From IMG/VR virus record IMGVR_UViG_3300010375_000001, positions 1-64,000 of that record: a stretch of 64,000 nucleotides of DNA. One strand, given 5' to 3'. A program made the translations under genes and the position numbers. Of the stretch, positions 1 to 64,000 are shown in pieces. Every line of letters begins with the position of its first letter. The stretch's first letter is position 1. Origin of the DNA: a virus. The notes below the pieces were generated by a model that was not told the DNA's origin, ran no database searches, and worked only from the letters and a program-made list of their open reading frames with translations.

Positions 1-1215
1 ACAGGGAAGATAAAAGAGCTCGTACCAAGGTATGAGCACGCAACAGATGGGGGCGCCCCAATATTGCACACGTTTACTGATGCCAAAGGGAATGAGACTG
101 AGGCACCAGTGCGCTTGCTGGATCAGCAGGTGTTCGATGATTTTGCCAATAGGAAGGGCATCGGAGATCGATTGCGAGGCGAAGTAATGAAGCACTTGAA
201 AGAATACCATTCACCGGATGGACAAGAACTAACATTGGATAGTCCACAGGCGCACTTAGTAGCCAGAGCGATTGCCTATGACATGTTAAAAAACAGAAGG
301 GGCGGCGGTGTTGAAGATACCGGCATCCAGAACAAGCCATCGGCTCAAGAGATCGGTATCCGACTCTTCGGCGATCGGGAGCAGCGAGCATACGACACAC
401 GGTACGGCAGGGGCGAGGCGGAATACGATTTGGATCAAGCCGGCATGTTACCTAAGAAAAACAAGAAGGGCAATCCCAAAGAGAACACTGTAGATGCTAT
501 TAACGAAATCGCGACGCACAATCCAGAGTACTTACAGGGAGAACCTGAAGAATACGATGGCAAAGCAGTGATCGATGTACTCAATCAGTTGCCAAAGGCG
601 CAGCTAAGATACGGACCGACAAAAGTACAATCTTATAAGCATGCTTATTACGATCCCGAAGCTGGAACGTTTACTCTCATCAAGAATGATAAGAAGGCCG
701 CGCCAGAGGTTATTCAGCGTAAAGATATGCCCCGCTTTCTTCATAGTATAGCTACTGCCAATGGAGTCGAAAATAGGTACGTCGATAAATCCTTAGGCAA
801 CTACGGCTTTAACAAGGGAGATTATAGTAATCGGGCCGAAGCGCCGGATCTCGGAGCCGCGCTTTCAGAGCATCGTGCTACCCTGGTAGATAATGCCCTG
901 AGCGCCCCAACAGAAACCCAGCGATCCGCCGCTCTTAAAGATGCGGGTCTAAAAATACCGGAAGGCACCGTCATTGGCCTAAGTGAGAAGGGCGGTTTTA
1001 AGCAACTCTTTGGAGTCGCGCCATACTACATTAAATACCAAAAGCCGAATGGCGAGACCGATGAAAAGCATTTCAATAGCAAAAGTGAGATGGAGCAATA
1101 CCTGAAAAAGCCAATGGTCAAGCCGAAGTCGGCGTCAGAGTCTGTCCCAGCCGACCCTACTTCTAATCTGACACCGGAAGAGAAGGCTGCGTATGAAAAA
1201 TATCAAAATCAATAA
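1..1215 (+). CDS. Virion-region protein of unknown function, 5' end outside window
   Basis: The reading frame is open from base 1, so the true start lies upstream of the window; an in-frame TTG at 64 is unlikely to be the start. The visible 404 residues are strongly charged and hydrophilic, with no signal peptide, membrane segment or motif I recognise. The stop codon overlaps the ATG of the next gene (TAATG), implying translational coupling to the giant virion protein. A structural or internal virion role is inferred only from its place at the head of the morphogenesis block. Confidence 0.7.
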   Translation, partial: TGKIKELVPRYEHATDGGAPILHTFTDAKGNETEAPVRLLDQQVFDDFANRKGIGDRLRGEVMKHLKEYHSPDGQELTLDSPQAHLVARAIAYDMLKNRRGGGVEDTGIQNKPSAQEIGIRLFGDREQRAYDTRYGRGEAEYDLDQAGMLPKKNKKGNPKENTVDAINEIATHNPEYLQGEPEEYDGKAVIDVLNQLPKAQLRYGPTKVQSYKHAYYDPEAGTFTLIKNDKKAAPEVIQRKDMPRFLHSIATANGVENRYVDKSLGNYGFNKGDYSNRAEAPDLGAALSEHRATLVDNALSAPTETQRSAALKDAGLKIPEGTVIGLSEKGGFKQLFGVAPYYIKYQKPNGETDEKHFNSKSEMEQYLKKPMVKPKSASESVPADPTSNLTPEEKAAYEKYQNQ

Positions 1216-4200
1216 TGGCAGAAGAAGATGTCATAGAACCACCGCCTCAGCTGGAGGCATCGGATGAAGGTCCAGGCCCCGGGCCGGCGTTAAATGCGGA
1301 TAACACGAAGCGCCTCGCCCAGACATTGGTCAAAATGGAGCGAGCAGGGGAAAAGCCGGAGACGATCAAGGCTTTCGTTTCTGCCTTTCACAAAATGCAT
1401 GATGAAAGTCCATCGAACGGCATTTCAAAACCCGACTACTCCAAGGTGGAGCAGCCTCGCAATGCGGCGGAGACGGCAGCAACGCCGGTGCAGCAGCTGC
1501 AATCGAAGATCAGCTATCAGCAGTCTACTGATCCCGCGATTGTCGCCGAGCGGCAGAAGTACAATGATCTGCGCACTAAAGCCATTCAGGATGTCGAAAG
1601 CGATGACTGGAAGAGCAAAATTTTTAAAGGTGAGAAGCCCGCGCTTACGGATCAGAATTTGCCCGAATCTTCTTACCAGCATGCCGATCCGGACGCGATA
1701 GAAAAGTACCTCGATACGCAGGATCTCGATCATCGAGATCGGTATTGGATGCGCAATCAGCTGTTGAGTTATGGCAAACAACGGCAGATGCAAGGCGCGA
1801 TCGATGAGCGGATGAAAAACAACATCCGCGATATCCCAGAAGTGCAAGCCGCGCAGCAACGCGCGATGGAGAAGGTGGCGCACGGGCAAATCAAAATGGG
1901 GGACGCAGATGCCGAATGGAAGCGCGAAGTAGCGAACCATCCGGAATTACAAACGCAACTGGAGGCTGCTTACCGGAAGGCTGCCGAACAGGAGACAATC
2001 CACCGGGAGCAGGCAACGGCCAACAGGTTGAACAACATAGGGCTGGATGACAAGCCCCTTTCAACCAATGCGCCCTTCCATGACCAGATCACCGGGACCG
2101 ATAAGGCCCTCATGGGCGCCCTCAATTATCCAGCAGATCTGGGCGGACAGATCAGCAGCCTGCTGGAGCTGGGCAATATCCCCGGCCTGAGCTCGCTGGG
2201 CTACAAATTGAAGACGAATGCGGACCAAATGAAGGAACACTACGCCCTTCCGCAAAATGGGGAGTTGGGCAATACGCTCGCGGGGCTTGTTCCCCAGGCG
2301 CTGGATATGGCCGCTTTATCCAAGCTGGCTGGAGCGGCCGGCCGGCCCATCTATAAAGCGGTCGCCGGTTCACCGGCAGCTGACGCCATGGGCGAGTTTG
2401 CCCAGGGTGCCATCGGCGGCGTGGCCGTTAGCCCGGCGAACGCCTATGTCATGGCGCACCAATATTATAATGATTTGGTGAAGCAAGGCGTCACCCCTTC
2501 AGAGGCCGGATCAAAATCCGATCAGCTGCTGGCCAAGAACCTGGCTACCGATCTATTTGCCCTACCGCTGCAAATGGGGTTACTCAAGCTGCCGGCCGGG
2601 AGCTGGGGACAGCGGGCACTTGGCAAAGGCGCGGAGAGTCTGGTATCCGGGTTACATTTTACTGCGCAGGATTTCAATCAAAAGTCTGCCGACAATCCGG
2701 CGCTGTCCATAATCGACTATGTGCAGAATAGTCCCAGCGCTAAGGAGTCTTTTCTAACCGGCGCCACACTTGGTTTTGTACAGAAGGCGGCAACGGATGC
2801 GATGCACAACTGGGACGCTCGTTCGGAGCAGCGCCGGCTGTTTGACTTCGGACGGCAATATGGCGGAGATAAAAACAGCGCACTTCCAAGCAACCATACG
2901 ATCGCTGGCACTATTCTTACTGCCATCGAGTCAAAGGATACGCCGGGGCGTCCCGATGAGATCAAGAATCTCGTAGATGTTTATCAGGCCAAGGGCGTCT
3001 ATACCCCAGAGGAAGCCAAGCGCATACGCAGCATCGTGGACGACGTCACGGCCGTACGGGGACAAGTGCCCAAATATGGTTCACCACTCCAGAAGATGGC
3101 CGTCTTCAACGAGCTACTGAACCAGCATTCTGCTGAGCGCTTCGTCGAGCAAAGCGGCAACAAGGGGGCGGCTAAAGGACCCGAAGAGGCGATAAAGGAG
3201 AGCACCGAACGCATCCAGCGCATTATGGCGGGTCAGGAGCCGCTATACTTTATCAATGGGAACGAAACATCAAAGGAGCAATTGCGTGCAGCGATAGACA
3301 AAGACCCGGATCTTGTCAGCCGTCCTGGAGCGCGAATCGATATACGCAATGACTCCGATTTTGCCAACGAACTTAAATCGAAACGAGATGCCATTCAAAA
3401 GCAAAAGTCAGATGCGGATGCTCTTCGCCACGCACCCGCAGATGGCGCAACAGTGGGCGAGCGAAATGAAGGCGAAGGGGCAGTCCATGAAAAACCTGCC
3501 GGAGAAAAAGAAACAGGCAAAGGCGTCACCGAAGGCATCCACAGCTTAACGGAGGAGGATGAACAAGGCAAGGCTTCGGGTCAAATTGGCCCTCGCCTGT
3601 CCGATGACGGGGTAGTTAAAGCGCACGAGCTGGCGGCGGATGCCTGGGAGAAGAACCCAAACATTTCAAAAGTGATCGCCGATGATTCGCCGCGATCTAA
3701 AGAGACGGCGGACATCGTGAGTCGAGATCAAGTCCCCGTACAAATCGATGAGCGGAATCGAAGCTGGAAGATGGGCGACTTCGATGGCACGCCGGACGCT
3801 GACTTCGATCCGATCAAGAAATGGTTTGGCCAGCATCCAAACGATGTCACCTACGATGGCCCACTGGAAAAATACAAGGGCAAGTCGCTCGGAGAAAGCT
3901 TGAATGAGTATGCCAAGCGGGCGATCGATTTCAGAAATGAGATCAACAAGGAAGGGCCGGAGACTTTCTTGGTCAACCATTCTGAGAACAGTAAAATATT
4001 CGATGCCTATGAGGCCAATGGCAACAAGTGGGATGCGGATGCTATTGCCGACTATCTGGAGCGGCCATCTCCGGAACATGCCACGATTCATGATCAGAAA
4101 GATATTGATGCAAAAACAAACACCGTTACCGACAAGATCGAAAGTGGCGAGGTAACGGCCGAACAAATAAAGCCTGCTGCTAAATTATTCATTGAAGAAG

Positions 4201-6860
4201 AAGCCGATGAAAAAGGAGAGTCCATACCAAAGATTCAGTCGAGTGATCAGCCAGAAGCCGGAAATAGCCAAGATGATGGAACACCTCGACAATACGCAAA
4301 AGCAACGCGTGGTCCACAAGCTGTTCCAGCATCTGGTCAAGGGCAAACCGCTTCCGGACAAAATCAAGGCAGTCAATCCATACCCGGAGGTGCAGGCGCC
4401 CCAGACCCAGCTCGGCTGACACGAGCGGCAAAGCAGCTGCTGCTGGCGGGCCGCACCGATGATCAGGTACTGACGTACTTGAAGCGCAAAGGCATGGCTG
4501 ATCCGGAAGCGCTCGCGGCGCTGGGAGAGGCGAAGGCCAACCCCATTGATCAAGAAGCAAAGGATCAGGCATTAGCTGAGGTGAGCGCAAAGTTCCTGGG
4601 CAAGAATACCAACACCTGGCTCGGCAATAAGGAATTGAACAAGGTCAATGCTCAGCAGACGACACGGGAATACCAGGACGAGATCAAAGCTTCCGTCAAG
4701 GAAGAACCGGCGCAGAAAGGCGTCTCCTGGAAAGACGTCGATCGAGCCATTCATATCTACCTCGACCTCCAGCGTAACCCGCAGCATCTCGCCGAGTATT
4801 ATCCGAAGCTGAACGCGCAGCAAAAGAAGATCGTCGATCTATCCCAACACTTGACCGATCGGCAGAAAGATGTTGCCGAAGCGATCAAAGAAGAATACGA
4901 GTTTTTAGGGAAGCAGGCGCAGAACGCCGGGCTGATTCAAGATGTACTGGATAATTACGTCGCAAGGGCGTGGGATCTAAAATCCGGTAAACCCGCCACA
5001 GAAGAGAACTTTAAGTTTGCCACTTCCACCCGGCATAAGTTGCAACGGACGCTCGATACCATCCTGCAAGGGTATGCGGAGGGCATGAAGCTGAAGGTCG
5101 AGGGGGCTACCAACAACCTGCAAGTCTTGAAGCAGGAGATCGGCAATGTCATCCAGAACAAGCAACTCCTCGACCAAGGAGAAGCGATGAAATACAACAG
5201 CGGTGACGTAGACGCAAAGGGCAAGCCGATTATGCAGCGCGTATTTACTACCGATTCGAAAACGCCAGGTTACGTCAAGATTGACAGCCCTGCCTTTCAG
5301 AAATGGGAGCGGGCTGGCAATATCAAAGATTACCCGGAGCAAGATGCGCAAATTATGGGACGCCGACGCGATGTAATCATCGGTGAGGATGGCCTGGTTC
5401 TGAAGAAAGAGCCCCTATTCGCGCCGGAGGCGGTTGCTAAATCGTTGAATAACATCTTAGGAAAGCGGCAGTCGAGTAGCGAAGTCGTGAAGGATCTGGC
5501 GAAATATAACATGTTGATCAAGCAGTCCATTCTCTCCTTGTCTGGCTTTCACTACATCGCCTTTACCCGGGCGCACATGTTAAGTGCGACAGAAGGGATT
5601 AATCCCATCTCCGCGTACCGGACGGGGATCAATATGCTGGCCGAACAACATCCGATCGGCCAGGAGCTCATCCGCCAAGGGATGACGCTCAATCGGCAGC
5701 AGGACTGGAACGAAATGGTGGCGGATCATAATACTTGGGTAGGTAAACAGTTCGACAAGATCGGCGCGACCAAATGGATGAAGGATAAGCTCGTCAATCT
5801 AAATGAGCAGATGCATCACCATTTGTTTAATACGTATGGGGCAGGCTTGAAAATGTTCGATGGCGTCAACCTAGTTAAACAGGAGCTCGCCAAGTTGTCG
5901 GCCGGGGCAGACCCGAAGCCAGTGTATGAGAAAGTCGCCAAGCTCATGAACGATACCTATGGCGGCATTAACTGGGATCGGATGCATGGCACTAAAATGC
6001 AGAGTCCCGCTCTTAGAAGATATACGAGTCTGTTGGCACTGGCGCCAGACTGGACGGCCAGCAACCTGCGGATGGCGAAGAAAGCTTTCGCACGGGGGGA
6101 TGAGGCGAATCTTTATCGAAAAGCCTGGGGGCGGGTTCTTCTGCGAGGCATAACGATAACGGCGGCGGCTAACCTCCTCATGACGGCCTTTGACCAGAAG
6201 GGTGATGATGGCAACGATATCTCTTACGGCGAAGCGCTCCAGCGCCGATACGGAAAAGCCTGGGACAAGAACTTTCTTCGCACGACGATGATCGATATTA
6301 CCCCGCTCTATCACGCGATCGGGGGGGCGGCGGACAAGCGAGCGTACTTCAGCATCTTCGGCGCCTACACCGATCCAATGAAGATGATAACAAATGTCGG
6401 CGACTTCACTCGAAGCAAGGGAAGCTTTGTCACCAAGGCGGGCGTCGAATTCTTCAGCGGCCAGAACTGGCAAGGCAGGGAGTTTACCACACTCGATGAG
6501 CTGCTGGGGATGGACGACAAAGGAACCTATACAAAAAGTCAGGAAGGCCACGCGAAAGGGGATATTAATCCCAATACGGGTGAACCTTACAAGCGCGATC
6601 AGGCCGAGCACGAGGAGGGCGCCGCAAAGGGCGGCAAGCTCGGAGGTCAACTAACCAAATGGCCGGAGGGCGGCGGGCACGCGGTGACCAACGCGCAATT
6701 GCCCAGCTTCATTTTAAGTGAAGTGCGGGGTATGTTCCCGACGTCGGCGCAAAATATCTGGCAATGTGCAGCCGGGGAAAATGACTGGACATCCGGTCTC
6801 CTGAATCTGGTCGGCACCGGTGTATTAACCAATAAAGAACCCACGAAAAAAGATGAGTAA
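1215..6860 (+). CDS. Giant polyvalent/internal virion protein (1881 aa) with a histidine-phosphatase-like domain
   Basis: A very long hydrophilic, Gln/Lys/Glu-rich protein directly upstream of the terminase block, the usual setting of large internal or ejected 'polyvalent' phage proteins. Residues about 290-480 are Ala/Gly-rich and moderately hydrophobic. Residues about 770-970 resemble the histidine phosphatase (phosphoglycerate mutase) fold: a GQIGPRLSDDG segment, SPRSKETAD, an E in DERNRSWKMG and the late NHS. The usual RHG is replaced by IHS, so activity is doubtful. The domain is flanked by low-complexity linkers that contain small ORFs in another frame (3388-3549, 4207-4419). The C-terminal 650 residues are helical with a short hydrophobic stretch near 1650. 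The ATG overlaps the previous stop. Injection into the host with the DNA is inference. Confidence 0.75.
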   Translation: MAEEDVIEPPPQLEASDEGPGPGPALNADNTKRLAQTLVKMERAGEKPETIKAFVSAFHKMHDESPSNGISKPDYSKVEQPRNAAETAATPVQQLQSKISYQQSTDPAIVAERQKYNDLRTKAIQDVESDDWKSKIFKGEKPALTDQNLPESSYQHADPDAIEKYLDTQDLDHRDRYWMRNQLLSYGKQRQMQGAIDERMKNNIRDIPEVQAAQQRAMEKVAHGQIKMGDADAEWKREVANHPELQTQLEAAYRKAAEQETIHREQATANRLNNIGLDDKPLSTNAPFHDQITGTDKALMGALNYPADLGGQISSLLELGNIPGLSSLGYKLKTNADQMKEHYALPQNGELGNTLAGLVPQALDMAALSKLAGAAGRPIYKAVAGSPAADAMGEFAQGAIGGVAVSPANAYVMAHQYYNDLVKQGVTPSEAGSKSDQLLAKNLATDLFALPLQMGLLKLPAGSWGQRALGKGAESLVSGLHFTAQDFNQKSADNPALSIIDYVQNSPSAKESFLTGATLGFVQKAATDAMHNWDARSEQRRLFDFGRQYGGDKNSALPSNHTIAGTILTAIESKDTPGRPDEIKNLVDVYQAKGVYTPEEAKRIRSIVDDVTAVRGQVPKYGSPLQKMAVFNELLNQHSAERFVEQSGNKGAAKGPEEAIKESTERIQRIMAGQEPLYFINGNETSKEQLRAAIDKDPDLVSRPGARIDIRNDSDFANELKSKRDAIQKQKSDADALRHAPADGATVGERNEGEGAVHEKPAGEKETGKGVTEGIHSLTEEDEQGKASGQIGPRLSDDGVVKAHELAADAWEKNPNISKVIADDSPRSKETADIVSRDQVPVQIDERNRSWKMGDFDGTPDADFDPIKKWFGQHPNDVTYDGPLEKYKGKSLGESLNEYAKRAIDFRNEINKEGPETFLVNHSENSKIFDAYEANGNKWDADAIADYLERPSPEHATIHDQKDIDAKTNTVTDKIESGEVTAEQIKPAAKLFIEEEADEKGESIPKIQSSDQPEAGNSQDDGTPRQYAKATRGPQAVPASGQGQTASGQNQGSQSIPGGAGAPDPARLTRAAKQLLLAGRTDDQVLTYLKRKGMADPEALAALGEAKANPIDQEAKDQALAEVSAKFLGKNTNTWLGNKELNKVNAQQTTREYQDEIKASVKEEPAQKGVSWKDVDRAIHIYLDLQRNPQHLAEYYPKLNAQQKKIVDLSQHLTDRQKDVAEAIKEEYEFLGKQAQNAGLIQDVLDNYVARAWDLKSGKPATEENFKFATSTRHKLQRTLDTILQGYAEGMKLKVEGATNNLQVLKQEIGNVIQNKQLLDQGEAMKYNSGDVDAKGKPIMQRVFTTDSKTPGYVKIDSPAFQKWERAGNIKDYPEQDAQIMGRRRDVIIGEDGLVLKKEPLFAPEAVAKSLNNILGKRQSSSEVVKDLAKYNMLIKQSILSLSGFHYIAFTRAHMLSATEGINPISAYRTGINMLAEQHPIGQELIRQGMTLNRQQDWNEMVADHNTWVGKQFDKIGATKWMKDKLVNLNEQMHHHLFNTYGAGLKMFDGVNLVKQELAKLSAGADPKPVYEKVAKLMNDTYGGINWDRMHGTKMQSPALRRYTSLLALAPDWTASNLRMAKKAFARGDEANLYRKAWGRVLLRGITITAAANLLMTAFDQKGDDGNDISYGEALQRRYGKAWDKNFLRTTMIDITPLYHAIGGAADKRAYFSIFGAYTDPMKMITNVGDFTRSKGSFVTKAGVEFFSGQNWQGREFTTLDELLGMDDKGTYTKSQEGHAKGDINPNTGEPYKRDQAEHEEGAAKGGKLGGQLTKWPEGGGHAVTNAQLPSFILSEVRGMFPTSAQNIWQCAAGENDWTSGLLNLVGTGVLTNKEPTKKDE
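3388..3549 (+). CDS. Nested 53-aa protein of the 'MPFKSxxQ..LFA..P..A..WA' small phage family
   Basis: Lies entirely inside the giant virion gene in a different frame. It begins MPFKSKSQMRMLFATHP and ends with a lysine-rich tail after NLPEKKKQ. The pattern of a start MPFKS/MPYKS, Q-x-R, LFA, P-x-x-A, WA and LPEK is typical of a widespread short phage protein family of unknown function, recognised here from memory of the family. The start follows an A-rich stretch (AAATCGAAACGAG). The host frame in this stretch is low-complexity, as expected if the nested frame is the constrained one. It could be a relic rather than an expressed gene. Confidence 0.55.
   Translation: MPFKSKSQMRMLFATHPQMAQQWASEMKAKGQSMKNLPEKKKQAKASPKASTA
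4207..4419 (+). CDS. Possible second nested ORF (70 aa, basic, helical) in the giant virion gene
   Basis: In the same alternate frame as the ORF at 3388-3549 and on the other side of the phosphatase-like domain. It encodes a Lys/Gln/Arg/His-rich, plausibly helical 70-residue protein starting MKKESPYQRFSRVISQKPE. The main frame here is Gln/Gly/Ser-rich linker. No family is recognised. It may be chance, but its composition looks more protein-like than the other shadow frames of this gene. Confidence 0.3.
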   Translation: MKKESPYQRFSRVISQKPEIAKMMEHLDNTQKQRVVHKLFQHLVKGKPLPDKIKAVNPYPEVQAPQTQLG

Positions 6861-7455
6861 GTATACAGAGCCCAGTTTTAAGTACTGTCAATTCAATCCC
6901 TTGGTTGGCAGAAAGATGACGGACAACTATCCGGAGATCTGGGAAATCATTTCGGACGATCTAAGGGGAAGCATGGATCTCGATCCCATACTGCGCTACA
7001 TCATTATGGTGTACGATCCCAAAAGCCCGCTGGTCGGCAACGAGCGCGATCTGAACTTCCGGAAGGGGATTGCCGCCGAGCTGTCTGGCCTCAATACCAG
7101 TACGGAGGGCATCGAAGCCATCTACAGTTGCACCTATCCTGGGATAGTGGAACTCATCTGCAAGTTTCTGGTACGCTTCGTTAAGTCCAAGGAATGGGCC
7201 GCGATCTGTGCCTACGAGTATAAGTTCTGGGAAGCCATTAGACTCCTGATGCAGCCGATTGCTTCCGATAAGTCTGACCGGGAGCAGCTGGACGCCGCCA
7301 ATAAGAAAGATGTATTGTCGGCCAGCATCGATGAAGGTCTGATCAAAATAGAGGCGCTGTATCGGGCTTTCTTTGGCGAGGATGAGGGATTAGAACGCCG
7401 CGCAAAGAAAAGAGTGAGTCCGGAACTAATGGCAGAGAAACACAAAGTCATTTGA
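6853..7455 (+). CDS. Conserved-position phage protein upstream of TerL (candidate small terminase role)
   Basis: A 200-residue soluble protein whose ATG lies 8 bases inside the end of the giant gene and whose stop is one base before the terminase start, so the three are a tight unit. The sequence is alpha-helical with a basic C-terminus (RRAKKRVSPE). No HTH is evident. A terminase small-subunit function is suggested by position only; a virion-associated protein is equally possible. Confidence 0.6.
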   Translation: MSKYTEPSFKYCQFNPLVGRKMTDNYPEIWEIISDDLRGSMDLDPILRYIIMVYDPKSPLVGNERDLNFRKGIAAELSGLNTSTEGIEAIYSCTYPGIVELICKFLVRFVKSKEWAAICAYEYKFWEAIRLLMQPIASDKSDREQLDAANKKDVLSASIDEGLIKIEALYRAFFGEDEGLERRAKKRVSPELMAEKHKVI

Positions 7456-7456
7456 G

Positions 7457-9487
7457 GTGTACGCAAAAATACCAAAAGGAACCAAAGAAGATATCTACGG
7501 GCTGGAGTGCTACCTGCCGCCGCTAGGCTATGGTATCAGCTCAGTGACTGGAGCAGTCGAGAAGACGGACGTGCTGAAACGATCGACAAACAAGTCGGAG
7601 CAATACTGGGAACGTACGCCGCTGCCGGAAGGGTGGAATAAGAAGCGGAAGATCGAGATCGACAAACAGCGCACGGACGAAGATTTTGTCGATCGAGAGC
7701 TCGAAGACTTCCGCGAGCAGGAATGGAGACGGCGACTGTGCGGTGTATGGTTCTATAATAATGGCGTGCCTACCTATATCACTGGGGAGCACTATATGTA
7801 CTTAAATTGGTGGTATCTGGATGATGGCTATCCTCAGTTTCGCGAACCGGACAGAAGACGGTATTATTTTTTGCAATACTGCATTGAAGACCCCCGATGT
7901 GCCGGCATGATCGAAGCGGCCAACCGCCGTTCCGGCAAAAGCTTTCGGGGAGCGCTGTTCGTCTATGAATACTCCAGCCGGAATATGGATGTCAATGGCG
8001 GGATGCAAAGCAAGACCGACGCCGATGCAAAAAATCTCTTTAAGGGGAAGCTGATCACGCCCTTTCGGCGCCTCCCAGATTTCTTCCGACCGGAGATCGA
8101 CAACCAGGCAGGCTCTAATCCGGAGAAGGAACTGAAGATGATGAAGACACCCCGGCGCGGCAAGAAGGCAAACGAAGACTTTGACAATCTTGGGCTCAAC
8201 TCCATGATCAACTATTTGAGCTCCGAGCTCTACGCCTATGATGGATGGAAACTACATCGATACTTGGGCGATGAGGTGGGCAAGACTGCCGAGGTAGATG
8301 TTTATGAAAGGCACACTGTTGTCAAGTATTGCTTGCGGGTGGGGAAGAAGTGGATCGGCAAAGCGCTCTATACAACGACGGTGGAAAAGATGAAGGATGA
8401 CAAGTCGATTAAATCGCCGGCCTTCCGGAAGCTGTGGATCGACAGCGATCCGATCTTTCGAGATGAAAATGGCCACACGAAGACAGGCCTTTATCGATAC
8501 TTCACGCCGGCGTATGAGATGCTGGAATTCGATCGCTACGGTATCCCGCTCGTTGAACAAAGCAAAACGTTTTACTTAAACGGACGCGCCGCCTTGCACA
8601 ACGACCCTCGCGCACTGGCGGCGGAAATCGCCAAGAACCCCTTCACCGAAGCGGAACTATTTTATGATGCCGCAGAGCACTGCCTCTTTGATTCGATGAA
8701 GTTGAATATTCAAAAGGATTCCATATCGTGGAAGGAGAACATCATCGAACGAGGGAATTTCGTGTGGGAGAATGGCGAACGGTTCTCAAAGGTCATCTGG
8801 GAGAAATCGCCTTCTGGTCGCTACACCATGTATACCGGCTTTCAATTCAAGCGGCCCGAAGACGCGAACCGGGTATTGAAGCAGGGTGATTATTATATGC
8901 CCAATAACAACTATGCCTTTGCCATGGGCTGCGATCCTTTCAAGTACGACAAGGTGAAGGACAATAGAAGGTCAGACTGCGCGGCCTTCGTCTACAAGAA
9001 GTTTGATCCGGCCGACCCTAATCATCCCTTCAACGACGCGCCAGTATGCAAATATACCCATCGGGCGCCCACGACTTCCTTTCAGTATGAAGACTTACTG
9101 AAAATGGCGTGGTACTTCGGTTGTCAGATCCTGTTCGAACGAAACATCGATGGATGGAAAGATTATTTCATTCATCATCGGTGTCACAACTTTCTCATGA
9201 AACTGCCAGGAGAAGAAGAATACGGGCTCTACAGCGACGGGAAAGGACGTGCCATTCAGATGATCTGCGACTATACGGAAGCTTATATAAACGAATTTAT
9301 ATCTAAGATATACTATACGGACCTGATCGATGAGTGGCTGGAGTTTAAGCCGGAGGCCACTACAGCTTTCGATCAGGTGATCGGCTTCGGGATGACCTTG
9401 GTCGCCTGTCGTAAACACCGAGCGCGAAACTTTGGTGATTCGGTGAAAGAGTTTGGGGACTATTTTAAAATATTTAAAGCGGTCTAA
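7457..9487 (+). CDS. terL: Terminase large subunit
   Basis: The packaging ATPase-nuclease that cuts concatemers and drives DNA into the prohead through the portal. A Walker A-like AANRRSGKS lies at residues about 154-162 and a Walker B-like RYLGDE ending at D272/E273. The C-terminal half has acidic positions expected of an RNase H-fold nuclease, including GCDPFKYD. The 676-residue length fits large-subunit terminases. The start is a GTG one base after the preceding stop; no ATG is nearby. It is followed after 2 bases by the portal gene. Confidence 0.85.
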   Translation: MYAKIPKGTKEDIYGLECYLPPLGYGISSVTGAVEKTDVLKRSTNKSEQYWERTPLPEGWNKKRKIEIDKQRTDEDFVDRELEDFREQEWRRRLCGVWFYNNGVPTYITGEHYMYLNWWYLDDGYPQFREPDRRRYYFLQYCIEDPRCAGMIEAANRRSGKSFRGALFVYEYSSRNMDVNGGMQSKTDADAKNLFKGKLITPFRRLPDFFRPEIDNQAGSNPEKELKMMKTPRRGKKANEDFDNLGLNSMINYLSSELYAYDGWKLHRYLGDEVGKTAEVDVYERHTVVKYCLRVGKKWIGKALYTTTVEKMKDDKSIKSPAFRKLWIDSDPIFRDENGHTKTGLYRYFTPAYEMLEFDRYGIPLVEQSKTFYLNGRAALHNDPRALAAEIAKNPFTEAELFYDAAEHCLFDSMKLNIQKDSISWKENIIERGNFVWENGERFSKVIWEKSPSGRYTMYTGFQFKRPEDANRVLKQGDYYMPNNNYAFAMGCDPFKYDKVKDNRRSDCAAFVYKKFDPADPNHPFNDAPVCKYTHRAPTTSFQYEDLLKMAWYFGCQILFERNIDGWKDYFIHHRCHNFLMKLPGEEEYGLYSDGKGRAIQMICDYTEAYINEFISKIYYTDLIDEWLEFKPEATTAFDQVIGFGMTLVACRKHRARNFGDSVKEFGDYFKIFKAV

Positions 9488-9489
9488 CA

Positions 9490-11853
9490 ATGCAAGAGCA
9501 ATATACAGCTACCTATCCCAAGGACAATATTAATCCTAAAGATAAAGATGTCAACTGGGGCATGCAGTACGCTAAAAGTTCGTGGGCGGATTGGAACTAT
9601 ACTATACCTCGAACCGTGTTTTATAATGCGGCAGATAAGTATGAGGAACTTCGTCTATACGCATGCGGGAAACAGCCGGTCAATAAATATAAGAAGCTGA
9701 TGGGCGTTGATGAGCAGACGAACAATACGTATCTGAACCTTGATTGGACCGTGCGCCCCTTCATCATCCAGAAGCGGGATGTCGCGATCAGCAAGATCCT
9801 GCAAGCAGCACATAGTATCGTCTGTACGCCGATTGATCCCACCGCCAAGGCAGAACTCCAAGGGTACTATGCGGCGGCGAAGGCCAAGATCGCTATGCAA
9901 ATGATGATGCAGCAGCAGAACCCAGAACTAGCTAATCATCCGTTGCTGCAACAGGCACCCGGCGATCCGGAGGATTTTGAAGAGTTGCAAATGCGGATCG
10001 ATTTCGGCGAGCAGTTCAATAGGGCTAGGGATGCAGAGGAAGCGATACAGCTGGGCTTCTATGAGAACAACGAGAAGGAGTTCGATAAGAAAATGGTGGA
10101 GGACCTGTTCGATTGCGGAATAGCGGGCTACCGGGAATGGCTCGGCGATGATAACAAGCCGAAGTTTCGAAACATCAATCCCGAAGCGGTCATTACCAAT
10201 TACTGCCGCTACGCCGACTTCCGGGACCTGAAGCACGCCGGCGAAATCATCGACGTGCTGCTTGTCGATCTGGCCACCTTAACCGATAAAGAGGGCAACA
10301 TGGTCTTTAACGATGATCAGATTAAGGATATGGCCAACAACGTCGCTGGCAAATGGAGCAACCCGGCGATGGTCGGACGGAGTACGAACTACTTCAAGGG
10401 ATATGATAAGTTCAAGGTCAAGGTCCTGGATATTGAATTCTTTTCTTACAATGAACTGAATTTCGAGAGTAATATCAACCGGAGGGGCAATATCATTTTT
10501 TCCAATGCTCCCTGGGATAAGGAAAACAATGTTAAGAACAAGTATATCCGCAAGAAGATCAAGGTCGTCTACTGTTGCAAGTGGATTATCGGCACCGATT
10601 ACGCCTACGATTTCCATCTCAAGGAAGATATGAAAAGAGCCGTAGAACCGAAGAAGAAAGCCGATACCAGCTTGAGCTTCCGGTTCTATGCCCTCAACTT
10701 CTACGAAATGCGGGCTACAGGCATGATGGAGCGCTTGATGCCATTGGTGGATGATTACCAGCTGACCATTTACCACATCCAGAACTTCAAGAACCGGATG
10801 ATCCCCAACGGCTGGTGGATCGACCTGGATGCGCTGGAGAATGTGGCACTCAACAAGGGGGGCGAGAACATGAAGCCGATGGACCTGCTCGATATGTTCA
10901 TGACTACGGGCGTCCTGGTGGGGCGCTCCCAAGGAGTCATGGGGGATAACGTCAACTACAAGCCCATCATTCCGATCCAAAATACGCTCGCTACGGAATT
11001 GCAGGCGCTGTATAATGATCTGCAAATGACGATCAACCAGATACAGGCGATGATCGGCCTCAATGATATTACGGATGCCAGCACGCCCAGTCCCAAGCTG
11101 TTGAATGGCGTGGCGACGATGATGGACCAGGGCACCAATAACTCGCTTTATCCGCTGATGCAGGCCAAGAAGATGCTCAAAGAGAAGCTGGCCAACGATG
11201 TGCTCATCCGGATGCAACAGGGCTTAAGGAAAGGGGGTGTAGCGGGATATGCCCCGGCGTTGAACACCAATACGCTTAAGTTTATCGAGGTCAGTAACGT
11301 GCTCTGTCTAAGGGACTATGGGATTATACTGGAAGAGAAGCCCACCGACGAACAGAAGCAGTTCCTGTATCAGCAGCTGCAATTTGATATTCAAAACGGC
11401 TTTCTCGATACCTCCGATGCCTTCTATATTATGGATACCTATAATATTAAGCAGGCGCAGATGATCCTGTCGTATCGAGCGAAACGCAACAAGCAGCAGA
11501 TGGAGCAGGCTAAGCAAGCCGCTGCGGCTCAAACGATCCAGGGACAGCAACAAACGGCGCAGCTCTCGGCCCAGATGGCGCAACAACTGGAGCAACTCAA
11601 GCATCAAAACAAGATGGAGGAGATCGCCTTGCAAGGGCAGTTTACGCTGCAAGATACCCGTCTTAAGATGGGGCTACAGTTGCAGGGGCAAGAGCAGTCC
11701 AATCAAGTCGCGATGGCCGGGCATTTGATTGCCGCACAGACGAAGGAAAATATGCAGAAGCGAGAGAAGGGCATGCCGGAGGAACAGATCCAGCAGGGGG
11801 GCGAAAGCGGACCGGGCATGGAGCAAAACATACCCGAGGAGGCCATGAGCTAA
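9490..11853 (+). CDS. Portal protein
   Basis: A 787-residue protein immediately after terL, the classic portal position. The N-terminal region (ADKYEELRLYACGKQP and NTYLNLDWTV at roughly residues 40-95) and the long Gln-rich helical C-terminal tail (about 660-787) are typical of portals of Bacteroidota short-tailed phages. It would form the dodecameric ring at one capsid vertex, binding TerL during packaging. Expected to be translated together with terL. Confidence 0.8.
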   Translation: MQEQYTATYPKDNINPKDKDVNWGMQYAKSSWADWNYTIPRTVFYNAADKYEELRLYACGKQPVNKYKKLMGVDEQTNNTYLNLDWTVRPFIIQKRDVAISKILQAAHSIVCTPIDPTAKAELQGYYAAAKAKIAMQMMMQQQNPELANHPLLQQAPGDPEDFEELQMRIDFGEQFNRARDAEEAIQLGFYENNEKEFDKKMVEDLFDCGIAGYREWLGDDNKPKFRNINPEAVITNYCRYADFRDLKHAGEIIDVLLVDLATLTDKEGNMVFNDDQIKDMANNVAGKWSNPAMVGRSTNYFKGYDKFKVKVLDIEFFSYNELNFESNINRRGNIIFSNAPWDKENNVKNKYIRKKIKVVYCCKWIIGTDYAYDFHLKEDMKRAVEPKKKADTSLSFRFYALNFYEMRATGMMERLMPLVDDYQLTIYHIQNFKNRMIPNGWWIDLDALENVALNKGGENMKPMDLLDMFMTTGVLVGRSQGVMGDNVNYKPIIPIQNTLATELQALYNDLQMTINQIQAMIGLNDITDASTPSPKLLNGVATMMDQGTNNSLYPLMQAKKMLKEKLANDVLIRMQQGLRKGGVAGYAPALNTNTLKFIEVSNVLCLRDYGIILEEKPTDEQKQFLYQQLQFDIQNGFLDTSDAFYIMDTYNIKQAQMILSYRAKRNKQQMEQAKQAAAAQTIQGQQQTAQLSAQMAQQLEQLKHQNKMEEIALQGQFTLQDTRLKMGLQLQGQEQSNQVAMAGHLIAAQTKENMQKREKGMPEEQIQQGGESGPGMEQNIPEEAMS

Positions 11854-11938
11854 AACATCGCACGATCTGCTTTTTTTTATAATGGGTCTGTATACTCCTG
11901 TCTAATTTCGGGGACCTACAGCAGGAAAATAACCAATC

Positions 11939-13087
11939 ATGAGTTTTGAGGTTAGAAAGTTTTATGCGGATGAAGCTTCCGCTTACCCCTCTATTTCGTC
12001 TGAAGTGCTAGCCGCTATGGCCACCCAGGGCGTAAAGACGGACGCCGACAGTACCACTGCGGTCCCCGATATCATACTAGCCGAGCCGGTCAAGGCAGAA
12101 CCGGCAGCGGAGGCGGCCAAGCCGGCCGCAGAAGCCAAGCCCACCGAGGCGCCTGCTGTAGCAGAACCGGCAGCACCCGCTGCGGTTCCAGCGGTTCCCA
12201 CACCGTCCGTCACCGAGGCGCCCGCCGAGATAGGGATAGACTGGAGGGAACAGATTAAGAAAGTTGACGCATCAGATATATTAAAGGAGTTGGGCTATGA
12301 CGATAAAATGGTCGGCTTCTTTAACAAATGGCGAACCGATGGAAACATCAGCGAGTATCTAAAGGCCGTCACGGCTGATTTTGATAAGATGACACCGGAA
12401 CAATTGATGAGATATCAGTTGGAACAAAGTTATCCAGAATTCAGTCCGGCGGATATAGAAGAACTCTATCAGGCCAAGGTCATCGATGCCTATAAGTTGG
12501 ACCCTAACACATTTTCTGAGATAGAAGTACGTAGGGGCAATCTTATGCTGAAGGCCGACGCCAAAGCGGTTCGGGAAGCGCTTCAAAAGCAGCAGCAGGA
12601 ATATGTTCTTTCTGCCAAGCCTCCGGCTCCTGCGGTCGATCATTCGGCACAAGAGGCAGAGGCAAACCGAGAGAAATTGCGTGCTCAATATAGCGGTTAC
12701 CTCACCGGTAACCAGGCGACAAAAGATCTCTTAACCAATCGGCGGTTAGTGATGGGAGACGGCGAGGCTGCGTTTAACTACGAAATAGGCGATCCCCAAC
12801 GACTGCTGACCATCCTGCAAGAACCGCAGGAATATGCCCGCCACGTCTTTAATGAGGATGGAAGTCCGATCGTTGATAAGCAGCTCTTCATTGCCGCTGC
12901 CGCTCTCGATCATGTAGGACTGGCCAATAAACTGATTAAATATGGGCGAGATCTGGGGGCAAAGGCCCTGGTCGATCAAATTGAGAATGCAAAAAAACCG
13001 GCAGGAGAAATCAGCAAGGGCGATACGATGCCCGCTAGTCCTGCGGAGGCGATGGCCCGCTTCGGCGTGATTACTTCCAACTCTTGA
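11939..13087 (+). CDS. Scaffold-like head assembly protein
   Basis: 382 residues located between portal and major capsid protein, where scaffold proteins usually lie. Residues about 45-95 are an Ala/Pro/Glu low-complexity segment; the remainder is acidic and helical with Gln-rich stretches. No protease motif is seen. Assignment rests on position and composition. The 85-base gap upstream has a T-run but no clear terminator, and an A-rich box before the ATG. Confidence 0.55.
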   Translation: MSFEVRKFYADEASAYPSISSEVLAAMATQGVKTDADSTTAVPDIILAEPVKAEPAAEAAKPAAEAKPTEAPAVAEPAAPAAVPAVPTPSVTEAPAEIGIDWREQIKKVDASDILKELGYDDKMVGFFNKWRTDGNISEYLKAVTADFDKMTPEQLMRYQLEQSYPEFSPADIEELYQAKVIDAYKLDPNTFSEIEVRRGNLMLKADAKAVREALQKQQQEYVLSAKPPAPAVDHSAQEAEANREKLRAQYSGYLTGNQATKDLLTNRRLVMGDGEAAFNYEIGDPQRLLTILQEPQEYARHVFNEDGSPIVDKQLFIAAAALDHVGLANKLIKYGRDLGAKALVDQIENAKKPAGEISKGDTMPASPAEAMARFGVITSNS

Positions 13088-13133
13088 TAGCGTCAGCTGC
13101 TACTTTATTTTTTCAATTTCAACTCTTCCCATC

Positions 13134-14483
13134 ATGGCAGCAGGTCAACAGGGAACGATGAACAAAGCGTTTGTGAGCGCCATCTCGTTCCTGGATCAAC
13201 GCGATATCAACCCGAATTTACTCGATCAGTCTCGCGATGCGGAATTTACCGACATCATGAAGCTCGTCAATCGGTACAAAGAAGCAAAGGTCCCCATCTA
13301 CAATTATTTTGTCAACAACGACGTGTTCGCGGATAGCACCATCGCATCGGTTTCCAGCGGCTACGGAACAGCTATTATGACGGTCGTGCTTACCTCGGCC
13401 ACTTCCGGTTATGCCCGTCTCAACGATCTGGCGCGTAGCTCCAACACCAATATGATTGGGCAGCAAGCTCTCGTTACGCTGGTCACCAGCGTATCTGGAG
13501 TAGATACCGTGAAGTTGCAATCCGTCAACAATCAGCCGCTCTATGCAGTGGCGGGGGATATCCTCTCCTGGTCGTCCAACGCCTTCGGTGAAAATTCCGT
13601 GGCGCCGCCTAACCGGAAATACGGCGTTACCCGGTACATCAACCAGGTGCAGGTTTTCCGCGAAGTCGATGAGATCACCGATATCCAGAAGGTATCCAAG
13701 ATCGAAGTCTCCATCCAGGGCCAGCCGTATTACACGCCCCTCAACCACATCTACAAGCTCAAATCGCTGAATGGGTTTATTTCCGCCCAGATGATTGCCG
13801 GCGTGCAGTCCAGCACGCTCTTCGCCGATTCGAGCCCCTATCTGGCCGATGCGAACGGCAACCCAATCCAGACGACCATGGGGATGGATCAGTACATTAC
13901 CACGTATGGTGCCACCAATCAGGTGGCAACCTTGGGAACGGTTGGGTTTTCCGATGTCAATACGATGATCGACACCTTCCTGGCCAACAAGGCGCCTCGG
14001 GATCAGATGGGCTTCTGCGGTAGCCGCGCGAAACGCCCGTTCGATGTTTGGTTGAAGAACCTCGGCTCTTCTGGCGTCACCTCCGTCCGCCTGATCATCG
14101 ACGGGAAGGAAGTGAACATGGAAGTCGATAAGTTCAGCTACGGCAATTTCGAGTGGGAGTTCATCTACCTACCCATCTTTGACCACCCGCAGCTCTTCGG
14201 TCCGACGATCACCCCGGATATCAACGGGTCGATCTATTGGATTCCGAAAGACAAGATCCAGGTCGAAGGTGGCGGGATGGAGCCGCGCATTCAGATTCGT
14301 TATCTGCCCAAAGCCATGGCCGGTGGTAACTCGATGTCAAACGGGATCATCACCGAGTGGCACACAGGTGCCCTTGCTCCGATCCCGACGAACAGCCAGA
14401 TGGTCTGGCATACGGACTGGTATACGGTACAGGGCTTAGAGATGCTCGGTGTGAAACACATGATGAAGTTCCGGGTTCAGTAA
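13134..14483 (+). CDS. Major capsid protein
   Basis: A 449-residue, neutral, beta-rich protein following the scaffold-like gene and separated from it by only 46 bases. It lacks the low complexity of its neighbour and has the size and composition of an HK97-fold major capsid protein of Bacteroidota podoviruses. It is followed by a strong hairpin (14492-14511) that could attenuate downstream transcription, as often seen after capsid genes. The fold assignment is by position and size, not by a diagnostic motif. Confidence 0.75.
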   Translation: MAAGQQGTMNKAFVSAISFLDQRDINPNLLDQSRDAEFTDIMKLVNRYKEAKVPIYNYFVNNDVFADSTIASVSSGYGTAIMTVVLTSATSGYARLNDLARSSNTNMIGQQALVTLVTSVSGVDTVKLQSVNNQPLYAVAGDILSWSSNAFGENSVAPPNRKYGVTRYINQVQVFREVDEITDIQKVSKIEVSIQGQPYYTPLNHIYKLKSLNGFISAQMIAGVQSSTLFADSSPYLADANGNPIQTTMGMDQYITTYGATNQVATLGTVGFSDVNTMIDTFLANKAPRDQMGFCGSRAKRPFDVWLKNLGSSGVTSVRLIIDGKEVNMEVDKFSYGNFEWEFIYLPIFDHPQLFGPTITPDINGSIYWIPKDKIQVEGGGMEPRIQIRYLPKAMAGGNSMSNGIITEWHTGALAPIPTNSQMVWHTDWYTVQGLEMLGVKHMMKFRVQ

Positions 14484-14491
14484 ACATAGAG

Positions 14492-14511
14492 GGGAGCCCT
14501 CCGGGGCTCCC
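14492..14511 (+). terminator. Hairpin after the capsid gene (attenuator or terminator)
   Basis: An 8-bp GC stem GGGAGCCC/GGGCTCCC with a 4-base loop, starting 8 bases after the capsid stop. The following bases (CTTCACTATA) lack a proper U-run, so partial termination or mRNA 3' stabilisation is more likely than full termination. Confidence 0.5.
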
Positions 14512-14539
14512 TTCACTATAGCCAATAAATATAACCAAT

Positions 14540-15418
14540 ATGTTACAAGCAATTGATCGCTTCAACCAGCTCTCCACAATGATGCGGGAAAGGCTGAACG
14601 AGTCCAGAAAAAACGCTGGGCAGTTTGTCAAATACAAATTCTACATCGGAAACAGAAACCCTGATGGCGAAAAGCGTGCGGCTGGAGAGTTGATTTATCC
14701 CATGACCTATACTGTGTCGCCGGTCACCTATCAGATCATTGATCCTGGCGATAACAAACTCAAGATGATCGGCATGACCGATGGGAAACAGCAGTACGAT
14801 GGGGAAAAAGAAGGGTGGCATTTTCGGCGCGTGCAGGTAATCGAACGGGAGCGCGGTATTAAAACGCTTGATCTGACTATCCCTGAACACATAGAGCAAT
14901 TTGAATACCTGGAGCTGCACCCCAAGCTGGAGGGCGGTGTCTTTCGGGATAAGCATACGCCAGCGATGTTCGCACGCGTCGATGAACTCAAGGAAGCCAA
15001 AACAAAGTTGAAGACCAGGGAGCTTCGAAGCACAGCGCTGATGGTATCCACCAAGATGAATGAAGAGGAGGTCCGGGCATTCGCCGCCGCCATGAACTGG
15101 AATGAGATGGATGACTTGGATATCCTCCGTGATAAGATGACCCATATCGCCGATACCGATCCGGAATTCTTCCGCAAGTTCGTTGAAGATCCGAAGCAGG
15201 AGTATAAGGCCACCACGAAGAGAGCCATAGATGCCAATATCATCAGCTACGTGCCTACAGAGAACAAATTTATCTGGGCTTCCAACGGCAGCACCATCGC
15301 GATGATGGAGCGGGCCGATGGAGTCAGTTACTTGGAGCAAATGGCAGACTGGTTTATGGCTCACAAAAACGGTCAGGATACCTATAAGAAAATTAAAAGT
15401 TTAATCACGGGTAAGTAA
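14540..15418 (+). CDS. Head-associated virion protein of unknown function
   Basis: 292 residues, placed directly after the capsid gene. It has a charged helical N-terminus, a beta-rich segment about residues 45-110, and a helical C-terminus. No catalytic motif recognised. In phages with this gene order the slot usually holds a head-completion or head-associated structural protein; that is inference from order. Confidence 0.6.
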   Translation: MLQAIDRFNQLSTMMRERLNESRKNAGQFVKYKFYIGNRNPDGEKRAAGELIYPMTYTVSPVTYQIIDPGDNKLKMIGMTDGKQQYDGEKEGWHFRRVQVIERERGIKTLDLTIPEHIEQFEYLELHPKLEGGVFRDKHTPAMFARVDELKEAKTKLKTRELRSTALMVSTKMNEEEVRAFAAAMNWNEMDDLDILRDKMTHIADTDPEFFRKFVEDPKQEYKATTKRAIDANIISYVPTENKFIWASNGSTIAMMERADGVSYLEQMADWFMAHKNGQDTYKKIKSLITGK

Positions 15419-15442
15419 AGCAATTGGTTATAGTCCTCCTGG

Positions 15443-16717
15443 ATGTCTTCACGCTGGGAGATCTTATTTCAATATATGCCGGACCTCAGTCAATACATAT
15501 CGATCGCTGTAGTGCTGGACAAGAGTCAGCCAAGCCCCATCCTGAAAGTGGTCGATAACTCGAATTATCCAACCGGCGTTGCGCAAACCATCGCTGGTAT
15601 CTTATCGGTGACACAGCCGGATAACATCACCGTTGCTAATTCCAATTTTTCGGCGCCCGATATCTTTTGGAGTAGCGGAGCACTTGTGCCGGCTATCTTG
15701 GAATTGCGTTTGGATACCAGCCAGACCTTTCAGCGTAGCGGACCAGGGTACACCGTCATCTATACAGTTAGAGCGCCAGGATATAGCGATACGGTGCTGA
15801 CGAAGACGTTTACTCTTCAGTACACGCCATCGACGTTAATCATTACAAACAACTTCGACATCTTCACCCCGCAACTGAGCGTGCAAGATAGCACGACATA
15901 TACTCAAACCGGCGTGACGTTCGACTCCGTAACCGATAGCTGGGGAGCGCAGATCATAACGGTAAACGGAACAACGCAAACCATTACCGGCAGTGGTCAG
16001 ACGTTTGATCTGGCATACCTAGGCCAATATTACGATGCGCAGTACGATGTAGGGTTGACCGTAACGCCAATCTATACCATTACAGCCAGCTCGTTTGTCA
16101 CGGTAATCGATCAATTACAAACCTCAACGACTTTATATGCCAGGGTGGCACCGACGTTATCCGCATTACAAACGGATTTGGCTAACCTTAAAAGCCAGCT
16201 GGACGCGGCAGTCTGCGACTGCAACTTGTATCAAATATTGTTTGATCGTTATAATCTTGCTTCTGCTATTTATAGTCAGTTGGTGGCTCGCGGACAAAGC
16301 GGGTCATTGGCCGGGCTAAACCAGTATATTAACCAACTGCTGAAGATCTTCAACAACAATGTAACTCCGACTTATGTCAACACGAATCAGGTTATACCTC
16401 CGTATGACTGGGGAACCGGCTCAGGAACGGTTAACTGGACGGATATTCTTGGCAGACCAAATACCGTTACGGTCGAATGGCTAGTCGCTCCTGCCAATGG
16501 TTTTCCTGGACCTGGCGCGACCATCTATACAGATAACCGTATGACCGATGTTGCGGCGAGTCGCATTTACGTTTTTCGAAATGGCTTTCCGCAGTTCAAC
16601 GCCAATCCAACGGATGGGGATACGTACTACACGAAGAATACCGCAGACAACTTCTTAACTTTTTCATCTCCCCTAGGCGCCGGCGAAAAAATCATTGTGC
16701 TCATCTTACCGTTATGA
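15443..16717 (+). CDS. Virion protein, possible tail/appendage component
   Basis: 424 residues, Thr/Ser/Asn/Gln-rich and beta-rich in the N-terminal 270 residues, then a short Cys-containing helical hairpin (LDAAVCDCN) and a C-terminal module ending GEKIIVLILPL. Such C-termini occur in phage appendage proteins that present receptor-binding subunits. Its stop overlaps the start of the next tail gene (ATGA), so the two are coupled. Confidence 0.55.
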   Translation: MSSRWEILFQYMPDLSQYISIAVVLDKSQPSPILKVVDNSNYPTGVAQTIAGILSVTQPDNITVANSNFSAPDIFWSSGALVPAILELRLDTSQTFQRSGPGYTVIYTVRAPGYSDTVLTKTFTLQYTPSTLIITNNFDIFTPQLSVQDSTTYTQTGVTFDSVTDSWGAQIITVNGTTQTITGSGQTFDLAYLGQYYDAQYDVGLTVTPIYTITASSFVTVIDQLQTSTTLYARVAPTLSALQTDLANLKSQLDAAVCDCNLYQILFDRYNLASAIYSQLVARGQSGSLAGLNQYINQLLKIFNNNVTPTYVNTNQVIPPYDWGTGSGTVNWTDILGRPNTVTVEWLVAPANGFPGPGATIYTDNRMTDVAASRIYVFRNGFPQFNANPTDGDTYYTKNTADNFLTFSSPLGAGEKIIVLILPL

Positions 16718-18915
16718 GAAAGATACTGATATTAATATTGGTTTTGATTGCGGCTTGTGCAAAATCCCAGACCATTCAATATTTGGGTGGGCCGACGACC
16801 CAAATCTATGTCCGGGGACAGTTGCGAGTCGATACGGTGGTCTATCTTCCCCTGAATGATACGACCTTTACTCCATCCCAGCGCGGCGCTGTTGTTTATA
16901 AAACCAGTAACAATCAATTGTACCTATGGACCGGGTCCAGCTGGTCGCGTATTCTCATCGGGTCAATCGCGTGGGGGGAAATTATCGGCACCCTGTCGAA
17001 TCAGACAGACCTGATCAGCTTTCTTTCTGCGACCTATCAACCTAAGACCACTTTCGGATATGGCCTTCATCAGGCGGGCAGCACCGTCACCTATGATTCT
17101 GCCCTTATCCGCAAGGTAGATACTCTATATCGACTGAACGACTCCACCATCCAATACGTGCTGAATGGCAACTCTCATACGGTACTGTTACGAGGCACGG
17201 CGGCAGGCGGCATCTCCTCACTTGTCTTTACCATTCCGACGACACTTTTCAATTCGCCGGTGACGTTCTCCAACTCTGGCGGAGCCTGGACTGGCACGGC
17301 TACCCTAGCCAATCAAAACGCAAACGTTATTCTCGCCGGCCCGTCGGTAGGTTCTCCATCGGCGCCGACCTTCCGATCGTTAACAACGGGAGACCTGCCT
17401 ATCAATATCCCCAACGGAAACTTGCAAAATTCTTCCATTAATGTAGGCTTGAACACGACGGGACTGACGCCTGCTTGGGATGTTTCGAGTGTTGCATTAG
17501 GAGGATCGATAAACCTGCAAGTCCCCTATGCAGACCCTACCCACACGGGATTTCTACAGGCCACCGACTGGGTAAGCTTTCAAAGTCGAATGGTTAATTT
17601 CGGTAATGCGCCGGGTTGGCAAACGGGAACACTGGCCGCTATTCCGGCTGCAACTACATTATTGCCGGGTACTCATTACACGGCTGTAGATAGCGGCACC
17701 GTCTATGTAGATACCGGCAGCGGAGGCACAAGGGGCTGGAAACAAATTTCAGGCGGCAGCGCCGCCATCACTACGGCCAATTCAATTGTCGGGACGGGCA
17801 GCTCCGGCAATCCTATTCAATTGTCCGGAGATGCCAGTTCGCCCGGAAACAGCAAGTACTACGGAACAAACAGCGGAGGCACAAGGGGATTTTTTTCTTT
17901 GCCTTCCAGCGCGTCCGGAGCCAATCCTACGGGAGTTGTTGGATTGACGGCAGTAAACGGAAGTGCTCCCACCTTTCTTAGATCTGATGGGGCACCGGCC
18001 CTGGATGTAGGTATTTCGCCGACCTGGACGGGCAGCCACCAGTTTAATCAGCCGATTACTGTCTCCAATAGCGGAACCATGATTATCTCTGGTTCATTTT
18101 TTGGAACTAGTAGTGCGGATGATATCAGCGTTTATGCAGGTGGTACGGCACGTTGGGCATTTGTGCGGCCTACCGTGGCCCACAACGCAGGATTCACTGT
18201 TGCAGGCTCTTCTATAGGTCCTGGAGATTCAAGCGGATACTTGATTACAACAAGGCAGGTAGCTACCAATTTTCCGGTGGCTATGCTAATTCCAACTACC
18301 GCACATAAACGAATGTTCCTTGACATCGTTCCCTCAGATACTCTTGATTATTTAGGAAACGGGATAGCGACAATCGATATCTGCAATCAGCCGCTCGATA
18401 GCAGCAAAAATACTACTGGCGCCTTGCGACTTGCGGCCCACGCTAACAGTGTTGATGTGGGGTCGTTTGTTGTTGGCATCGCGCCTCTCCCTGATGTACA
18501 TATCATTTATGGTGTCGGCAATACCGTAATTGGCATTGGAAGCGGCGGAACGACCATAGCGGGAAATACTTATATGGCTAGAAGCCTCGGAAGCGGTAGC
18601 GCTCCGACGACTACAAGTCTGGGAACCAATGTAGTTTCCGCCACAGTTACGGGGACAGACCGATTTATGCAGATTGTTATTGTTACCTCCGGCGCAGTCA
18701 ATGGAGCCCTCTGCACCATTACCCTATCTACCACATGGCCCAATACGCCGATACCCGTAATGGTTCCCGCAGATGCAACAACAGGAACCAACGTCGCAGG
18801 CACAACAGGTGGCTATTTTGCCATTGGAGGCGCTTCGACTACGACGTTAACCGTCAATGGAAAGTTCACTAGCGCCGGGACCTACACTTTTAATATTATG
18901 ATAGGGGGCAATTAA
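16714..18915 (+). CDS. Tail fibre/adhesin-like protein with N-terminal signal peptide
   Basis: 733 residues. The N-terminus has a hydrophobic core and a Cys (ILVLIAACAKSQ) like a Bacteroidota signal or lipoprotein peptide. After it comes a module GAVVYKTSNNQLYLWTGSSW (about residues 50-70) that is common in tail fibres of Bacteroidota phages. The rest is Gly/Ser/Thr-rich beta-repeat sequence with two SGGTRG repeats, consistent with a receptor-binding fibre. A secretion signal on a virion protein is unusual. A phage-encoded surface protein of the lysogen is an alternative. Confidence 0.6.
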   Translation: MRKILILILVLIAACAKSQTIQYLGGPTTQIYVRGQLRVDTVVYLPLNDTTFTPSQRGAVVYKTSNNQLYLWTGSSWSRILIGSIAWGEIIGTLSNQTDLISFLSATYQPKTTFGYGLHQAGSTVTYDSALIRKVDTLYRLNDSTIQYVLNGNSHTVLLRGTAAGGISSLVFTIPTTLFNSPVTFSNSGGAWTGTATLANQNANVILAGPSVGSPSAPTFRSLTTGDLPINIPNGNLQNSSINVGLNTTGLTPAWDVSSVALGGSINLQVPYADPTHTGFLQATDWVSFQSRMVNFGNAPGWQTGTLAAIPAATTLLPGTHYTAVDSGTVYVDTGSGGTRGWKQISGGSAAITTANSIVGTGSSGNPIQLSGDASSPGNSKYYGTNSGGTRGFFSLPSSASGANPTGVVGLTAVNGSAPTFLRSDGAPALDVGISPTWTGSHQFNQPITVSNSGTMIISGSFFGTSSADDISVYAGGTARWAFVRPTVAHNAGFTVAGSSIGPGDSSGYLITTRQVATNFPVAMLIPTTAHKRMFLDIVPSDTLDYLGNGIATIDICNQPLDSSKNTTGALRLAAHANSVDVGSFVVGIAPLPDVHIIYGVGNTVIGIGSGGTTIAGNTYMARSLGSGSAPTTTSLGTNVVSATVTGTDRFMQIVIVTSGAVNGALCTITLSTTWPNTPIPVMVPADATTGTNVAGTTGGYFAIGGASTTTLTVNGKFTSAGTYTFNIMIGGN

Positions 18916-18926
18916 ACTTTTTCTAT

Positions 18927-20225
18927 ATGGCACTCAAAAAAGTTGGCTTAGGAGAATATAACGCTTTTGTTATCGGGATCGATAACCAGGTGTACGATGG
19001 AACTACCGGCACGCCGACAAAAGTGCCGGGGCAACCAGCAAAGGCGGTCGATGTACAAGGCGGCCTTCATACCCACGGCTTAATCGATGATGCGGGCAAT
19101 GCCTGGGGTTGGGGCGACAATGCAAGCCAGTGGGCCGGACCCGGAACTACGACTCCCATAACCGCTGCCACAAAGTTTGCCAGTGGGGTTAAGCAGATCG
19201 TCCCCTATTTCACAGCCGGCGAAGGCTTTGCCGTCATTAAAGCAGACGGCTCCCTGTGGATGTATGGAAACACGACGCAAGGACTTAGCGGAGATGGTAC
19301 AGGCGGTTCGGCAACTACCTCCGTTCCTGTGCGCGTTAAGTTTCCGGCGGGAACGGTCATTATAGATGTATGGATTAACGGATGTGCTTTCGCTTTGGAT
19401 AGCGTCGGAAACGTCTATAGCTGGGGGTTTGCCGGAGGTCAAAACGCCGCTGCCGTGCTGGCTCAGGGGACTAACAGCCCCGTATCGAACGTGCCCACTA
19501 AAGTGCCTTTGCCTGGGCCGGCAGTCGCGATCTGCGGCCACCAATGGGCAGTTCATTTCCTTCTGGCCAATGGGCAGCTATACGCCTGCGGGTCCGATTC
19601 CCGCTACTACGGTTATGTCCTTTTCCAATTGCCTGCGCTTCCGAATGCCCCGATCCGGGTCGATACGCTCTATAAATTCCCCGCTGCGATATTGCAAATA
19701 AGCGCCAACTACATGACCACCTACGCCATCCTGGTGGATGGCTCCCTATGGGCATGGGGGGAAAACACTTCGGGAACCGTAGGCAACGGGCAGGAAACGA
19801 ACATGCTGGCGACCAATCCCCAGTATTCGGCGCCGTGGTTTAATTCTCCGCAATGGAACTTGCCCACCAATCAAGGGGGTGCCTTATTCCAACAACTGCC
19901 TGTTCAAGTAAGTAAAGGGATCAAGTTCGTCCATTTGAAACGCGGGACTTGTTATGTGATGTACATGTGGGCTGAAGATGCGAGTGGACAGCTTTATTCG
20001 GTAGGCCGCAACAAAAGCTACGTATGTTGGAATGGGAAAGGCGGTTCCTCTACGCTGCAAGCCACTCAGCCCAATCTGTGGGATGTGCTGACGTTTACGC
20101 CCATCATAAATTATTCATCCGTTTTTGGAAATGTTCCCGTGCCTACCCCGCCTACACCATGTCCGAGCATATTGAAAGTGATGACTATTGTGACGTGGTC
20201 CGATGGACATGTAAGCACTTACTAA
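18927..20225 (+). CDS. RCC1-repeat (beta-propeller) tail-tip or adhesin protein
   Basis: 432 residues with at least six RCC1-type blades, visible as GWGDNASQW, SLWMYGNTTQG, VYSWGFAGG, LYACGSD, LWAWGENTSG and LYSVGRN, each near a G-h-x-h-x-x-G core. RCC1 propellers in phage proteins are generally binding modules. It directly follows the fibre gene, so host-surface recognition is likely. The C-terminal ~25 residues after a Pro-rich linker (TPPTPC) form a separate small beta segment. Confidence 0.7.
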   Translation: MALKKVGLGEYNAFVIGIDNQVYDGTTGTPTKVPGQPAKAVDVQGGLHTHGLIDDAGNAWGWGDNASQWAGPGTTTPITAATKFASGVKQIVPYFTAGEGFAVIKADGSLWMYGNTTQGLSGDGTGGSATTSVPVRVKFPAGTVIIDVWINGCAFALDSVGNVYSWGFAGGQNAAAVLAQGTNSPVSNVPTKVPLPGPAVAICGHQWAVHFLLANGQLYACGSDSRYYGYVLFQLPALPNAPIRVDTLYKFPAAILQISANYMTTYAILVDGSLWAWGENTSGTVGNGQETNMLATNPQYSAPWFNSPQWNLPTNQGGALFQQLPVQVSKGIKFVHLKRGTCYVMYMWAEDASGQLYSVGRNKSYVCWNGKGGSSTLQATQPNLWDVLTFTPIINYSSVFGNVPVPTPPTPCPSILKVMTIVTWSDGHVSTY

Positions 20226-20226
20226 A

Positions 20227-20466
20227 ATGGAAAAAGAATGGCTCCAGTACGGGGTACTTGGATTGGTTGTCATAGGCATGGCTTATTATATTCTATATAT
20301 CGAGCGAGAGCGCTCCAAGGAGCGAAAGGAATGGCGGGATGTACTCGAAAAGCAGCAGGAGCGTGTGAACGATATTGCGGACGAGAACAATAAGATAATC
20401 CGGGAGCACACCAATATTTTGATTGGATTAAAAACTCTTCTTGAAAACCGTAGATATGAGCGCTAA
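20227..20466 (+). CDS. Small membrane protein with coiled coil (holin/spanin-type candidate)
   Basis: 79 residues: one membrane segment (about residues 9-26) followed by a charged coiled coil (ERERSKERKEW onward). This layout is that of BhlA/UviB-like holins and of inner-membrane spanin subunits. It opens the lysis block that ends with the M15 endolysin. It overlaps the next membrane gene by 11 bases. Confidence 0.6.
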   Translation: MEKEWLQYGVLGLVVIGMAYYILYIERERSKERKEWRDVLEKQQERVNDIADENNKIIREHTNILIGLKTLLENRRYER

Positions 20467-20749
20467 TCTATTTGTGTCTGAACTCCTTCTGGTCATGATC
20501 GCATCAATGGGATTCATCGTCTTCTGGCAACTTTATCGATCCAAGGACGGAATGCTCAGGAAAATCATGATGTTCTACTTTCTGACGGAAGTCTTTATGT
20601 TTTCCACCTTCGCGATTTACTGGTGGATGAAGAGTAGGAAGATGATACAGTTTTCAATTGTTTATCTACTGCCCATTTGGTTACTGCCCAAGGTGATTAT
20701 AAAAATTTTGTTTCTGGACTGGTTACGTCGAAATCGATCTAATGATTAA
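20456..20749 (+). CDS. Small polytopic membrane protein, holin candidate
   Basis: 97 residues from the ATG at 20456, chosen because it overlaps the previous stop and is preceded by GTAGAT-type coupling sequence; an upstream in-frame ATG at 20441 lies within the previous gene. Three hydrophobic segments (about residues 5-23, 37-54 and 62-83) and a basic C-terminus RRNRSND match a class I holin layout. The exact lysis role is inferred from neighbours. Confidence 0.55.
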   Translation: MSANLFVSELLLVMIASMGFIVFWQLYRSKDGMLRKIMMFYFLTEVFMFSTFAIYWWMKSRKMIQFSIVYLLPIWLLPKVIIKILFLDWLRRNRSND

Positions 20750-20760
20750 AAAGTAATGCT

Positions 20761-21549
20761 ATGCAAAACAACGCGTTCATTGATTTCGTATCGGAGATCT
20801 TCCAACGCTTGACTTCGAAGACGCCGAAATTTTTCGTTATATGGCAATGGATCAGCGCTACCGTCGCGGCGGTAACGGGGCTCCCCGGCTTCTTGCAGGA
20901 TATCGGCGTTACGCTGCCCAAGGCCCTGGCCATTGGTGAAAATAAAATAGTCGCTATCGCCAGTCTCGTGGCTCTTGTCATGGCCAAACTTCCCGTACAA
21001 CAAACGGTCGTAAATAAGGATGCCACTGGCGCTCCATTAACAAAGACCGATCCGGCAAAAACTCCTTTTACGGCGAAAGACCAGATTAAAAAAATGATTG
21101 GCATGAAATACGTCTTTCTTCTGCTCTTGTGCGCCATCTCTTTCAATGTTTCGGCCCAGAGTCCATTCCGTCCTCTAACCAAACTGAATGCGCCGGGCAA
21201 GAAGTATTTACATGCTTTGACGACTCCTGATTCAACATTAAACACTTGGCGATTTATCGCTGACATTGCCGCCTATGCGGAGCCGGGAAACATACTGATG
21301 GCCGGAGTAGGTTATGGCTACCAGCATCTGAAATATAATTTTGCTGCCGCAAAATGGAATGCGCAGTGGTCCATCAACGCGGTAGGATTTGCGGGAGGAA
21401 GTGTTGCACCGACCACGCCGGCAAGTATAGTTTCATTCGGGGTTATGGCCGGTATCGATAATAATTTATTTATGGCCGGCCCAATATATAATCCGGGAAC
21501 AAAACAATTTGGGATTGCCCTTTCGATCGGCATCTCTTTGAATAACTAA
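20761..21549 (+). CDS. Lysis-block fusion: membrane domain plus internal signal peptide and beta-barrel-like domain
   Basis: 262 residues with two unlike halves. Residues 1-112 have hydrophobic segments (about 25-45 and 60-78) and resemble phage holin-like proteins. At residues about 113-133 there is a textbook signal peptide (MKYVFLLLLCAISFNVSAQ) with its own candidate starts, M113 and M116. Residues 134-262 are beta-rich with alternating Gly/aromatic residues, like a small outer-membrane barrel. It may be expressed as one protein spanning both membranes or as two products from in-frame starts. It lies just upstream of the endolysin. Confidence 0.55.
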   Translation: MQNNAFIDFVSEIFQRLTSKTPKFFVIWQWISATVAAVTGLPGFLQDIGVTLPKALAIGENKIVAIASLVALVMAKLPVQQTVVNKDATGAPLTKTDPAKTPFTAKDQIKKMIGMKYVFLLLLCAISFNVSAQSPFRPLTKLNAPGKKYLHALTTPDSTLNTWRFIADIAAYAEPGNILMAGVGYGYQHLKYNFAAAKWNAQWSINAVGFAGGSVAPTTPASIVSFGVMAGIDNNLFMAGPIYNPGTKQFGIALSIGISLNN

Positions 21550-21619
21550 AAATCCCCGCCCGATTGCTCGAACGGGGAATCCCCATATAGATGTCTGTCT
21601 CGCATCAAATGTACAAAAA

Positions 21620-22084
21620 ATGCGAGACCTCAACAATATTCCCAGGATTAATTTATTGCACCCGAAGGTTGCCAATCTCTTCCGGCAATTCATTGACGCC
21701 GCAGAAGAAAAATTGGGGATAACAATATACGTAGTCTCCACGCTGCGCACATTCGAAGAGCAGCAGCTGGAGTATAACAAAGGACGAACCACGCCCGGGG
21801 CTATAGTTACGTGGAGTCCTCCAGGCAGTTCGTACCATAATTATGGATTAGCTGCCGATATCTGCCCATTTAAGAAAGACGCCCATGGCTTAGACTGGGG
21901 GTATGACTTCAGCAAGTTGGCACCAATTGCTGCCGAGTTCGGTATTACCTGGGGTGGCAACTTCCCTGTTGACAAGAAAGATCCCGATCATTTCGAGAAC
22001 AAGATGGGCTACAACTGGCGGGACTTACTCCATAAATACAATGCACATGATTTTATTGCCGGCACAACCTATGTCAATCTATGA
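21620..22084 (+). CDS. Endolysin, M15-family (L-alanyl-D-glutamate peptidase type)
   Basis: 154 residues with the M15 zinc-site signature: SSYHNYGLAAD gives H73 and D80, and DPDHFE gives H124. This is the pattern of VanY/CwlK/Ply500-type peptidases that cut peptidoglycan stem peptides. There is no signal peptide, so release to the periplasm would need a holin, and candidates precede it. Its end overlaps the next gene (ATGA). Confidence 0.88.
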   Translation: MRDLNNIPRINLLHPKVANLFRQFIDAAEEKLGITIYVVSTLRTFEEQQLEYNKGRTTPGAIVTWSPPGSSYHNYGLAADICPFKKDAHGLDWGYDFSKLAPIAAEFGITWGGNFPVDKKDPDHFENKMGYNWRDLLHKYNAHDFIAGTTYVNL

Positions 22085-22590
22085 ATATTTTATCCATCAT
22101 CATAGGACTCGCAATCGCAATACTCATGGTACAGATAATCATTAATGTGCGCGAGCACTCGCACAGGCATACAAAAACATTCTTGATACTAAAATCTATC
22201 CGTTTTCATCACATCAAAATAGAGGGAATAATTATGTCAGCACAATTGAACGTGAACGAGCTCTTGGTTGGGACGCTCGGTCTCGTAGATCATGCCACAC
22301 AACAACCGATTACAGCTACGTTCACCAATGTTTCTGTATCCAGCAGCGACACGAGTATCTTCACTGCATCACTGGATGGCTCCGGCAACGTCGATGTGGA
22401 TGGCATATCCGCTGGTTCCGGCACCCTTTCCATTTCGGCGGATGCCACGTATGTCGATCCGGCTACTCAGGCCACGGTGACCTTCACGAAGGTTCTTACC
22501 GTCAGCGTAACCGTTTCGCCGGCTACTACCGCAACTGACCTCGTTGTCACGTTCGGAACGCCGCAACCGATCCCTGGTGGAGGGGTATAA
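22081..22590 (+). CDS. Ig-like (BIG2-type) decoration/adhesion protein, possibly with an N-terminal membrane peptide
   Basis: 169 residues. The first ~50 (hydrophobic MNILSIIIGLAIAILMV, then His/Lys-rich) may be a separate short membrane peptide reading in frame into the second part. An alternative start at 22234 (MSAQLNVNEL, preceded by an A-rich box AGAGGGAATAATT) would give a 118-residue protein with a typical bacterial Ig-like fold: Val/Thr/Ser-rich strands and repeated S-G-x-G turns. Such proteins decorate Bacteroidota phage capsids. A strong terminator follows. Confidence 0.6.
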   Translation: MNILSIIIGLAIAILMVQIIINVREHSHRHTKTFLILKSIRFHHIKIEGIIMSAQLNVNELLVGTLGLVDHATQQPITATFTNVSVSSSDTSIFTASLDGSGNVDVDGISAGSGTLSISADATYVDPATQATVTFTKVLTVSVTVSPATTATDLVVTFGTPQPIPGGGV

Positions 22591-22592
22591 AT

Positions 22593-22622
22593 AATAAGGC
22601 CCCCTAATCCGGGGGCCTTATT
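22593..22622. terminator. Bidirectional rho-independent terminator, end of late operon
   Basis: A 12-bp inverted repeat AATAAGGCCCCC/GGGGGCCTTATT with a 6-base loop. It serves the plus-strand virion/lysis operon and the converging minus-strand gene that ends at 22604. Confidence 0.9.
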
Positions 22623-22954
22623 AAATCTCGGATGTCGATGGTTGGTGGATATTCCTCCTGGTAAGCGCTTCGACTATACTCCCAGTTGCGTTTTCGTGCC
22701 ATTTCGTTATTGCACTTGAAGCACCATAGCTCGACCGTATGTCGATTGTAGTGATCTTCAATGAAACGCCTGATATCGAAACGATCGTAAACATGTTGCA
22801 CGGTTGGCATGTTTGCTGGAGGATGGCGTCGTTCGCCACTCATTTTATATCGTTGCATGAGCTGTATACCACAATTCGCGCAGGTATTGTGTTTTTGGAC
22901 CAACTGTCCTAGATAGAGTCTATTTCGCTTTCGGACTCCGTTTTTCGTAGCCAT
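22604..22954 (-). CDS. HNH-like zinc-binding protein (putative endonuclease)
   Basis: 116 residues with CANCG near the N-terminus, a central QHVYDR and a late CFKCNNEMARKRN. Two CxxC pairs around a His and an Asn in this order are the frame of HNH nucleases, although the canonical DHxxP is not obvious. It sits alone between the late-operon terminator and the integrase. It may nick or cut DNA during packaging or replication, but a structural zinc protein is possible. Confidence 0.5.
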   Translation of the reverse strand: MATKNGVRKRNRLYLGQLVQKHNTCANCGIQLMQRYKMSGERRHPPANMPTVQHVYDRFDIRRFIEDHYNRHTVELWCFKCNNEMARKRNWEYSRSAYQEEYPPTIDIRDLIRPPD

Positions 22955-22971
22955 TCCACAATATAAAAAAA

Positions 22972-22995
22972 ACCCGCTGCTTTGCAGCAGCGGGT
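22972..22995 (-). terminator. Integrase terminator
   Basis: A 9-bp stem ACCCGCTGC/GCAGCGGGT with a 6-base loop; on the minus strand it is followed by an 8-base U-run, so it ends the integrase transcript. On the plus strand it is directly followed by CGAACTAAAAACAAATG, the same initiation box used throughout 45-58 kb. Confidence 0.85.
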
Positions 22996-23075
22996 CGAAC
23001 TAAAAACAAATGGGCGCTACGCTCAGATGGTTTGTACAAAAGTAAGGGTTTCAGGCAAATGTGCAAATTTTTGCC

Positions 23076-24476
23076 CTAAAATTTCTTTGCCCGTGCATTA
23101 TTAATGGCCAAATTCAAGCCCAGATCCCGGAGATAGGTCTCGAACTCCGTCACCGACTTATGCCGGCACCAAGCCTGTATTTCGGCTGCTGTGGCACCAG
23201 CGCGGAACAGATCGATTACCCGCTTGTGCTTCCATCCGTAGATCGTATAGTCTTCGTGGATGCCGTTGGGCTTACGCACATGCTCGCGCCAGAACCAAGC
23301 AAACCGGCTTTCTGCGTGGCATTCGGGGCCGGGTTTGTCTTCCTTACCGAAGATATAGTACTCGCCGGGCGCTTTATCTACCCCCATCTCTCTTAACATC
23401 ATTTCCAGCTCAGGATCAAGCGGGATATAGCCCCCTTGACCGCCCTTGGCGCGGAGCGGATCGATGTAGATCTGGCCGTCGGCGAAACGAATATCTTTAC
23501 ATTTCAGCTGTCGCGTTTCTTCATCGGGCCGGGTCAGGGTATAATACACCGTCATGCAGAACCGGTAGGTGGCTAGTCCGATATCGGATACCTTGTGATG
23601 AAGTAGCAAGTGCTTTACTCGCTCCGCCATGGCATCGTCATAAGCCGTGTGGCGCGTCTTGTCCACGTGAGTAAGCTTCTTCACCTTTTCAGCCGGCGAC
23701 TCCTTAATCCATTCTTCGTCCTTTACGAACTTAAAGAGGGTTCTGAGCTTGGTCACCTTATCGTTGTAGGTGCCCTTCTTCCAATCCTTCTCCTCGCGCT
23801 TGGTGCGCAACATATCATTCAGGTCATCCTTGGTGATGTCTTTGATAGAACCTTTGACCCGGTCTCCCAGCCATTCCCCTAGCAGGCGGGTAATCACTTC
23901 ATAGGATAACCTGCTGGAACTGCCTTCCGGATGAATCATCAAGAATTTTTTCATAGCAGCTTCGATAGTCACCTTTGGCTTGGTGTCCTTCGTAATAGCC
24001 ACCATGGGAACATGTTGGCCCGTCTGCTGGTTGTACTCGTCGATGATATCTTGGAATGGGTTTAACCCATTTTGCAAGAGTAACTTGACTGAATGCAAAA
24101 GCTCTTCGGCGCACTGCTCGTAGTCTTCTTCAGATACCGTATTGAGTTTACCCTTTACCCGGAAGCGGGCCCAGTCCAGCAGCTCGCCCTTTTTATTCAG
24201 CCATTCCTTTTTGATCAGGCCGGGCGGCAGCTTCTGGAAAAGGTCGGGTGGTATCCGGTGATGATACTCAACGTAGTGGCCATTCTTCGCCTCGACGAGG
24301 CGCACGCCATAATACCGGTTAGACTTCTTTGACACTCGTTTGACACTTGGGTTAATTAAAAATACGGAATTTCTGGTAATCAGCGTGTTGCAGGGATTTC
24401 CGTTGATCGCCTGCATCAATGGAACACTTTCGGCCGGGGAGCCGTCATTGATTTTGAGGTGGTTGCGATGAGACAT
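23076..24476 (-). CDS. int: Tyrosine recombinase / phage integrase
   Basis: 466 residues from the ATG at 24476, chosen because it follows an A-rich stretch (CAAAAATACAAAAC); an upstream in-frame ATG at 24515 overlaps a repeat. The order is an arm-type N-terminal domain (about residues 45-110), a SAM-like core-binding domain (about 165-265) and a catalytic domain with TRPDEETRQLK (Arg), a Lys in RAKGGQGG, WKHKRVIDLF (H-x-x-R region), RHKS and the nucleophile near Y448 in ETYLRD. It would catalyse site-specific integration and excision. No attachment core was identified. Confidence 0.85.
   Translation of the reverse strand: MSHRNHLKINDGSPAESVPLMQAINGNPCNTLITRNSVFLINPSVKRVSKKSNRYYGVRLVEAKNGHYVEYHHRIPPDLFQKLPPGLIKKEWLNKKGELLDWARFRVKGKLNTVSEEDYEQCAEELLHSVKLLLQNGLNPFQDIIDEYNQQTGQHVPMVAITKDTKPKVTIEAAMKKFLMIHPEGSSSRLSYEVITRLLGEWLGDRVKGSIKDITKDDLNDMLRTKREEKDWKKGTYNDKVTKLRTLFKFVKDEEWIKESPAEKVKKLTHVDKTRHTAYDDAMAERVKHLLLHHKVSDIGLATYRFCMTVYYTLTRPDEETRQLKCKDIRFADGQIYIDPLRAKGGQGGYIPLDPELEMMLREMGVDKAPGEYYIFGKEDKPGPECHAESRFAWFWREHVRKPNGIHEDYTIYGWKHKRVIDLFRAGATAAEIQAWCRHKSVTEFETYLRDLGLNLAINNARAKKF
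24328..24346. repeat. 19-bp direct repeat, copy 1 (inside the 5' end of int)
   Basis: TTTGACACTCGTTTGACAC, itself two TTTGACAC octamers 3 bases apart. An identical copy lies at 24497-24515, giving four octamers around the integrase start. They may be arm-type integrase sites or an autoregulatory operator. Confidence 0.7.
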
Positions 24477-24496
24477 GTTTTGTATTTTTGTAGATT

Positions 24497-24515
24497 TTTG
24501 ACACTCGTTTGACAC
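24497..24515. repeat. 19-bp direct repeat, copy 2 (upstream of int start)
   Basis: Identical to 24328-24346; the two copies start 169 bp apart and flank the integrase start codon. Located between that start and the TTGTAC-type element at 24522. Confidence 0.7.
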
Positions 24516-24521
24516 CGAGTT

Positions 24522-24549
24522 TTGTACAATGATACAACGAACAGCACAA
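24522..24549. promoter_or_regulatory. TTGTAC-family operator between int and the divergent gene
   Basis: Contains TTGTAC, GATACAACGAACAG and CACAA half-sites, matching the operator family seen at 30741, 32639, 39222, 40352, 41166, 43283 and 43892. It lies in the divergent control region of the integrase and the plus-strand gene at 24652. Confidence 0.5.
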
Positions 24550-24651
24550 TATTACAATAGTTTTTCGTATTTTTGATGGAGACCCGGCAAAGATCAACCC
24601 AGTTGAGAGAGCGCCACCCGAAAGAGTTTCGTTTCTAAACTACATTCTAAA

Positions 24652-24999
24652 ATGAAAATACCGAAGAAAAATATCATTCCTTTGGAGATGAGCGACGCGG
24701 ACATGAAGCGCTTTTGGGAGATGATTCAAAAAGGTGATCCGCGTTGCAGGTTTCAGCCGGGCGATCGAGTGTATAAGGCCAGAAGCATCGAAGAGAACGA
24801 ATTAACGCCAATAGGAACGAAGGGTACAGTTATAGGCGCCATGTATATAGATGACACGACTGCGATAGACAAAGATGCCTATTGGATATTTTGGGATGGT
24901 AACCCGATGGCCATTACATCTGTCGGCCGTCGCCTCGAAAAACTAGACGAGCCGCCGCAGAAGCTAAAACCCGGCCTGATGCCGTTTAAGATAAAATAA
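24652..24999 (+). CDS. Hypothetical phage protein (115 aa)
   Basis: A soluble mixed alpha/beta protein with a central segment GTKGTVIGAMYIDDTTA that looks like a small barrel or SH3-like strand region. No family recognised. The ATG follows CTAAACTACATTCTAAA. The gene is transcribed away from the integrase and ends in a bidirectional terminator. Confidence 0.6.
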   Translation: MKIPKKNIIPLEMSDADMKRFWEMIQKGDPRCRFQPGDRVYKARSIEENELTPIGTKGTVIGAMYIDDTTAIDKDAYWIFWDGNPMAITSVGRRLEKLDEPPQKLKPGLMPFKIK

Positions 25000-25030
25000 A
25001 GAAGCCCCCAATCGGGGGCTTCTTTATTTT
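24992..25030. terminator. Bidirectional terminator
   Basis: A long palindrome with core stem GAAGCCCCC/GGGGGCTTC, A-run on one side and T-run on the other. It serves the plus-strand gene ending at 24999 and the minus-strand gene ending at 25024. Confidence 0.9.
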
Positions 25031-25266
25031 ATCTTACCTTTCTTCTGCTGTCGCCCCTTGGCGAAATAATCATTGACTGCCGCTATACAAGATTCAATAC
25101 ACTGCTCGATTTCGCCGCTTGCGCTTGAATATGGTGAGCTCATGTAACTCACAGGATAACGAATGATCACTAACCACTCGGGCGACCTGAAGCTTGCATG
25201 GAAATACATTTCAAGTCCACATTGGTGGGCGATGCAAAGTTGAACAAGATCGTTAAGTCTTTTCAT
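25024..25266 (-). CDS. Small hypothetical protein coupled to the macro-domain gene
   Basis: 80 residues starting MKRLNDLVQLC at 25266; this ATG overlaps the stop of the macro-domain gene (ATGA). Basic C-terminus KGRQQKKGKIK. No family recognised. Being translationally coupled, it probably works with or alongside the macro protein. Confidence 0.6.
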   Translation of the reverse strand: MKRLNDLVQLCIAHQCGLEMYFHASFRSPEWLVIIRYPVSYMSSPYSSASGEIEQCIESCIAAVNDYFAKGRQQKKGKIK

Positions 25267-25715
25267 TTGATGGGGGGATATACGTAAATCTCCGCCTCCA
25301 AATCTTTCAGCCAGTATTCTATGAACGATTTTACCCGTTCCCAATCCAACCCTCCGTTGCCGCAACCCAAGGCGGGTATCGCAATAGAAGGGGTGTCTTT
25401 GGCAATAATCGTCTTTTTTAACGCGTTCAAGCCGCTGGCAATATAGTTGTATTCAGATGGATTCCTCCAGTGCCGTTTCGTCGGAAAGTTTATGATCAGC
25501 CGCTTGCCGTGTAGATCAGCCTCCTCGTAGCAAAACAGTTTACCGATGCCGATATGACCGCGCTCGCAGGCCTTCGCGTACGCGTCAAAATTGGCCGGAT
25601 ACCGCTCCTTGATCGCCAACGCCAAGCCTTTTCCCATCACGCCAACCAGGTTGACGGGGTTCACGATGGCATAGGCTTTCGTGTCGAGGATGTTACCGGT
25701 GCAGTAGGTGATCAT
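25263..25715 (-). CDS. Macro-domain protein (ADP-ribose processing)
   Basis: 150 residues making up essentially a lone macro domain. GNILDTKAYAIVNPVN and GVMGKGLALAIKERYP (residues about 7-40) form the ADP-ribose-binding loop 1, and IPALGCGNGGLDW (about 113-125) the second binding loop. The GCGNGGLDW type resembles Poa1p/DarG-like macrodomains that hydrolyse ADP-ribosyl phosphate or remove ADP-ribose from DNA or protein. No DarT-like partner is adjacent, so counter-defence against a host ADP-ribosyltransferase is a reasonable inference. Its leader carries tRNA-like elements. Confidence 0.88.
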   Translation of the reverse strand: MITYCTGNILDTKAYAIVNPVNLVGVMGKGLALAIKERYPANFDAYAKACERGHIGIGKLFCYEEADLHGKRLIINFPTKRHWRNPSEYNYIASGLNALKKTIIAKDTPSIAIPALGCGNGGLDWERVKSFIEYWLKDLEAEIYVYPPIK

Positions 25716-25739
25716 GGTTAGCTTATATAATCCTTTTGT

Positions 25740-25809
25740 TGTCTGTGGGGGACTCGAACTCCCATCTACTGACCTAATGCCAGCATACTACCAATTATAC
25801 TAACAGACA
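25740..25809 (-). tRNA. tRNA-like element with defective anticodon arm, in the macro gene leader
   Basis: Perfect 7-bp acceptor stem (TGTCTGT/ACAGACA), a canonical D arm with AATTGG in the loop (stem GTAT/GTAT) and a T arm with the loop TTCGAGT and one A-C mismatch. The anticodon stem GCTGG/TCAGT uses two G-U pairs and its 7-base loop is CATTAGG. That puts A rather than U at position 33 and TTA at the anticodon position. An ochre-reading tRNA is implausible because TAA is used as a stop here. It may be a decayed tRNA or a tRNA-like leader. Confidence 0.5.
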
Positions 25810-25813
25810 GACC

Positions 25814-25885
25814 AACCGAGACGGGATTCGCACCCGCAACCTCCGGCGAAACGCGCGGACTCTAAAAATTAAAGCTACTCGGATT
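25814..25885 (-). pseudogene. Degenerate tRNA-like element
   Basis: Next to the previous element. It has a closing stem CCGAG/CTCGG extended by A-T pairs with one bulge, a D-arm-like TAGCTT...TAGAGT lacking the GG pair, and a T arm GCGGG/CCCGT with loop TGCGAAT. The anticodon arm cannot be folded into 5 bp plus 7 nt. A further hairpin with a TTCG loop follows at about 25886-25918. It looks like a relic tRNA whose acceptor/T-arm half alone is kept. Confidence 0.4.
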
Positions 25886-25921
25886 TCTCAACGTCGCACG
25901 AACGACCTGAGCTATTTTCGC

Positions 25922-26203
25922 TTACTCCTCCGTCGCAGGCGGCGGTATGTACTCCTGCGGAAACTTTTCTCCAGTCCATAGGATCGGCTTATCAAGAGCC
26001 AGCAGCTGGTACTCTAAATCGGGACGAATATCCTCCAGATATTCACTACCTACGGGATGGCCTCTATCCGCATACGAATGTGGAACAGATTGCCCCTCAT
26101 CGTAGTAGCAAGTCCTGATTTCAAAATAAGGATCGGTACGCCCCAATTTCTTGGAGACTTCATCCGTCCGTTCTATAGCCATTAGCCGGTAATTCCAAGT
26201 CAT
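25922..26203 (-). CDS. Small conserved phage protein (MTWNYR family)
   Basis: 93 residues beginning MTWNYRLMAIE with a central YFEIRTCYYDE and a C-terminal LEYQLLALDKPIL. Short proteins with this opening and the 'ALDKP' end are common in phages and plasmids; their function is unknown. Preceded by a structured leader at 26220-26302 and the A-rich box TTTAAACCAAATTT. Confidence 0.65.
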   Translation of the reverse strand: MTWNYRLMAIERTDEVSKKLGRTDPYFEIRTCYYDEGQSVPHSYADRGHPVGSEYLEDIRPDLEYQLLALDKPILWTGEKFPQEYIPPPATEE

Positions 26204-26219
26204 AAATTTGGTTTAAAAG

Positions 26220-26302
26220 AAGGGGGGCCCAGGACGGCCCCTTTGCCATAGGCTCGTCCCACCGCTGCTATGCCAGTCCCTTCGATGCGGCTGGCCCCCC
26301 TT
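26220..26302 (-). promoter_or_regulatory. Structured leader RNA of the MTWNYR-family gene
   Basis: A perfect 10-bp closing stem AAGGGGGGCC/GGCCCCCCTT encloses about 63 bases with further pairings (GGAC/GTCC and CATAG/CTATG). It ends 17 bases before the start codon on the minus strand. There is no U-run, so it is not a simple terminator. Placement resembles the plus-strand leader elements at 44-58 kb, though the fold differs. Confidence 0.5.
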
Positions 26303-26307
26303 TGGAA

Positions 26308-26658
26308 TCATTTAGGCTCACCTCGTTCCCTCAACGTGGAGTCGACATTATCGATAGAGTTGCGGCGTTTTGGCTCAGGGCCATCCTGCTCTTTTTCGTC
26401 TTCCATTCGCCAGACACGCACGCCTTTAACGCCATCCTTTTCGGCGTCCTTCGAAAAAAAGCGCCAAAAGCGATATCTTCCGGCTAAGCTTTTGCGAAAA
26501 TTTGTAATGGCGGTTTTCGCCTTTGACTCCGTTTTGCCAGCGTAGAACGCACATCTGCCGATGGGGATCAGATGGAGATCCCAACCCCCGGTGGTTCTCT
26601 TGTACGCTTCTTCTGGAATCGGAATGTCCGCCTCGATTTCGATTTCCTTTTTACTCAT
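26308..26658 (-). CDS. Hypothetical phage protein (116 aa)
   Basis: Acidic N-terminus (KKEIEIEADIPIPEE) followed by a basic, aromatic middle (RFWRFFSKDAE) and a charged C-terminus. No family recognised. It lies 11 bases after the phosphatase gene in the same minus-strand operon. Confidence 0.6.
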   Translation of the reverse strand: MSKKEIEIEADIPIPEEAYKRTTGGWDLHLIPIGRCAFYAGKTESKAKTAITNFRKSLAGRYRFWRFFSKDAEKDGVKGVRVWRMEDEKEQDGPEPKRRNSIDNVDSTLRERGEPK

Positions 26659-26669
26659 ATAATTGTTAT

Positions 26670-27518
26670 TTAAGCTCTTCCTTTTTCATGTGGATACAGC
26701 GTGGCGACGATGTCGGATTGCCAGAATTCCTTGGTGTCTACATCCATGATCGTCAGCTTGCCTCTCCCGCCTGCGCCAGTATCGATGTTATACACGTTAC
26801 CTGAATACATAGGAGTGGTTACCACCGCCCCCATCGGAATTATAATACCCCCCTGAGTGAGAATATCCTTTGTCCGGTACAGCGTTGAAGCGGTATGTCC
26901 GATGAAGATCGTATCGAAGTCGTCCACCGTTTGAAGCTTGATTCCCGGCCGACAACTCATCGCCTGCTTCCACAAATCACGATCCCAATAGAAGTCAGAT
27001 GGATTATCATAACGGCATTCTTCAACAGACTTCCACCGATCGAAACCAGCGTGTACGAAGAAATAATTGCGCTCCTCATCGTGGTAGTACAGCTGTTGCT
27101 CCATAAAGAACCTACGGTGTTCGTCTGGGATATCTCCCGGATTGAGCGTCAAGCTGTATTTGAAAACAGCGCGTTCCCCTTCGTCGTCAAAATCCCAGCG
27201 ATGTTCCTGTACTTTTCCTATGCCTTCGGCGTATGACACCACTGTACCATCCCCCCCTTGCTTCCACGCGCCGAGCGGATCAGGGTGAACTCCGGTCTTC
27301 AGCCACCGATGAAACCACTCATCGTGGTTGCCAATGATGTCTATGCGATTGTCTATCGTCAACAGCTCGTCTACACACTCCTTGACATGTTCCCATCCGT
27401 CGCAGATATCCCCCAAAGTAATGAGCCGATGCCGATGCTTGTCGAAGTTGCTCCTTTCCAGACACTGCACTAAGGCCTTGTGCGCACCATGAATATCGCC
27501 TATAACAAATGTTCTCAT
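26670..27518 (-). CDS. PPP-type metallophosphatase (lambda phosphatase-like)
   Basis: 282 residues with the full calcineurin-like motif set: GDIHG at 7-11, GDICDG at 36-41, GNHD at 63-66, a downstream FFVHAG and IGHT, and a C-terminal YNIDTGAGGRGKLT that is typical of phage and bacterial PPP phosphatases. It would dephosphorylate Ser/Thr/His phosphoproteins or act on Ap4A-like substrates using two metal ions. The ATG overlaps the preceding gene (ATGA). It may reset host or phage phospho-signalling early in infection. Confidence 0.9.
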   Translation of the reverse strand: MRTFVIGDIHGAHKALVQCLERSNFDKHRHRLITLGDICDGWEHVKECVDELLTIDNRIDIIGNHDEWFHRWLKTGVHPDPLGAWKQGGDGTVVSYAEGIGKVQEHRWDFDDEGERAVFKYSLTLNPGDIPDEHRRFFMEQQLYYHDEERNYFFVHAGFDRWKSVEECRYDNPSDFYWDRDLWKQAMSCRPGIKLQTVDDFDTIFIGHTASTLYRTKDILTQGGIIIPMGAVVTTPMYSGNVYNIDTGAGGRGKLTIMDVDTKEFWQSDIVATLYPHEKGRA

Positions 27519-27883
27519 TTTTCGTCACCAAATTTAACGCTAAAGCCCAACTGTTCCAAAAGATGGATTACATCTTTTTCTTTGTACACAATCTCGTCGT
27601 CAGTGCAATTATCACCATGATGATGGATTTGAAATAGGATGCTGCCCATTCGCGTTCGACTGGGGTATTTCTTTAAGGTATCCTCTTCCCACGTCCGGCG
27701 GTCAGAACCTATAGGGCCAAAGTAATGGTCCATCAACAGGTCACTCACGTGCCCCAAGATATGATTGTATTTCGCCGAAGTTTGCTTGGAGGCACGTATC
27801 AACACCCTTTGTTGAAGAGAAACCCAGACAAATAAAGCAATGGCAATAATCGATATTATGATCGGAAGCGAGTCGATATTCAT
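27515..27883 (-). CDS. Single-span membrane protein of unknown function
   Basis: 122 residues with one N-terminal membrane segment (about 8-24, IIISIIAIALFVWVSL) and a soluble cytoplasmic-type domain rich in His and Asp. Overlaps its neighbours by 1 and 4 bases, so it is part of the 26.3-30.0 kb operon. No family recognised. Confidence 0.6.
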   Translation of the reverse strand: MNIDSLPIIISIIAIALFVWVSLQQRVLIRASKQTSAKYNHILGHVSDLLMDHYFGPIGSDRRTWEEDTLKKYPSRTRMGSILFQIHHHGDNCTDDEIVYKEKDVIHLLEQLGFSVKFGDEK

Positions 27884-28872
27884 TAAATAGGCTTTTCAAT
27901 GTCATAACTCTTGAGATCAACGGCCAGCTTCTTTTCCAGCCGCACATTACGCCGACAAGCGTTCCAGACGTGGATGATGTACTTCACCCGCTCGTCACCT
28001 CGTAACTGCTCTTGATCCGATAGCTCTCTACGCATTATCCGCTCCAACGTCTGCCGCAGATAGGCGATGTTACTATCAATAATCTTCGTCATGTGGAGAT
28101 CTTCACCAGAGGCAAGCTTCGTAAAAAATACCTCCGCGAAATCGGCGTCTAACCGTTGGAAGATGAACCACAACGCGGCATACATGGTATATGTCACAAA
28201 GGGGCCATCATTGTGGATAGCACGCGCCTTGGCAATAACCATCGTCAAAGTCTTTAACCGAGTCTTGTTGGACACCCATTTAATCAACGTGGGATTATCC
28301 ATTTTCTCACCCTTGGGCATCGTCTTCCCCACTCTGCTGTATTCGTCCAGATACCAGATATTGCGTACCGTCGCCCCCGTCACAAATCTATCTTTTAAAA
28401 TACCATGATCCTTGAGCACGTCAGCCGCAGAACGATTCACCCCCTGGTCGAGATAAATGCGAAACCTATCTTCCGGCCCAACGACAATGCTGAATTCAAT
28501 CTCCAGCGGCGGCTTGCCATTTTCGAGCCGCTTTTCGTTGGCACAAAGGAAAGCCCATAACCGTTTTTGGCCATCGATGAGCCGAAAAGTGTTGCTAATA
28601 ATGATTGGCTCGCCCGTCCAAGGATAATCGTCCGCGTACATGTCCTCGGCATACCGCTTAATATCCTTAAACTTAAATTCCCGATTACCTAAATTCAAGT
28701 CAAGAAGATCGGCCACCATGGCAGCATTCATCCGCAAGCGATGGATATAGCCATCTCTAATCTTTTTAACGCGCGCCACGATATCCGTCGTATGGATGTG
28801 CGGTTGCTTGATCTGACCATAGGATCGCTTATCCTGAATTCTTTCTGGGAAGGCGAGTTCGATATCTGTCAT
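27883..28872 (-). CDS. ParB/DGQ-HR-like protein
   Basis: 329 residues. The segment PIIISNTFRLIDGQKRLWAFLCA (about residues 88-110) carries the 'h-x-DGQ-x-R-h-x-A' signature of ParB/Sulfiredoxin-like and DGQHR proteins, which bind or cleave nucleic acid. The remainder is helical and unrecognised. In phages such proteins often regulate or modify DNA; the specific role is unknown. Confidence 0.5.
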   Translation of the reverse strand: MTDIELAFPERIQDKRSYGQIKQPHIHTTDIVARVKKIRDGYIHRLRMNAAMVADLLDLNLGNREFKFKDIKRYAEDMYADDYPWTGEPIIISNTFRLIDGQKRLWAFLCANEKRLENGKPPLEIEFSIVVGPEDRFRIYLDQGVNRSAADVLKDHGILKDRFVTGATVRNIWYLDEYSRVGKTMPKGEKMDNPTLIKWVSNKTRLKTLTMVIAKARAIHNDGPFVTYTMYAALWFIFQRLDADFAEVFFTKLASGEDLHMTKIIDSNIAYLRQTLERIMRRELSDQEQLRGDERVKYIIHVWNACRRNVRLEKKLAVDLKSYDIEKPI

Positions 28873-28878
28873 GGGTTA

Positions 28879-30045
28879 TTAATTTTCATCGTTGTTGCTA
28901 TCGGTGGCATTGGCCGACTTCAGCTCTTGCAATTGCTGCTTGGACTTGTGTTCCTTACGCACGTTCCACAGTTGATAAGTCTTTGGCAGAACAGATACTC
29001 CCTCTTTCTCTTCTTCGGTAACTTTCGCCGGAGTCACATCCATCTTAAAGGTATATCTTGAGCCCAGCAGCGTCGTATTGACTTTCTCCCCAACCGCCTC
29101 TATAGCTGTCTTTCCAAGCGTGTTGGCTAAAAATTTAAATTTAGGTTTCCCAGGGGATGGCTCCGGCATCTCTTGCACTAAATCAAGAAACAGCTTCTTG
29201 TGTTTTTCATGGTTAAACACCAGATATCCATCGCCATTATGAGTCGTCGCCAATCCATATTCCAATTGGAGATAGATTTTCGGGTTCTGCTGAAAATATT
29301 TGCCAAAAGTGATAGTGTAGCTCGCCGCCGCAACCGTCTTGCCCTTTGCTCTTAAATCGACTCGTTTGATAAGTTTATCCGGAATCTGGACCTCGATAAG
29401 AAGGTCGTAATCGATCATCTCAACAGAGGCGGGAATGACCGGGTCCATCAAGTCGAGAAGTTTAGTATAATCGTCATACGTAAACTCCAGTTTTCTCCGG
29501 GGGACAGGCTCGTCGTCACTGAACGAAGACTCTCCTTCATCATCTGAAAGGAAGGTGACAATCGGCGGCTCTTTCGCCTCTAAAGTTTGCGGGTGAACAC
29601 CATTGGATTTCGTCATACTTGGCTCACCTTTAGTATTCACGGAACTCTCAAAATCCGCTACATCGGCAACGGTTTCCACTACCGCAGGCAGAGTAAGTTG
29701 AATGGATTTAGCCAACATGTCCACCTGAGCCAAAAATCTTTTCTGTGAAGTTTCTGTCATTTTCGCAGTACTGGGTAGAGCAATATGAAGCGGGTTCGGG
29801 ATGTGTTCAGCAATTAACATTAGTTTCTTCAATAAGTCAAGATATTTTTTTTCCGCTTGCGCCTTTCTTCCCAATTCCACTTCGATCAACGCTTGCAAAT
29901 AATTTGGCTTTTGGCCATACCGCAAGCTCATCGTGCCATACTTCTCTGAATGCAAACCGATCCAGTATCGATTATCCTCACTGACGAAGACGTGTCTATA
30001 CTTTTCACGTTGCAGCTCTTCTACAAGTTGTTCCTGAAATTTCAT
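28879..30045 (-). CDS. Hypothetical protein with acidic linker (388 aa)
   Basis: An N-terminal helical region (1-130), an acidic low-complexity linker (LSDDEGESSFSDDE near 165-180) and a C-terminal beta-rich domain from about 185. No family recognised. First gene of the minus-strand operon, with its ATG following an AT-rich leader. The 125-base gap upstream holds AT-rich DNA and a run of nine A's but no clear gene. Confidence 0.6.
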   Translation of the reverse strand: MKFQEQLVEELQREKYRHVFVSEDNRYWIGLHSEKYGTMSLRYGQKPNYLQALIEVELGRKAQAEKKYLDLLKKLMLIAEHIPNPLHIALPSTAKMTETSQKRFLAQVDMLAKSIQLTLPAVVETVADVADFESSVNTKGEPSMTKSNGVHPQTLEAKEPPIVTFLSDDEGESSFSDDEPVPRRKLEFTYDDYTKLLDLMDPVIPASVEMIDYDLLIEVQIPDKLIKRVDLRAKGKTVAAASYTITFGKYFQQNPKIYLQLEYGLATTHNGDGYLVFNHEKHKKLFLDLVQEMPEPSPGKPKFKFLANTLGKTAIEAVGEKVNTTLLGSRYTFKMDVTPAKVTEEEKEGVSVLPKTYQLWNVRKEHKSKQQLQELKSANATDSNNDEN

Positions 30046-30170
30046 TATAATAATTTTTCATTCTGTACCGAAAGCGTTATTTTTATCTTCCCACGGTTAC
30101 TCTCGTCTCCACTTAAATCTCCCGCTCATGATCAGCCCCTTGCGTAAAAAAAAACGTAAAACAAAATCCG

Positions 30171-30602
30171 CTATAATAAAGGCTTCCACTCGTTTAGCAG
30201 CCGTGCAGCTTCCTTTGTCATTCGACTGGTTAAATCCTCCAACTCCTGCTTCCCCGAAGTAGTAATGCCCATAATTTTCTTTTGTTCGCTTTTCATATAA
30301 GCAATCTCCTCAAACAGCACGATGAGCGCTCCCTCAAACCGGCAACTCCTTTCTACGTGATCCCGGAACAATGTTTTTAGATTTGGAATTGAAATATCTT
30401 TCGTCCCCGTGAGGATTAAAGCGAACTTGGTTCGGAATCGCGTTAATACTTTTTTCGGTACCGGCTTGCCTTCTCTTTCATCTTTCAGCAGCATGCTCAG
30501 ATAATTCCGGTGAATTTCTATCTCATCTGCAATCTGAGCTTGGGTCTTACCGGTAGCCACAACTTTGGCGATTCCATCCCCGAAGGGTAGTTTCTTTTTC
30601 AT
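30171..30602 (-). CDS. HTH (XRE-type) repressor-like regulator
   Basis: 143 residues. TGKTQAQIADEIEIHRNYLSMLLKDE near the N-terminus is an XRE-type helix-turn-helix. The C-terminal 90 residues are helical (dimerisation or effector region) and carry no LexA/CI protease motif. It is transcribed divergently from the early genes across a region with a strong palindrome, the arrangement of a lysogeny repressor. A minor regulator is the alternative. Confidence 0.7.
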   Translation of the reverse strand: MKKKLPFGDGIAKVVATGKTQAQIADEIEIHRNYLSMLLKDEREGKPVPKKVLTRFRTKFALILTGTKDISIPNLKTLFRDHVERSCRFEGALIVLFEEIAYMKSEQKKIMGITTSGKQELEDLTSRMTKEAARLLNEWKPLL

Positions 30603-30684
30603 TCCATTAATGTTTCGTGATTATTGTTTACTTTTTTTCAGCGCTAAAGCGGGAATCCTTGCGCTATCTCTAAATATAAATTTT

Positions 30685-30710
30685 TATACTGTCGGTATAA
30701 AATTTTATAC
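30685..30710. promoter_or_regulatory. Operator palindromes in the repressor/early intergenic region
   Basis: TATAC, then a perfect 16-bp palindrome GTATAAAATTTTATAC (30695-30710). The first TATAC also pairs as an inverted repeat with GTATA five bases later, so three half-sites lie in 26 bp. Located between the divergent repressor-like gene and the first early gene, where a repressor operator is expected. Confidence 0.6.
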
Positions 30711-30740
30711 TAGGTTTGTACTATCCCCTGCAATATAGAC

Positions 30741-30759
30741 TGTACAACGAACAGTACAA
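30741..30759. promoter_or_regulatory. TTGTAC-family operator at the early promoter
   Basis: TGTACAACGAACAGTACAA, an imperfect dyad of GTACAA/TTGTAC half-sites, ending 9 bases before the ATG of the first early gene (AATTTTTTC spacer). The same arrangement recurs before the gene at 40486. Confidence 0.6.
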
Positions 30760-30768
30760 AATTTTTTC

Positions 30769-31029
30769 ATGAAAACTTTCAAAAGTCGGCATGAGCACCT
30801 GTCTGCCGAAGAGATGCGTATTCTCCAGGCTATCAACCAGGGGTATGGCAACTTCACGGGCAATGCTATGGAGGTGGGACTACACAAAAACACTTATCGA
30901 TACATCCTTCGACGAGGGTCGGGTAGGCGTGAGAACATCCAGAAAATCAGAGCAGTATTGTTAAAGCATCCTCAATATGAAAGTGATCCATCTGAACAGA
31001 GCCAAGATCCAGCAGGATCGGAAAGTTGA
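30769..31029 (+). CDS. Small HTH-like protein in the Cro position
   Basis: 86 residues. LSAEEMRILQAINQGYGNF and the following NAMEVGLHKNTYRYILRRGSGR form a plausible helix-turn-helix with a basic recognition helix. First gene of the plus-strand early operon, divergent from the repressor-like gene, so Cro-like or activator function is inferred. Confidence 0.6.
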   Translation: MKTFKSRHEHLSAEEMRILQAINQGYGNFTGNAMEVGLHKNTYRYILRRGSGRRENIQKIRAVLLKHPQYESDPSEQSQDPAGSES

Positions 31030-31153
31030 TGAGCTCGCCGACCAGCTGCGGAGCCGATTGAGGGCGCAGGCGAGGCGTCGCGTACAACAATATTTGCAGC
31101 CCAACGAACCAATACAACGTACAACATATGGTACAACACACGAGACAATTTGA
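30977..31153 (+). CDS. Small basic protein (58 aa)
   Basis: Begins MKVIHLNRAKIQQDRKVDEL and continues with an Arg/Gln-rich amphipathic helix. It overlaps the previous gene by 53 bases and the next by 26, and fills what would otherwise be a gap between them. The helical, strongly basic composition suggests nucleic-acid or protein binding. No family recognised. Confidence 0.5.
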   Translation: MKVIHLNRAKIQQDRKVDELADQLRSRLRAQARRRVQQYLQPNEPIQRTTYGTTHETI

Positions 31154-31400
31154 TTTTGCCTGGAACGGGCTGTTCGTTTATTGCACAGCGACCCTTTATC
31201 CTGACGGCTCTCTCCAAAAGATCGACGTCGATTATGTCATCGAAGGAATAAAAGAGTGGCGATGGTTATTGGAAGAAACGAATAGCCCTGTCGTGCGACT
31301 CGTTCGCATGAAAATGATGGCGCAAATCAAATTGACAGCTGCCAAAATGATTGCTTCGATTATCTCCCCTGCGTTCGATACCTACGAATTTACTTTTTAA
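31128..31400 (+). CDS. Hypothetical early protein (90 aa)
   Basis: Starts MVQHTRQFDFAWNG and runs to an aromatic end DTYEFTF. Its ATG lies inside a cluster of GTACAACA half-sites (31111-31140), so expression may be operator-controlled. Upstream of the annealing protein in the early operon. No family recognised. Confidence 0.55.
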   Translation: MVQHTRQFDFAWNGLFVYCTATLYPDGSLQKIDVDYVIEGIKEWRWLLEETNSPVVRLVRMKMMAQIKLTAAKMIASIISPAFDTYEFTF

Positions 31401-31416
31401 ATCAATACTCTTCTTT

Positions 31417-32082
31417 ATGTCTACAGCGCCCGCCATTCAAAGCAATGGTGTCTTAGAAAATCTTGTCCTTGCTGGCGACCTCAGCAAGATGACTGATCAG
31501 CAGAAGGTCGTTTATTACAAACAATTCTGCGATAGCCTCGGAGTGAACCCGCTGACGCAACCCTTTCGGATCATGAAGTTCCAAGGTAAGGAGATCATGT
31601 ATGCGACGAAAGATGCGACCGATCAACTGCGGAAGCGGGATGGCATTAGCATCACCGACGCAACAACCGAGCGGATAGAAGATGTCCTCTTCGTTACCGT
31701 GAAGGGAAAGAATAAAGATGGACGCACCGATGTCGAGGTCGGTGCTGTGTACGTCGGTGGCCTAAAGGGTGAACCACTCGCCAACGCGCACATGAAGGCG
31801 CTGACGAAGAGCAAGCGCCGGTTGACATTGTCGATCGTAGGGCTGGGCATGCCGGATGAATCGGAAATCGAAACAATCGACGTCAACGCCGTTACGGTGG
31901 ACTTTCCCGAAGCAGCGAAGCGCACCGTATCAGAGGGCGCCTTCGGCAGCGCAGTAGAGCGGGTCAAAGCGGGTGAAATTGATTTGATCAATAAGATGCG
32001 CACAGAATTCCGCTTAACCGATCAGCAGCTGGCCACTCTGGTGAAGCTCGAAGACCAAAACATTATTAAGCATGACGCCTAG
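31417..32082 (+). CDS. RecT/Bet-like single-strand annealing protein (candidate)
   Basis: 221 residues from the ATG at 31417 (after CAATACTCTTCTTT), preferred over an upstream in-frame ATG at 31351 inside the previous gene. KQFCDSLGVNPLTQPFRIMKFQG matches the 'hC...gLnP...q' opening of the Redbeta/RecT group, followed by IMYATKDATDQLRKRDG and a conserved-looking HMKALTKSKRRLTLSIVGLG. Annealing proteins promote recombination-dependent replication. They usually neighbour a nuclease and SSB, and a VRR-NUC gene is downstream. Confidence 0.6.
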   Translation: MSTAPAIQSNGVLENLVLAGDLSKMTDQQKVVYYKQFCDSLGVNPLTQPFRIMKFQGKEIMYATKDATDQLRKRDGISITDATTERIEDVLFVTVKGKNKDGRTDVEVGAVYVGGLKGEPLANAHMKALTKSKRRLTLSIVGLGMPDESEIETIDVNAVTVDFPEAAKRTVSEGAFGSAVERVKAGEIDLINKMRTEFRLTDQQLATLVKLEDQNIIKHDA

Positions 32083-32104
32083 AGAACAAGAGGGCTGCTT
32101 TTTT

Positions 32105-32164
32105 ATGTCCATTGCCTTTTTCGCAGCGGTACTTATCACATTAATCTTACATCTTTTATTATGA
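32105..32164 (+). CDS. 19-aa hydrophobic micropeptide, coupled to next gene
   Basis: MSIAFFAAVLITLILHLLL and stop, a single membrane-spanning peptide whose TGA overlaps the next ATG (ATGA). The length is minimal and the evidence is only the coupling and composition. Confidence 0.3.
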   Translation: MSIAFFAAVLITLILHLLL

Positions 32165-32370
32165 ACGAAGTATTTGAAATGGAGATCCATGGCCGGGTTA
32201 TTCGTGGTGACCGCGCTCTCATGGACAGATTGATCGAGCACTATACGCCGAGGCTCTATATTATCAAACCAAGTAAAATGAACGACCATGCAGCATTTAG
32301 TCAAGCACCGGCCACAGCATTGCCGGCTGGCGACGGGGGAAGAATTGAAGGGGGAAGTGCCGACCATTGA
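32161..32370 (+). CDS. Hypothetical protein (69 aa)
   Basis: An N-terminal 45 residues of ordinary composition (VFEMEIHGRVIRGDRALMDR) with a low-complexity C-terminus where it overlaps the next gene by 83 bases. No family recognised. Confidence 0.45.
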   Translation: MNEVFEMEIHGRVIRGDRALMDRLIEHYTPRLYIIKPSKMNDHAAFSQAPATALPAGDGGRIEGGSADH

Positions 32371-32608
32371 TCAGCGCCTAGAATATCTCTTCGGCCTCGA
32401 CATCCCGCACGAGCTATCCCATAGGGAAAACGTCATGGAGATGATCTTTCCGTCCGACCGGTCACTTCAAACAGGCGACGAGCTTGTCAACGAGTATGAC
32501 AAGTCTGTGATTGTCACAGAGATCTTAGAACGTCGAAAGGCTAGGGGCGACTGGGGGAAGAATCCTTACGATACCGCGCCCGACTTTGTCCGGGTTCAAT
32601 TCTTTTAA
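32288..32608 (+). CDS. Hypothetical early protein (106 aa)
   Basis: Starts MQHLVKHRPQHCRLATGEEL, basic at the N-terminus and acidic/helical later (ENVMEMIFPSDRSLQTGDEL). Lies just before the VRR-NUC gene. A phage accessory protein of unknown role. Confidence 0.55.
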   Translation: MQHLVKHRPQHCRLATGEELKGEVPTIDQRLEYLFGLDIPHELSHRENVMEMIFPSDRSLQTGDELVNEYDKSVIVTEILERRKARGDWGKNPYDTAPDFVRVQFF

Positions 32609-32636
32609 ACACACACGTCACAAGGTTTCACGTGAA

Positions 32637-33182
32637 ATGTACAATGATACAATGAACAGTACAAAAGATGGATGGAAAGCGCAGTATAAGCGGCTGTATC
32701 AAGAGCACCGGAAACGAAACTATCCCATGGGTTACCGGGACTTCCCCGACATGGAGCCGAAAATGCCCAGCGAAAAAAAAGCGAACGGCCTAACCCAGCT
32801 TATTATTAAGTTCCTGGAGTGGAGTGGTCACTATGCCAATCGCATCAGCACCCAAGGGCAGGCTAGGATACACAAGATTCCAAAGTATAATCTTTCCTCC
32901 GAAACCATTCAATATAGCCAGTCGGTGCAATGGACGAAAGGAAACACGAAGAAGGGCACTCCGGATATCAGCGCCGTTATTTATGGGATGTCCGTTTGGA
33001 TAGAGGTCAAGGTAGGCAAAGACAAGATGAGTGAGGCCCAAGTAGAACAAAAGCAAAAGCTCCAACAGGCTGGCGCGTATTATTTCGTGGCCCATGACAT
33101 GCAGAGCTTTTGCGATTGGTACTATCAACTTATAGAACCGAAAGACCCAGACAGATATACGACGCTAGAAGGTTACGAATAA
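32637..33182 (+). CDS. VRR-NUC domain nuclease
   Basis: 181 residues from ATG 32637; ATG 32652 is an alternative because a TTGTAC-type element covers 32639-32667. The C-terminal half contains GTPDISAVIYGMSVWIEVKVG followed by a Q-rich helix (EAQVEQKQKLQQAGAYYFVA), the PD-(D/E)XK core of VRR-NUC nucleases: D in GTPD, then E-x-K. Such stand-alone nucleases in phages accompany replication and recombination genes and act as Holliday junction or flap resolvases. Confidence 0.85.
   Translation: MYNDTMNSTKDGWKAQYKRLYQEHRKRNYPMGYRDFPDMEPKMPSEKKANGLTQLIIKFLEWSGHYANRISTQGQARIHKIPKYNLSSETIQYSQSVQWTKGNTKKGTPDISAVIYGMSVWIEVKVGKDKMSEAQVEQKQKLQQAGAYYFVAHDMQSFCDWYYQLIEPKDPDRYTTLEGYE
32639..32667. promoter_or_regulatory. 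TTGTAC-family operator at the nuclease start
   Basis: TGTACAATGATACAATGAACAGTACAA spans the likely start codons of the nuclease gene. Three half-sites of the family are recognisable. Confidence 0.45.
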
Positions 33183-33209
33183 CATTGACTAACTCATCTC
33201 TACATACAT

Positions 33210-35648
33210 ATGCACGATTCTCTCAGCGCCGTCTGGCAAGAAGTCACCGACTTGCTCGCGGCTGGGGTCTCGATTATCCCCGTCAGAGACAGAGAGCAGG
33301 ACGGAAAGCCGCCGAAGACGCCCTACTTCCAATGGAAGCAATTCCAGGAGCGCATCATTCAGCCCGACGAGCTATGGCACGCTATGGAAGTCTACAATAC
33401 ATCAGCCGTCGCTATCGTTTGCGGGCGGGTCTCTGGCAACTTAGAAGCTATCGATATCGATGTAAAGAATTGGCCCGGCATCGACGCTATATTGTTTGCT
33501 CTAATAAAGGACCTATATCCCGATATCTGGAGCGGTTTCAGAATTCATGCGACGCCTTCTGGTGGCTTCCATTTACTTTACCGAACGGGAAATCCTACTG
33601 GAGTTGGAAATCTCAAGCTCGCAACAAAAGAAGATTGCAAAGAGGCCGGGATTGAAACAAGAGGAGAAGGCGGCTATATTGTAGCTCCGCCGTCATTGGG
33701 CTATACGATTTATCAAAATAATCCGATTCCTACGATAACTAACGAGCAGCGGGAGAGCCTGATCAATCTCTGTCGCAGCCTAAACCAAAAGATCAAGATT
33801 GACAAGCCGGATGGAGTCAAATCAGAGGACCACTACTACGATGAAAACCCTTTTGTTCATTATAATGGCAGTGGAGCAGGTGAAACGGTGCTCTTGGACC
33901 ATGGATGGACGAAAGCAAAAAGCGGCAACAGTCACTATCACTATTTTACCCGTCCTGGGAAAGCAAAAGGGATTTCCGCAAGCTTCAACCGGCAGACCAG
34001 GTTATATTTCATCTTTACTTCTTCGACGGAATTCGAGCCCGCCACCGGTTACAATCCAGCGACCGTCCTTGCTAAACTTCAGTTCGGTGGGGACAAAAAA
34101 GCGGCCTATCAGTACTTGGTCAGTAATGGCTATGGCAAGATTAAGCCGGGGATCGAAAGAAAGCTCGTTCAGCGCGCTAAGGAGTTGCCTCCTAACGCGA
34201 GTCCCGAAGCGAAGGTGCTTTATCTGGAGACGCGGTCGCAGCAAGACAGGCAGTACCCACACGGCACCTATTGGGACGTCTCGGACAAAGGGGTGGTCAC
34301 GATCAACCGGGAAAAGCTTTATTATGTCTCGGAAAAGATCGGCTATCGCTTGTACAAAGACCGGCTGGTATTGCAGGAAGGATACAAGGTATCCGAACGA
34401 TCCGAGCGCGAGTATTACGATCATGTTAAGCAGTATATCGGTCGTGATGAGGCGGTACAGAACGCGTTCGAGGCTTTCATTCAGCGCGCCGGCAATTTTA
34501 CCATCACGAGATTGCCCCTGCTAGGCGATGACCAGATACTGCGCAGTACAAAAACGGTGGGGTATAAATTCTTTTCAGATGGCTATGTCACGATTTCGGC
34601 GACGGATATCACAACCCATTCCTACGATGATCTCAACGGCCGGCTGATCTGGAAGGCGCAGATCTGTGAGCGACCGTTTACATTGCTGGAGCAGATCGAT
34701 CCGCAAGGCCTGTATTATGAATTCCTGTCCCTGGCGGTAAGTATCTCCAGCTATCTTTGGCGAATCATTGGCTACCTGACACACGAATACAAGGATGAGA
34801 GCCAGGCCTATATCATTGTGCTGATTGAACAATGTCCTGATCCCAAGCAGGGCGGGGGCACCGGGAAGAACCTTTTCGTCAACCTGCTAGGCCATACGAC
34901 TACGCTCAAAAATGTGTCCGGCGCCCAGGTGCAGCTGAACGAAAAATTCCTCCAGGTCTGGAACTACGAGCGGGTCTTTGCGATCAATGATATTCCTCGG
35001 AAGTTCAACTTTGGCTTCTTAAAGGAACCAGCTGGAGGATCGGCCACGCTAAAGAAGTTGTTTAAGGATGAACGAACGATACCCGTCCACGAGATGCCCA
35101 AGTTTATTCTCTCCAGCAACTATTCCTTCGATGCTTCCGATGGCGGCTTGAAGCGCCGAATCATCCCGCTGGAGTTTTCTCCTTTCTTCACGCGCGTAGG
35201 CGGCGTGGATGTCCACTTCGGAAAGCTCTTCCCCTACGAATGGTCAGCCGAGGACTGGCTCCAGTACGATAACATCATCGTCCGGTCGATTCAGCATTAC
35301 CTCAAAGGCGGCGGGAAGCTCTTCCCGATGCCGCTTACGGAAGATGGCTGGCTAAAGCAATTCGACATGATCCATATGCAGCTGACGCGAGAGTTTATTC
35401 AGCAGCACTGGGACACCTGGCTGCAACTCCGTTTCGTCAGCAATGAAGTCTTCAAGGAGCACTACGGAAAGTTTTGTGTCGCTAACAACATTAATTTCAA
35501 GTTTCAGCTCTCCAGTGCGCGGATGACCTACGCACTGGAAGACTGGTGTGCGCACTACAAGGTAAAGTTTACCAGAGATCACTCCATCCGGGAGCTATTG
35601 GATACCCAACGGGGGCGGCTATTCGAATACGAGAAGGCGCCGTTTTAA
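33210..35648 (+). CDS. Bifunctional primase-polymerase/helicase (D5-like)
   Basis: 812 residues. N-terminal prim-pol domain with the catalytic pair D82/D84 in LEAIDIDVK, H121 in TPSGGFHLLYR and the GYIVAPPS motif near residue 155. Middle linker region. C-terminal SF3-type helicase with Walker A GGGTGKN (about 548-554), a Walker B-like VFAIND, and the sensor LSSNY about 635. It would prime and unwind DNA at the phage origin. The ORF at 33110 in another frame is a shadow. Confidence 0.9.
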   Translation: MHDSLSAVWQEVTDLLAAGVSIIPVRDREQDGKPPKTPYFQWKQFQERIIQPDELWHAMEVYNTSAVAIVCGRVSGNLEAIDIDVKNWPGIDAILFALIKDLYPDIWSGFRIHATPSGGFHLLYRTGNPTGVGNLKLATKEDCKEAGIETRGEGGYIVAPPSLGYTIYQNNPIPTITNEQRESLINLCRSLNQKIKIDKPDGVKSEDHYYDENPFVHYNGSGAGETVLLDHGWTKAKSGNSHYHYFTRPGKAKGISASFNRQTRLYFIFTSSTEFEPATGYNPATVLAKLQFGGDKKAAYQYLVSNGYGKIKPGIERKLVQRAKELPPNASPEAKVLYLETRSQQDRQYPHGTYWDVSDKGVVTINREKLYYVSEKIGYRLYKDRLVLQEGYKVSERSEREYYDHVKQYIGRDEAVQNAFEAFIQRAGNFTITRLPLLGDDQILRSTKTVGYKFFSDGYVTISATDITTHSYDDLNGRLIWKAQICERPFTLLEQIDPQGLYYEFLSLAVSISSYLWRIIGYLTHEYKDESQAYIIVLIEQCPDPKQGGGTGKNLFVNLLGHTTTLKNVSGAQVQLNEKFLQVWNYERVFAINDIPRKFNFGFLKEPAGGSATLKKLFKDERTIPVHEMPKFILSSNYSFDASDGGLKRRIIPLEFSPFFTRVGGVDVHFGKLFPYEWSAEDWLQYDNIIVRSIQHYLKGGGKLFPMPLTEDGWLKQFDMIHMQLTREFIQQHWDTWLQLRFVSNEVFKEHYGKFCVANNINFKFQLSSARMTYALEDWCAHYKVKFTRDHSIRELLDTQRGRLFEYEKAPF

Positions 35649-35894
35649 AAGAAACGGGCCTACCGAAAAATAAAAAGCCAGCCCAAAAGCTGTCTTTATT
35701 ACCGACCAGGGACACCCCAATCCGCAAATCCAGCCCTCTTCTTTGGCGATCAGGATGCCTTGATCAGGACGTGCGCCACGATCACAGTCCTGGTAGCTGC
35801 AACAGGTAAACGGGTGTACGTAGCCCGATTGCTGATACTCGTTTAGCGCCTTCACCTGCTCAGGTGTAAACGGCGCATGGATTTTAGAGCTCAT
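35619..35894 (-). CDS. Small zinc-binding protein ('APFTPEQV' family), unusual C-terminus
   Basis: 91 residues. The N-terminal MSSKIHAPFTPEQVKALNEY and QSGYVHPFTC match a short protein family frequent in Bacteroidota phages and mobile elements, with Cys pairs for one zinc. The family normally ends shortly after a GWxCPxC-type motif; here GWICGLGC is followed by about 35 hydrophobic residues overlapping the primase end, so the C-terminus may be frame-shifted or extended. Function unknown. Confidence 0.6.
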   Translation of the reverse strand: MSSKIHAPFTPEQVKALNEYQQSGYVHPFTCCSYQDCDRGARPDQGILIAKEEGWICGLGCPWSVIKTAFGLAFYFSVGPFLLKRRLLVFE

Positions 35895-35897
35895 ATA

Positions 35898-36197
35898 TTA
35901 CCATTTGAATTTTGCACCTCTTCGCTTTAACTCCATCGTCGGCAACGGCGGCAGCAGTTTGTCCGGCCTTGTCTTAAGGATTACGCATAACTTCAAAATG
36001 TCTTCCAACACCGGCCGTTGCCTACCTGCCTCAATATTGATAATAGAGATGCGAGACATATCCATTAAGTCGGCGAGATCCTCTTGACGTATATGCAGCC
36101 GCTTGCGCGCCGCTCGAACATTCTTGCCGAACTGCTCGATGACCTTCGGGTATCTCGTTCCGCTACGCATCGGGCTTCTGGTTTGTCTTTTCGCCAA
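35898..36197 (-). CDS. XRE-family HTH regulator
   Basis: 99 residues; a clean single XRE helix-turn-helix (IRQEDLADLMDMSRISIINIEAG, about residues 36-58) with a basic flank. The ATG at 36197 overlaps the preceding regulator by 35 bases; MRSGTRYPKV at 36170 is an alternative start. A DNA-binding regulator, possibly co-acting with the upstream gene. Confidence 0.75.
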   Translation of the reverse strand: MAKRQTRSPMRSGTRYPKVIEQFGKNVRAARKRLHIRQEDLADLMDMSRISIINIEAGRQRPVLEDILKLCVILKTRPDKLLPPLPTMELKRRGAKFKW

Positions 36198-36612
36198 AGA
36201 CGAATGTTGTTAATTTTTTCATAACCTCTGGATCGAACGCGTATCCCAGTTTTCGTGCGACGAGGACAACCCTTTTGACGGTTTCTTTAGCAACGCCATG
36301 GATGTCCCCTTTTCTAATCTTGTACACCATACTGGGGCTTACGTTCGCCTTTGCAGCGATAGCGATGGCGCTAACCTCTCTTTTGGGTTTAATGATGATT
36401 GGCATTCTTTGGTGGCTAAGAACAACCTGCCTCATGAGGGTTAGACAATCGTGCTTATATTCCAATGCATCGGCGGCTTCTACTACTTTTGCCAACAAAT
36501 CAATAGAATAGATTCGCCACCCACCGCGTAAAATATGGGATATCGTTTGTGATGTGCAGCCAGCTTTCTCGGCTATCATGGCTTGTGTTGTTTTTTGTTT
36601 ATCCATATGCAT
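36163..36612 (-). CDS. Regulator with two tandem LacI-type HTH motifs
   Basis: 149 residues. The first motif is near residues 10-50 (MIAEKAGCTSQTISHILRGG) and the second near 80-125 (AIAAKANVSPSMVYKIRKGD, followed by VVLVARKLGY). Both have the spacing of LacI/XRE N-terminal DNA-binding domains, with no sugar-binding domain. Two such motifs in one chain suggest binding to paired half-sites as a monomer. Confidence 0.65.
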   Translation of the reverse strand: MHMDKQKTTQAMIAEKAGCTSQTISHILRGGWRIYSIDLLAKVVEAADALEYKHDCLTLMRQVVLSHQRMPIIIKPKREVSAIAIAAKANVSPSMVYKIRKGDIHGVAKETVKRVVLVARKLGYAFDPEVMKKLTTFVFGEKTNQKPDA

Positions 36613-37073
36613 TAGATTAATTTTAAAGCATGTAGCAACGCCCCTTCGCGGGCGAGTTCGTGCGATGACTCAATGCTTCTTTTGGATTTCCAATCTACTT
36701 CCGCTGGCAGCACGGAGTGCTCAACCTCTTCTCCCAATTGAAAAAGACCATATGTCCAAGTACCATTACTATGTGGGTAGGCCGTTGCCTGTATCCCATG
36801 CTTCTCCCGCAACCATCGCTCCAGCAGATCCTGGGTCGGACACGCAATGATGTACTCCGGAAGGTTGCTGTTGGTTGTGGGGTCTTCTTCCCTCGTGCGC
36901 GCCATCGACTCCTTAATGGTAGTCGGGATGCTCAGCGGCAGCGGTCGGGCAAGCAGATCAAGCACTAGCTTGGCCTCTCCATCCTGCACCCGATAGACGT
37001 AGGCGCAGGGCTCATCGAATCCCTTAGCGCGGGCGAGTTTCGCGGTCTCAAACGTAACGAGTTCTTCTTGCAT
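36612..37073 (-). CDS. Conserved phage protein (MQEELVTFETAKLA family)
   Basis: 153 residues from ATG 37073; the longer upstream reading frame is Arg/Ser-rich non-coding sequence of the neighbour. The opening EELVTFETAKLARAKGF and the central LLERWLREKHG are common to a family of short phage proteins of unknown function. Its TAA overlaps the next ATG (TAATG). Confidence 0.65.
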   Translation of the reverse strand: MQEELVTFETAKLARAKGFDEPCAYVYRVQDGEAKLVLDLLARPLPLSIPTTIKESMARTREEDPTTNSNLPEYIIACPTQDLLERWLREKHGIQATAYPHSNGTWTYGLFQLGEEVEHSVLPAEVDWKSKRSIESSHELAREGALLHALKLI

Positions 37074-37074
37074 A

Positions 37075-37440
37075 TCAGTTGGGATGAATGGGTGGCAGCG
37101 CTTCGCTCCCCTCAATCTTGCGTGCGAAGTGGGAGGCAAGCGAGAAGCGGGCGAGGATCTTGTCGATACAGCCCGGATGGTTCCGTAAGTAATCGTAAAA
37201 CCTGCTGATGTTGCATGCGCCCGACTCCTCATACATTACTTTCAATTCCTTCATGAATAAGCCAAACACGGCCGGAGTGGAACAGGATGCTGTCTCGTAG
37301 AAGGCTAGCTCGCCACCGGTAACCCCGATGATGTAGGCGCAATAATACGTCAGGCAGTTGTCACATAACCGATCCTTACCGCGATAGCCAAAGAGGGAGA
37401 ATATCAACTCTAGCGCTAGCCTATCATCTTGCTCAATCAT
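37075..37440 (-). CDS. Hypothetical Cys-containing phage protein (121 aa)
   Basis: Starts MIEQDDRLALELIFSLFGY at 37440, overlapping the previous gene's end by 8 bases. It contains CDNCLTYYCAY, possibly a metal site. No family recognised. Separated by one base from the next gene in the operon. Confidence 0.55.
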   Translation of the reverse strand: MIEQDDRLALELIFSLFGYRGKDRLCDNCLTYYCAYIIGVTGGELAFYETASCSTPAVFGLFMKELKVMYEESGACNISRFYDYLRNHPGCIDKILARFSLASHFARKIEGSEALPPIHPN

Positions 37441-38137
37441 GCGAATACTTTTTACCGTGAGGATAGATGCCCAGCCACTTCTTGATCTTGTACACAAGCA
37501 TATACCACCACCAATATTTCAACATCTTTTGCCCTATCTTGTCGTAGACCACCTTGTCGGCCAGATCCCTTGGCGTCAGTTGCCCCTGCTGCTCGCGATC
37601 GCTGTAGCGCCAGATGTTCACCGCCATCGCGATCGCGGGGACCTGACGCTCGGCGGCATCCAGCTTCGCTTGTGTCGCTTCTGGCAACGCCAACCAGATC
37701 GCCCGTTGCTGACCATCGCTCAATAGTGCGTAATAGTTGAAACAGCTGGAGTTTCGCAAACCTTCATCTTGGTCACCACTCCGCTTAGGGAAAGCCAGCA
37801 GCGTTCGTTCGAACTGTTCGAGCGAGTAAGGATGCGACCGCAACAGCTCGGGCTCAGCCGGAGGTGGCGGGCCTTCCTTCAGCCGCTGCTGCTCAGCCAG
37901 GACTAGTTGGATCGCTTCTTCCGTATACTTGCCAAAGGCCTTCGTGCACTTATACACTTTGGCAAGCTGCGGGAGCGGCAGCTGCTTCATGAGCCGACCG
38001 TACTCTTCGTCAGGCAACAACTTGAACCGCTCCGAGAGCTCGATCAGCCGTTCCTTCGGCACCTCGGCGTACTGCGGATCTTTGGTGACGAGGCCGATCA
38101 CCAATAGAAACTCTTCATAGCTCATCGTTTCTTTCAT
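37433..38137 (-). CDS. Hypothetical phage protein (234 aa)
   Basis: From ATG 38137 (MKETMSYEEFLLV), preceded by the A-rich ATAAACTCACATCAT. Highly helical, charged N-terminal 150 residues, with a Trp/Tyr-rich segment near the C-terminus (MLKYWWWYMLVYKIKKW). No family recognised. Confidence 0.6.
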   Translation of the reverse strand: MKETMSYEEFLLVIGLVTKDPQYAEVPKERLIELSERFKLLPDEEYGRLMKQLPLPQLAKVYKCTKAFGKYTEEAIQLVLAEQQRLKEGPPPPAEPELLRSHPYSLEQFERTLLAFPKRSGDQDEGLRNSSCFNYYALLSDGQQRAIWLALPEATQAKLDAAERQVPAIAMAVNIWRYSDREQQGQLTPRDLADKVVYDKIGQKMLKYWWWYMLVYKIKKWLGIYPHGKKYSHD

Positions 38138-38148
38138 ATGATGTGAGT

Positions 38149-38358
38149 TTATTTGTCCTCGTGTTCGATAATCCATAGGTCGGTTACCATTTCTTCCTGG
38201 TCGCAGTCCATCGCAGCGATTTGCCAACCAGCTGCCTCCAGCGTAGCTACTAGGCCATCCAATATTCCTTTGCGATCGGTGCCAAATTTCGTGGCCAGCA
38301 GCAGGTTGATGAATCCGATTACCAGTTTCGTTCCTTCTTTATCGAGTTGGTAGGTCAT
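38149..38358 (-). CDS. Small hypothetical protein (69 aa)
   Basis: MTYQLDKEGTKLVIGFINLL at the start, acidic C-terminus. Its ATG overlaps the end of the degraded paralogue at 38355-38441 (CTATGA), as expected if that was once the preceding full gene. No family recognised. Confidence 0.55.
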   Translation of the reverse strand: MTYQLDKEGTKLVIGFINLLLATKFGTDRKGILDGLVATLEAAGWQIAAMDCDQEEMVTDLWIIEHEDK

Positions 38359-38441
38359 AGCTTAATCTCTAGGTGCCGGCCATCCATATCCCAGCGGTAG
38401 CGTTGCTGGAGCTCGTGCAGATAATGGATCTCGAATGTCAA
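38355..38441 (-). pseudogene. C-terminal remnant of a 'YLHELQ' family gene
   Basis: The minus strand encodes EIHYLHELQQRYRWDMDG and ends shortly after, the C-terminal signature shared with the two neighbouring genes (YVHELQQMYRW and YLHELQNIYYW). Upstream in this frame there is only a stop and no ATG, while MIDI-type start sequence (as in the neighbour) is present in another frame. An internal deletion of a third paralogue explains this. Confidence 0.6.
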
Positions 38442-38849
38442 TCATATGTTAAGCTTTAGGGGCTTGCCCACCTGCCACCTATACATTTGTTGTAGCTCGT
38501 GGACGTAGCGAAGTTTCTTCATGAAGCCTGGGTTGTTTTGTCCGAAGGTGATCTCTCCAGCGCCATAGACCTCCTCCCCGATCGTGGTATCGTCTATCCA
38601 AAACTTAACAAAGTACGTATTGGGACCATTCGTTTCGTTATACCGAATGCCGTTAGGGACCAAATCCGGAAACCAACCTATGTCAAGCACGAACCTCGGC
38701 AGGAGCGGCAGCGGCTGGATCAACTCCGAAGCGGCAAAGCACCATCCTTTTCGGGTGAACACCCGCTCCTGGACGACTCCCTCAACCATCATAGGCGCGC
38801 CGTCACGGAGTATCCAGCTGCCATAGGATAATTCGGTAATGTCAATCAT
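38442..38849 (-). CDS. 'YVHELQ' family phage protein, paralogue A
   Basis: 135 residues from ATG 38849, which overlaps the upstream paralogue's stop (ATGA). Ends KLRYVHELQQMYRWQVGKP. Proteins with this kind of C-terminus (often YVHQLQNLYF) are very common on Bacteroidota phages and mobile elements; their role is unknown. Confidence 0.65.
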   Translation of the reverse strand: MIDITELSYGSWILRDGAPMMVEGVVQERVFTRKGWCFAASELIQPLPLLPRFVLDIGWFPDLVPNGIRYNETNGPNTYFVKFWIDDTTIGEEVYGAGEITFGQNNPGFMKKLRYVHELQQMYRWQVGKPLKLNI

Positions 38850-39217
38850 ACCGGTAAGTGTTTTCTGTGCGTCCAATAGTAGATATTCTGTAGTTCGTGC
38901 AGGTATTGAATCGGCTGACCGCCCTTCGCATCCACCCACTTGATTTGGCCGTCTTCATTGAACACAAGCCAGTCGTCACTATACCGCTTGGGAGCGCAAA
39001 CCGTCATCCCGGCCATGCTTTCGCCGGCGATCCAGCCCATCTTCTGCATCAGGTCAATCGTCAGGGGGATACCCTCAGTTTCCTCTACCGAGGGGATATG
39101 GTTTTCTCCGGACCTGGTTTCGATCGTCAGATGGATTGGACCGATTAAGACCAGCTTGACCTGCTCCCCTCTATACAGCAGCAGATTCCCATACATTAAA
39201 TCATCTAAACAGACCAT
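38846..39217 (-). CDS. 'YLHELQ' family phage protein, paralogue B
   Basis: 123 residues from ATG 39217 (MVCLDDLMYGNLLLY); MYGNLLLYRGEQ at 39196 is an alternative start that matches the typical family opening better. Ends PIQYLHELQNIYYWTHRKH. Located immediately downstream of an operator-like cluster at 39222-39265. Confidence 0.65.
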   Translation of the reverse strand: MVCLDDLMYGNLLLYRGEQVKLVLIGPIHLTIETRSGENHIPSVEETEGIPLTIDLMQKMGWIAGESMAGMTVCAPKRYSDDWLVFNEDGQIKWVDAKGGQPIQYLHELQNIYYWTHRKHLPV

Positions 39218-39221
39218 AGGA

Positions 39222-39265
39222 TTGCACAATGAATGATACAATGAATAGATACAAGAATAGCACAA
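39222..39265. promoter_or_regulatory. Cluster of four TTGTAC-family half-sites
   Basis: Read on the minus strand the 44 bases contain TTGTGC, TTGTATC, TTGTATC and TTGTGC, each about 12-14 bases apart. They lie between SSB (upstream) and the paralogue at 39217, so they probably control the 36-39 kb minus-strand operon. Confidence 0.45.
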
Positions 39266-39287
39266 TTTTAACCAACTACCAAGGGTC

Positions 39288-39668
39288 TCAGCTGTCTTTT
39301 TCGGGATCGGGGTCTGCGCCCTCCGATGGCCCTGTGAGCGATTTTAAGCCGAATTGCCGGACTTTCTCCGCCGCCTCGATCTCTATGCCGACCGAGTTGC
39401 CGATCGAGCCGTCACGCCGCGTATAGGTCCGGTAGGTAACCGCCCCCTTCATCTTGACTAGGGACCGGGCGGTCAGCTCCTGGATCTCGTAGCCCTTGGG
39501 GTTGGTCCAGGTGCAGCTGATCCAAAGCGGCTTGCCAGAGATCTTGCGGCCCTCCCGGTCAAAGGCGACCGGGGTATGGACCGCCGTAAAATTCCAGATC
39601 GCCTGATTGCCTTCGATCGTTAGATGGGGAGCTTCCTTGATCACAGCCGTGACCTGCCAATTATTCAT
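39288..39668 (-). CDS. ssb: Single-stranded DNA-binding protein
   Basis: 126 residues with an OB-fold SSB layout: NNWQVTAVIKEAPHLTI, NFTAVHTPVAF, then LWISCTWTNPKGYEI and LTARSLVKMKGAVTYRTYTR, and an acidic C-terminal tail (EGADPDPEKDS) in place of the usual DDDIPF tip. It would coat ssDNA for the primase-helicase and the annealing protein. First gene left of the candidate origin region. Confidence 0.75.
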   Translation of the reverse strand: MNNWQVTAVIKEAPHLTIEGNQAIWNFTAVHTPVAFDREGRKISGKPLWISCTWTNPKGYEIQELTARSLVKMKGAVTYRTYTRRDGSIGNSVGIEIEAAEKVRQFGLKSLTGPSEGADPDPEKDS

Positions 39669-39904
39669 ATTGGATTTGGTTTTTATGGTTACAGTAATGG
39701 ATAACCGAACTAACGGTCCCGGTTACCCACCAAAAAAGGGGGGGTAAAAATAGGCCCAAAAATGCCGATTTTCAACCGGATTTTAGCAATAGTAATCAGA
39801 GAGTTAGGAGGGTTTTTTGATCGATGGTTGCCTATGCAACCAAAAAAAACAGCGTCTATATATACCGTTAAAGGGGGTTTCTGGAACCCGCGCCCAGACT
39901 GGTT

Positions 39905-40059
39905 TGTTTCAAAATACACAGGAATGTTTCAAAATCAACATGTTTTGTGACAAAAAACACACATTTTGTTACAAAAAAAACAAGGCAAATCTAACAGTGT
40001 TAACCCACGCCCAGCTTGTTTTAGCTGGCAAACAGTACAAAAGTTGTGACAAAAAAAAC
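39905..40059. repeat. Iteron-like short repeats
   Basis: TGTTTCAAAAT at 39905 and 39925, and TTTTGTGACAAAAAACAC, TTTTGTTACAAAAAAAAC and GTTGTGACAAAAAAAAC at 39943, 39964 and 40043. The 20-21 base spacing of the first four positions puts them on one face of the helix. Confidence 0.5.
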
Positions 40060-40351
40060 AGCCATTCAACGCGAGCAAATAAAAATATTTTTTTTCAAAA
40101 AAAAATTGGTCGAATAAGACACTACTACTTTTACATATTTATACCTATTGCTTTATTCGTTCCTTTACGCGTTATTGTCGTGTTTTTTTTGAAACAGCTC
40201 TTTTTTTTTCATCTATATACTTCTAATTTAAATCAATAGATGTTCCAAAATAAACAAGAAAAATAAAGGTAGGGAAAGATAAGTGAATGTAAAAGAATTT
40301 TTTGGTGTTCCGAAAAAAACATGTGTAATTTGTAACAGTGCTTGTTTATTC

Positions 40352-40475
40352 TGTACATGTTGTATCATCCGTTGTGCGGTCCATTGTGCGATGATACAAA
40401 AGGTAACGCTAACAATACAACGCACGGTACAATAGGATTTTTTGTAATTTGAGAACAGTACAACAGATAGAACAA
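40352..40475. promoter_or_regulatory. Dense TTGTAC-family operator cluster
   Basis: Half-sites TTGTATC, TTGTGC, TTGTGC, GATACAA, ATACAACGCACGGTACAA and GTACAACAGATAGAACAA occur within 124 bases, ending 11 bases before the ATG at 40486 with the same AAATTTTTTC(C) spacer as at 30769. It probably regulates the rightward accessory operon. Confidence 0.55.
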
Positions 40476-40485
40476 AATTTTTTCC

Positions 40486-40764
40486 ATGCAAAATTTGTTA
40501 CAGCTCTCTTTGACTTTCCGAAATGACCCCCAAATGCACATGGGGACCCTCCTAAAATGCGAGTGCGGATGGCAGGGACCCCTCAAAGAAGCCACCGAAG
40601 TCCTCTATAAGAAGCGCGACGGCAGTATTGAAGCCTGTCACTATGTCTGCAAACGCAAGGAGTGTATGAAGATATTAGCCGAGGATGCAATCAAAACGCC
40701 CATCTCCCTGATCGATCAGGCCAACCAAACCTGGCTCCCGGCATCGGAGCGCGACGAACCATGA
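40486..40764 (+). CDS. Zinc-finger-like hypothetical protein (92 aa)
   Basis: LLKCECGWQGPL and HYVCKRKECMKI supply two Cys pairs (CxC and CxxxxxC) suited to one zinc. No further family recognition. First gene of the 40.5-43.0 kb operon; its stop overlaps the next ATG (ATGA). Confidence 0.55.
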   Translation: MQNLLQLSLTFRNDPQMHMGTLLKCECGWQGPLKEATEVLYKKRDGSIEACHYVCKRKECMKILAEDAIKTPISLIDQANQTWLPASERDEP

Positions 40765-41162
40765 CCTACTATATATTGGTATGCGGCTCGACCGAATATA
40801 GCGACTACCCCCGCCTCGAACGCGTGCTCTCCGACGAGATCCCGCTCGCTCTCCAGCGGTGCCCCACAGGCGAAACCGTGACTATCGCCATCGTCCACGG
40901 CGACGCCCCCGGCGCCGATCGCCTGGCCGACCGCTACGCCAAGAAACACAACCACTTACCCATCCCCTTCCCAGCCAACTGGAAACGCTTCGACCGCAAA
41001 GCCGGTCCCATCCGCAACTCCGAAATGGCCGCGTTCCTGAAGAACAAACTACCCTACGTCTCCGCCATCGCCTTCTGGGATGGCTACACCCCAGGCACCG
41101 AAGACATGCTCGAAAAAATCAGCAAGGTCCTTCGCCTTCCGGTCCGAAGAGAGTACTTTTAA
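40761..41162 (+). CDS. SLOG-superfamily (YspA/DUF2493-like) nucleotide-binding protein
   Basis: 133 residues from the coupled ATG at 40761. The sequence carries the whole YspA pattern: LVCGSTEYSDYP, AIVHGDAPGADRLADRYAKK, FPANWKRFDRKAGPIRNSEM and IAFWDGYTPGTEDML. SLOG proteins bind nucleotides or nucleotide-derived signals. In phages they are common accessory genes, possibly interfering with nucleotide-signal defence; that role is inference. Confidence 0.85.
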   Translation: MTYYILVCGSTEYSDYPRLERVLSDEIPLALQRCPTGETVTIAIVHGDAPGADRLADRYAKKHNHLPIPFPANWKRFDRKAGPIRNSEMAAFLKNKLPYVSAIAFWDGYTPGTEDMLEKISKVLRLPVRREYF

Positions 41163-41165
41163 CGG

Positions 41166-41195
41166 CACAATAAACAATACAACAGATGGAACAAT
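41166..41195. promoter_or_regulatory. TTGTAC-family operator before the LuxR-type gene
   Basis: CACAATAAACAATACAACAGATGGAACAA-like half-sites between the SLOG gene and the next start codons; the ATACAACAGATGGAACAA part closely matches that at 40458. Confidence 0.4.
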
Positions 41196-41197
41196 CA

Positions 41198-41287
41198 ATG
41201 GAACTAAAAATTACGGCGGGCGGATCGATGCTCTTTGAGCGAATAAGCCATCAACGAACTAGTGTATGGGTCAGCACCTGCAAATAA
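41198..41287 (+). CDS. Possible 29-aa leader peptide overlapping the LuxR-type gene
   Basis: MELKITAGGSMLFERISHQR and a short tail, starting 3 bases after the operator and overlapping the next gene's start by 22 bases in another frame. Its opening resembles the neighbour's N-terminus (LQITHAGVEL), so it may be a duplicated start or a coupling leader. Weak. Confidence 0.25.
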   Translation: MELKITAGGSMLFERISHQRTSVWVSTCK

Positions 41288-41520
41288 CGCATGCCGGCGT
41301 AGAGCTCACCCTTGGTGAAGCCAAGTTCTTGCGATTGGTCTGTACGCAGATGACGTATTACCAAATGGCTTATTTCTTGGGCAAGAGTCCGCACACGATC
41401 GATGGCTATCGTGATCACTTGTTCCATAAGCTGAACGTGCGTAGAAGATCCGGCCTGATCATGTGGGCTATTAAGACAGGTTACTTGCAAACGAAACACG
41501 GTATAATAAAAGGATTATGA
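41266..41520 (+). CDS. Stand-alone LuxR-type HTH regulator
   Basis: 84 residues consisting of little more than a LuxR/GerE DNA-binding domain: LTLGEAKFLRLVCTQMTYYQ, AYFLGKSPHTIDGYRDHLFHKL and LIMWAIKTGYL. It lacks a receiver or autoinducer domain. It is followed by a tightly coupled operon (ATGA overlaps), so it may activate the accessory genes. Confidence 0.82.
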   Translation: MGQHLQITHAGVELTLGEAKFLRLVCTQMTYYQMAYFLGKSPHTIDGYRDHLFHKLNVRRRSGLIMWAIKTGYLQTKHGIIKGL

Positions 41521-41786
41521 CGATTAGAGAAGTGCTCGACCGGTATTGGGAGGGGGAGATCAACCTGGAAGCAGCGTTCACGCTGCTGGCTGAAGAGGGG
41601 TTTTGCCCTGCATTAATCAATGATGATTATGGACTCTGGGCGGTAGAATTAGGATCGGGGTATCAACAAGTGCCGAACATCCCTGGTGAGCCATCCACTA
41701 TTACTACAACGTTCTTTATCGAGAAGGAGTACTGGCAGAAGACGATTACCGACGCTTTTGTTTACGCATTAAGACAGGCATTATGA
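41517..41786 (+). CDS. Hypothetical protein (89 aa)
   Basis: MTIREVLDRYWEGEINLEAA opening; acidic with an aromatic middle (YGLWAVELGSGYQ) and a helical C-terminus. Coupled on both sides by ATGA overlaps. No family recognised. Confidence 0.6.
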   Translation: MTIREVLDRYWEGEINLEAAFTLLAEEGFCPALINDDYGLWAVELGSGYQQVPNIPGEPSTITTTFFIEKEYWQKTITDAFVYALRQAL

Positions 41787-42088
41787 ATAAGGTAAAATTT
41801 ACGCTGTCCGCCACGTTATTGACGACGCCTGATTTTAAACAAGGCACCATCGAAATCGATATCAAATCTGACAGCGCAGAAGTCGAGGAGAAGATAGGTA
41901 ATGATGCGGAATTTGCCATCATGGCAGCTATCAATGTCTTAGCGGCAGCGATGGCCTCCGTGATCCAACAGGGAGCATCTAATGGCATGGACGCTAAGGA
42001 TGCGTTGAAACTAAAATCCTTTAAAACGATTTCCGTGTTCGTTGACATGCACACCAAAACCGCTTGGATGAAAAGATCAAAATCATGA
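41783..42088 (+). CDS. Hypothetical protein (101 aa)
   Basis: A beta strand-rich N-terminus (KVKFTLSATLLTT) and a long Ala-rich helix (AIMAAINVLAAAMASVIQQG). Coupled by overlaps to its neighbours. No family recognised. Confidence 0.6.
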   Translation: MNKVKFTLSATLLTTPDFKQGTIEIDIKSDSAEVEEKIGNDAEFAIMAAINVLAAAMASVIQQGASNGMDAKDALKLKSFKTISVFVDMHTKTAWMKRSKS

Positions 42089-42453
42089 TACGACTACCAC
42101 TCATCTGGTTGCTCCTGGCTGTCTGCGCTCCGCCAGCATCGAAGTACCACGCATTCCAGGTCTTTGAAGGCAAAGGCTTCGTTAACCTGACGGACGTTAC
42201 CTATCGCGAATGCAGCGTGGAAGTAACCTTCGCGAGCGATAAATTTACGCTGGGTAGCCAGGCGTATCACATAGACTATACCGAGAAGTTCGGCGATTCC
42301 AACTTGTCATACTTCGGCCATCGGATGGTAAAGGGCGAACGCGTACAGTGTTCGTTCATCCCATTGCCACCGGAGCAGAATAAGCCATGGACGCTGCTCT
42401 TTACATGGCAAGATAGCCTTAAAGCCTTTCACGCAAATGTTATAACACCATGA
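42085..42453 (+). CDS. Putative secreted or lipoprotein (122 aa)
   Basis: Starts at the coupled ATG 42085 with MIRLPLIWLLLAVCAPPAS, a signal peptide with a lipobox-like LAVC. The mature part is beta-rich with CSVEVTFASDKFTLGS. A phage-encoded envelope protein; superinfection exclusion or surface modification is possible but not shown. Confidence 0.6.
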   Translation: MIRLPLIWLLLAVCAPPASKYHAFQVFEGKGFVNLTDVTYRECSVEVTFASDKFTLGSQAYHIDYTEKFGDSNLSYFGHRMVKGERVQCSFIPLPPEQNKPWTLLFTWQDSLKAFHANVITP

Positions 42454-42836
42454 AGCTTACATCCAATAAAGCATGTAAGGAGGCACTGGCCTGGGTAGAA
42501 GAAAACTTTCAGAGCCAGCCAGGGGAACCCGGTTATGAACAGCTGGATATGTTCGCGAATGCTATAGTAGAATGGGAGAATAAACATTATCCGATAGAAT
42601 GGCCCAAGGTGAAGATATCATCGATCATCAGTCGGAACAGAGACGCGAAGCTACGGCATGAACTGGGGTTGCGCCCGGAGCGGCAATGGCAGCGTATGAA
42701 AAGGCGTCGTAGCAAGAGTTGGTTGGTGCGAACGATGACGGTTGCGTGGCATTTCAAGCTGTATGGTTTCTGGGAAAGGAAGACAAAGTTTATATTTTCG
42801 CAAGATCCTAATGAGTATATTAACAACAACATATGA
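42450..42836 (+). CDS. Protein with HigA-like N-terminal region and basic C-terminus
   Basis: 128 residues. Residues 8-52 (ALAWVEENFQSQPGEPGYEQ then FANAIVEWENKHYPIEW) foll the typical N-terminus of HigA-type antitoxins (E-x-x-F-x-x-x-P-G-x-P-x..L-x..Y-E-x-x-H-x-P-I). The XRE domain expected next is replaced by a basic segment (RNRDAKLRHEL, MKRRRSKSW). No toxin gene adjoins it. Possibly a decoy antitoxin or relic. Confidence 0.45.
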   Translation: MKLTSNKACKEALAWVEENFQSQPGEPGYEQLDMFANAIVEWENKHYPIEWPKVKISSIISRNRDAKLRHELGLRPERQWQRMKRRRSKSWLVRTMTVAWHFKLYGFWERKTKFIFSQDPNEYINNNI

Positions 42837-43027
42837 GGACATCAGCCATCATCAGAAGGAATAGAGCTGACCACGCCGGCATCGACTTAAAGGGCGATGC
42901 CAGATTTATGCGATATAGAAAGAAAATCTTCAGTAAACATAAAGAGTGGATTTTATGGCGAAGACGATATGCGTTCAAGCGAGCATGGTATAAATCTCTA
43001 TACGAGCGCCGCCGTCTACCCATGTGA
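42833..43027 (+). CDS. Small very basic protein (64 aa)
   Basis: MRTSAIIRRNRADHAGIDLK at the start; Arg/Lys/Tyr-rich throughout (RYRKKIFSKHKEW). Its ATG overlaps the previous stop. Likely nucleic-acid-binding by composition alone. Confidence 0.45.
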   Translation: MRTSAIIRRNRADHAGIDLKGDARFMRYRKKIFSKHKEWILWRRRYAFKRAWYKSLYERRRLPM

Positions 43028-43328
43028 TAATATCTTGGAAAGCCGGGGCCAACGCGCTGGGGGAAAACGCGTTAGTTTTGACCGGGTGGGGTCGGATTTT
43101 TCGATTTGGGGGGAATTCCTTACCTTTGATTGAGGCGCGGGATCGGTGTGATTTTGGGTTATAATTATTGTTATGTTAAATAGACCTTGACCGAGGCCGT
43201 TAGCCCCCTCCCCTACCCCACCGAATTCGCTAAAAATCCCAAGAAATTCAGGCTTACACAAAATAGTTGTTATTCTCCTGTTTTGTACTGTTTGTTGTAC
43301 AATTCATATTACAAATCTTTGTAACACA
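43028..43328. other. Intergenic region with hairpin and operator
   Basis: 301 bases without a supported gene. It has a 6-bp AACGCG/CGCGTT hairpin near 43050-43073, G-rich then C-rich stretches, and the best TTGTAC dyad at 43283-43302 just before the next gene. Short frames here are low-complexity. Confidence 0.5.
43283..43302. promoter_or_regulatory. Perfect TTGTAC...GTACAA dyad operator
   Basis: TTGTACTGTTTGTTGTACAA, a 20-bp inverted repeat with 6-bp perfect arms and 8-base spacer, 26 bases before the winged-HTH gene. It is the cleanest example of the operator family and might be bound by the gene's own product. Confidence 0.6.
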
Positions 43329-43697
43329 ATGTCGCCAATCGATTATGCTGCATTCACCGTGCAAGCTATAAGGGACCGCAACGGCGGCTTGATTCGTCTT
43401 AGTTTCACTCAGCTGGACATGGAGGTGTTGCATGCATTGATGCGGTTCGGTCGCGGCATGCGCATAGCGGAGATAGCGCGCGAGACGCGTGGGTTTGTGC
43501 ATCGCAATACTCTCCTTTGGTCATTGGACCGGTTGATAAAAGATAAGCACGTTGTTAAGACAGGGCTTAATCAACGGCGTTATGTATACTACTCCATCAC
43601 TCTCGAGGGTCGCGCTGTCTTGGACGATCTTAACGCGCGGATCATTGCCTTAGCGCATGCGGCGATGGGTGTACCGATACCAGAAGATAACAAGTAA
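43329..43697 (+). CDS. Winged-HTH (MarR/PadR-like) regulator
   Basis: 122 residues: LDMEVLHALMRFGRGMRIAEIA, then a recognition region HRNTLLWSLDRLIKDKHVVK and a wing (TGLNQRRYVYYSITLEGRAVL). The typical layout of a small wHTH repressor. Upstream is the perfect TTGTAC dyad, so autoregulation is plausible. A strong hairpin follows. Confidence 0.72.
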   Translation: MSPIDYAAFTVQAIRDRNGGLIRLSFTQLDMEVLHALMRFGRGMRIAEIARETRGFVHRNTLLWSLDRLIKDKHVVKTGLNQRRYVYYSITLEGRAVLDDLNARIIALAHAAMGVPIPEDNK

Positions 43698-43723
43698 CAC
43701 TAGTGTCATAGGGGTTAATAACA

Positions 43724-43748
43724 GATGCCTACCAAGTTGGTAGGCATC
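43724..43748 (+). terminator. Terminator after the winged-HTH gene
   Basis: A 10-bp perfect stem GATGCCTACC/GGTAGGCATC with a 5-base loop followed by GTTGTTT. Confidence 0.7.
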
Positions 43749-43891
43749 GTTGTTTATACACATGAGAAGAGCGACGAAACAAAAATGTCCAGCGGCATCG
43801 GCTGGACATGCTCTAATCAAAAGACCATAACCAGTAAACCTTATCCTATGAGGGACAAGTTAAGAATTTCCTCCATTCCACCCAATTTTTT

Positions 43892-43921
43892 TTGTACAAT
43901 CTGTTGTACATTGTGTTGTGC
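43892..43921. promoter_or_regulatory. TTGTAC-family operator cluster
   Basis: TTGTAC, TTGTACA and TTGTGTTGTGC half-sites in 30 bases, upstream of the long accessory operon. Confidence 0.45.
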
Positions 43922-44018
43922 TATGCGAATAGGGATAACGTATAGTATACCAAGGTTTTGCATGGGTTTCTCAAGTTTTTTGGCTCTCATGGTTTCTGGG
44001 TAATTATTATATTTTCTT

Positions 44019-44049
44019 GGGTGAACACCCGGTGAACACTTGTTCACCC
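44019..44049. promoter_or_regulatory. GGTGAACAC repeat/dyad
   Basis: GGGTGAACAC, GGTGAACAC and the inverted TGTTCACCC in 31 bases, so two direct and one inverted half-site. Probably a second operator type upstream of the accessory operon. Confidence 0.45.
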
Positions 44050-44300
44050 GGATTATTTAGCATAGCTTTGTCTTCAGAAGCGGGATCAATCCCGCACCTA
44101 CTGGAATTTCAGCTGGTATCTCCTTTGTGTGTACATCCGATAGCTCACCACGTTCATCGCTTGCATGTCTATGCTGTTTATGCGATATAGGGTATAACAC
44201 CCCGCCAACGTGGAAGAGGGTCGGACCTCTTCAGCGTGCTGCAACCAACGGGCCGAACGTGTGGGATAAGGTGTACGGCATAGCACAGATTAACGGGGAT

Positions 44301-44364
44301 CACTCTTTACAAGCTCTACCGACGAACCGCGTAGCTTGCACAAGGGGCGAGCCCTTGAAGAGTG
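44301..44364 (+). promoter_or_regulatory. tRNA-minihelix-like leader element 1
   Basis: P1 CACTCTT/AAGAGTG (7 bp); P2 CAAGCT/AGCTTG with a 17-base loop; P3 CAAGG/CCTTG with 7-base loop GGCGAGC, abutting the P1 3' strand without a linker. Followed by CTAAAATTGACAACT and the ATG at 44380. Confidence 0.65.
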
Positions 44365-44379
44365 CTAAAATTGACAACT

Positions 44380-44790
44380 ATGTTTACTCAACAAGAAAGG
44401 GACCTCATGCAGGCGGCTATAGCCTCACATCTACTTTACTTATACGATACTCGGGCTATGACTTTAGAACAAAAAGAAGCGGAACGTGATAAGGTGAGAG
44501 CGCTATCAGCAAAGATTGACGCAACCGCTAATAAGGGACCATATAAGCCGATTACGTTAGTCCTAGACCACATCGGATGCCTTCATATGTTTGCGGGCGA
44601 TGTTCATCCAACTGGCCGGGATCATCCGAAGGTTAATGGCCGCGAAGCGGTAACGTTTATCCAGCGGCAAGAGGACATTGAGGGTATAATGGAGTATCTA
44701 ACAGATGACGAACAAGAGAATTTAAGCGGTGGTAATCCGGTTCGTACAACGTACGTTCCGGATTACTATATCATTCCCGTTCAATCCTAA
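44380..44790 (+). CDS. Hypothetical accessory protein (136 aa)
   Basis: The start at 44380 (MFTQQERDLMQAAIASHL) is set by the initiation box after leader element 1. Helical N-terminus, then a beta-rich part with LVLDHIGCLHMFAGDVHP and an acidic C-terminus. No family recognised. Confidence 0.65.
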   Translation: MFTQQERDLMQAAIASHLLYLYDTRAMTLEQKEAERDKVRALSAKIDATANKGPYKPITLVLDHIGCLHMFAGDVHPTGRDHPKVNGREAVTFIQRQEDIEGIMEYLTDDEQENLSGGNPVRTTYVPDYYIIPVQS

Positions 44791-44839
44791 CCCCTCATTG
44801 CATAACGGCAATCTGCGTAGTTCGAGACTGCGCAGGGGT
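44790..44839 (+). promoter_or_regulatory. tRNA-minihelix-like leader element 2
   Basis: P1 ACCCCT/AGGGGT (6 bp); P2 ATTGC/GCAAT with a 6-base loop; P3 GCGTAG/CTGCGC (one G-U) with the 7-base loop TTCGAGA, a perfect T-loop sequence. P3 abuts P1. Followed by GCTAAACTTACACAC and the ATG at 44855. Confidence 0.75.
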
Positions 44840-44854
44840 GCTAAACTTACACAC

Positions 44855-45133
44855 ATGAAAAAGATAGACGGAACTTCCCCTAAGCGTAATAGGTTTACCA
44901 ACCTTGAACAGGTCGCGCGGTTGCTTCTCAAAAGACTGATATCTTTCACCTATACACCTGCTTGTATTGTAGTCACTGATTCGGATAAGAGCGAAATGGC
45001 GTTTTACACAGCCACCTATGATTTTGAAACCAAAGAAGTAGTATTAATGATGGGTGCAAGCTATATAGCGGAAAAGCATTACATAGAAATCAAGCATAGT
45101 GATGCGGTATTATACATTGAACGCGCGAAGTAA
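44855..45133 (+). CDS. Hypothetical accessory protein (92 aa)
   Basis: Starts MKKIDGTSPKRNRFTNLEQV at the box after leader element 2. Basic N-terminus followed by a mixed alpha/beta domain (AFYTATYDFETKEVVLMMG). No family recognised. Confidence 0.65.
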   Translation: MKKIDGTSPKRNRFTNLEQVARLLLKRLISFTYTPACIVVTDSDKSEMAFYTATYDFETKEVVLMMGASYIAEKHYIEIKHSDAVLYIERAK

Positions 45134-45163
45134 GTCATTTCAGGGCTTCGATACTTAACACAG

Positions 45164-45185
45164 GGACCGCATGTCTATGCGGTCC
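45164..45185 (+). terminator. Hairpin/terminator
   Basis: A 9-bp perfect stem GGACCGCAT/ATGCGGTCC with loop GTCT followed by TTTAC. The weak U-run suggests partial termination. Confidence 0.5.
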
Positions 45186-45213
45186 TTTACTATTATAAAC
45201 AACATTTAAATAT

Positions 45214-45336
45214 ATGGACGCACTAAATGAGTTTATCCTAATCATCGCATCGGTTGCCGGGTTGGGCACGCTGATCTTTATGTATGGCTTCTTTAAGGAC
45301 TGCGAAGAGTCTGACAACACTTCCCCGCGTGGTTAA
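45214..45336 (+). CDS. 40-aa single-span membrane peptide
   Basis: MDALNEFILIIASVAGLGTL followed by IFMYGFFKD and a short acidic tail. One membrane segment. The ATG follows an A-rich TTTAAATAT. One of several tiny membrane proteins in this operon; no family recognised. Confidence 0.5.
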   Translation: MDALNEFILIIASVAGLGTLIFMYGFFKDCEESDNTSPRG

Positions 45337-45370
45337 AGGCCACCGTTAGCGGTCAGCGCGCTAACGGGGA
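45322..45370 (+). promoter_or_regulatory. tRNA-minihelix-like leader element 3
   Basis: P1 TCCCCG/CGGGGA (6 bp); P2 GTGG/CCAC with loop TTAAAGG; P3 TTAGCG/CGCTAA with a 7-base loop GTCAGCG, abutting P1. An extra hairpin TGCC/GGCA follows, then GAATTCGAACTAAAAACAG and the ATG at 45413. The element begins inside the end of the upstream gene. Confidence 0.6.
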
Positions 45371-45412
45371 GCACTGCCTTACGGCAAGAATTCGAACTAA
45401 AAACAGATCATT

Positions 45413-45628
45413 ATGAAACACTTCTTTCAAGTGGACAATGACCACGTAGATCGTGTTCGGGAGATTGCGATGAAAAGCGCGCTACACATTGGAATCAGTA
45501 AGGAATGGGATACAAAGACGGATATGTATGTTACTAGTCTTCCCAATGAAGCCGATACGCTGATTAAGAGGCTTAAACGAAATGGCATTAGCGCGCGCAT
45601 TTATAAGCGCATCGACTACGCGAACTAA
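45413..45628 (+). CDS. Small hypothetical protein (71 aa)
   Basis: MKHFFQVDNDHVDRVREIAM start; small alpha/beta fold with a basic C-terminus (LIKRLKRNGISARIYKR), looking like a ferredoxin-like or ACT-size domain. No family recognised. Confidence 0.6.
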   Translation: MKHFFQVDNDHVDRVREIAMKSALHIGISKEWDTKTDMYVTSLPNEADTLIKRLKRNGISARIYKRIDYAN

Positions 45629-45638
45629 AAACAACTAT

Positions 45639-45860
45639 ATGACAAAAGTTAAAACGAACGAGCAGCGCTTTCGCGCGCTGCTCAACGATTTGGGACCGTT
45701 TGGCGCGGCTATACTACGGGAGCGCATGATGAACATGGTACAGTATAATCGCGATGCCATTGAGAAAGACCCGGAGTCTTTCAACAATCCGCTCTTCAAC
45801 CACACACACTATTCGGCATTGTGTGACAAGATTGAAAAGCACCTGGGTTTCGAAGAGTAA
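45639..45860 (+). CDS. Small hypothetical protein (73 aa)
   Basis: The start at 45639 (MTKVKTNEQRFRALLNDLG) follows CGAACTAAAAACAACTAT. Mostly helical. The upstream gene's 3' end contains a CGC/GCG hairpin with an ATCG-starting loop that may substitute for a full leader element. Confidence 0.6.
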   Translation: MTKVKTNEQRFRALLNDLGPFGAAILRERMMNMVQYNRDAIEKDPESFNNPLFNHTHYSALCDKIEKHLGFEE

Positions 45861-45868
45861 CCCGGCCA

Positions 45869-45909
45869 TCCCTTGGGTCAGGCCTATGCTGTTCGAATCA
45901 GCGAAGGGA
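45869..45909 (+). promoter_or_regulatory. tRNA-minihelix-like leader element 4
   Basis: P1 TCCCTT/AAGGGA (6 bp); P2 GGT/GCC with a 3-base loop; P3 TGCTG/CAGCG (one U-G) with loop TTCGAAT, the canonical tRNA T-loop. Followed by GCGAACTAAAAACAAGATGT and the ATG at 45930. Confidence 0.75.
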
Positions 45910-45929
45910 GCGAACTAAAAACAAGATGT

Positions 45930-46022
45930 ATGTCCGATTTATTCATGTGGTTGCTGTTAGTCGGCTTCTATGCCGTGCTGATGCAGTTTCCCGGTTATAA
46001 ACCTAAAAGACGTAAGGTATGA
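45930..46022 (+). CDS. 30-aa membrane peptide
   Basis: MSDLFMWLLLVGFYAVLMQF then a basic tail. One membrane span; start set by the box after leader element 4. Its stop overlaps the next ATG (ATGA). Confidence 0.5.
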   Translation: MSDLFMWLLLVGFYAVLMQFPGYKPKRRKV

Positions 46023-46105
46023 GCTTGTATGTAGTGGAACTGGTAAACGGTGATATCGTTACCGTTTACGCGGATAGTGAGCAGGATGCAGCAGAGCAAG
46101 TGTAG
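46019..46105 (+). CDS. 28-aa peptide coupled to the membrane peptide
   Basis: MSLYVVELVNGDIVTVYADS and a short acidic end. The coupling by ATGA and the beta-hairpin-like composition support it as a real microprotein. Confidence 0.4.
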   Translation: MSLYVVELVNGDIVTVYADSEQDAAEQV

Positions 46106-46177
46106 GACACGGACCGCGTAGGCGGCGCAATGGACCGGTTAATGCCGGTCCTTTCTTTGTAACTAATATCTATTTAT

Positions 46178-46450
46178 ATGGAGAAGATTCTACTGATCGA
46201 TGCGAACAGGGGTATTTATATCCCGCAGGAGTTTGCCAAGGCTTACGGGGAGCAATTCACCGGAACTTCATTAGAAGAGGATATAGCGATACTTCTGGAA
46301 GGTCCCGACCATGCTGAATACAATGAGGCAATGGACGAAATTCTCCTGAAGGGAGGGCTAATATTAGATGGGAAAAAGTACAGGATTGACCAGGACGGTG
46401 ACTTATGGGCGGTCCCTGAAGGGTATGAAGAACCGGAAGAGGCCTCGTAA
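46178..46450 (+). CDS. Acidic hypothetical protein (90 aa)
   Basis: MEKILLIDANRGIYIPQEFA start, strongly acidic throughout (TSLEEDIAILLEGPDHAEYN). The gap upstream holds two hairpins, CCGC-GTAG-GCGG and GGACCGG/CCGGTCC, that look like P2 and P3 of the leader family without a clear P1. No family recognised; DNA mimicry is conceivable from charge only. Confidence 0.6.
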   Translation: MEKILLIDANRGIYIPQEFAKAYGEQFTGTSLEEDIAILLEGPDHAEYNEAMDEILLKGGLILDGKKYRIDQDGDLWAVPEGYEEPEEAS

Positions 46451-46516
46451 CCACCATCCCCGATCCCGTTTTGGACATTCAACGCATTTTAGAATATTAA
46501 CGGAAAATCAATCAAC

Positions 46517-46705
46517 ATGAAAGTAATAACTATTACGGGGAACGTTCCCGGCAAGGTGATTTTTAACTTAGAAGGTTTAACACAATTGCAAATAGCGTCC
46601 CTCTATAATGCATTAGAGGATGCTATTGCAAAAGAGCTATTCCATAATCCGACAAGGGGCGAATTGCTGAAACAGTTGCATGAAGCTATCGCCCCTTACT
46701 TATAG
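46517..46705 (+). CDS. Small hypothetical protein (62 aa)
   Basis: MKVITITGNVPGKVIFNLEG, then a helical half (ALEDAIAKELFHNP). Its stop codon overlaps the first base of the hammerhead ribozyme. No family recognised. Confidence 0.6.
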   Translation: MKVITITGNVPGKVIFNLEGLTQLQIASLYNALEDAIAKELFHNPTRGELLKQLHEAIAPYL

Positions 46706-46754
46706 GTTAACTGACGAGTCTTGAATAGACGAAAGGGGGCAACCCCTCTTAACC
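46705..46754 (+). ncRNA. Hammerhead ribozyme, type I
   Basis: All conserved parts are present in order. Stem I is GGTTAA/TTAACC (46705-46710 with 46749-46754). Core CTGACGA is at 46711-46717. Stem II is GTCT/AGAC with loop TGAAT and the conserved G10.1-C11.1 pair (46718-46730). GAAA is at 46731-46734. Stem III is GGGG/CCCC closed by a GCAA tetraloop, with A15.1-U16.1 and cleavage-site base C17 at 46748. Cleavage is predicted between 46748 and 46749. It occupies the position that tRNA-like leader elements take before other genes in this operon. Confidence 0.88.
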
Positions 46755-46792
46755 AAAAGACAGCCGCAGTCTATAACAGGCGGGCCAATGTT

Positions 46793-47452
46793 ATGAACAA
46801 GAAAAATTACCGGACCGTACGGACCAAGGTGTATCAATTTGATGCGCTGAGCGATAAGGCGAAGAAAAAAGCCATAGAGCAATGCCGCTACTTCAATGTT
46901 GATGGCGAGTGGTGGGAGTTTATCTACGATGATTTCAAGCGGATTTGCGAAACCGTTGGCGTCGACGTTGATTTAAAGAAAACCCACTTCCGTTTCTCAA
47001 GTCAGGGGGACGGGGCTGCGTTTACAGCGGATGTTGATTTGTTCAAGCTGATCGACGGCATTAACGGGGAGGCATGGCGGCAAGAGGCGCCCAACTTGGA
47101 CAAGGAAAATAACTTTACTCCTCCTCATTGCAGCGTAGATCGGCGGGTATTGGATTTGATCAAACGGGACTGGATTAGTTTCACGGTGAACCTTGAAGCG
47201 AAGGACCGGCCTTATCATACAAAGGCAGATATCGAGTACGATTACACTCAGGATTCGTGCGGGTCCTATGAGAACATTGAGAACCAGCTGGACTTATTAT
47301 ACCTATGGGTCAAAGACGTTGTCATCGAATTGAACCATTTGCTATATCGCATCCTAAAACGTGAATACGAATGGCGGACGAGCGATGAAGCGGTCATTGA
47401 AACGATCAAGGCCAACGAATATGAGTTTCTGGCTGATGGCAAACGCTTTTAA
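46793..47452 (+). CDS. Conserved phage protein (219 aa) with ribozyme-bearing leader
   Basis: Start chosen at 46793 (MNKKNYRTVRTKVYQFDALS) because the longer frame would begin inside the ribozyme. VYQFDALSDKAKKKAIEQ and FNVDGEWWEFIYDDFK resemble a family of phage and mobile-element proteins of unknown function that I recognise only by this opening. Acidic and aromatic; soluble. Confidence 0.65.
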   Translation: MNKKNYRTVRTKVYQFDALSDKAKKKAIEQCRYFNVDGEWWEFIYDDFKRICETVGVDVDLKKTHFRFSSQGDGAAFTADVDLFKLIDGINGEAWRQEAPNLDKENNFTPPHCSVDRRVLDLIKRDWISFTVNLEAKDRPYHTKADIEYDYTQDSCGSYENIENQLDLLYLWVKDVVIELNHLLYRILKREYEWRTSDEAVIETIKANEYEFLADGKRF

Positions 47453-47494
47453 CCCTACATGGTGCAACGCCCCGGATCGTCGCCGGGGTAGGTT
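47451..47494 (+). promoter_or_regulatory. tRNA-minihelix-like leader element 5
   Basis: P1 AACC(C)TAC/GTAGGTT (7 bp with one bulge); P3 CCCGG/CCGGG with 7-base loop ATCGTCG, abutting P1. P2 is weak. Followed by CGAACTAAAAACAAGTGT and the ATG at 47513. Confidence 0.65.
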
Positions 47495-47512
47495 CGAACT
47501 AAAAACAAGTGT

Positions 47513-47842
47513 ATGGAAACTCTACCGATGATCCCGAAGGATCAACTTATTTGCAAGAGTCATGCGGCATCGATGCTCATGATCTTTACGGAACGGCATT
47601 TCAAGGACCTCGTTTTGCACATTTATGAACGGGCTAAGAAGAACCAGGAACGATGGCTTTATTACAACCTTGTGAATATCCTTCTTTACAGGGTGACGAA
47701 CGAATGGGTCGATCAAATGGAGGCCGTTGAAATGGATGCTACCCTTATCCGCGAAATGTCCGTCAGCGATCAGGAGGAGTACGTAAGAGTGTATGAAAAC
47801 AGGTATTCGCATTGGTTGCGATATGGTGTCTTAATGCCATAA
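47513..47842 (+). CDS. Hypothetical accessory protein (109 aa)
   Basis: METLPMIPKDQLICKSHAAS start; helical, soluble, with an aromatic C-terminus. Its stop overlaps the P1 strand of the next leader element. No family recognised. Confidence 0.6.
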   Translation: METLPMIPKDQLICKSHAASMLMIFTERHFKDLVLHIYERAKKNQERWLYYNLVNILLYRVTNEWVDQMEAVEMDATLIREMSVSDQEEYVRVYENRYSHWLRYGVLMP

Positions 47843-47884
47843 CCACGCTTGGAGCTTGCAAGGGATCGTTTCCCTTGCGTGGTT
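47841..47884 (+). promoter_or_regulatory. tRNA-minihelix-like leader element 6
   Basis: P1 AACCACG/CGTGGTT (7 bp); P2 GCT-TGG-AGC; P3 CAAGGG/CCCTTG with 7-base loop ATCGTTT, abutting P1. Followed by CGAACTAAAAACAAGTGT and the ATG at 47903. Confidence 0.75.
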
Positions 47885-47902
47885 CGAACTAAAAACAAGT
47901 GT

Positions 47903-48025
47903 ATGAAAAAGCAAAATGCTACAGGTGTAAGCCTGTTTATCTTCACGGCGGTTGTTATGATCGGGTTTGCCCTGACTATTTATTCCATCAACGCTGCGTT
48001 GTGGGTGTATTCCCCGGGCCGGTAG
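47903..48025 (+). CDS. 40-aa single-span membrane protein
   Basis: MKKQNATGVSLFIFTAVVMI with the hydrophobic segment continuing to about residue 34. The start is fixed by leader element 6 and the initiation box. The larger frame at 47899 is a shadow. Confidence 0.55.
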   Translation: MKKQNATGVSLFIFTAVVMIGFALTIYSINAALWVYSPGR

Positions 48026-48081
48026 AGCGACTTCTACGATCGTTTAGTTTTATCCATGCGACCTCAATCGGTCGCTTTAAA

Positions 48082-48155
48082 GGACCGGGTTTCTACCCGG
48101 TCCACATTTTCCCTACGGATCATAACGATGCCGTGCTATTCGATTAGGATAGGGA
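48082..48155 (+). promoter_or_regulatory. Hairpin plus weak leader element 7
   Basis: A perfect 8-bp hairpin GGACCGGG/CCCGGTCC (48082-48103), then P1 TCCCTA/TAGGGA (6 bp; 48110-48155) enclosing CGG/CCG and a P3 with loop TTCGAT and one mismatch. Followed by CCGAACTAAAAACACATAAT and the ATG at 48176. Confidence 0.5.
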
Positions 48156-48175
48156 CCGAACTAAAAACACATAAT

Positions 48176-48823
48176 ATGACACCCGAACAGTTCGAAAAGT
48201 ACATTAGCATTAAGCTACAGGAAAGTAAGCTAACTCAAAAGCGACTCGAAGAAAATTGCGCATTATTTGTTGATGTGACAAAGATTGCCCTTGAGATAAT
48301 GCTACACGCTGGCATATCAAAACTTCACGCGCTAACGGCAATGTATGGTCCCTTTATGGATTCTAAGTGTGAAGGCGAGGTGAATTTTTGGTGGACAGGA
48401 TACATCCAAATGTATGACAGCTGTAAAATCCGCTATTCTATTGAGCTTGCCCGGCAATGGGTTAACGGCAACCAATGGTGCGAGGTGGGCATGAAGTACC
48501 CGACCTTTGATAAGGCGAAGTTCGTAAAGCGCTTTAAGCTCCAATATGTCGGACTGTATCCGGCTGATGGCGTTGAGTATGAGGTTTGGGAGAATCCGGG
48601 CCGGACCATGATGTGGTCATGTAGTCCAGGGAGCTTCGGTAAGGGAGGATACGCGGGCCTTGTCTTCGATACGTTTGATAGCGCGTATCAGTTCGTACAG
48701 TGGTTTATGTCTTCGCCTACTCACTATGTGAAAGACATCGATGTCTTTCACAATGGACTGGGCGGCCTCGGTGTTGAGCAGTACAAAACCATCCGCGAAC
48801 GAGGTTCAGTAAGTGCAAGCTAA
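48176..48823 (+). CDS. Hypothetical accessory protein (215 aa)
   Basis: The start at 48176 (MTPEQFEKYISIKLQESKLT) follows the box. Helical N-terminal 60 residues, then a Trp/Tyr/Gly-rich domain (EGEVNFWWTGYIQMYD and GGYAGLVFDTFDSAYQF). Soluble. No family recognised. Confidence 0.62.
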   Translation: MTPEQFEKYISIKLQESKLTQKRLEENCALFVDVTKIALEIMLHAGISKLHALTAMYGPFMDSKCEGEVNFWWTGYIQMYDSCKIRYSIELARQWVNGNQWCEVGMKYPTFDKAKFVKRFKLQYVGLYPADGVEYEVWENPGRTMMWSCSPGSFGKGGYAGLVFDTFDSAYQFVQWFMSSPTHYVKDIDVFHNGLGGLGVEQYKTIRERGSVSAS

Positions 48824-48830
48824 CCACCCA

Positions 48831-48884
48831 CAGCGGGACCGTGGTCCTTCGGGATCGGCGAGGCATTCGAAGTGCCGCCCGCTG
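48831..48884 (+). promoter_or_regulatory. tRNA-minihelix-like leader element 8
   Basis: P1 CAGCGGG/CCCGCTG (7 bp); P2 GTCC-TTCG-GGAT; P3 GGCA/TGCC (plus an A-G mismatch) with loop TTCGAAG. Followed by CTAATCAAAAACAAGTACATT and the ATG at 48906. Confidence 0.75.
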
Positions 48885-48905
48885 CTAATCAAAAACAAGT
48901 ACATT

Positions 48906-49232
48906 ATGGTGGATGCGTCAAACTTTTATATTAGGACTGATTGCACGTGGTCTTATCTATACTATGGCAATAGAGCCTATGATCTTTTTTCAGAACTGAA
49001 AAACACTTCTGGTATCGAGATTGTCCGTCCTTATGCAAGTTCAAGCTATTATGCGGTAGATGCTGCCAAAAATGAAGTATACCGGCTTTCGAACCATTGG
49101 GGGCGCGTTGCGTCCTGTTTTTGGTTTTTAGACAAAGACCTACCGATTTGGCAGCTACGCCAGCGATTGTATGTAATTGCGAAAGCAAATTTTTCTGATT
49201 TTATTCAAAAACCACACCCGGTTGATTATTAA
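48906..49232 (+). CDS. Hypothetical accessory protein (108 aa)
   Basis: MVDASNFYIRTDCTWSYLYY start, Tyr/Trp/Ser-rich beta-type N-terminus and a helical C-terminus. Start chosen from the box after leader element 8. No family recognised. Confidence 0.6.
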   Translation: MVDASNFYIRTDCTWSYLYYGNRAYDLFSELKNTSGIEIVRPYASSSYYAVDAAKNEVYRLSNHWGRVASCFWFLDKDLPIWQLRQRLYVIAKANFSDFIQKPHPVDY

Positions 49233-49257
49233 CTAAAATTTTCAAAACTCTAAAACT

Positions 49258-49560
49258 ATGGCACACACTAAAGGACGTTGGTCATCGTATGAAGATGCTG
49301 TTACCGCTAAAGTAAAGGCAAGGGGGCGTATCGATGTTTCTCAAGTTGATATCTGCCATATGTACGACGACGATGGCATACCGCGCAGCGAGCAGCGGGA
49401 TAACAAGAAGCTGATCAAAGCTGCGCCGGATATGTATAGGGCTTTGCAAGAGATCATTGATGTAATTGAATCAGGTGACCGTAAGGTAATGCGAATCATT
49501 CTGCTGAAAGCGTTGATGTATGCCAAGGCCGGGCTGCGCAAAGCTCCGAAGCGAAAGTAA
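49258..49560 (+). CDS. Hypothetical basic protein (100 aa)
   Basis: MAHTKGRWSSYEDAVTAKVK start; SEQRDNKKLIKAAPDMYRAL in the centre resembles the 'NAxLIAAAPDLLEAL' motif of short phage proteins of unknown function. This gene has an A-rich initiation box but no leader element. Confidence 0.68.
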   Translation: MAHTKGRWSSYEDAVTAKVKARGRIDVSQVDICHMYDDDGIPRSEQRDNKKLIKAAPDMYRALQEIIDVIESGDRKVMRIILLKALMYAKAGLRKAPKRK

Positions 49561-49564
49561 CTAA

Positions 49565-49610
49565 TAGCGGGCCGCACTACAGGTGCAGACATTCGCCATG
49601 TCACCCGCTG
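49565..49610 (+). promoter_or_regulatory. tRNA-minihelix-like leader element 9
   Basis: P1 TAGCGGG/CCCGCTG (7 bp, one U-G); P2 GCAC/GTGC with a 5-base loop; P3 GACA/TGTC with loop TTCGCCA plus an A-A mismatch at its base. Followed by CGAACTAAAAACTAGTAAG and the ATG at 49630. Confidence 0.72.
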
Positions 49611-49629
49611 CGAACTAAAAACTAGTAAG

Positions 49630-49896
49630 ATGAAATCAACGCTTAGATTGAAAGTGTCTATCAAGGTAGGCACGGCAAAGGCGATGGAAAAATGGTATCG
49701 CGATTTATTCCATGCCTGTGACAAAAAGAGGATTGATGTCGTCCGGGAGCTGGTAACGATGGAGGAGAACCAGCGGCGGGCCGGTGATTGGAATTGGGGG
49801 GCCGAATGTTTCGATGCCGAGTTCATTACGGAGAAAGACGATCTATTGCATCGGGCATTCCTGTTAGTGGAGGCCGCGAAGATGGGCAAGCAATAG
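49630..49896 (+). CDS. Hypothetical accessory protein (88 aa)
   Basis: MKSTLRLKVSIKVGTAKAME start; helical, charged. No family recognised. Between leader elements 9 and 10. Confidence 0.6.
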   Translation: MKSTLRLKVSIKVGTAKAMEKWYRDLFHACDKKRIDVVRELVTMEENQRRAGDWNWGAECFDAEFITEKDDLLHRAFLLVEAAKMGKQ

Positions 49897-49921
49897 CCCA
49901 TTTTTAATCCCTACCCCCGTA

Positions 49922-49966
49922 CAGCGCGCTGACTTCGGTGTCTACCCTTCGATGCGGGGCGCGCTG
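49922..49966 (+). promoter_or_regulatory. tRNA-minihelix-like leader element 10
   Basis: P1 CAGCGCG/CGCGCTG (7 bp, extendable to 8); P2 with a C(TTCG)G tetraloop; P3 CCC/GGG with loop TTCGATGC. Followed by GCTAAAACACAACTAT and the ATG at 49983. Confidence 0.68.
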
Positions 49967-49982
49967 GCTAAAACACAACTAT

Positions 49983-50339
49983 ATGAGTTACGATCTTAAA
50001 CTGAAAGACCCGCTAACAGGCGAAACCATCCTGTTAGCGGAGGACCATCACATAACAGGTGGTACATACGCACTTGGTGGAACAAAAGAAGCGTGGATTA
50101 ATATTACTTATAACTACGGTGGTATTTTTCGTCAGGTGCTTGGAGAAAATGGTATCCGAACGATTTACGGCATGACCGGTGCGGAAGCGCTGCCGCTCTT
50201 GGAAAAGGCCATCTATCAGCTAAAGAGTGATATGACGGACAACTACTGGGATGCGACTGAAGGTAATGCCAAGAAAGCGCTGCTAAATGTAGCTGCTTTA
50301 TCCGCTCTTGCTCCCCAAGGGATATGGAGCGGAGACTAA
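49983..50339 (+). CDS. Conserved 'DPxTGE...HHxxGGTYAxGG' protein (118 aa)
   Basis: MSYDLKLKDPLTGETILLAE then HHITGGTYALGGTKEAW, NITYNYGGIF and YWDATEGNAKKAL. This is a recognisable family found in diverse bacteria and phages with no known function. The start is set by leader element 10. Confidence 0.72.
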   Translation: MSYDLKLKDPLTGETILLAEDHHITGGTYALGGTKEAWINITYNYGGIFRQVLGENGIRTIYGMTGAEALPLLEKAIYQLKSDMTDNYWDATEGNAKKALLNVAALSALAPQGIWSGD

Positions 50340-50377
50340 CCGCCTGACGGCGAAATTTTATAACTAAACTTACCCCA

Positions 50378-50593
50378 ATGAACAAGAAAGATGGAAGGCC
50401 TTTCTATGAGGCCTGTTATGATGGTATGATGTCAACGGTAATCGAAATAACGGCGGATGATGTAAAATATGAATATCATACGGTGGACAACTATGAGTTT
50501 TTTTGGAGCCGAGCCAAAGCGGTGAGAGCATTGCGGGCAAGACTGCGCCGGGAGATTCGTGATCTTAAGTATTGCTTAAAGCATCTTCATTAA
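50378..50593 (+). CDS. Small hypothetical protein (71 aa)
   Basis: MNKKDGRPFYEACYDGMMST start and an Arg-rich helical C-terminus (RAKAVRALRARLRREI). Preceded by a short CGCC-TGAC-GGCG hairpin and TAACTAAACTTACCCCA rather than a full leader element. Confidence 0.6.
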   Translation: MNKKDGRPFYEACYDGMMSTVIEITADDVKYEYHTVDNYEFFWSRAKAVRALRARLRREIRDLKYCLKHLH

Positions 50594-50615
50594 TTAGTAA
50601 ACTAAAAACAAGTAT

Positions 50616-50807
50616 ATGAAAACATTCGATTGTACAGTAATTTACGCGAGGCCTTCGCATTGGGGAGGCATTGAATCAAAACGCTGGCAATGTCGCATTC
50701 ATGCAATTGACGAGTCAGCAGCCGAATCAATTGCTCCATTGTTAGTTGCAGATAAGACCTACCTATATACAATAATGGTAGAGGTTGAAGTAACAGTTAT
50801 TCTCTAA
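50616..50807 (+). CDS. Small hypothetical protein (63 aa)
   Basis: MKTFDCTVIYARPSHWGGIE start, beta-rich, ending VMVEVEVTVIL-like strands. The box AACTAAAAACAAGTAT precedes the ATG without a structured element. No family recognised. Confidence 0.58.
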   Translation: MKTFDCTVIYARPSHWGGIESKRWQCRIHAIDESAAESIAPLLVADKTYLYTIMVEVEVTVIL

Positions 50808-50856
50808 AACGCCACAGTGGACCGCCACGCATGCAGCTCGTGCGCTGCATGGCGTT
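50808..50856 (+). promoter_or_regulatory. tRNA-minihelix-like leader element 11
   Basis: P1 AACGCCA/TGGCGTT (7 bp); P2 GTGG-ACCG-CCAC; P3 TGCAGC/GCTGCA with loop TCGTGC, abutting P1. Followed by CGAACCAAATCAGTATATT and the ATG at 50876. Confidence 0.72.
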
Positions 50857-50875
50857 CGAACCAAATCAGTATATT

Positions 50876-51259
50876 ATGGGTTACGAAACAAGGCTGTACA
50901 TTGGCCTATTGCATGAGAAGATGCTCGCGACTGATCCGGGTCGGTACGTTAGAAAGTTAGCGATGATCGAAATCGATGCTCCTATTTTCACTGGTACTTT
51001 CATTGAAGAAAAGGACAAGGAAGTGCCGGTCTATTTGATTGCCGATGGCGATGCAAACCCGGATGAAATGCTTGCCGATGATAAGTATGGAAGTCAGCTC
51101 TATGCGATCAATCCGCAGAAAATTCAGGCGAAGCTATTAATCTTTCAAGGACTGAAAGAATATCCGATGGCCTTTGCAGCTGCGCAATTCCTGCGTTCTC
51201 TTATCATGGACTACGCGAAGACGAGATGGGAACTTGTTTGCGTCTTGTATGGACACTGA
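50876..51259 (+). CDS. Hypothetical accessory protein (127 aa)
   Basis: MGYETRLYIGLLHEKMLATD start, chosen by leader element 11. Acidic centre (TFIEEKDKEVPVYLIADGDA), helical C-terminus. The 'YETRLYIG' opening is shared by some phage proteins of unknown function. Confidence 0.65.
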   Translation: MGYETRLYIGLLHEKMLATDPGRYVRKLAMIEIDAPIFTGTFIEEKDKEVPVYLIADGDANPDEMLADDKYGSQLYAINPQKIQAKLLIFQGLKEYPMAFAAAQFLRSLIMDYAKTRWELVCVLYGH

Positions 51260-51260
51260 A

Positions 51261-51308
51261 AACGCCAAGCGGATGGGCCGCGCGCCGGGATCGTGTCCCG
51301 GTGGCGTT
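51261..51308 (+). promoter_or_regulatory. tRNA-minihelix-like leader element 12
   Basis: The cleanest member. P1 AACGCCA/TGGCGTT (7 bp); P2 GCGG/CCGC with a 5-base loop; P3 CCGGG/CCCGG (5 bp) with 7-base loop ATCGTGT; no linker between P3 and P1. Followed by CTAACTAAAAACAAGTAT and the ATG at 51327. P1 equals that of element 11, but P2 and P3 differ in sequence. Confidence 0.8.
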
Positions 51309-51326
51309 CTAACTAAAAACAAGTAT

Positions 51327-51578
51327 ATGACTGATCTAAAGTTCGTCGTCCGCTTGGGAGTGATTAACCCCGAAACGGAGGAACTGCAATCCATCGATAT
51401 TTACATGGATGCGGGTGGTGTAATGGTTGGATTCGACTCTATACCTATCGCCAATGGGGATAGGCTATATTCCCCCTATGATAAAAAGGAGGTAACGCTG
51501 GAAGGCCAGGAGGCCATTAAGCAGCCGCGCCGCGAGTCGAATGCAAAGAAATATTCATCACTGCTGAAGAAATTATAG
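51327..51578 (+). CDS. Small hypothetical protein (83 aa)
   Basis: MTDLKFVVRLGVINPETEEL start, beta-rich N-terminus and a basic C-terminus. The start is fixed by leader element 12. No family recognised. Confidence 0.62.
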   Translation: MTDLKFVVRLGVINPETEELQSIDIYMDAGGVMVGFDSIPIANGDRLYSPYDKKEVTLEGQEAIKQPRRESNAKKYSSLLKKL

Positions 51579-51595
51579 TAATAACATCAAACGTT

Positions 51596-51612
51596 TCCGG
51601 ACCGTAACCGGA
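51596..51612 (+). promoter_or_regulatory. Short AYCGYAA-loop hairpin
   Basis: TCCGG/CCGGA with 7-base loop ACCGTAA, 7 bases before the ATG at 51620. Same loop pattern as hairpins at 52757, 56823 and 57301. Confidence 0.5.
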
Positions 51613-51619
51613 CCACAAG

Positions 51620-52036
51620 ATGAAACACACAATAACGTTGCATCGCGTCACAACGGAAGTAATAGAAGTTGAGATTGAGGCAAAAACAATCAAGGCGGCT
51701 ATACAAAAGGCAGAGAAAACAGCATTTGCCGAAAACGCTTTTGAAACCAACAAACCGGAAGTCAATAGCATCGACTATTATGTCTGGACAGAGCAGAGGA
51801 ATCGAATGCCGGAAATACTCATTACCGTTGATGGTGGCATCATCGATGAAATTATATCTACCACGCGCAATATCAAAGTCTCAGTTATTGACGACGATGA
51901 CGAAGGTCGCTCGCCGGGAGAAAGCAAAATCCCCTATTTCCAAGCGCAACCGGATAGTATCGTTACGTTCGACCATATTAAAGCGATGTTGGAAGAGGCG
52001 GAAGACGAGCAACTGAATGAGCAAGATGAAGAATAG
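51620..52036 (+). CDS. Acidic hypothetical protein (138 aa)
   Basis: MKHTITLHRVTTEVIEVEIE start, a small beta domain then a strongly acidic C-terminal third (EEAEDEQLNEQDEE). No family recognised. The acidic tail would suit interaction with basic host proteins, as inference. Confidence 0.6.
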   Translation: MKHTITLHRVTTEVIEVEIEAKTIKAAIQKAEKTAFAENAFETNKPEVNSIDYYVWTEQRNRMPEILITVDGGIIDEIISTTRNIKVSVIDDDDEGRSPGESKIPYFQAQPDSIVTFDHIKAMLEEAEDEQLNEQDEE

Positions 52037-52043
52037 AAGCTTT

Positions 52044-52087
52044 AACCCTGCTTGGAGCTACGGCCCGGATCGATGCCGGGCGGGGTT
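52044..52087 (+). promoter_or_regulatory. tRNA-minihelix-like leader element 13
   Basis: P1 AACCCTG/CGGGGTT (7 bp, one U-G); P2 GCT-TGG-AGC as in element 6; P3 CCCGG/CCGGG (5 bp) with 7-base loop ATCGATG; zero linker. Followed by CTAAAAATGTAGATCATT and the ATG at 52106. Confidence 0.78.
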
Positions 52088-52105
52088 CTAAAAATGTAGA
52101 TCATT

Positions 52106-52504
52106 ATGAATACAGTAAAACGAACAGAAAAAGGCTGGGCGGGTCATTTCATATGTTCAAGATGGTGTTTATTTCGCCGCCATACACTCCTGGAATATGG
52201 TGATATAGCGATTACCGTTAGCACGGTGGGTAACCATCTTTCATATGATGAGAAAATGCAGGACCTTGGAATTGGACGTTATTTCGAAACGATGGTTTTT
52301 CACTCTGAGCCCGTTACGGTGGACAACCATTGGAAAGATGCGGATGTGAGCAAGCAGATTGCCATTCGTTCCAGGAGCACTATCGGTGAGCCGTGGAAGG
52401 AACAGGAGGCCAATGATATGCATGAACGAATTGTTCAGGAGTTTGTCGATGACTTGCTGGCCGGGAATCGGTTTGAAATACCTGCCGATGACTACGATGA
52501 ATAA
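52106..52504 (+). CDS. Conserved phage protein ('GWAGHFIC..CLFRR' family)
   Basis: 132 residues. TEKGWAGHFICSRWCLFRRH and VSTVGNHLSYDEKMQDLGI, RYFETMVFHS form a pattern I recognise from phage proteins of unknown function, with conserved Cys/His that may bind metal. Soluble. Confidence 0.7.
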   Translation: MNTVKRTEKGWAGHFICSRWCLFRRHTLLEYGDIAITVSTVGNHLSYDEKMQDLGIGRYFETMVFHSEPVTVDNHWKDADVSKQIAIRSRSTIGEPWKEQEANDMHERIVQEFVDDLLAGNRFEIPADDYDE

Positions 52505-52757
52505 TAAAAATAAACTGTTTGATATGGACCATCGGTGGACCAAAGGAAAATACGCGGCCTACCTCAACAAGGAGTATAGCAAGTGTACTTTGGAGCAAAT
52601 TCATAGAAAGTTCAGCTATCTCTATGATTCGGTGGCTGGGGAAAATGCGCTTACGAGGGCGTGGGTGGGAGGCAGGGTGGGCAGTTATGTCGCTGATCAT
52701 GATCCGGAGGCCTTTAACAATTGGTACGAAAAATGGGTTGCACAAAAAAAACGTTAG
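52497..52757 (+). CDS. Small hypothetical protein (86 aa)
   Basis: MNNKNKLFDMDHRWTKGKYA start overlapping the previous stop; M at 52524 is an alternative. Aromatic, helical. The end lies just before a short AYCGYAA-loop hairpin. No family recognised. Confidence 0.58.
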   Translation: MNNKNKLFDMDHRWTKGKYAAYLNKEYSKCTLEQIHRKFSYLYDSVAGENALTRAWVGGRVGSYVADHDPEAFNNWYEKWVAQKKR

Positions 52758-52771
52758 CGGATCGTAACCGC
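52757..52771 (+). promoter_or_regulatory. Short AYCGYAA-loop hairpin
   Basis: GCGG/CCGC with 7-base loop ATCGTAA, immediately after the upstream stop and 7 bases before the ATG at 52779. An identical hairpin with the same flanks occurs at 56823. Confidence 0.5.
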
Positions 52772-52778
52772 GTGAAAT

Positions 52779-53024
52779 ATGAGAAGTATTAAAGTAGTAG
52801 TTACAGTGCTAAAGCTAAACGCTCAAGTAGCCATCGCCCACCAGTATGATATGGAAGGGTCTCAAGAAGTATCATCGAAACGGAAAATTCGGCGAGCTAT
52901 TTCGCGATATATAGGCAATTATGGAGAGTCCTGTGTGGATGACCGCCAAACAGAGAGTAGCAATGAGGCATGGGCTTTTGCAGAAAAGGCCTATGCTAAA
53001 TATTTTAATAGTTTTAAACGATAA
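52779..53024 (+). CDS. Small hypothetical protein (81 aa)
   Basis: MRSIKVVVTVLKLNAQVAIA start with an amphipathic strand/helix region and a helical C-terminus. No signal peptide cleavage site. No family recognised; ends 3 bases before the SGNH gene. Confidence 0.55.
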   Translation: MRSIKVVVTVLKLNAQVAIAHQYDMEGSQEVSSKRKIRRAISRYIGNYGESCVDDRQTESSNEAWAFAEKAYAKYFNSFKR

Positions 53025-53027
53025 CAC

Positions 53028-53738
53028 ATGAAACAAAAACTAATCATCGCCATCGCTTTTTTGTTAGGCCTTGGCGTATTACCCGGTTATCTTATTGCGA
53101 AGCGCATCGTCTCTATGCGCGGCAAGAGTGAAGCCGCAGCAAAGCATACTGTCACCGACAACCCGCAGTATAACGAGCAGCTGAAGATATGGGGCGCGTA
53201 TTGGGGGCCCCGTTCGATTGTTATGTTGGGTGACTCGCATATGTACAAATGTCACTGGGATGAGTTATTAAGCCGGGACAGCATCGCCAACCAGGGCATT
53301 GGCAGCGATATAACGGAAGGATATCTGGCCCGTATTGGGTACGTTTTCGATGTGAAGCCCCGGATTTGTTTTATCGAGGGCGGGGGCAATGATATCGAGT
53401 ATAAGATTGCGCCTGCGGAGATCGTGGCCAATATCCAGCGGATCGTGGATACGTTGAAGCCGAAGGGCATTATCTGCGTGCTAACGACCGTTCCGTATGA
53501 GCTGAGCACGTTAGCCGGAGCGCAGCAATACAACGGGGCTATCGACGAGCTGAATGCACGTGTCAGGATGTATGCCTACAAAAACGGGCTGGACTACATC
53601 GATCTGAACGGGCTAACGGCACGCGACGGAGCGCTCAACCCGGATGAGGCGCAGAATGACGGCGCACATCTCACCGCAGCCGCGTACGTGAATTGGAAGC
53701 TGGCAATGGAAAAGATTTTGAAAAAGTATAAATTGTAA
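53028..53738 (+). CDS. SGNH/GDSL-family hydrolase with N-terminal membrane anchor
   Basis: 236 residues. Residues 5-24 are a membrane or signal segment. The catalytic blocks are complete: GDSH with S70, NQG with G90, GGGND with N121, and DGAHLT with D211 and H214. GDSL hydrolases of this form are esterases or deacetylases acting on acylated sugars or lipids. Exported and anchored, it could edit O-acetyl groups of host envelope polysaccharide. Confidence 0.88.
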   Translation: MKQKLIIAIAFLLGLGVLPGYLIAKRIVSMRGKSEAAAKHTVTDNPQYNEQLKIWGAYWGPRSIVMLGDSHMYKCHWDELLSRDSIANQGIGSDITEGYLARIGYVFDVKPRICFIEGGGNDIEYKIAPAEIVANIQRIVDTLKPKGIICVLTTVPYELSTLAGAQQYNGAIDELNARVRMYAYKNGLDYIDLNGLTARDGALNPDEAQNDGAHLTAAAYVNWKLAMEKILKKYKL

Positions 53739-53740
53739 CA

Positions 53741-53995
53741 ATGGCTATGGTAATTACCCCATATCAGGGGATAAACGATGACTTTCTGGAACACCGGTTT
53801 GCGCGATGCATCAATTTATTTTTCGAAGGCAAACGCGAAGAATCTTTCGATGTCTTTCAACAGATGGATAAAAAAACACACGCTACATTTTTCGTATGCC
53901 TGGGCATAGCCATGCAAATGAATAGTGAGAAGATGACCGGCATGTCGGCGGGAGAGGCGAATGAACTTTTTAAATATTATTTGGATAAAATTTAA
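53741..53995 (+). CDS. Small hypothetical protein (84 aa)
   Basis: MAMVITPYQGINDDFLEHRF start (the in-frame M three codons later is possible). Helical, Phe/Met-rich. Two bases after the hydrolase stop, so co-translated. No family recognised. Confidence 0.6.
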   Translation: MAMVITPYQGINDDFLEHRFARCINLFFEGKREESFDVFQQMDKKTHATFFVCLGIAMQMNSEKMTGMSAGEANELFKYYLDKI

Positions 53996-54001
53996 ACGTA
54001 A

Positions 54002-54044
54002 ACCGCGTGGTCTGGCCTATCCGGGATCGTAACCTGGACGCGGG
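54002..54044 (+). promoter_or_regulatory. tRNA-minihelix-like leader element 14
   Basis: P1 CCGCGT/ACGCGG (6 bp); P2 GGT-CTG-GCC; P3 CCGGG/CCTGG (one G-U) with loop ATCGTAA; zero linker. The ATG at 54073 follows after a longer AT-rich stretch. Confidence 0.68.
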
Positions 54045-54072
54045 CAATCATTCTATAACCAATTTACCCATT

Positions 54073-55713
54073 ATGGCTACTCGAATTTTACCAACGCCAG
54101 ACGAATTGGAGCAGGCGTTGCTTGCCCATATTTTGTCGCCTCCCGTTATCCGGATTGCCGTTATAGCTGCCACGCTTATGATAACCAATCAGGAGTTCCA
54201 TAAGATATGGATGAGTCGTCACACAACGAAGCCACACGATTGGTATATGGAAAAAAGGATGGAGGCAGCAGCTAAGCTGCTATTGGAAGGCAATACCATT
54301 GACGAAACAGCCCGCATCCTCGGTTATGCGAGTGTGGGCGGATTGCTTGTGCCATTCCGTACGCGATTCGGCAAATCGCCTACGGAATATATTGCTGAAC
54401 ATAGAGAGGCAGAGTCTTTAATTAAGCATCGGGCCAAGGTAGTGGAAATGTCGAAGGTTGTGGCTATTAATGCGCGGCGCATCCGATGCGAAAAAAACTG
54501 GACGCAAGCTAAAGTAGCCAAAGCATTGGGCGTAGTCGCTAGCAAGTATACGCTACGAGAAAGTGGGGAAATGCTTTTTAGTCGCGAGCAGATCGAACGG
54601 CTTGCTAAAGCCTTGGAGGTAACATCGGCCGACTTGCTGGAAGGTTTCGAAATTAACCAAAACAATAACCTTCAAATTGATTCTATGGCTGAAATGTCAC
54701 TAGGCGTTGCGATAGGTAAGAACCTACGGCGCATTCGCAAAGAGAAACAACTTACACTTAAAGACCTGGAAGACCTCACCGATATTGAGGCGTACAAACT
54801 GGATTATATGGAGGGAGGGGGGCATAAATTTAATAGGGTAATGATCGAGAAGCTGGCGATGGCTCTTGGTGTACCTCCCTCTGATTTGACGGAAGGGGCC
54901 GATCCTTCTCGCGATATCGCCCAGTTATACGAGACGTATAAAGGGCTATCTGTGGCTGACATTCGCCTTGTCGAAGATAGTGACCAGGAGGCCGACTTTG
55001 ACCCAGAGCAGTTAGCAAAAGATACCAGGAAAATGCTCGCGAGCGAAGAGAAAAGGAGTGTCCGACAAGTTATTCGGCCGGTGCCGAAGGAAACGGAGGA
55101 GCCCGACCTGGGCGCGGAAGAAGAAACGCCAGCACAGGCCAAAGAAGAGCCGGTAGCGCCTCCAGCGGAAACAGCCAGCCAGCCAACCGACCCCGGATCG
55201 GCGGCACAACTGTTAATCGAGTATACCAAGCAAACGCCACACCTTCAGGATATGGTAGAAAAGCTGTACAAGGCACGGCTGACAGATAAGATAACAGACC
55301 TGGCGTTATATGTGCAGCGCAAGCTGCTGCCTACGGTGATAGTAGCGTATGTATCCGATGAGGATAACAAAGTCAAGGCCGTTGAACGGGTTCGAACGAT
55401 GAGCGAGGCGGAGAAGTTTACCTATCTCCAATTTTGCGCACAAGGGTATGACACCTGGAAGGCGGCGTTGTTTCCGGAAGAGGAGCTGTCCCTGGGTGTG
55501 CTGATCGCGGCCAACACGGAGGCGGCGCTGGTGGCGGCGTTCGAGCTGGATAAACGCCGCGCCCTGGCCGACCTGCTACTGCCACTTATCAGATCCTCCT
55601 CCAGCCCTAGGGGAGTAGATATGGGGCTGCTATCCATGGCGGTAGGAGAGTGGATAGAGGACCTGACCAAGGTACAGCAGGCGATTACGGAATATCTGGA
55701 AACAACCAAGTAA
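54073..55713 (+). CDS. Multi-HTH regulator: AraC-type plus two XRE-type domains
   Basis: 546 residues from ATG 54073 (after ACCAATTTACCCATT). Residues about 35-115 are an AraC-type DNA-binding domain ending GKSPTEYI. Residues about 132-192 and 216-277 are two XRE-type HTH domains, each ending in a 'LAxALxVxxxDLxEG' motif. Then come an acidic Pro/Glu-rich linker (about 335-385) and a helical C-terminal domain. Three separate DNA-binding modules in one chain are unusual. Probably a master regulator of the accessory or lysogeny genes. Confidence 0.75.
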   Translation: MATRILPTPDELEQALLAHILSPPVIRIAVIAATLMITNQEFHKIWMSRHTTKPHDWYMEKRMEAAAKLLLEGNTIDETARILGYASVGGLLVPFRTRFGKSPTEYIAEHREAESLIKHRAKVVEMSKVVAINARRIRCEKNWTQAKVAKALGVVASKYTLRESGEMLFSREQIERLAKALEVTSADLLEGFEINQNNNLQIDSMAEMSLGVAIGKNLRRIRKEKQLTLKDLEDLTDIEAYKLDYMEGGGHKFNRVMIEKLAMALGVPPSDLTEGADPSRDIAQLYETYKGLSVADIRLVEDSDQEADFDPEQLAKDTRKMLASEEKRSVRQVIRPVPKETEEPDLGAEEETPAQAKEEPVAPPAETASQPTDPGSAAQLLIEYTKQTPHLQDMVEKLYKARLTDKITDLALYVQRKLLPTVIVAYVSDEDNKVKAVERVRTMSEAEKFTYLQFCAQGYDTWKAALFPEEELSLGVLIAANTEAALVAAFELDKRRALADLLLPLIRSSSSPRGVDMGLLSMAVGEWIEDLTKVQQAITEYLETTK

Positions 55714-55724
55714 ACGAATGACTC

Positions 55725-56168
55725 ATGAGTAATTATGATGTACTGAAGGGTGCTATTATAAATATGTTTACCCATTGGACGAATGGAAACAAGAATGCTT
55801 GCTACCGGGAATATTTTTCTTTAAATGTTGAGCAGCGGAAGATCATAGAGGAAACGCTAAGAAAAGGCTCCCGAGTATATCCAAGCCGAGCCCAGCGCAA
55901 GGATGCGCAGCAAATATTGTCAATGATAAAAAAGAACACTGATAAGGAGGCTCAATTGCTGACACACACGCTAAAGGAGCTTATGCAGTATTGGTTCTTA
56001 AGCAGTAGGGAGATATTTTATAGCCACTATCTTGCGTTGGGGGAATTCGAAAAGCGTACAATAATAGAAGCCATTGAGGAGGTATTTGGTACAGATGAAA
56101 ACGCGGAATTCAGACAGGCGGCGATAGACATACCGAAGTATATCAAGGAGAGGGCTTCGGGATTGTAA
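55725..56168 (+). CDS. Hypothetical helical protein (147 aa)
   Basis: MSNYDVLKGAIINMFTHWTN start; two similar helical halves around NxxCYREYFSLNVEQRKIIE and SREIFYSHYLALGEFEKRTI, i.e. an internal duplication. No family recognised. Confidence 0.6.
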   Translation: MSNYDVLKGAIINMFTHWTNGNKNACYREYFSLNVEQRKIIEETLRKGSRVYPSRAQRKDAQQILSMIKKNTDKEAQLLTHTLKELMQYWFLSSREIFYSHYLALGEFEKRTIIEAIEEVFGTDENAEFRQAAIDIPKYIKERASGL

Positions 56169-56197
56169 ACCAAGTAATTTTTAAAAACCAGCAATTG

Positions 56198-56833
56198 ATG
56201 GATCAATTAAAAAATGTTAGTAACGAAATTCCAGAGCGTTTCCCCTTTGAAAAGAGGAACTGGAAAGATTTAGATATGGATAAAATGATGGTCGAATATC
56301 AAGAAAAAGAACGATTACAGGCTCTCGGTATGTACGCCCATGTGAATTGGCAATGGGTAAGGCCGTTGGCCAAGTGGCTGGGCGAGCGAAGGGTATTAGA
56401 GGTTATGGCTGGCGCTGGATGGTTGGCAAAGGCGCTCAGGGAATGCGGCATATCGGTGGTTGCAACCGACGACTTTTCCTGGGGTGAGAAGAAAGGCTGG
56501 CAACTACAGACGGAAGTGGAACAGCTAGAGGCATCTGCTGCCATTCTTAAATACGGGGAAGAGTGTGATATTCTTCTTATCTCTTGGCCTTGGATGGATG
56601 CTGATGCATACAACGCTCTCACTAAATGGAACGAAGTCCATCCCGATGGATTAATCATCTATATAGGGGAGTATGGAGGAGGATGTACAGCCGATGATGA
56701 CTTTCACGACCATTTTGAGATGGTGAACGACAGCGGATTCGGAGAAGTGCAGGCTATCTATCGGCATTGGGATGGAATGCACGACCGCATTTACTTGGGA
56801 AAGTATTCATCTTTAAACGTTAGCGGATCGTAA
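56198..56833 (+). CDS. SAM-dependent methyltransferase-like protein
   Basis: 211 residues from the ATG at 56198. RVLEVMAGAGWLAKALRECG (66-85) is motif I of class I methyltransferases, followed by VVATDDFSW (motif II region) and CDILLISWPWMDA (motif IV). The substrate is not evident. Its stop codon TAA lies inside the loop of the hairpin at 56823-56837. Confidence 0.78.
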   Translation: MDQLKNVSNEIPERFPFEKRNWKDLDMDKMMVEYQEKERLQALGMYAHVNWQWVRPLAKWLGERRVLEVMAGAGWLAKALRECGISVVATDDFSWGEKKGWQLQTEVEQLEASAAILKYGEECDILLISWPWMDADAYNALTKWNEVHPDGLIIYIGEYGGGCTADDDFHDHFEMVNDSGFGEVQAIYRHWDGMHDRIYLGKYSSLNVSGS

Positions 56834-56837
56834 CCGC
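56823..56837 (+). promoter_or_regulatory. Short AYCGYAA-loop hairpin containing the upstream stop codon
   Basis: GCGG/CCGC with loop ATCGTAA; the loop's TAA is the stop of the methyltransferase-like gene, and the next ATG is 10 bases downstream. Confidence 0.5.
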
Positions 56838-56846
56838 GTATAGCTT

Positions 56847-57290
56847 ATGAGATCAATTTTAGTTTTTGCATTCAGCGCTATTCTGGTTGGGTCAGCGAAT
56901 CTACCCCATCATCTTCAGGCCACTAAGCGGATCGATTGTGTAGCCGACGATACGAGTGCGCGGCACGGTCACGATGTCGAGACAGAAAGTTCGTTAACCA
57001 TTCTTATTGATCCAGCTGAAAAGCATCTTCGCTTGGCCGATAGCAGCTATAGGATTGATAGTGTCGTCCATCCTGGAAATGACTATTGGGTGTTGTTTAC
57101 GAAGAAAGATCCAGCCGCGCCAACTAGTAAGGGCGACACGTTGGATTGGCGCTTTGATATCCGAACCGTTCCAACGAATCCGGGACACTTCCAGGTTGTT
57201 GTCAGAGGGGCGCACTGGATAATCTTCAATGGCGAAAGCGTGTACAACACAGGTATCCTATATTACTTCGACTGCGTATCGAAAGATTAA
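56847..57290 (+). CDS. Putative exported protein (147 aa)
   Basis: MRSILVFAFSAILVGSANLP is a signal peptide; the mature domain is beta-rich with paired Cys (IDCVADD and YFDCVSKD) possibly forming a disulphide. A phage-encoded periplasmic or surface protein; role unknown. Confidence 0.62.
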   Translation: MRSILVFAFSAILVGSANLPHHLQATKRIDCVADDTSARHGHDVETESSLTILIDPAEKHLRLADSSYRIDSVVHPGNDYWVLFTKKDPAAPTSKGDTLDWRFDIRTVPTNPGHFQVVVRGAHWIIFNGESVYNTGILYYFDCVSKD

Positions 57291-57300
57291 TCTTAACGTT

Positions 57301-57317
57301 TCCGGACCGCAACCGGA
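57301..57317 (+). promoter_or_regulatory. Short AYCGYAA-loop hairpin
   Basis: TCCGG/CCGGA with loop ACCGCAA, 9 bases before the ATG at 57326; a close match to 51596 with a T-to-C change in the loop. Confidence 0.5.
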
Positions 57318-57325
57318 TCAACAAT

Positions 57326-57820
57326 ATGCAATATGATAAGATGCTTGTTGGACAAGTAAAAATCTGCAATGATTTGCTGGAAGCAATGGGTCGAAAAGAG
57401 CGACTAAAATTAAGCGATGACAAGAAGGGCAAATACGTAGTCATTGGCTATGACCAGCGAGGCAACGAAGTCCAAGCCGTAGGTGGTACAAGGAACGAGA
57501 TGGAAGCATACCTGGGCGGCTTTACAGCGTGCGCCTCTATGTTTAAGGATGTGCGCTTTTTTCTATCGGAGGAAGATTTAGAGAAAATGGGGTTCACTGA
57601 AGTGAGCCAGTATTACGAGCGAATTGCTACTGAAAACGTCCATGATCCAGAGGTGGAGGGCGAGGCGGAAAAATCTTCGGAAAGAGTGCGGGGGCTATTT
57701 CAGGCTATGGACCTGGAGCAGCAAAGCGACTGCTTGCTCTATCTGTTCGATAGGGCCGATAAAACATCTGATATAATGTATCGCAGTGCTTTGGCGTGTT
57801 GCATTACGCACTTATATTAA
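57326..57820 (+). CDS. Hypothetical acidic protein (164 aa)
   Basis: MQYDKMLVGQVKICNDLLEA start; GKYVVIGYDQRGNEVQAVGG near residue 35 looks like a beta hairpin module; acidic helical C-terminus. No family recognised. Confidence 0.6.
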   Translation: MQYDKMLVGQVKICNDLLEAMGRKERLKLSDDKKGKYVVIGYDQRGNEVQAVGGTRNEMEAYLGGFTACASMFKDVRFFLSEEDLEKMGFTEVSQYYERIATENVHDPEVEGEAEKSSERVRGLFQAMDLEQQSDCLLYLFDRADKTSDIMYRSALACCITHLY

Positions 57821-57837
57821 CATTAAACGTTGCCGAT

Positions 57838-58125
57838 ATGCCAGAAGAATCAAAAGAAGAGTTCATTCAAAAGCACATCCAAAATATCTTTTTCATGCGA
57901 GCGTTATACGGACATGTTAATGCCTACGCCGGCTCGTTTGCTAACGATGAAAACGCGCTGAAGTTGGAAAATGGAGAACTGGTAAGCCCGTTAAATGTAA
58001 AGTTGGGTGTAGAATGGCAGCTGCGATCATTTAAATTTAAAGTTATCGAACATCTTCAGCGCGTTAAAGCACCTTCAGATCTGATAATAGAGCTTTACGA
58101 TTGGATGTTCAAAGACGATGTTTAA
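57838..58125 (+). CDS. Hypothetical helical protein (95 aa)
   Basis: Start at 57838 (MPEESKEEFIQKHIQNIFFM) after ATTAAACGTTGCCGAT. Helical, soluble. No family recognised. Confidence 0.58.
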   Translation: MPEESKEEFIQKHIQNIFFMRALYGHVNAYAGSFANDENALKLENGELVSPLNVKLGVEWQLRSFKFKVIEHLQRVKAPSDLIIELYDWMFKDDV

Positions 58126-58161
58126 CACAGGCAAGCCCTGAGAAACCAATAATCCTAAACC

Positions 58162-58207
58162 CACGGCAACGGCGTAGGCCGCATAGGAATCGCGATCCTA
58201 TGCCGTG
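58162..58207 (+). promoter_or_regulatory. tRNA-minihelix-like leader element 15
   Basis: P1 CACGGCA/TGCCGTG (7 bp); P2 CGGC-GTAG-GCCG; P3 TAGGA/TCCTA (5 bp) with 7-base loop ATCGCGA; zero linker. Followed by CGAACTAAAAACAAGGAAACG and the ATG at 58229. Confidence 0.78.
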
Positions 58208-58228
58208 CGAACTAAAAACAAGGAAACG

Positions 58229-58363
58229 ATGAAACCAAAAAAAGGAAACGACATGAAGCGCGATGTGGCTAAATGGTGGTTTATTGCGTTTATCGCTGCG
58301 ATTATTGGCACCATAGCAATGGTATTTTTCTTTATCAGCATTCTTAAGGAGCACACGCATTAG
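58229..58363 (+). CDS. 44-aa membrane protein
   Basis: MKPKKGNDMKRDVAKWWFIA with a membrane span to about residue 38 and a basic N-terminus (in-orientation). The start is set by leader element 15; a terminator follows 4 bases after the stop. Confidence 0.6.
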   Translation: MKPKKGNDMKRDVAKWWFIAFIAAIIGTIAMVFFFISILKEHTH

Positions 58364-58367
58364 TCTT

Positions 58368-58395
58368 GTCAGCCCCTGCGGGGGCTGACTTTTTT
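58368..58395 (+). terminator. Rho-independent terminator, end of the leader-element operon
   Basis: A 9-bp stem GTCAGCCCC/GGGGCTGAC with a 4-base loop and a T6 run. It probably closes the long 44-58 kb transcript. Confidence 0.9.
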
Positions 58396-58423
58396 GAAAA
58401 CACTTAACACTAAATATTTCATC

Positions 58424-58669
58424 ATGGTAAAAAGTAAGACAAGAAAGCCCATCAATCCTCGTTCGGCTGAAGCGCTGGCGCAGAAGGGGCTCACGGTTAT
58501 CAAGCTGGAAGTATCGTCGGAATCATTGGATAGCTTAGATGGTATCCGCCAGCAGTTGCCGGGATACAAGGAAATGCATCCGCGAAAGTTTTTAAAGACG
58601 GTAATAAACGAATTAGGGTCTCATCCTCAAATAGAAGGCATCATCAAGGCACTTCTTGGCGTCAAGTAG
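58424..58669 (+). CDS. Small basic protein (81 aa)
   Basis: Start at 58424 (MVKSKTRKPINPRSAEALAQ), which lies after the terminator with TAAATATTTCATC before it. Basic N-terminus, helical C-terminus. No family recognised; perhaps DNA-binding given the neighbour. Confidence 0.55.
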   Translation: MVKSKTRKPINPRSAEALAQKGLTVIKLEVSSESLDSLDGIRQQLPGYKEMHPRKFLKTVINELGSHPQIEGIIKALLGVK

Positions 58670-58699
58670 TCGCGTAATTAATCACAGTAAACAATAATC

Positions 58700-59005
58700 A
58701 TGAAAGCAGAACAGGTAGAAAAGGCAGCAGCCGTCCTGAACGCTCTGGACAATCCCATTCGTAGGCAAATGGTGGATATTTTAATCAAGAACGACACGAG
58801 GCCATCCATACTGCGCAAGCAAATAAAGATGAGCCGGGCGCGGATCGATTACCACATCGGTTTCCTTTTTAAAACGAAGGTAGTGTACCGTCGTAAGGGT
58901 AGGGGGACCGAACAGAAGGGCGGTGGCCAGATCTCCTTCTATTGTATCAACCAACAACAGATGAGGCGCATCGAGAAGGCCGTCGAGTGGTTAACAAAGG
59001 AATAA
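58700..59005 (+). CDS. ArsR-like winged-HTH regulator
   Basis: 101 residues: ALDNPIRRQMVDILIKND, ILRKQIKMSRARIDYHIGFL and KTKVVYRRKGRGTEQKGGG give the helix, recognition helix and wing of an ArsR-type repressor without metal-site Cys. It closes the plus-strand region. Confidence 0.78.
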   Translation: MKAEQVEKAAAVLNALDNPIRRQMVDILIKNDTRPSILRKQIKMSRARIDYHIGFLFKTKVVYRRKGRGTEQKGGGQISFYCINQQQMRRIEKAVEWLTKE

Positions 59006-59009
59006 TAGC

Positions 59010-59038
59010 AAGGCCCGGGTGACCCCTGGGCCTTTTTT
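59010..59038. terminator. Bidirectional terminator between convergent operons
   Basis: AAGGCCC...GGGCCTT stem extended by an inner GGG/CCC, followed by T6. Separates the regulator gene from the leftward glycosyltransferase cassette. Confidence 0.85.
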
Positions 59039-59040
59039 GT

Positions 59041-59652
59041 TTATGCTTCGGCGAATCCATTGAACACATCAGCCTTCAGGATTTCGCTGTTGTAGTCAAC
59101 CTTCTTTCGGTTATTGGCGCTCCAGGACTCCCGCTGCAAGGCAGCGAAGGGATAACAAATGCGAAATAGTCCACGCCCATCTTGGGCGATATCGATGTGG
59201 CCGGCAGGGGATTGGAGAAACGTATCAAAGTAATTCCGATGCATGATATAACAGTGGAGACCGGCGAGTCGATCAGTTTTATAGACCGTTGCCGGCCCTC
59301 GAAGGGATTTACGAAACGAGGCGTGTCGGCGTAGCTCTTCAAGCTGGCGATAGTCGCCGGCAGAATAGATGTCGTATTCTGTCGGGATATGTCGCAGAAA
59401 GTAATCCCAGGCACCCTTACCTGGAAACCAGACATCGGATTCCATCACGCAGACTTCATCCAGCTCCATCTCTTGGGCTTGCCGGATCACGTTCTTGTGC
59501 GACATAGCGATGCAGTCGGCCACGACCTCGCAGCCGGAGGTAATAGCTGGCCAGATGCCGTACTCAGTGATACCCTGGCGCTGGAGCTCGCGCTCGCAGA
59601 GGATGAGCTCGGCATCATCGCGACGTAGGTCGTGTATGACGAAGACTCTCAT
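59041..59652 (-). CDS. Glycosyltransferase-like protein (GT25-like)
   Basis: 203 residues from ATG 59652 (MRVFVIHDLRRDDAELILCE), an opening like LPS glycosyltransferases of family 25. CVMESDVWFPGKGAW carries an acidic pair suited to nucleotide-sugar/metal binding. Last gene of the minus cassette; its ATG overlaps the previous gene's stop. Confidence 0.6.
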   Translation of the reverse strand: MRVFVIHDLRRDDAELILCERELQRQGITEYGIWPAITSGCEVVADCIAMSHKNVIRQAQEMELDEVCVMESDVWFPGKGAWDYFLRHIPTEYDIYSAGDYRQLEELRRHASFRKSLRGPATVYKTDRLAGLHCYIMHRNYFDTFLQSPAGHIDIAQDGRGLFRICYPFAALQRESWSANNRKKVDYNSEILKADVFNGFAEA

Positions 59653-60230
59653 GCCTTTGGTATTACAAAGTACGCCGTCTTCCAACAATTCCCATGGTGA
59701 TCGGTATGGTCTTCCTGCGGAAAGATATATCCTTCATAGTCCCGGACAAGATCTTCGCAGGCCGGGCATAAGAAACCGTCCTGGTGCCAGTTATCTACGA
59801 TCAGGATGCCGCCTTTTTGCAAGAGGATATCAATGGCGTATCGCATACATTCATATCGAAAGATACCATCTACAATGACGATGTCATAAGTCAATTCACC
59901 GACAAACTCCATCGGCGCTTCGACATATTGTCTCTCTTTCGTTCTATCCCCCTCATTCACTTCCTTCAAGAGCACAAGGCCATTAGATAACTGATGCTCC
60001 GCGCACTCTGCCTTAATCTCCATGTAAAACTCCCACTTGGTTTCAATCGTTACGACGATCTCACACTTTTTCCGAAGCCAAGCTGTCGATCTTCCTCCCC
60101 CATATTCGACCACTCTCATATTGCTTAAATCCCAACGTTCCAATACTTGTAGAAACGGATGGGTCAGCCACGGATAACAAAGACCGTTTGATGGGTCTAT
60201 CTTCTGCCAATCGACAAGTTCTTTATTCAT
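59649..60230 (-). CDS. Class I SAM methyltransferase-like protein
   Basis: 193 residues. MRVVEYGGGRSTAWLRKKC is motif I, VVTIETKWEFY motif II, YDIVIVDGIFRYECMRYAID and GGILIVDNWH motifs IV-V. Close to the Methyltransf_24 type found among glycan-modifying genes, so sugar O-methylation is likely. Overlaps both neighbours by 4 bases. Confidence 0.7.
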   Translation of the reverse strand: MNKELVDWQKIDPSNGLCYPWLTHPFLQVLERWDLSNMRVVEYGGGRSTAWLRKKCEIVVTIETKWEFYMEIKAECAEHQLSNGLVLLKEVNEGDRTKERQYVEAPMEFVGELTYDIVIVDGIFRYECMRYAIDILLQKGGILIVDNWHQDGFLCPACEDLVRDYEGYIFPQEDHTDHHGNCWKTAYFVIPKA

Positions 60231-61042
60231 GAAAGGGCAATATATTTATTATAATACTCCGCCATCCATTCCAGGTCGTCGCCAGGATACATTGTTTTGA
60301 AGAGCTTCACGATCTTATCAAAGTTTTCCGGCAGATAGCCCGGACGCGGCAGATGCGCATCGATGATATCGGTTGGGATCGGGGCGGGCCAGCCATCGCG
60401 ATCCGCGCGGAGGGTCGCGAATTGTGTACCCGGCTTGGCTCTATTATGGAATAAGATCGGCGCAGCTTCGTCACCATTCATGGCATACTCAATAATCCTG
60501 TTGTGCGCCTCCTCCTGATCTTTGCTCCAGTAGTTGCCACGGAAGTTATCGGCTTCGATGCCCTTTAACAGATCGTCAACGCACTGCTGAACAGTGCGGC
60601 CTTCTATCTTCATCGCGCTGCGCCACTCCCTCGCTGAGGCGATGATGTAGCACATCGGCAGTTGACCATCCGGCACAAGATCGTGACCGATAACATGAAA
60701 TACTTTATCGTTATGTGACAAGTCGCGAAAGATGGGCGAGAAGACGCACATATCGGCATCGCTCGTAACGAGAATTTCGTTGTCTGGGATGAACTTGAGC
60801 GCAGCGCCATAAAGCCTGGAGCACTGGGCGTATGTAGCAGCCTTGGGTCTCGGCGCCTCGATGTATACGCGGGGGCTATCGTCCAAGTATCTGGATACAA
60901 GTTCCATCTTTTCCAGATGGAGGACATCCGGCATCGTCCAGAAGATAACGCAGCTGACACCCAGCTTCTTCCAGCTGTGCACGGCGAAAGGCAAATTGAA
61001 TAAGTAAAGATCCGTAGGAGTGCAAGACAATATTGCCGTCAT
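60227..61042 (-). CDS. Glycosyltransferase-like protein with DxD motif
   Basis: 271 residues from ATG 61042 (MTAILSCTPTDLYLF). TSDADMCVF near residue 90 is a DxD-type nucleotide-sugar site, and AATYAQCSRLYGAALKFIPD precedes it as in GT-A folds. The start overlaps a NUMOD4-type fragment (61039-61221) that begins with a near copy of the same first nine residues. Confidence 0.65.
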   Translation of the reverse strand: MTAILSCTPTDLYLFNLPFAVHSWKKLGVSCVIFWTMPDVLHLEKMELVSRYLDDSPRVYIEAPRPKAATYAQCSRLYGAALKFIPDNEILVTSDADMCVFSPIFRDLSHNDKVFHVIGHDLVPDGQLPMCYIIASAREWRSAMKIEGRTVQQCVDDLLKGIEADNFRGNYWSKDQEEAHNRIIEYAMNGDEAAPILFHNRAKPGTQFATLRADRDGWPAPIPTDIIDAHLPRPGYLPENFDKIVKLFKTMYPGDDLEWMAEYYNKYIALS

Positions 61043-61221
61043 AAGGAAAGTTTCGTTTTTCTTACCATTGGTAACCCGGTAATATGATTCCAAATAATCC
61101 CTTTATGGATGGAGGAAATTGTCCAAGCTTTGTCGGAGATTTTATAGTAGCCTTCGTATCCTTCAATATCCTTCCATATTTCTTCGGCTTCAGGCGTCAC
61201 ACTCAAGATCGCTGTCATCAT
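61039..61221 (-). CDS. NUMOD4-domain fragment (homing endonuclease remnant)
   Basis: 60 residues: after MMTAILSVTPEAE comes EIWKDIEGYEGYYKISDKAW, the signature of the NUMOD4 module at the N-terminus of HNH homing endonucleases. The HNH domain is absent. The first residues copy the start of the neighbouring glycosyltransferase, as if the endonuclease had been inserted at that gene's 5' end and then largely deleted. Confidence 0.6.
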   Translation of the reverse strand: MMTAILSVTPEAEEIWKDIEGYEGYYKISDKAWTISSIHKGIIWNHITGLPMVRKTKLSL

Positions 61222-61411
61222 CGGATTGATTATTGGTTATAGTCTTAATTGACTTCTTCAACTTGGCCAGAGCCATCAATGCGCCAACCATATTTCTTAA
61301 GGCCGTAGTATCCGGCGCATGTTTGGTATCAACAAGCGTATACCGAATCTCGTCGTTGGTTTCCTCTACACGAATTACAAACTCATTTGGCTGAAGAATC
61401 ACCACGGCCAT
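61190..61411 (-). CDS. Small hypothetical protein (73 aa)
   Basis: MAVVILQPNEFVIRVEETND start, beta then helix, ending in an acidic tail. Overlaps both neighbours. No family recognised. Confidence 0.5.
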   Translation of the reverse strand: MAVVILQPNEFVIRVEETNDEIRYTLVDTKHAPDTTALRNMVGALMALAKLKKSIKTITNNQSDDDSDLECDA

Positions 61412-61718
61412 AGTATCGTTTTTGCTGTTTTAACTGCTCCACCTGCTTATTTAGCTGGGACCACTTATATCTCAACTCTACCAGTTCTTTCTTAAGCGAG
61501 TTTATTTGTTCAAAATGATACCCGCCATTGCAAGCCGATGCAAAAACAAAATCGAACGCATCCAAATATGCGCCACACCCATCGCATTGGATGGCGCGTT
61601 CGTGTTCGTCTACAGTGACGTGATCGTGCTCGCACCTTCTTTCTTTGCGCTTCGGGCTTAACAGAAGGCCATCTTTTGGCCGATCTTTTAGTGAGATAAC
61701 TTTGCTTTCAGAGTCCAT
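61383..61718 (-). CDS. Zinc-binding coiled-coil protein (111 aa)
   Basis: RRCEHDHVTVDEHERAIQCD and GCGAYLD give a C-x-H...C-x-x-C site, followed by a coiled coil (residues about 70-100, LKKELVELRYKWSQLNKQVE). A short zinc-finger/coiled-coil layout seen in several phages; function unknown. Confidence 0.6.
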   Translation of the reverse strand: MDSESKVISLKDRPKDGLLLSPKRKERRCEHDHVTVDEHERAIQCDGCGAYLDAFDFVFASACNGGYHFEQINSLKKELVELRYKWSQLNKQVEQLKQQKRYYGRGDSSAK

Positions 61719-62391
61719 TTATAAAGAAGAGACATTTTCTTGGATCATATCCACCGCCATAGTACGCTACATAGTCAGGCTCATCGATGGCGAGATGGCA
61801 GTTATACATAGCCAAAGAGAGGCATGACTGATCCTGTCGGTGGTGCAGGAATCTTCCATCTTGAGATTCGCCGTTATGCGTACGGGCGCCTTTGTTTAGT
61901 CCCTGATCCATGTAGGCCTTCCACTGGAGGTACAGTTTGCGGGCGTCCGGGTTATTAAAGTTAAGACCCACGATCCCGGAGGCATATTCCGGGAAGGCCT
62001 CGATATCATCGCGCTCGATTCCCAATGCAGCAAGGGCCGCATCGTTGATCGTTTGTGCGAGGTTGTAACCGGACCTAAACATAAAAAATCCTTTTTGATT
62101 TACCAAATCAAAAACCTGCATTGGGTTTCGGATGGCCCAAAATGATGCATCCAAGTAGATAATTTGAGTATATCCTCTCCACAACGCCCATTCAAACGCC
62201 CCTATTTTAAAGTAGTACGGACTTTCATTATGTGACATGCATCCTGGGGGGTATGTGTCCCGCCAAAAAATCATATCTCCCGGAAAGCCATGGAAGATGA
62301 GAGATTTCTCAAGGCGATCGATACCTGATGGATACCATGCCCCGATCCCCACTCCAATTATACATGGTTTATTGTTTCTGTTTATTTCCAT
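61708..62391 (-). CDS. Nucleotide-sugar transferase-like protein (GT-A fold)
   Basis: 227 residues from ATG 62391 (MEINRNNKPCIIGVG), preferred because the upstream in-frame extension coincides with homing-endonuclease debris in another frame. YTQIIYLDASFWAIRNPMQV (about residues 72-91) contains the metal-binding LDA position of glycogenin/GT8-like enzymes. Part of the glycan cassette. Confidence 0.6.
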   Translation of the reverse strand: MEINRNNKPCIIGVGIGAWYPSGIDRLEKSLIFHGFPGDMIFWRDTYPPGCMSHNESPYYFKIGAFEWALWRGYTQIIYLDASFWAIRNPMQVFDLVNQKGFFMFRSGYNLAQTINDAALAALGIERDDIEAFPEYASGIVGLNFNNPDARKLYLQWKAYMDQGLNKGARTHNGESQDGRFLHHRQDQSCLSLAMYNCHLAIDEPDYVAYYGGGYDPRKCLFFINGL

Positions 62392-62488
62392 CCGTGATTT
62401 TTTTATATGATTGTCCTCTTTTAATAAGGCCAATAACTGTATGAGAAACATTAAACCGCTTAGCGATCGAACGATGGGTGCCTGTCAT
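62369..62488 (-). pseudogene. C-terminal HTH fragment of a homing endonuclease
   Basis: The frame encodes THRSIAKRFNVSHTVIGLIK then RGQSYKKI, a DNA-binding HTH like those ending HNH homing endonucleases (IENR1/NUMOD1-associated). Only 39 residues remain, overlapping both flanking glycosyltransferase genes. With the NUMOD4 fragment at 61039 it marks past endonuclease insertions. Confidence 0.5.
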
Positions 62489-63059
62489 CAATATTGTATT
62501 TTACGTAATAATAAAGTTGCGCGGGGATATGGACCTCGCTTTTGAGTAGCGGCTTGATCGCCCGCGCAAAGGCGTGATCTTCGCCAAAAGAGATGGGAGG
62601 AATAGTTGCCTGCCGGCAGATCGAAGTGAGGATGGGCGTTTTAAAGAAGGGGGTTCGAACATAGTCGAAGCCGTCCTGGTTGTTGCCCCAATCGGCATAC
62701 TTCAGACTGAAGTTAGATCGTTGTTCAGCGCCATCGATCAGGCAGCGCTCTTCGAAGGTGATGCAATGAGAGCCCGTTCCAGCGGCTGTACAGATGGCCC
62801 GGAGAGAAGTGTTAGCAACATCGTCGTCGTCGTCGATCTGCCAGCTGTAGAGCCCGGAGGCTCTCCTGTACAGCTCGGCGCGCTTTTCGCCGATGGACAC
62901 TTCGCGGTTATCGGATAGAAAGATGATCTCGATCTTTTCCTCCAGCCCGTCCAGGTCGATCAACCGATGAAGGTAGTCAACCAGTCGCTCCAGCTTCTGC
63001 CGTCTTTCCCTGATCGTCGGGATAAGAATGCTTAACAAAGGTATATTGTCCGTTGTCAT
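62460..63059 (-). CDS. Glycosyltransferase family 2-like protein
   Basis: 199 residues. LLSILIPTIRERRQKLERLV opening and LYSWQIDDDDDVANTSLRAI with the DDDD nucleotide-sugar site are GT2-like; HPSFDR ends the protein within the HTH debris. Overlaps the next gene by 83 bases. Confidence 0.68.
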   Translation of the reverse strand: MTTDNIPLLSILIPTIRERRQKLERLVDYLHRLIDLDGLEEKIEIIFLSDNREVSIGEKRAELYRRASGLYSWQIDDDDDVANTSLRAICTAAGTGSHCITFEERCLIDGAEQRSNFSLKYADWGNNQDGFDYVRTPFFKTPILTSICRQATIPPISFGEDHAFARAIKPLLKSEVHIPAQLYYYVKYNIDDRHPSFDR

Positions 63060-63726
63060 CTAAAAAGAATTTGTTATTGGCACGATAATGGTAAAGCTTT
63101 TCATCGTGATCCCACATGCCCTGTTGGCGCGTGTACTGCTCATCCCAGGGAACATGTCCATAGGCTGGGTGGAAATGATCGAAGAGCTGCGTGCCCAGGT
63201 AGAAGTAGCGGCCGCGCAGCTTGGCCGCCTCTTGGGCCTCGTTATCGCAGAAGACCGACCAATACTCCGGATAATAGATGAACCTATCCCGCTCGAAGTA
63301 GGCGCGATCCATCACTGACATAGTGGAAAGCATGTTTCTCGCGGTGGAGTCGGGATAATGCAGGAAGACGTCTGGCCCGTTGCAGCGGACGCCTTCCCGT
63401 ATTAAGTGATCCCAGCCGTAGACAGTGAAGCGCATGTCGTCGGAGAAGTTGACCAGGATATCCCAATTGACCAATGGGATATCGCGGTTGATCGCATCGA
63501 TCTTCGATTTGGAATATCCATAAGCTAATTGGAAATGAGGGATTCGTTCCACTTTATCGCGTAGAATATGGTCATACTCTTCAAAAAGGGGATCGTCCAG
63601 ATCAATACAGAAGGACAAGAGAAGATCCGTGGGACTATTGGCCAATTGTAAAATACTATCAAGCCCTTCGGCGAAGCGTTTTGGCCTCGATCGGCTCGCG
63701 TACTTAACCAGGATGCGCGGCTCCAT
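62977..63726 (-). CDS. Glycosyltransferase-like protein (GT-A fold)
   Basis: 249 residues. ILVKYASRSRPKRFAEGLDS opening, LVNFSDDMRFTVYGWDHLIR with a DD pair near residue 95, and a C-terminal WDHDEKLYHYR. This layout is shared with phage glycosyltransferases that modify virion or host glycans. The stop of the next gene overlaps its ATG. Confidence 0.65.
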   Translation of the reverse strand: MEPRILVKYASRSRPKRFAEGLDSILQLANSPTDLLLSFCIDLDDPLFEEYDHILRDKVERIPHFQLAYGYSKSKIDAINRDIPLVNWDILVNFSDDMRFTVYGWDHLIREGVRCNGPDVFLHYPDSTARNMLSTMSVMDRAYFERDRFIYYPEYWSVFCDNEAQEAAKLRGRYFYLGTQLFDHFHPAYGHVPWDEQYTRQQGMWDHDEKLYHYRANNKFFLDDNGQYTFVKHSYPDDQGKTAEAGATG

Positions 63727-64000
63727 TACATGGTGATTTCAAACTTGCTCTTGTGATTTTCCTGCGGTATATCCAATGAAGGCGGGGCCGGATCGGGCAG
63801 CACTTCGTCGGCGACGGGTTTGCGAGGCACGAGCGACGCTATCTCTGCCGGACGAAAGCCTTTCAGAAAATTGGCGATCTTTCCAGCGTGGTGCAGCAGT
63901 TCATCCAAGGGGATAGACTTGCCGGCATGCAGCGAAATGGCGGTGGCCAGCGCCTCTCTGTAAATGAATTCGTTATCATCGGATGTAATCGGTTCGTTGA
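63726..64000 (-). CDS. Phage protein of unknown function, 5' end outside window
   Basis: The frame is open to the right edge (91 codons visible), so the start lies beyond the window. FIYREALATAISLHAGKSIP and a Pro-rich C-terminus (LPDPAPPSLDIPQEN). Coupled to the glycosyltransferase by an ATG/stop overlap. No family recognised. Confidence 0.6.
   Translation of the reverse strand, partial: NEPITSDDNEFIYREALATAISLHAGKSIPLDELLHHAGKIANFLKGFRPAEIASLVPRKPVADEVLPDPAPPSLDIPQENHKSKFEITM

What the first reader, a model, noticed from the sequence alone, without database searches (positions are those of the whole stretch)
46705..46754. Complete hammerhead ribozyme (type I) in a phage 5' leader
Stem I GGTTAA/TTAACC, CTGACGA, stem II GTCT/AGAC, GAAA, stem III GGGG-GCAA-CCCC with the A15.1-U16.1 pair, and C17 are all present in order with the conserved G10.1-C11.1 pair. 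It starts on the stop codon of one gene and precedes the next, exactly where other genes in the operon carry tRNA-like leaders. Self-cleavage between 46748 and 46749 would separate the two cistrons and leave a 5'-OH leader of 44 bases before the ATG at 46793. Hammerheads are known in bacterial and phage genomes; intercistronic use beside the other elements here appears new.
Basis: seen in the sequence. Interest (0 to 1): 0.93.

Follow-up and report, generated by a model that had tools for sequence, protein, structure and literature searches.

The report
Self-cutting RNA between two phage genes
A virus of bacteria carries, exactly at the end of one gene and just before the next, a complete hammerhead ribozyme that should cut its own messenger RNA in two; such elements have been known in phages since 2011, but hundreds more with the same layout turn up here, one of them in a cultured phage where their still unknown purpose can be tested.

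Summary
Window 46705-46754 (+) is a textbook type I hammerhead ribozyme (HHR): 6-bp stem I, CUGACGA, 4-bp stem II, GAA, A15.1-U16.1, stem III, C17. A covariance model built from 51 HHRs of other viruses, window excluded, scores it 68.2 bits (E about 1e-15). Rfam's own model scores it below cut-off (21.8 against 34 bits).

It belongs to a widespread phage class. In 293 unique HHRs, stem I is 6 bp in 97%. The element sits on the upstream stop codon (82%, 18% at random sites), and a start codon follows 10-25 nt later in most. Neighbouring genes share no common family. Flavobacterium phages elemoA-F, cultured kin by terminase, carry one whose stem II alleles show natural compensatory change (GACT/AGTC and GGTT/AACC).

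Most likely function: co-transcriptional self-cleavage of a polycistronic transcript at the gene junction. Competence is strongly supported by sequence; the in vivo role is inferred.

Apparently undescribed: the fixed stop-codon layout, the tRNA-like elements at other junctions of this genome, and the natural paired and mismatched alleles.

The parts
46517..46705 (+). upstream ORF, 62 aa, unknown function; its TAG stop (46703-46705) shares G46705 with the ribozyme
   Evidence: no Pfam or PHROG match
46704..46704 (+). unpaired A just before stem I, kept in 278 of 293 relatives; probable tertiary-contact position
46705..46710 (+). stem I, 5' strand GGTTAA
46711..46717 (+). catalytic core CUGACGA (C3-A9)
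   Evidence: core letters intact in the 150 best relatives
46718..46730 (+). stem II GTCT/AGAC with loop TGAAT (class consensus U-N-A-N-U)
46731..46733 (+). core G12 A13 A14
46734..46747 (+). stem III: A15.1-U16.1 plus GGGG/CCCC, loop GCAA
46748..46749 (+). predicted cleavage after C17 (46748), leaving 2',3'-cyclic phosphate upstream and 5'-OH downstream
   Evidence: position follows from established hammerhead chemistry; not tested
46749..46754 (+). stem I, 3' strand TTAACC
46755..46756 (+). AA just after stem I, conserved in the class (A at +1 in 264 and at +2 in 224 of 293)
46749..46792 (+). 44-nt leader of the downstream gene after cleavage
46793..47452 (+). downstream gene, 219 aa, phrog_5162, unknown function; homologues support the ATG at 46793
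44790..44839 (+). tRNA-like element (acceptor-like stem plus T-arm-like hairpin, no anticodon arm) at another gene junction
45869..45909 (+). tRNA-like element at a gene junction, followed by GCGAACTAAAAACAAG
47841..47884 (+). tRNA-like element at a gene junction, followed by CGAACTAAAAACAAG
48831..48884 (+). tRNA-like element at a gene junction
49565..49610 (+). tRNA-like element at a gene junction
51261..51308 (+). tRNA-like element at a gene junction
52044..52087 (+). tRNA-like element at a gene junction

Best explanation
The element is a catalytically competent type I hammerhead ribozyme that cuts a polycistronic phage mRNA at a gene junction. As the RNA polymerase passes 46754 the ribozyme folds and cleaves after C46748. 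The upstream mRNA then ends in the stem II and stem III hairpins with a cyclic phosphate; the downstream mRNA begins with a 5'-OH and a 44-nt leader. The two cistrons get separate half-lives and translation. Because the stop codon lies on or inside stem I and the core, a ribosome finishing the upstream gene would melt stem I, which should release the downstream product and prevent re-ligation. Shown from sequence: intact core and stems, class membership, junction position, and natural compensatory change in one relative. Inferred: cleavage of this RNA, timing, the stability effects and the ribosome-release step.
For: Complete motif, far beyond chance. Independent covariance model 68.2 bits, built from 51 sequences with 13 of 15 pairs changed on both sides. 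That pairing is not forced by selection: of 109 unique matches picked without requiring stems I or III, 103 have both. Geometry of 293 relatives: stem I 6 bp in 284; upstream stop within -40 to +26 in 82%, 18% at random sites; stops at discrete places, TAG ending on nucleotide 1 (31), TAA at 4-6 (56), UGA of the core at 8-10 (52), loop II at 18-20 (23); start codon mostly 10-25 nt downstream. Copies in one locus co-oriented in 60 of 61 multi-copy loci, 1 to 11 per virus record. Downstream genes fall into 190 clusters among 260, so no common target gene. Six Flavobacterium elemo records read: one with stem II GACT/AGTC, three with GGTT/AACC, two with the mismatched GACT/AACC. Phage HHR clusters cleave in vitro and in E. 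coli (PMC3088659).
Against: No cleavage data for this RNA. The downstream leader is longer (38 nt after stem I) than in most relatives (10-25 nt), so this copy is not fully typical. Some extents of flanking RNA give an alternative lowest-energy fold that breaks stems I and II (46690-46810, gap 4.5 kcal/mol, larger than in 92% of relatives), although with more upstream sequence the ribozyme fold is the optimum again. No orthologue with the same two flanking genes and an HHR was found: the downstream-gene homologues in L001-L005 have none.
Confidence: 0.8

Rival explanations
1. Active ribozyme, but selfish or incidental: a small cassette that carries stop codons in its own sequence and so settles harmlessly behind genes, with no benefit from cleavage.
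For: The core supplies a UGA and GGTTAA a UAA, so a lost native stop is replaced at once. Neighbouring genes are not constant. Copy number varies from 1 to 11.
Against: Stem III differs between copies of one locus (11 of 196 pairs share its first 7 nt), so there is little sign of recent copying. Stem II is re-paired by compensatory change in the elemo phages. The tight distance to the next start is hard to explain without function.
Confidence: 0.12
2. Cleavage followed by ligation: because copies in a phage often share stem I, a 3' product could be joined to another ribozyme's 5' product, giving trans-spliced or circular mRNAs.
For: Identical stem I in 85 of 196 within-locus pairs against 35% for random pairs; in loci without GGTTAA 18 of 111 against 2%. 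Perreault et al. raised the idea (PMC3088659).
Against: Most pairs within non-GGTTAA loci differ in stem I. Perreault et al. looked for such products and found none. This genome has a single copy, leaving no partner.
Confidence: 0.03
3. The structure is kept as a stable intercistronic hairpin, not as a ribozyme.
For: Other junctions of this phage carry stable structures without a hammerhead core.
Against: All unpaired core letters are intact here and in the 150 best relatives, as are loop II U-N-A-N-U and the flanking A's, which a mere hairpin would not need.
Confidence: 0.05

Closest known systems
Phage and prophage hammerhead ribozymes between genes (Perreault et al. 2011, PMC3088659; Rfam RF00163)
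   Same: Type I architecture and core; placed between genes in phage operons, sometimes in clusters; proposed role in cutting long phage transcripts.
   Different: The fixed 6-bp stem I carrying or abutting the stop codon and the start 10-25 nt later are not stated in the parts read. The Rfam model misses most of the class: 2 matches over cut-off in 15 loci where the class model finds 59.
Halovirus HF1/HF2 hammerhead (HHphage in PMC3088659)
   Same: A hammerhead a few nucleotides upstream of a start codon in a viral polycistronic transcript, with a mapped 5' end at the cut.
   Different: Core variant in an archaeal virus; the present one has the canonical core.
HDV-like theta ribozymes of gut phages (PMC10879173)
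   Same: A self-cleaving ribozyme used by phages to process their own transcripts.
   Different: Another fold; acts on tRNA transcripts, not mRNA junctions.
Twister ribozymes near phage genes (work cited in PMC10085705)
   Same: Share phage neighbourhoods with hammerheads; here a twister-P3 lies in HHR locus L069 and a sub-threshold twister-P1 in L213.
   Different: Another fold; none in this window.

Membership tests
Hammerhead ribozyme, type I | C3 U4 G5 A6 N7 G8 A9 and G12 A13 A14 core | tested here: met
   46711-46717 and 46731-46733
Hammerhead ribozyme, type I | Three stems around the core, open at stem I, with G10.1-C11.1 and A15.1-U16.1 | tested here: met
Hammerhead ribozyme, type I | H17 at the cleavage site | tested here: met
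   C46748
[quoted passage not shown]
   conserved letters present (A-1, A+1, A+2, loop U-N-A-N-U); the contact itself is not computed
Rfam RF00163 as a library model (not a structural definition of the hammerhead) | Score over the gathering cut-off | tested here: not met
   21.8 of 34 bits; most members of this phage class miss it too, so this is a limit of the library model and not a structural defect
Hammerhead ribozyme, type I | Mg2+-dependent self-cleavage | not testable with these tools
   needs an in vitro assay
Phage intercistronic HHR class (this work) | 6-bp stem I flanked by A and AA, on a stop codon, same strand as the genes, start shortly downstream | tested here: met
   start 38 nt downstream is at the long end

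The most novel reading that the evidence does not exclude
These phages treat the gene junction as a slot for interchangeable RNA-cutting modules: hammerhead or twister ribozymes that cut themselves, or minimal tRNA-like elements (acceptor stem, TGG elbow, T-arm, no anticodon arm) cut by host tRNA-processing enzymes. Each junction of a polycistronic transcript is thus made into an mRNA end, and the ribosome terminating inside the module drives product release.
Probability: 0.3. Interest if true: 0.85.

Novelty: new member of a known kind. Interest (0 to 1): 0.55.

Why it matters
The reason phages keep self-cleaving ribozymes is still described as unknown (PMC10085705). The strict layout found here (stop codon in or on the ribozyme, start 10-25 nt on, no preferred gene) argues for general cutting of transcripts at gene ends. 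The elemo alleles on a cultured Flavobacterium host give natural paired and mismatched forms with which to test it. Rfam's hammerhead model overlooks most members, so their abundance in viral genomes is underestimated.

Tried and rejected
Rfam at its own cut-offs: no hit, because the model is a poor fit to this class. DNA similarity to named phages over 8 kb: none. Homologues of the downstream gene (L001-L005): no ribozyme upstream. One short BLAST query against phages gave only chance matches; a set of variants found the elemo phages. A regulatory switch was considered because the downstream leader can pair with the core in some extents; rejected, since the pairing is no better than with shuffled leaders (27% as good) and loses its advantage with more upstream sequence. 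Covariation counts on A1 alone were not relied on, because those sequences were collected by pairing; the test replaces them. A covariance model of the tRNA-like elements was not built: the alignment (A2) did not register the acceptor stems.

Full report
THE OBSERVATION. The sequence at 46705-46754 (+) contains all parts of a type I hammerhead in order, and its minimum-energy fold is that structure. A strict descriptor finds it once in the window on both strands; in 300 simulated windows the expected number at stems of at least 4/4/4 was 0.003. Rfam's Hammerhead_1 model aligns it end to end but at 21.8 bits, under its cut-off of 34. The upstream ORF ends with TAG at 46703-46705 and the downstream gene starts at 46793, a start supported by homologues. 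The record is a 74,021-base IMG/VR virus and holds no second copy. Its terminase is closest to those of phages of Bacteroidota, among them Flavobacterium and Cellulophaga phages, so the host is probably a member of Bacteroidota (inference).

RELATIVES. Of 109 unique matches away from contig ends, 103 also have stem I and stem III, so these are hammerheads and not chance cores. A second scan biased to GGTTAA also reached its limit. In 293 unique elements from 187 loci, stem I is exactly 6 bp in 284, preceded by an unpaired A in 278 and followed by A in 264. Loop II is U-N-A-N-U in the aligned set. The literature describes loop II to stem I contacts as what makes hammerheads fast (PMC6155905), so these letters probably make that contact (inference). 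The window has all of them.

A covariance model from 51 of these, window excluded, scores the window at 68.2 bits. Whole-record searches give 1-11 copies per virus record in 25 records chosen because they hold at least one. Copies in one locus point the same way in 60 of 61 multi-copy loci, and all core letters are intact in the 150 best matches, which the model favours by construction.

POSITION. An ORF of at least 60 codons ends within -40 to +26 of the ribozyme start in 82% of cases, against 18% at random positions of the same loci. The stop codons fall at discrete places: TAG ending on nucleotide 1 (31 cases, the window's type), TAA at 4-6 (56), UGA of the catalytic core at 8-10 (52), and loop II at 18-20 (23). 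A start codon opening at least 40 codons follows mostly 10-25 nt after stem I; 81% lie within 40 nt, against 21% at random. Downstream genes fall into 190 clusters among 260 and upstream genes into 172 among 251, so the element is tied to the junction and not to a gene.

A CULTURED CASE. Flavobacterium phages elemoA-F on Flavobacterium sp. BAL314 carry one hammerhead at the end of a short ORF, with the same TAG arrangement as the window. All 68 matching elemo records hold the site. I read six records directly. One (elemoE_6-9C) has stem II GACT/AGTC; three (elemoA_15-9B, elemoA_8-9C, elemoB_14-3B) have GGTT/AACC, the compensatory double change; two (elemoE_10-3D, elemoF_6-3D) have the mixed, mismatched GACT/AACC. 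Nine records are at least 99% identical to the 6-9C sequence over 161 bases; the remaining records were counted by identity only and their alleles were not read. Recombination between the two paired alleles could have made the mixed one (inference).

THE OTHER JUNCTIONS. Spacers elsewhere in 44-52 kb hold structured elements. A descriptor for an acceptor-like stem enclosing a T-arm-like hairpin with a 7-nt loop finds 12 places in the window against 2.3 in simulated sequence; nine of them lie on the + strand between 44.7 and 58.3 kb, at gene junctions where checked, several followed by GAACTAAAAACAAG before the start codon. The same kind of element, with a TGG motif between acceptor and T-arm, occurs 33 times in 218 hammerhead-selected loci and 0 times in their shuffles; L207, L213 and L222 show both kinds. 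In the reverse direction only 2 of 119 loci chosen for the tRNA-like element hold a hammerhead, so the two are not generally linked. RNase P is known to cut some tRNA-like and polycistronic mRNA substrates (PMC11143913); that it cuts these is a guess.

MECHANISM. Best reading: co-transcriptional self-cleavage that makes mRNA ends at gene junctions. Shown: sequence, structure, class, position, compensatory change in a relative. Established for the family, not for this RNA: cleavage chemistry, and activity of phage hammerheads in vitro and in E. coli. Inferred: separate half-lives of the two cistrons, and help from the terminating ribosome in releasing the downstream product. Energy calculations give mixed results depending on how much flank is included; they neglect tertiary contacts and co-transcriptional folding.

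NOVELTY. Perreault et al. 2011 already described phage hammerheads between genes and proposed this use, and the link of hammerheads and twisters with phage genes is recorded with its reason called unknown. Searches of the held library found no later survey of this class; most subscription papers are not held, so this is weak evidence of absence. The window's element is therefore a new member of a known kind. The strict layout, the elemo alleles, the limited reach of the Rfam model and the co-occurring tRNA-like elements are what may be new.

Noticed in passing
window 44790-44839, 45869-45909, 47841-47884, 48831-48884, 49565-49610, 51261-51308, 52044-52087, 54003-54043, 58162-58207 (+): tRNA-like elements (acceptor-like stem, T-arm-like hairpin, no anticodon arm) at gene junctions, several followed by GAACTAAAAAC and the next start codon.
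   Followed up: partly
No Rfam family matches it as a whole.
   Followed up: partly
L069 6669-6747; L213 9225-9286: Twister ribozymes (P3 over cut-off, P1 below) in hammerhead-bearing viral contigs.
   Followed up: no
window 25738-25809 (-): tRNA gene called tRNA-Stop by ARAGORN (anticodon TTA); the anticodon was not checked further. A degenerate second tRNA match lies at 25813-25884.
   Followed up: no
window 23076-24515 (-): Integrase (phrog_1) near the tRNA genes, so the phage may be temperate with a tRNA attachment site.
   Followed up: no
window 25263-25715 (-): Protein of phrog_335 ('phosphatase'), which reads like a macro-domain protein.
   Followed up: no
L351 2962-3069 and the matching ORF in other elemo records: A short ORF annotated antisense to the elemo hammerhead; probably a spurious gene call over the ribozyme.
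   Followed up: partly
window 59041-63726 (-): A run of ORFs on the - strand, several of which read like glycosyltransferases; also a GDSL lipase at 53028-53738 (+).
   Followed up: no
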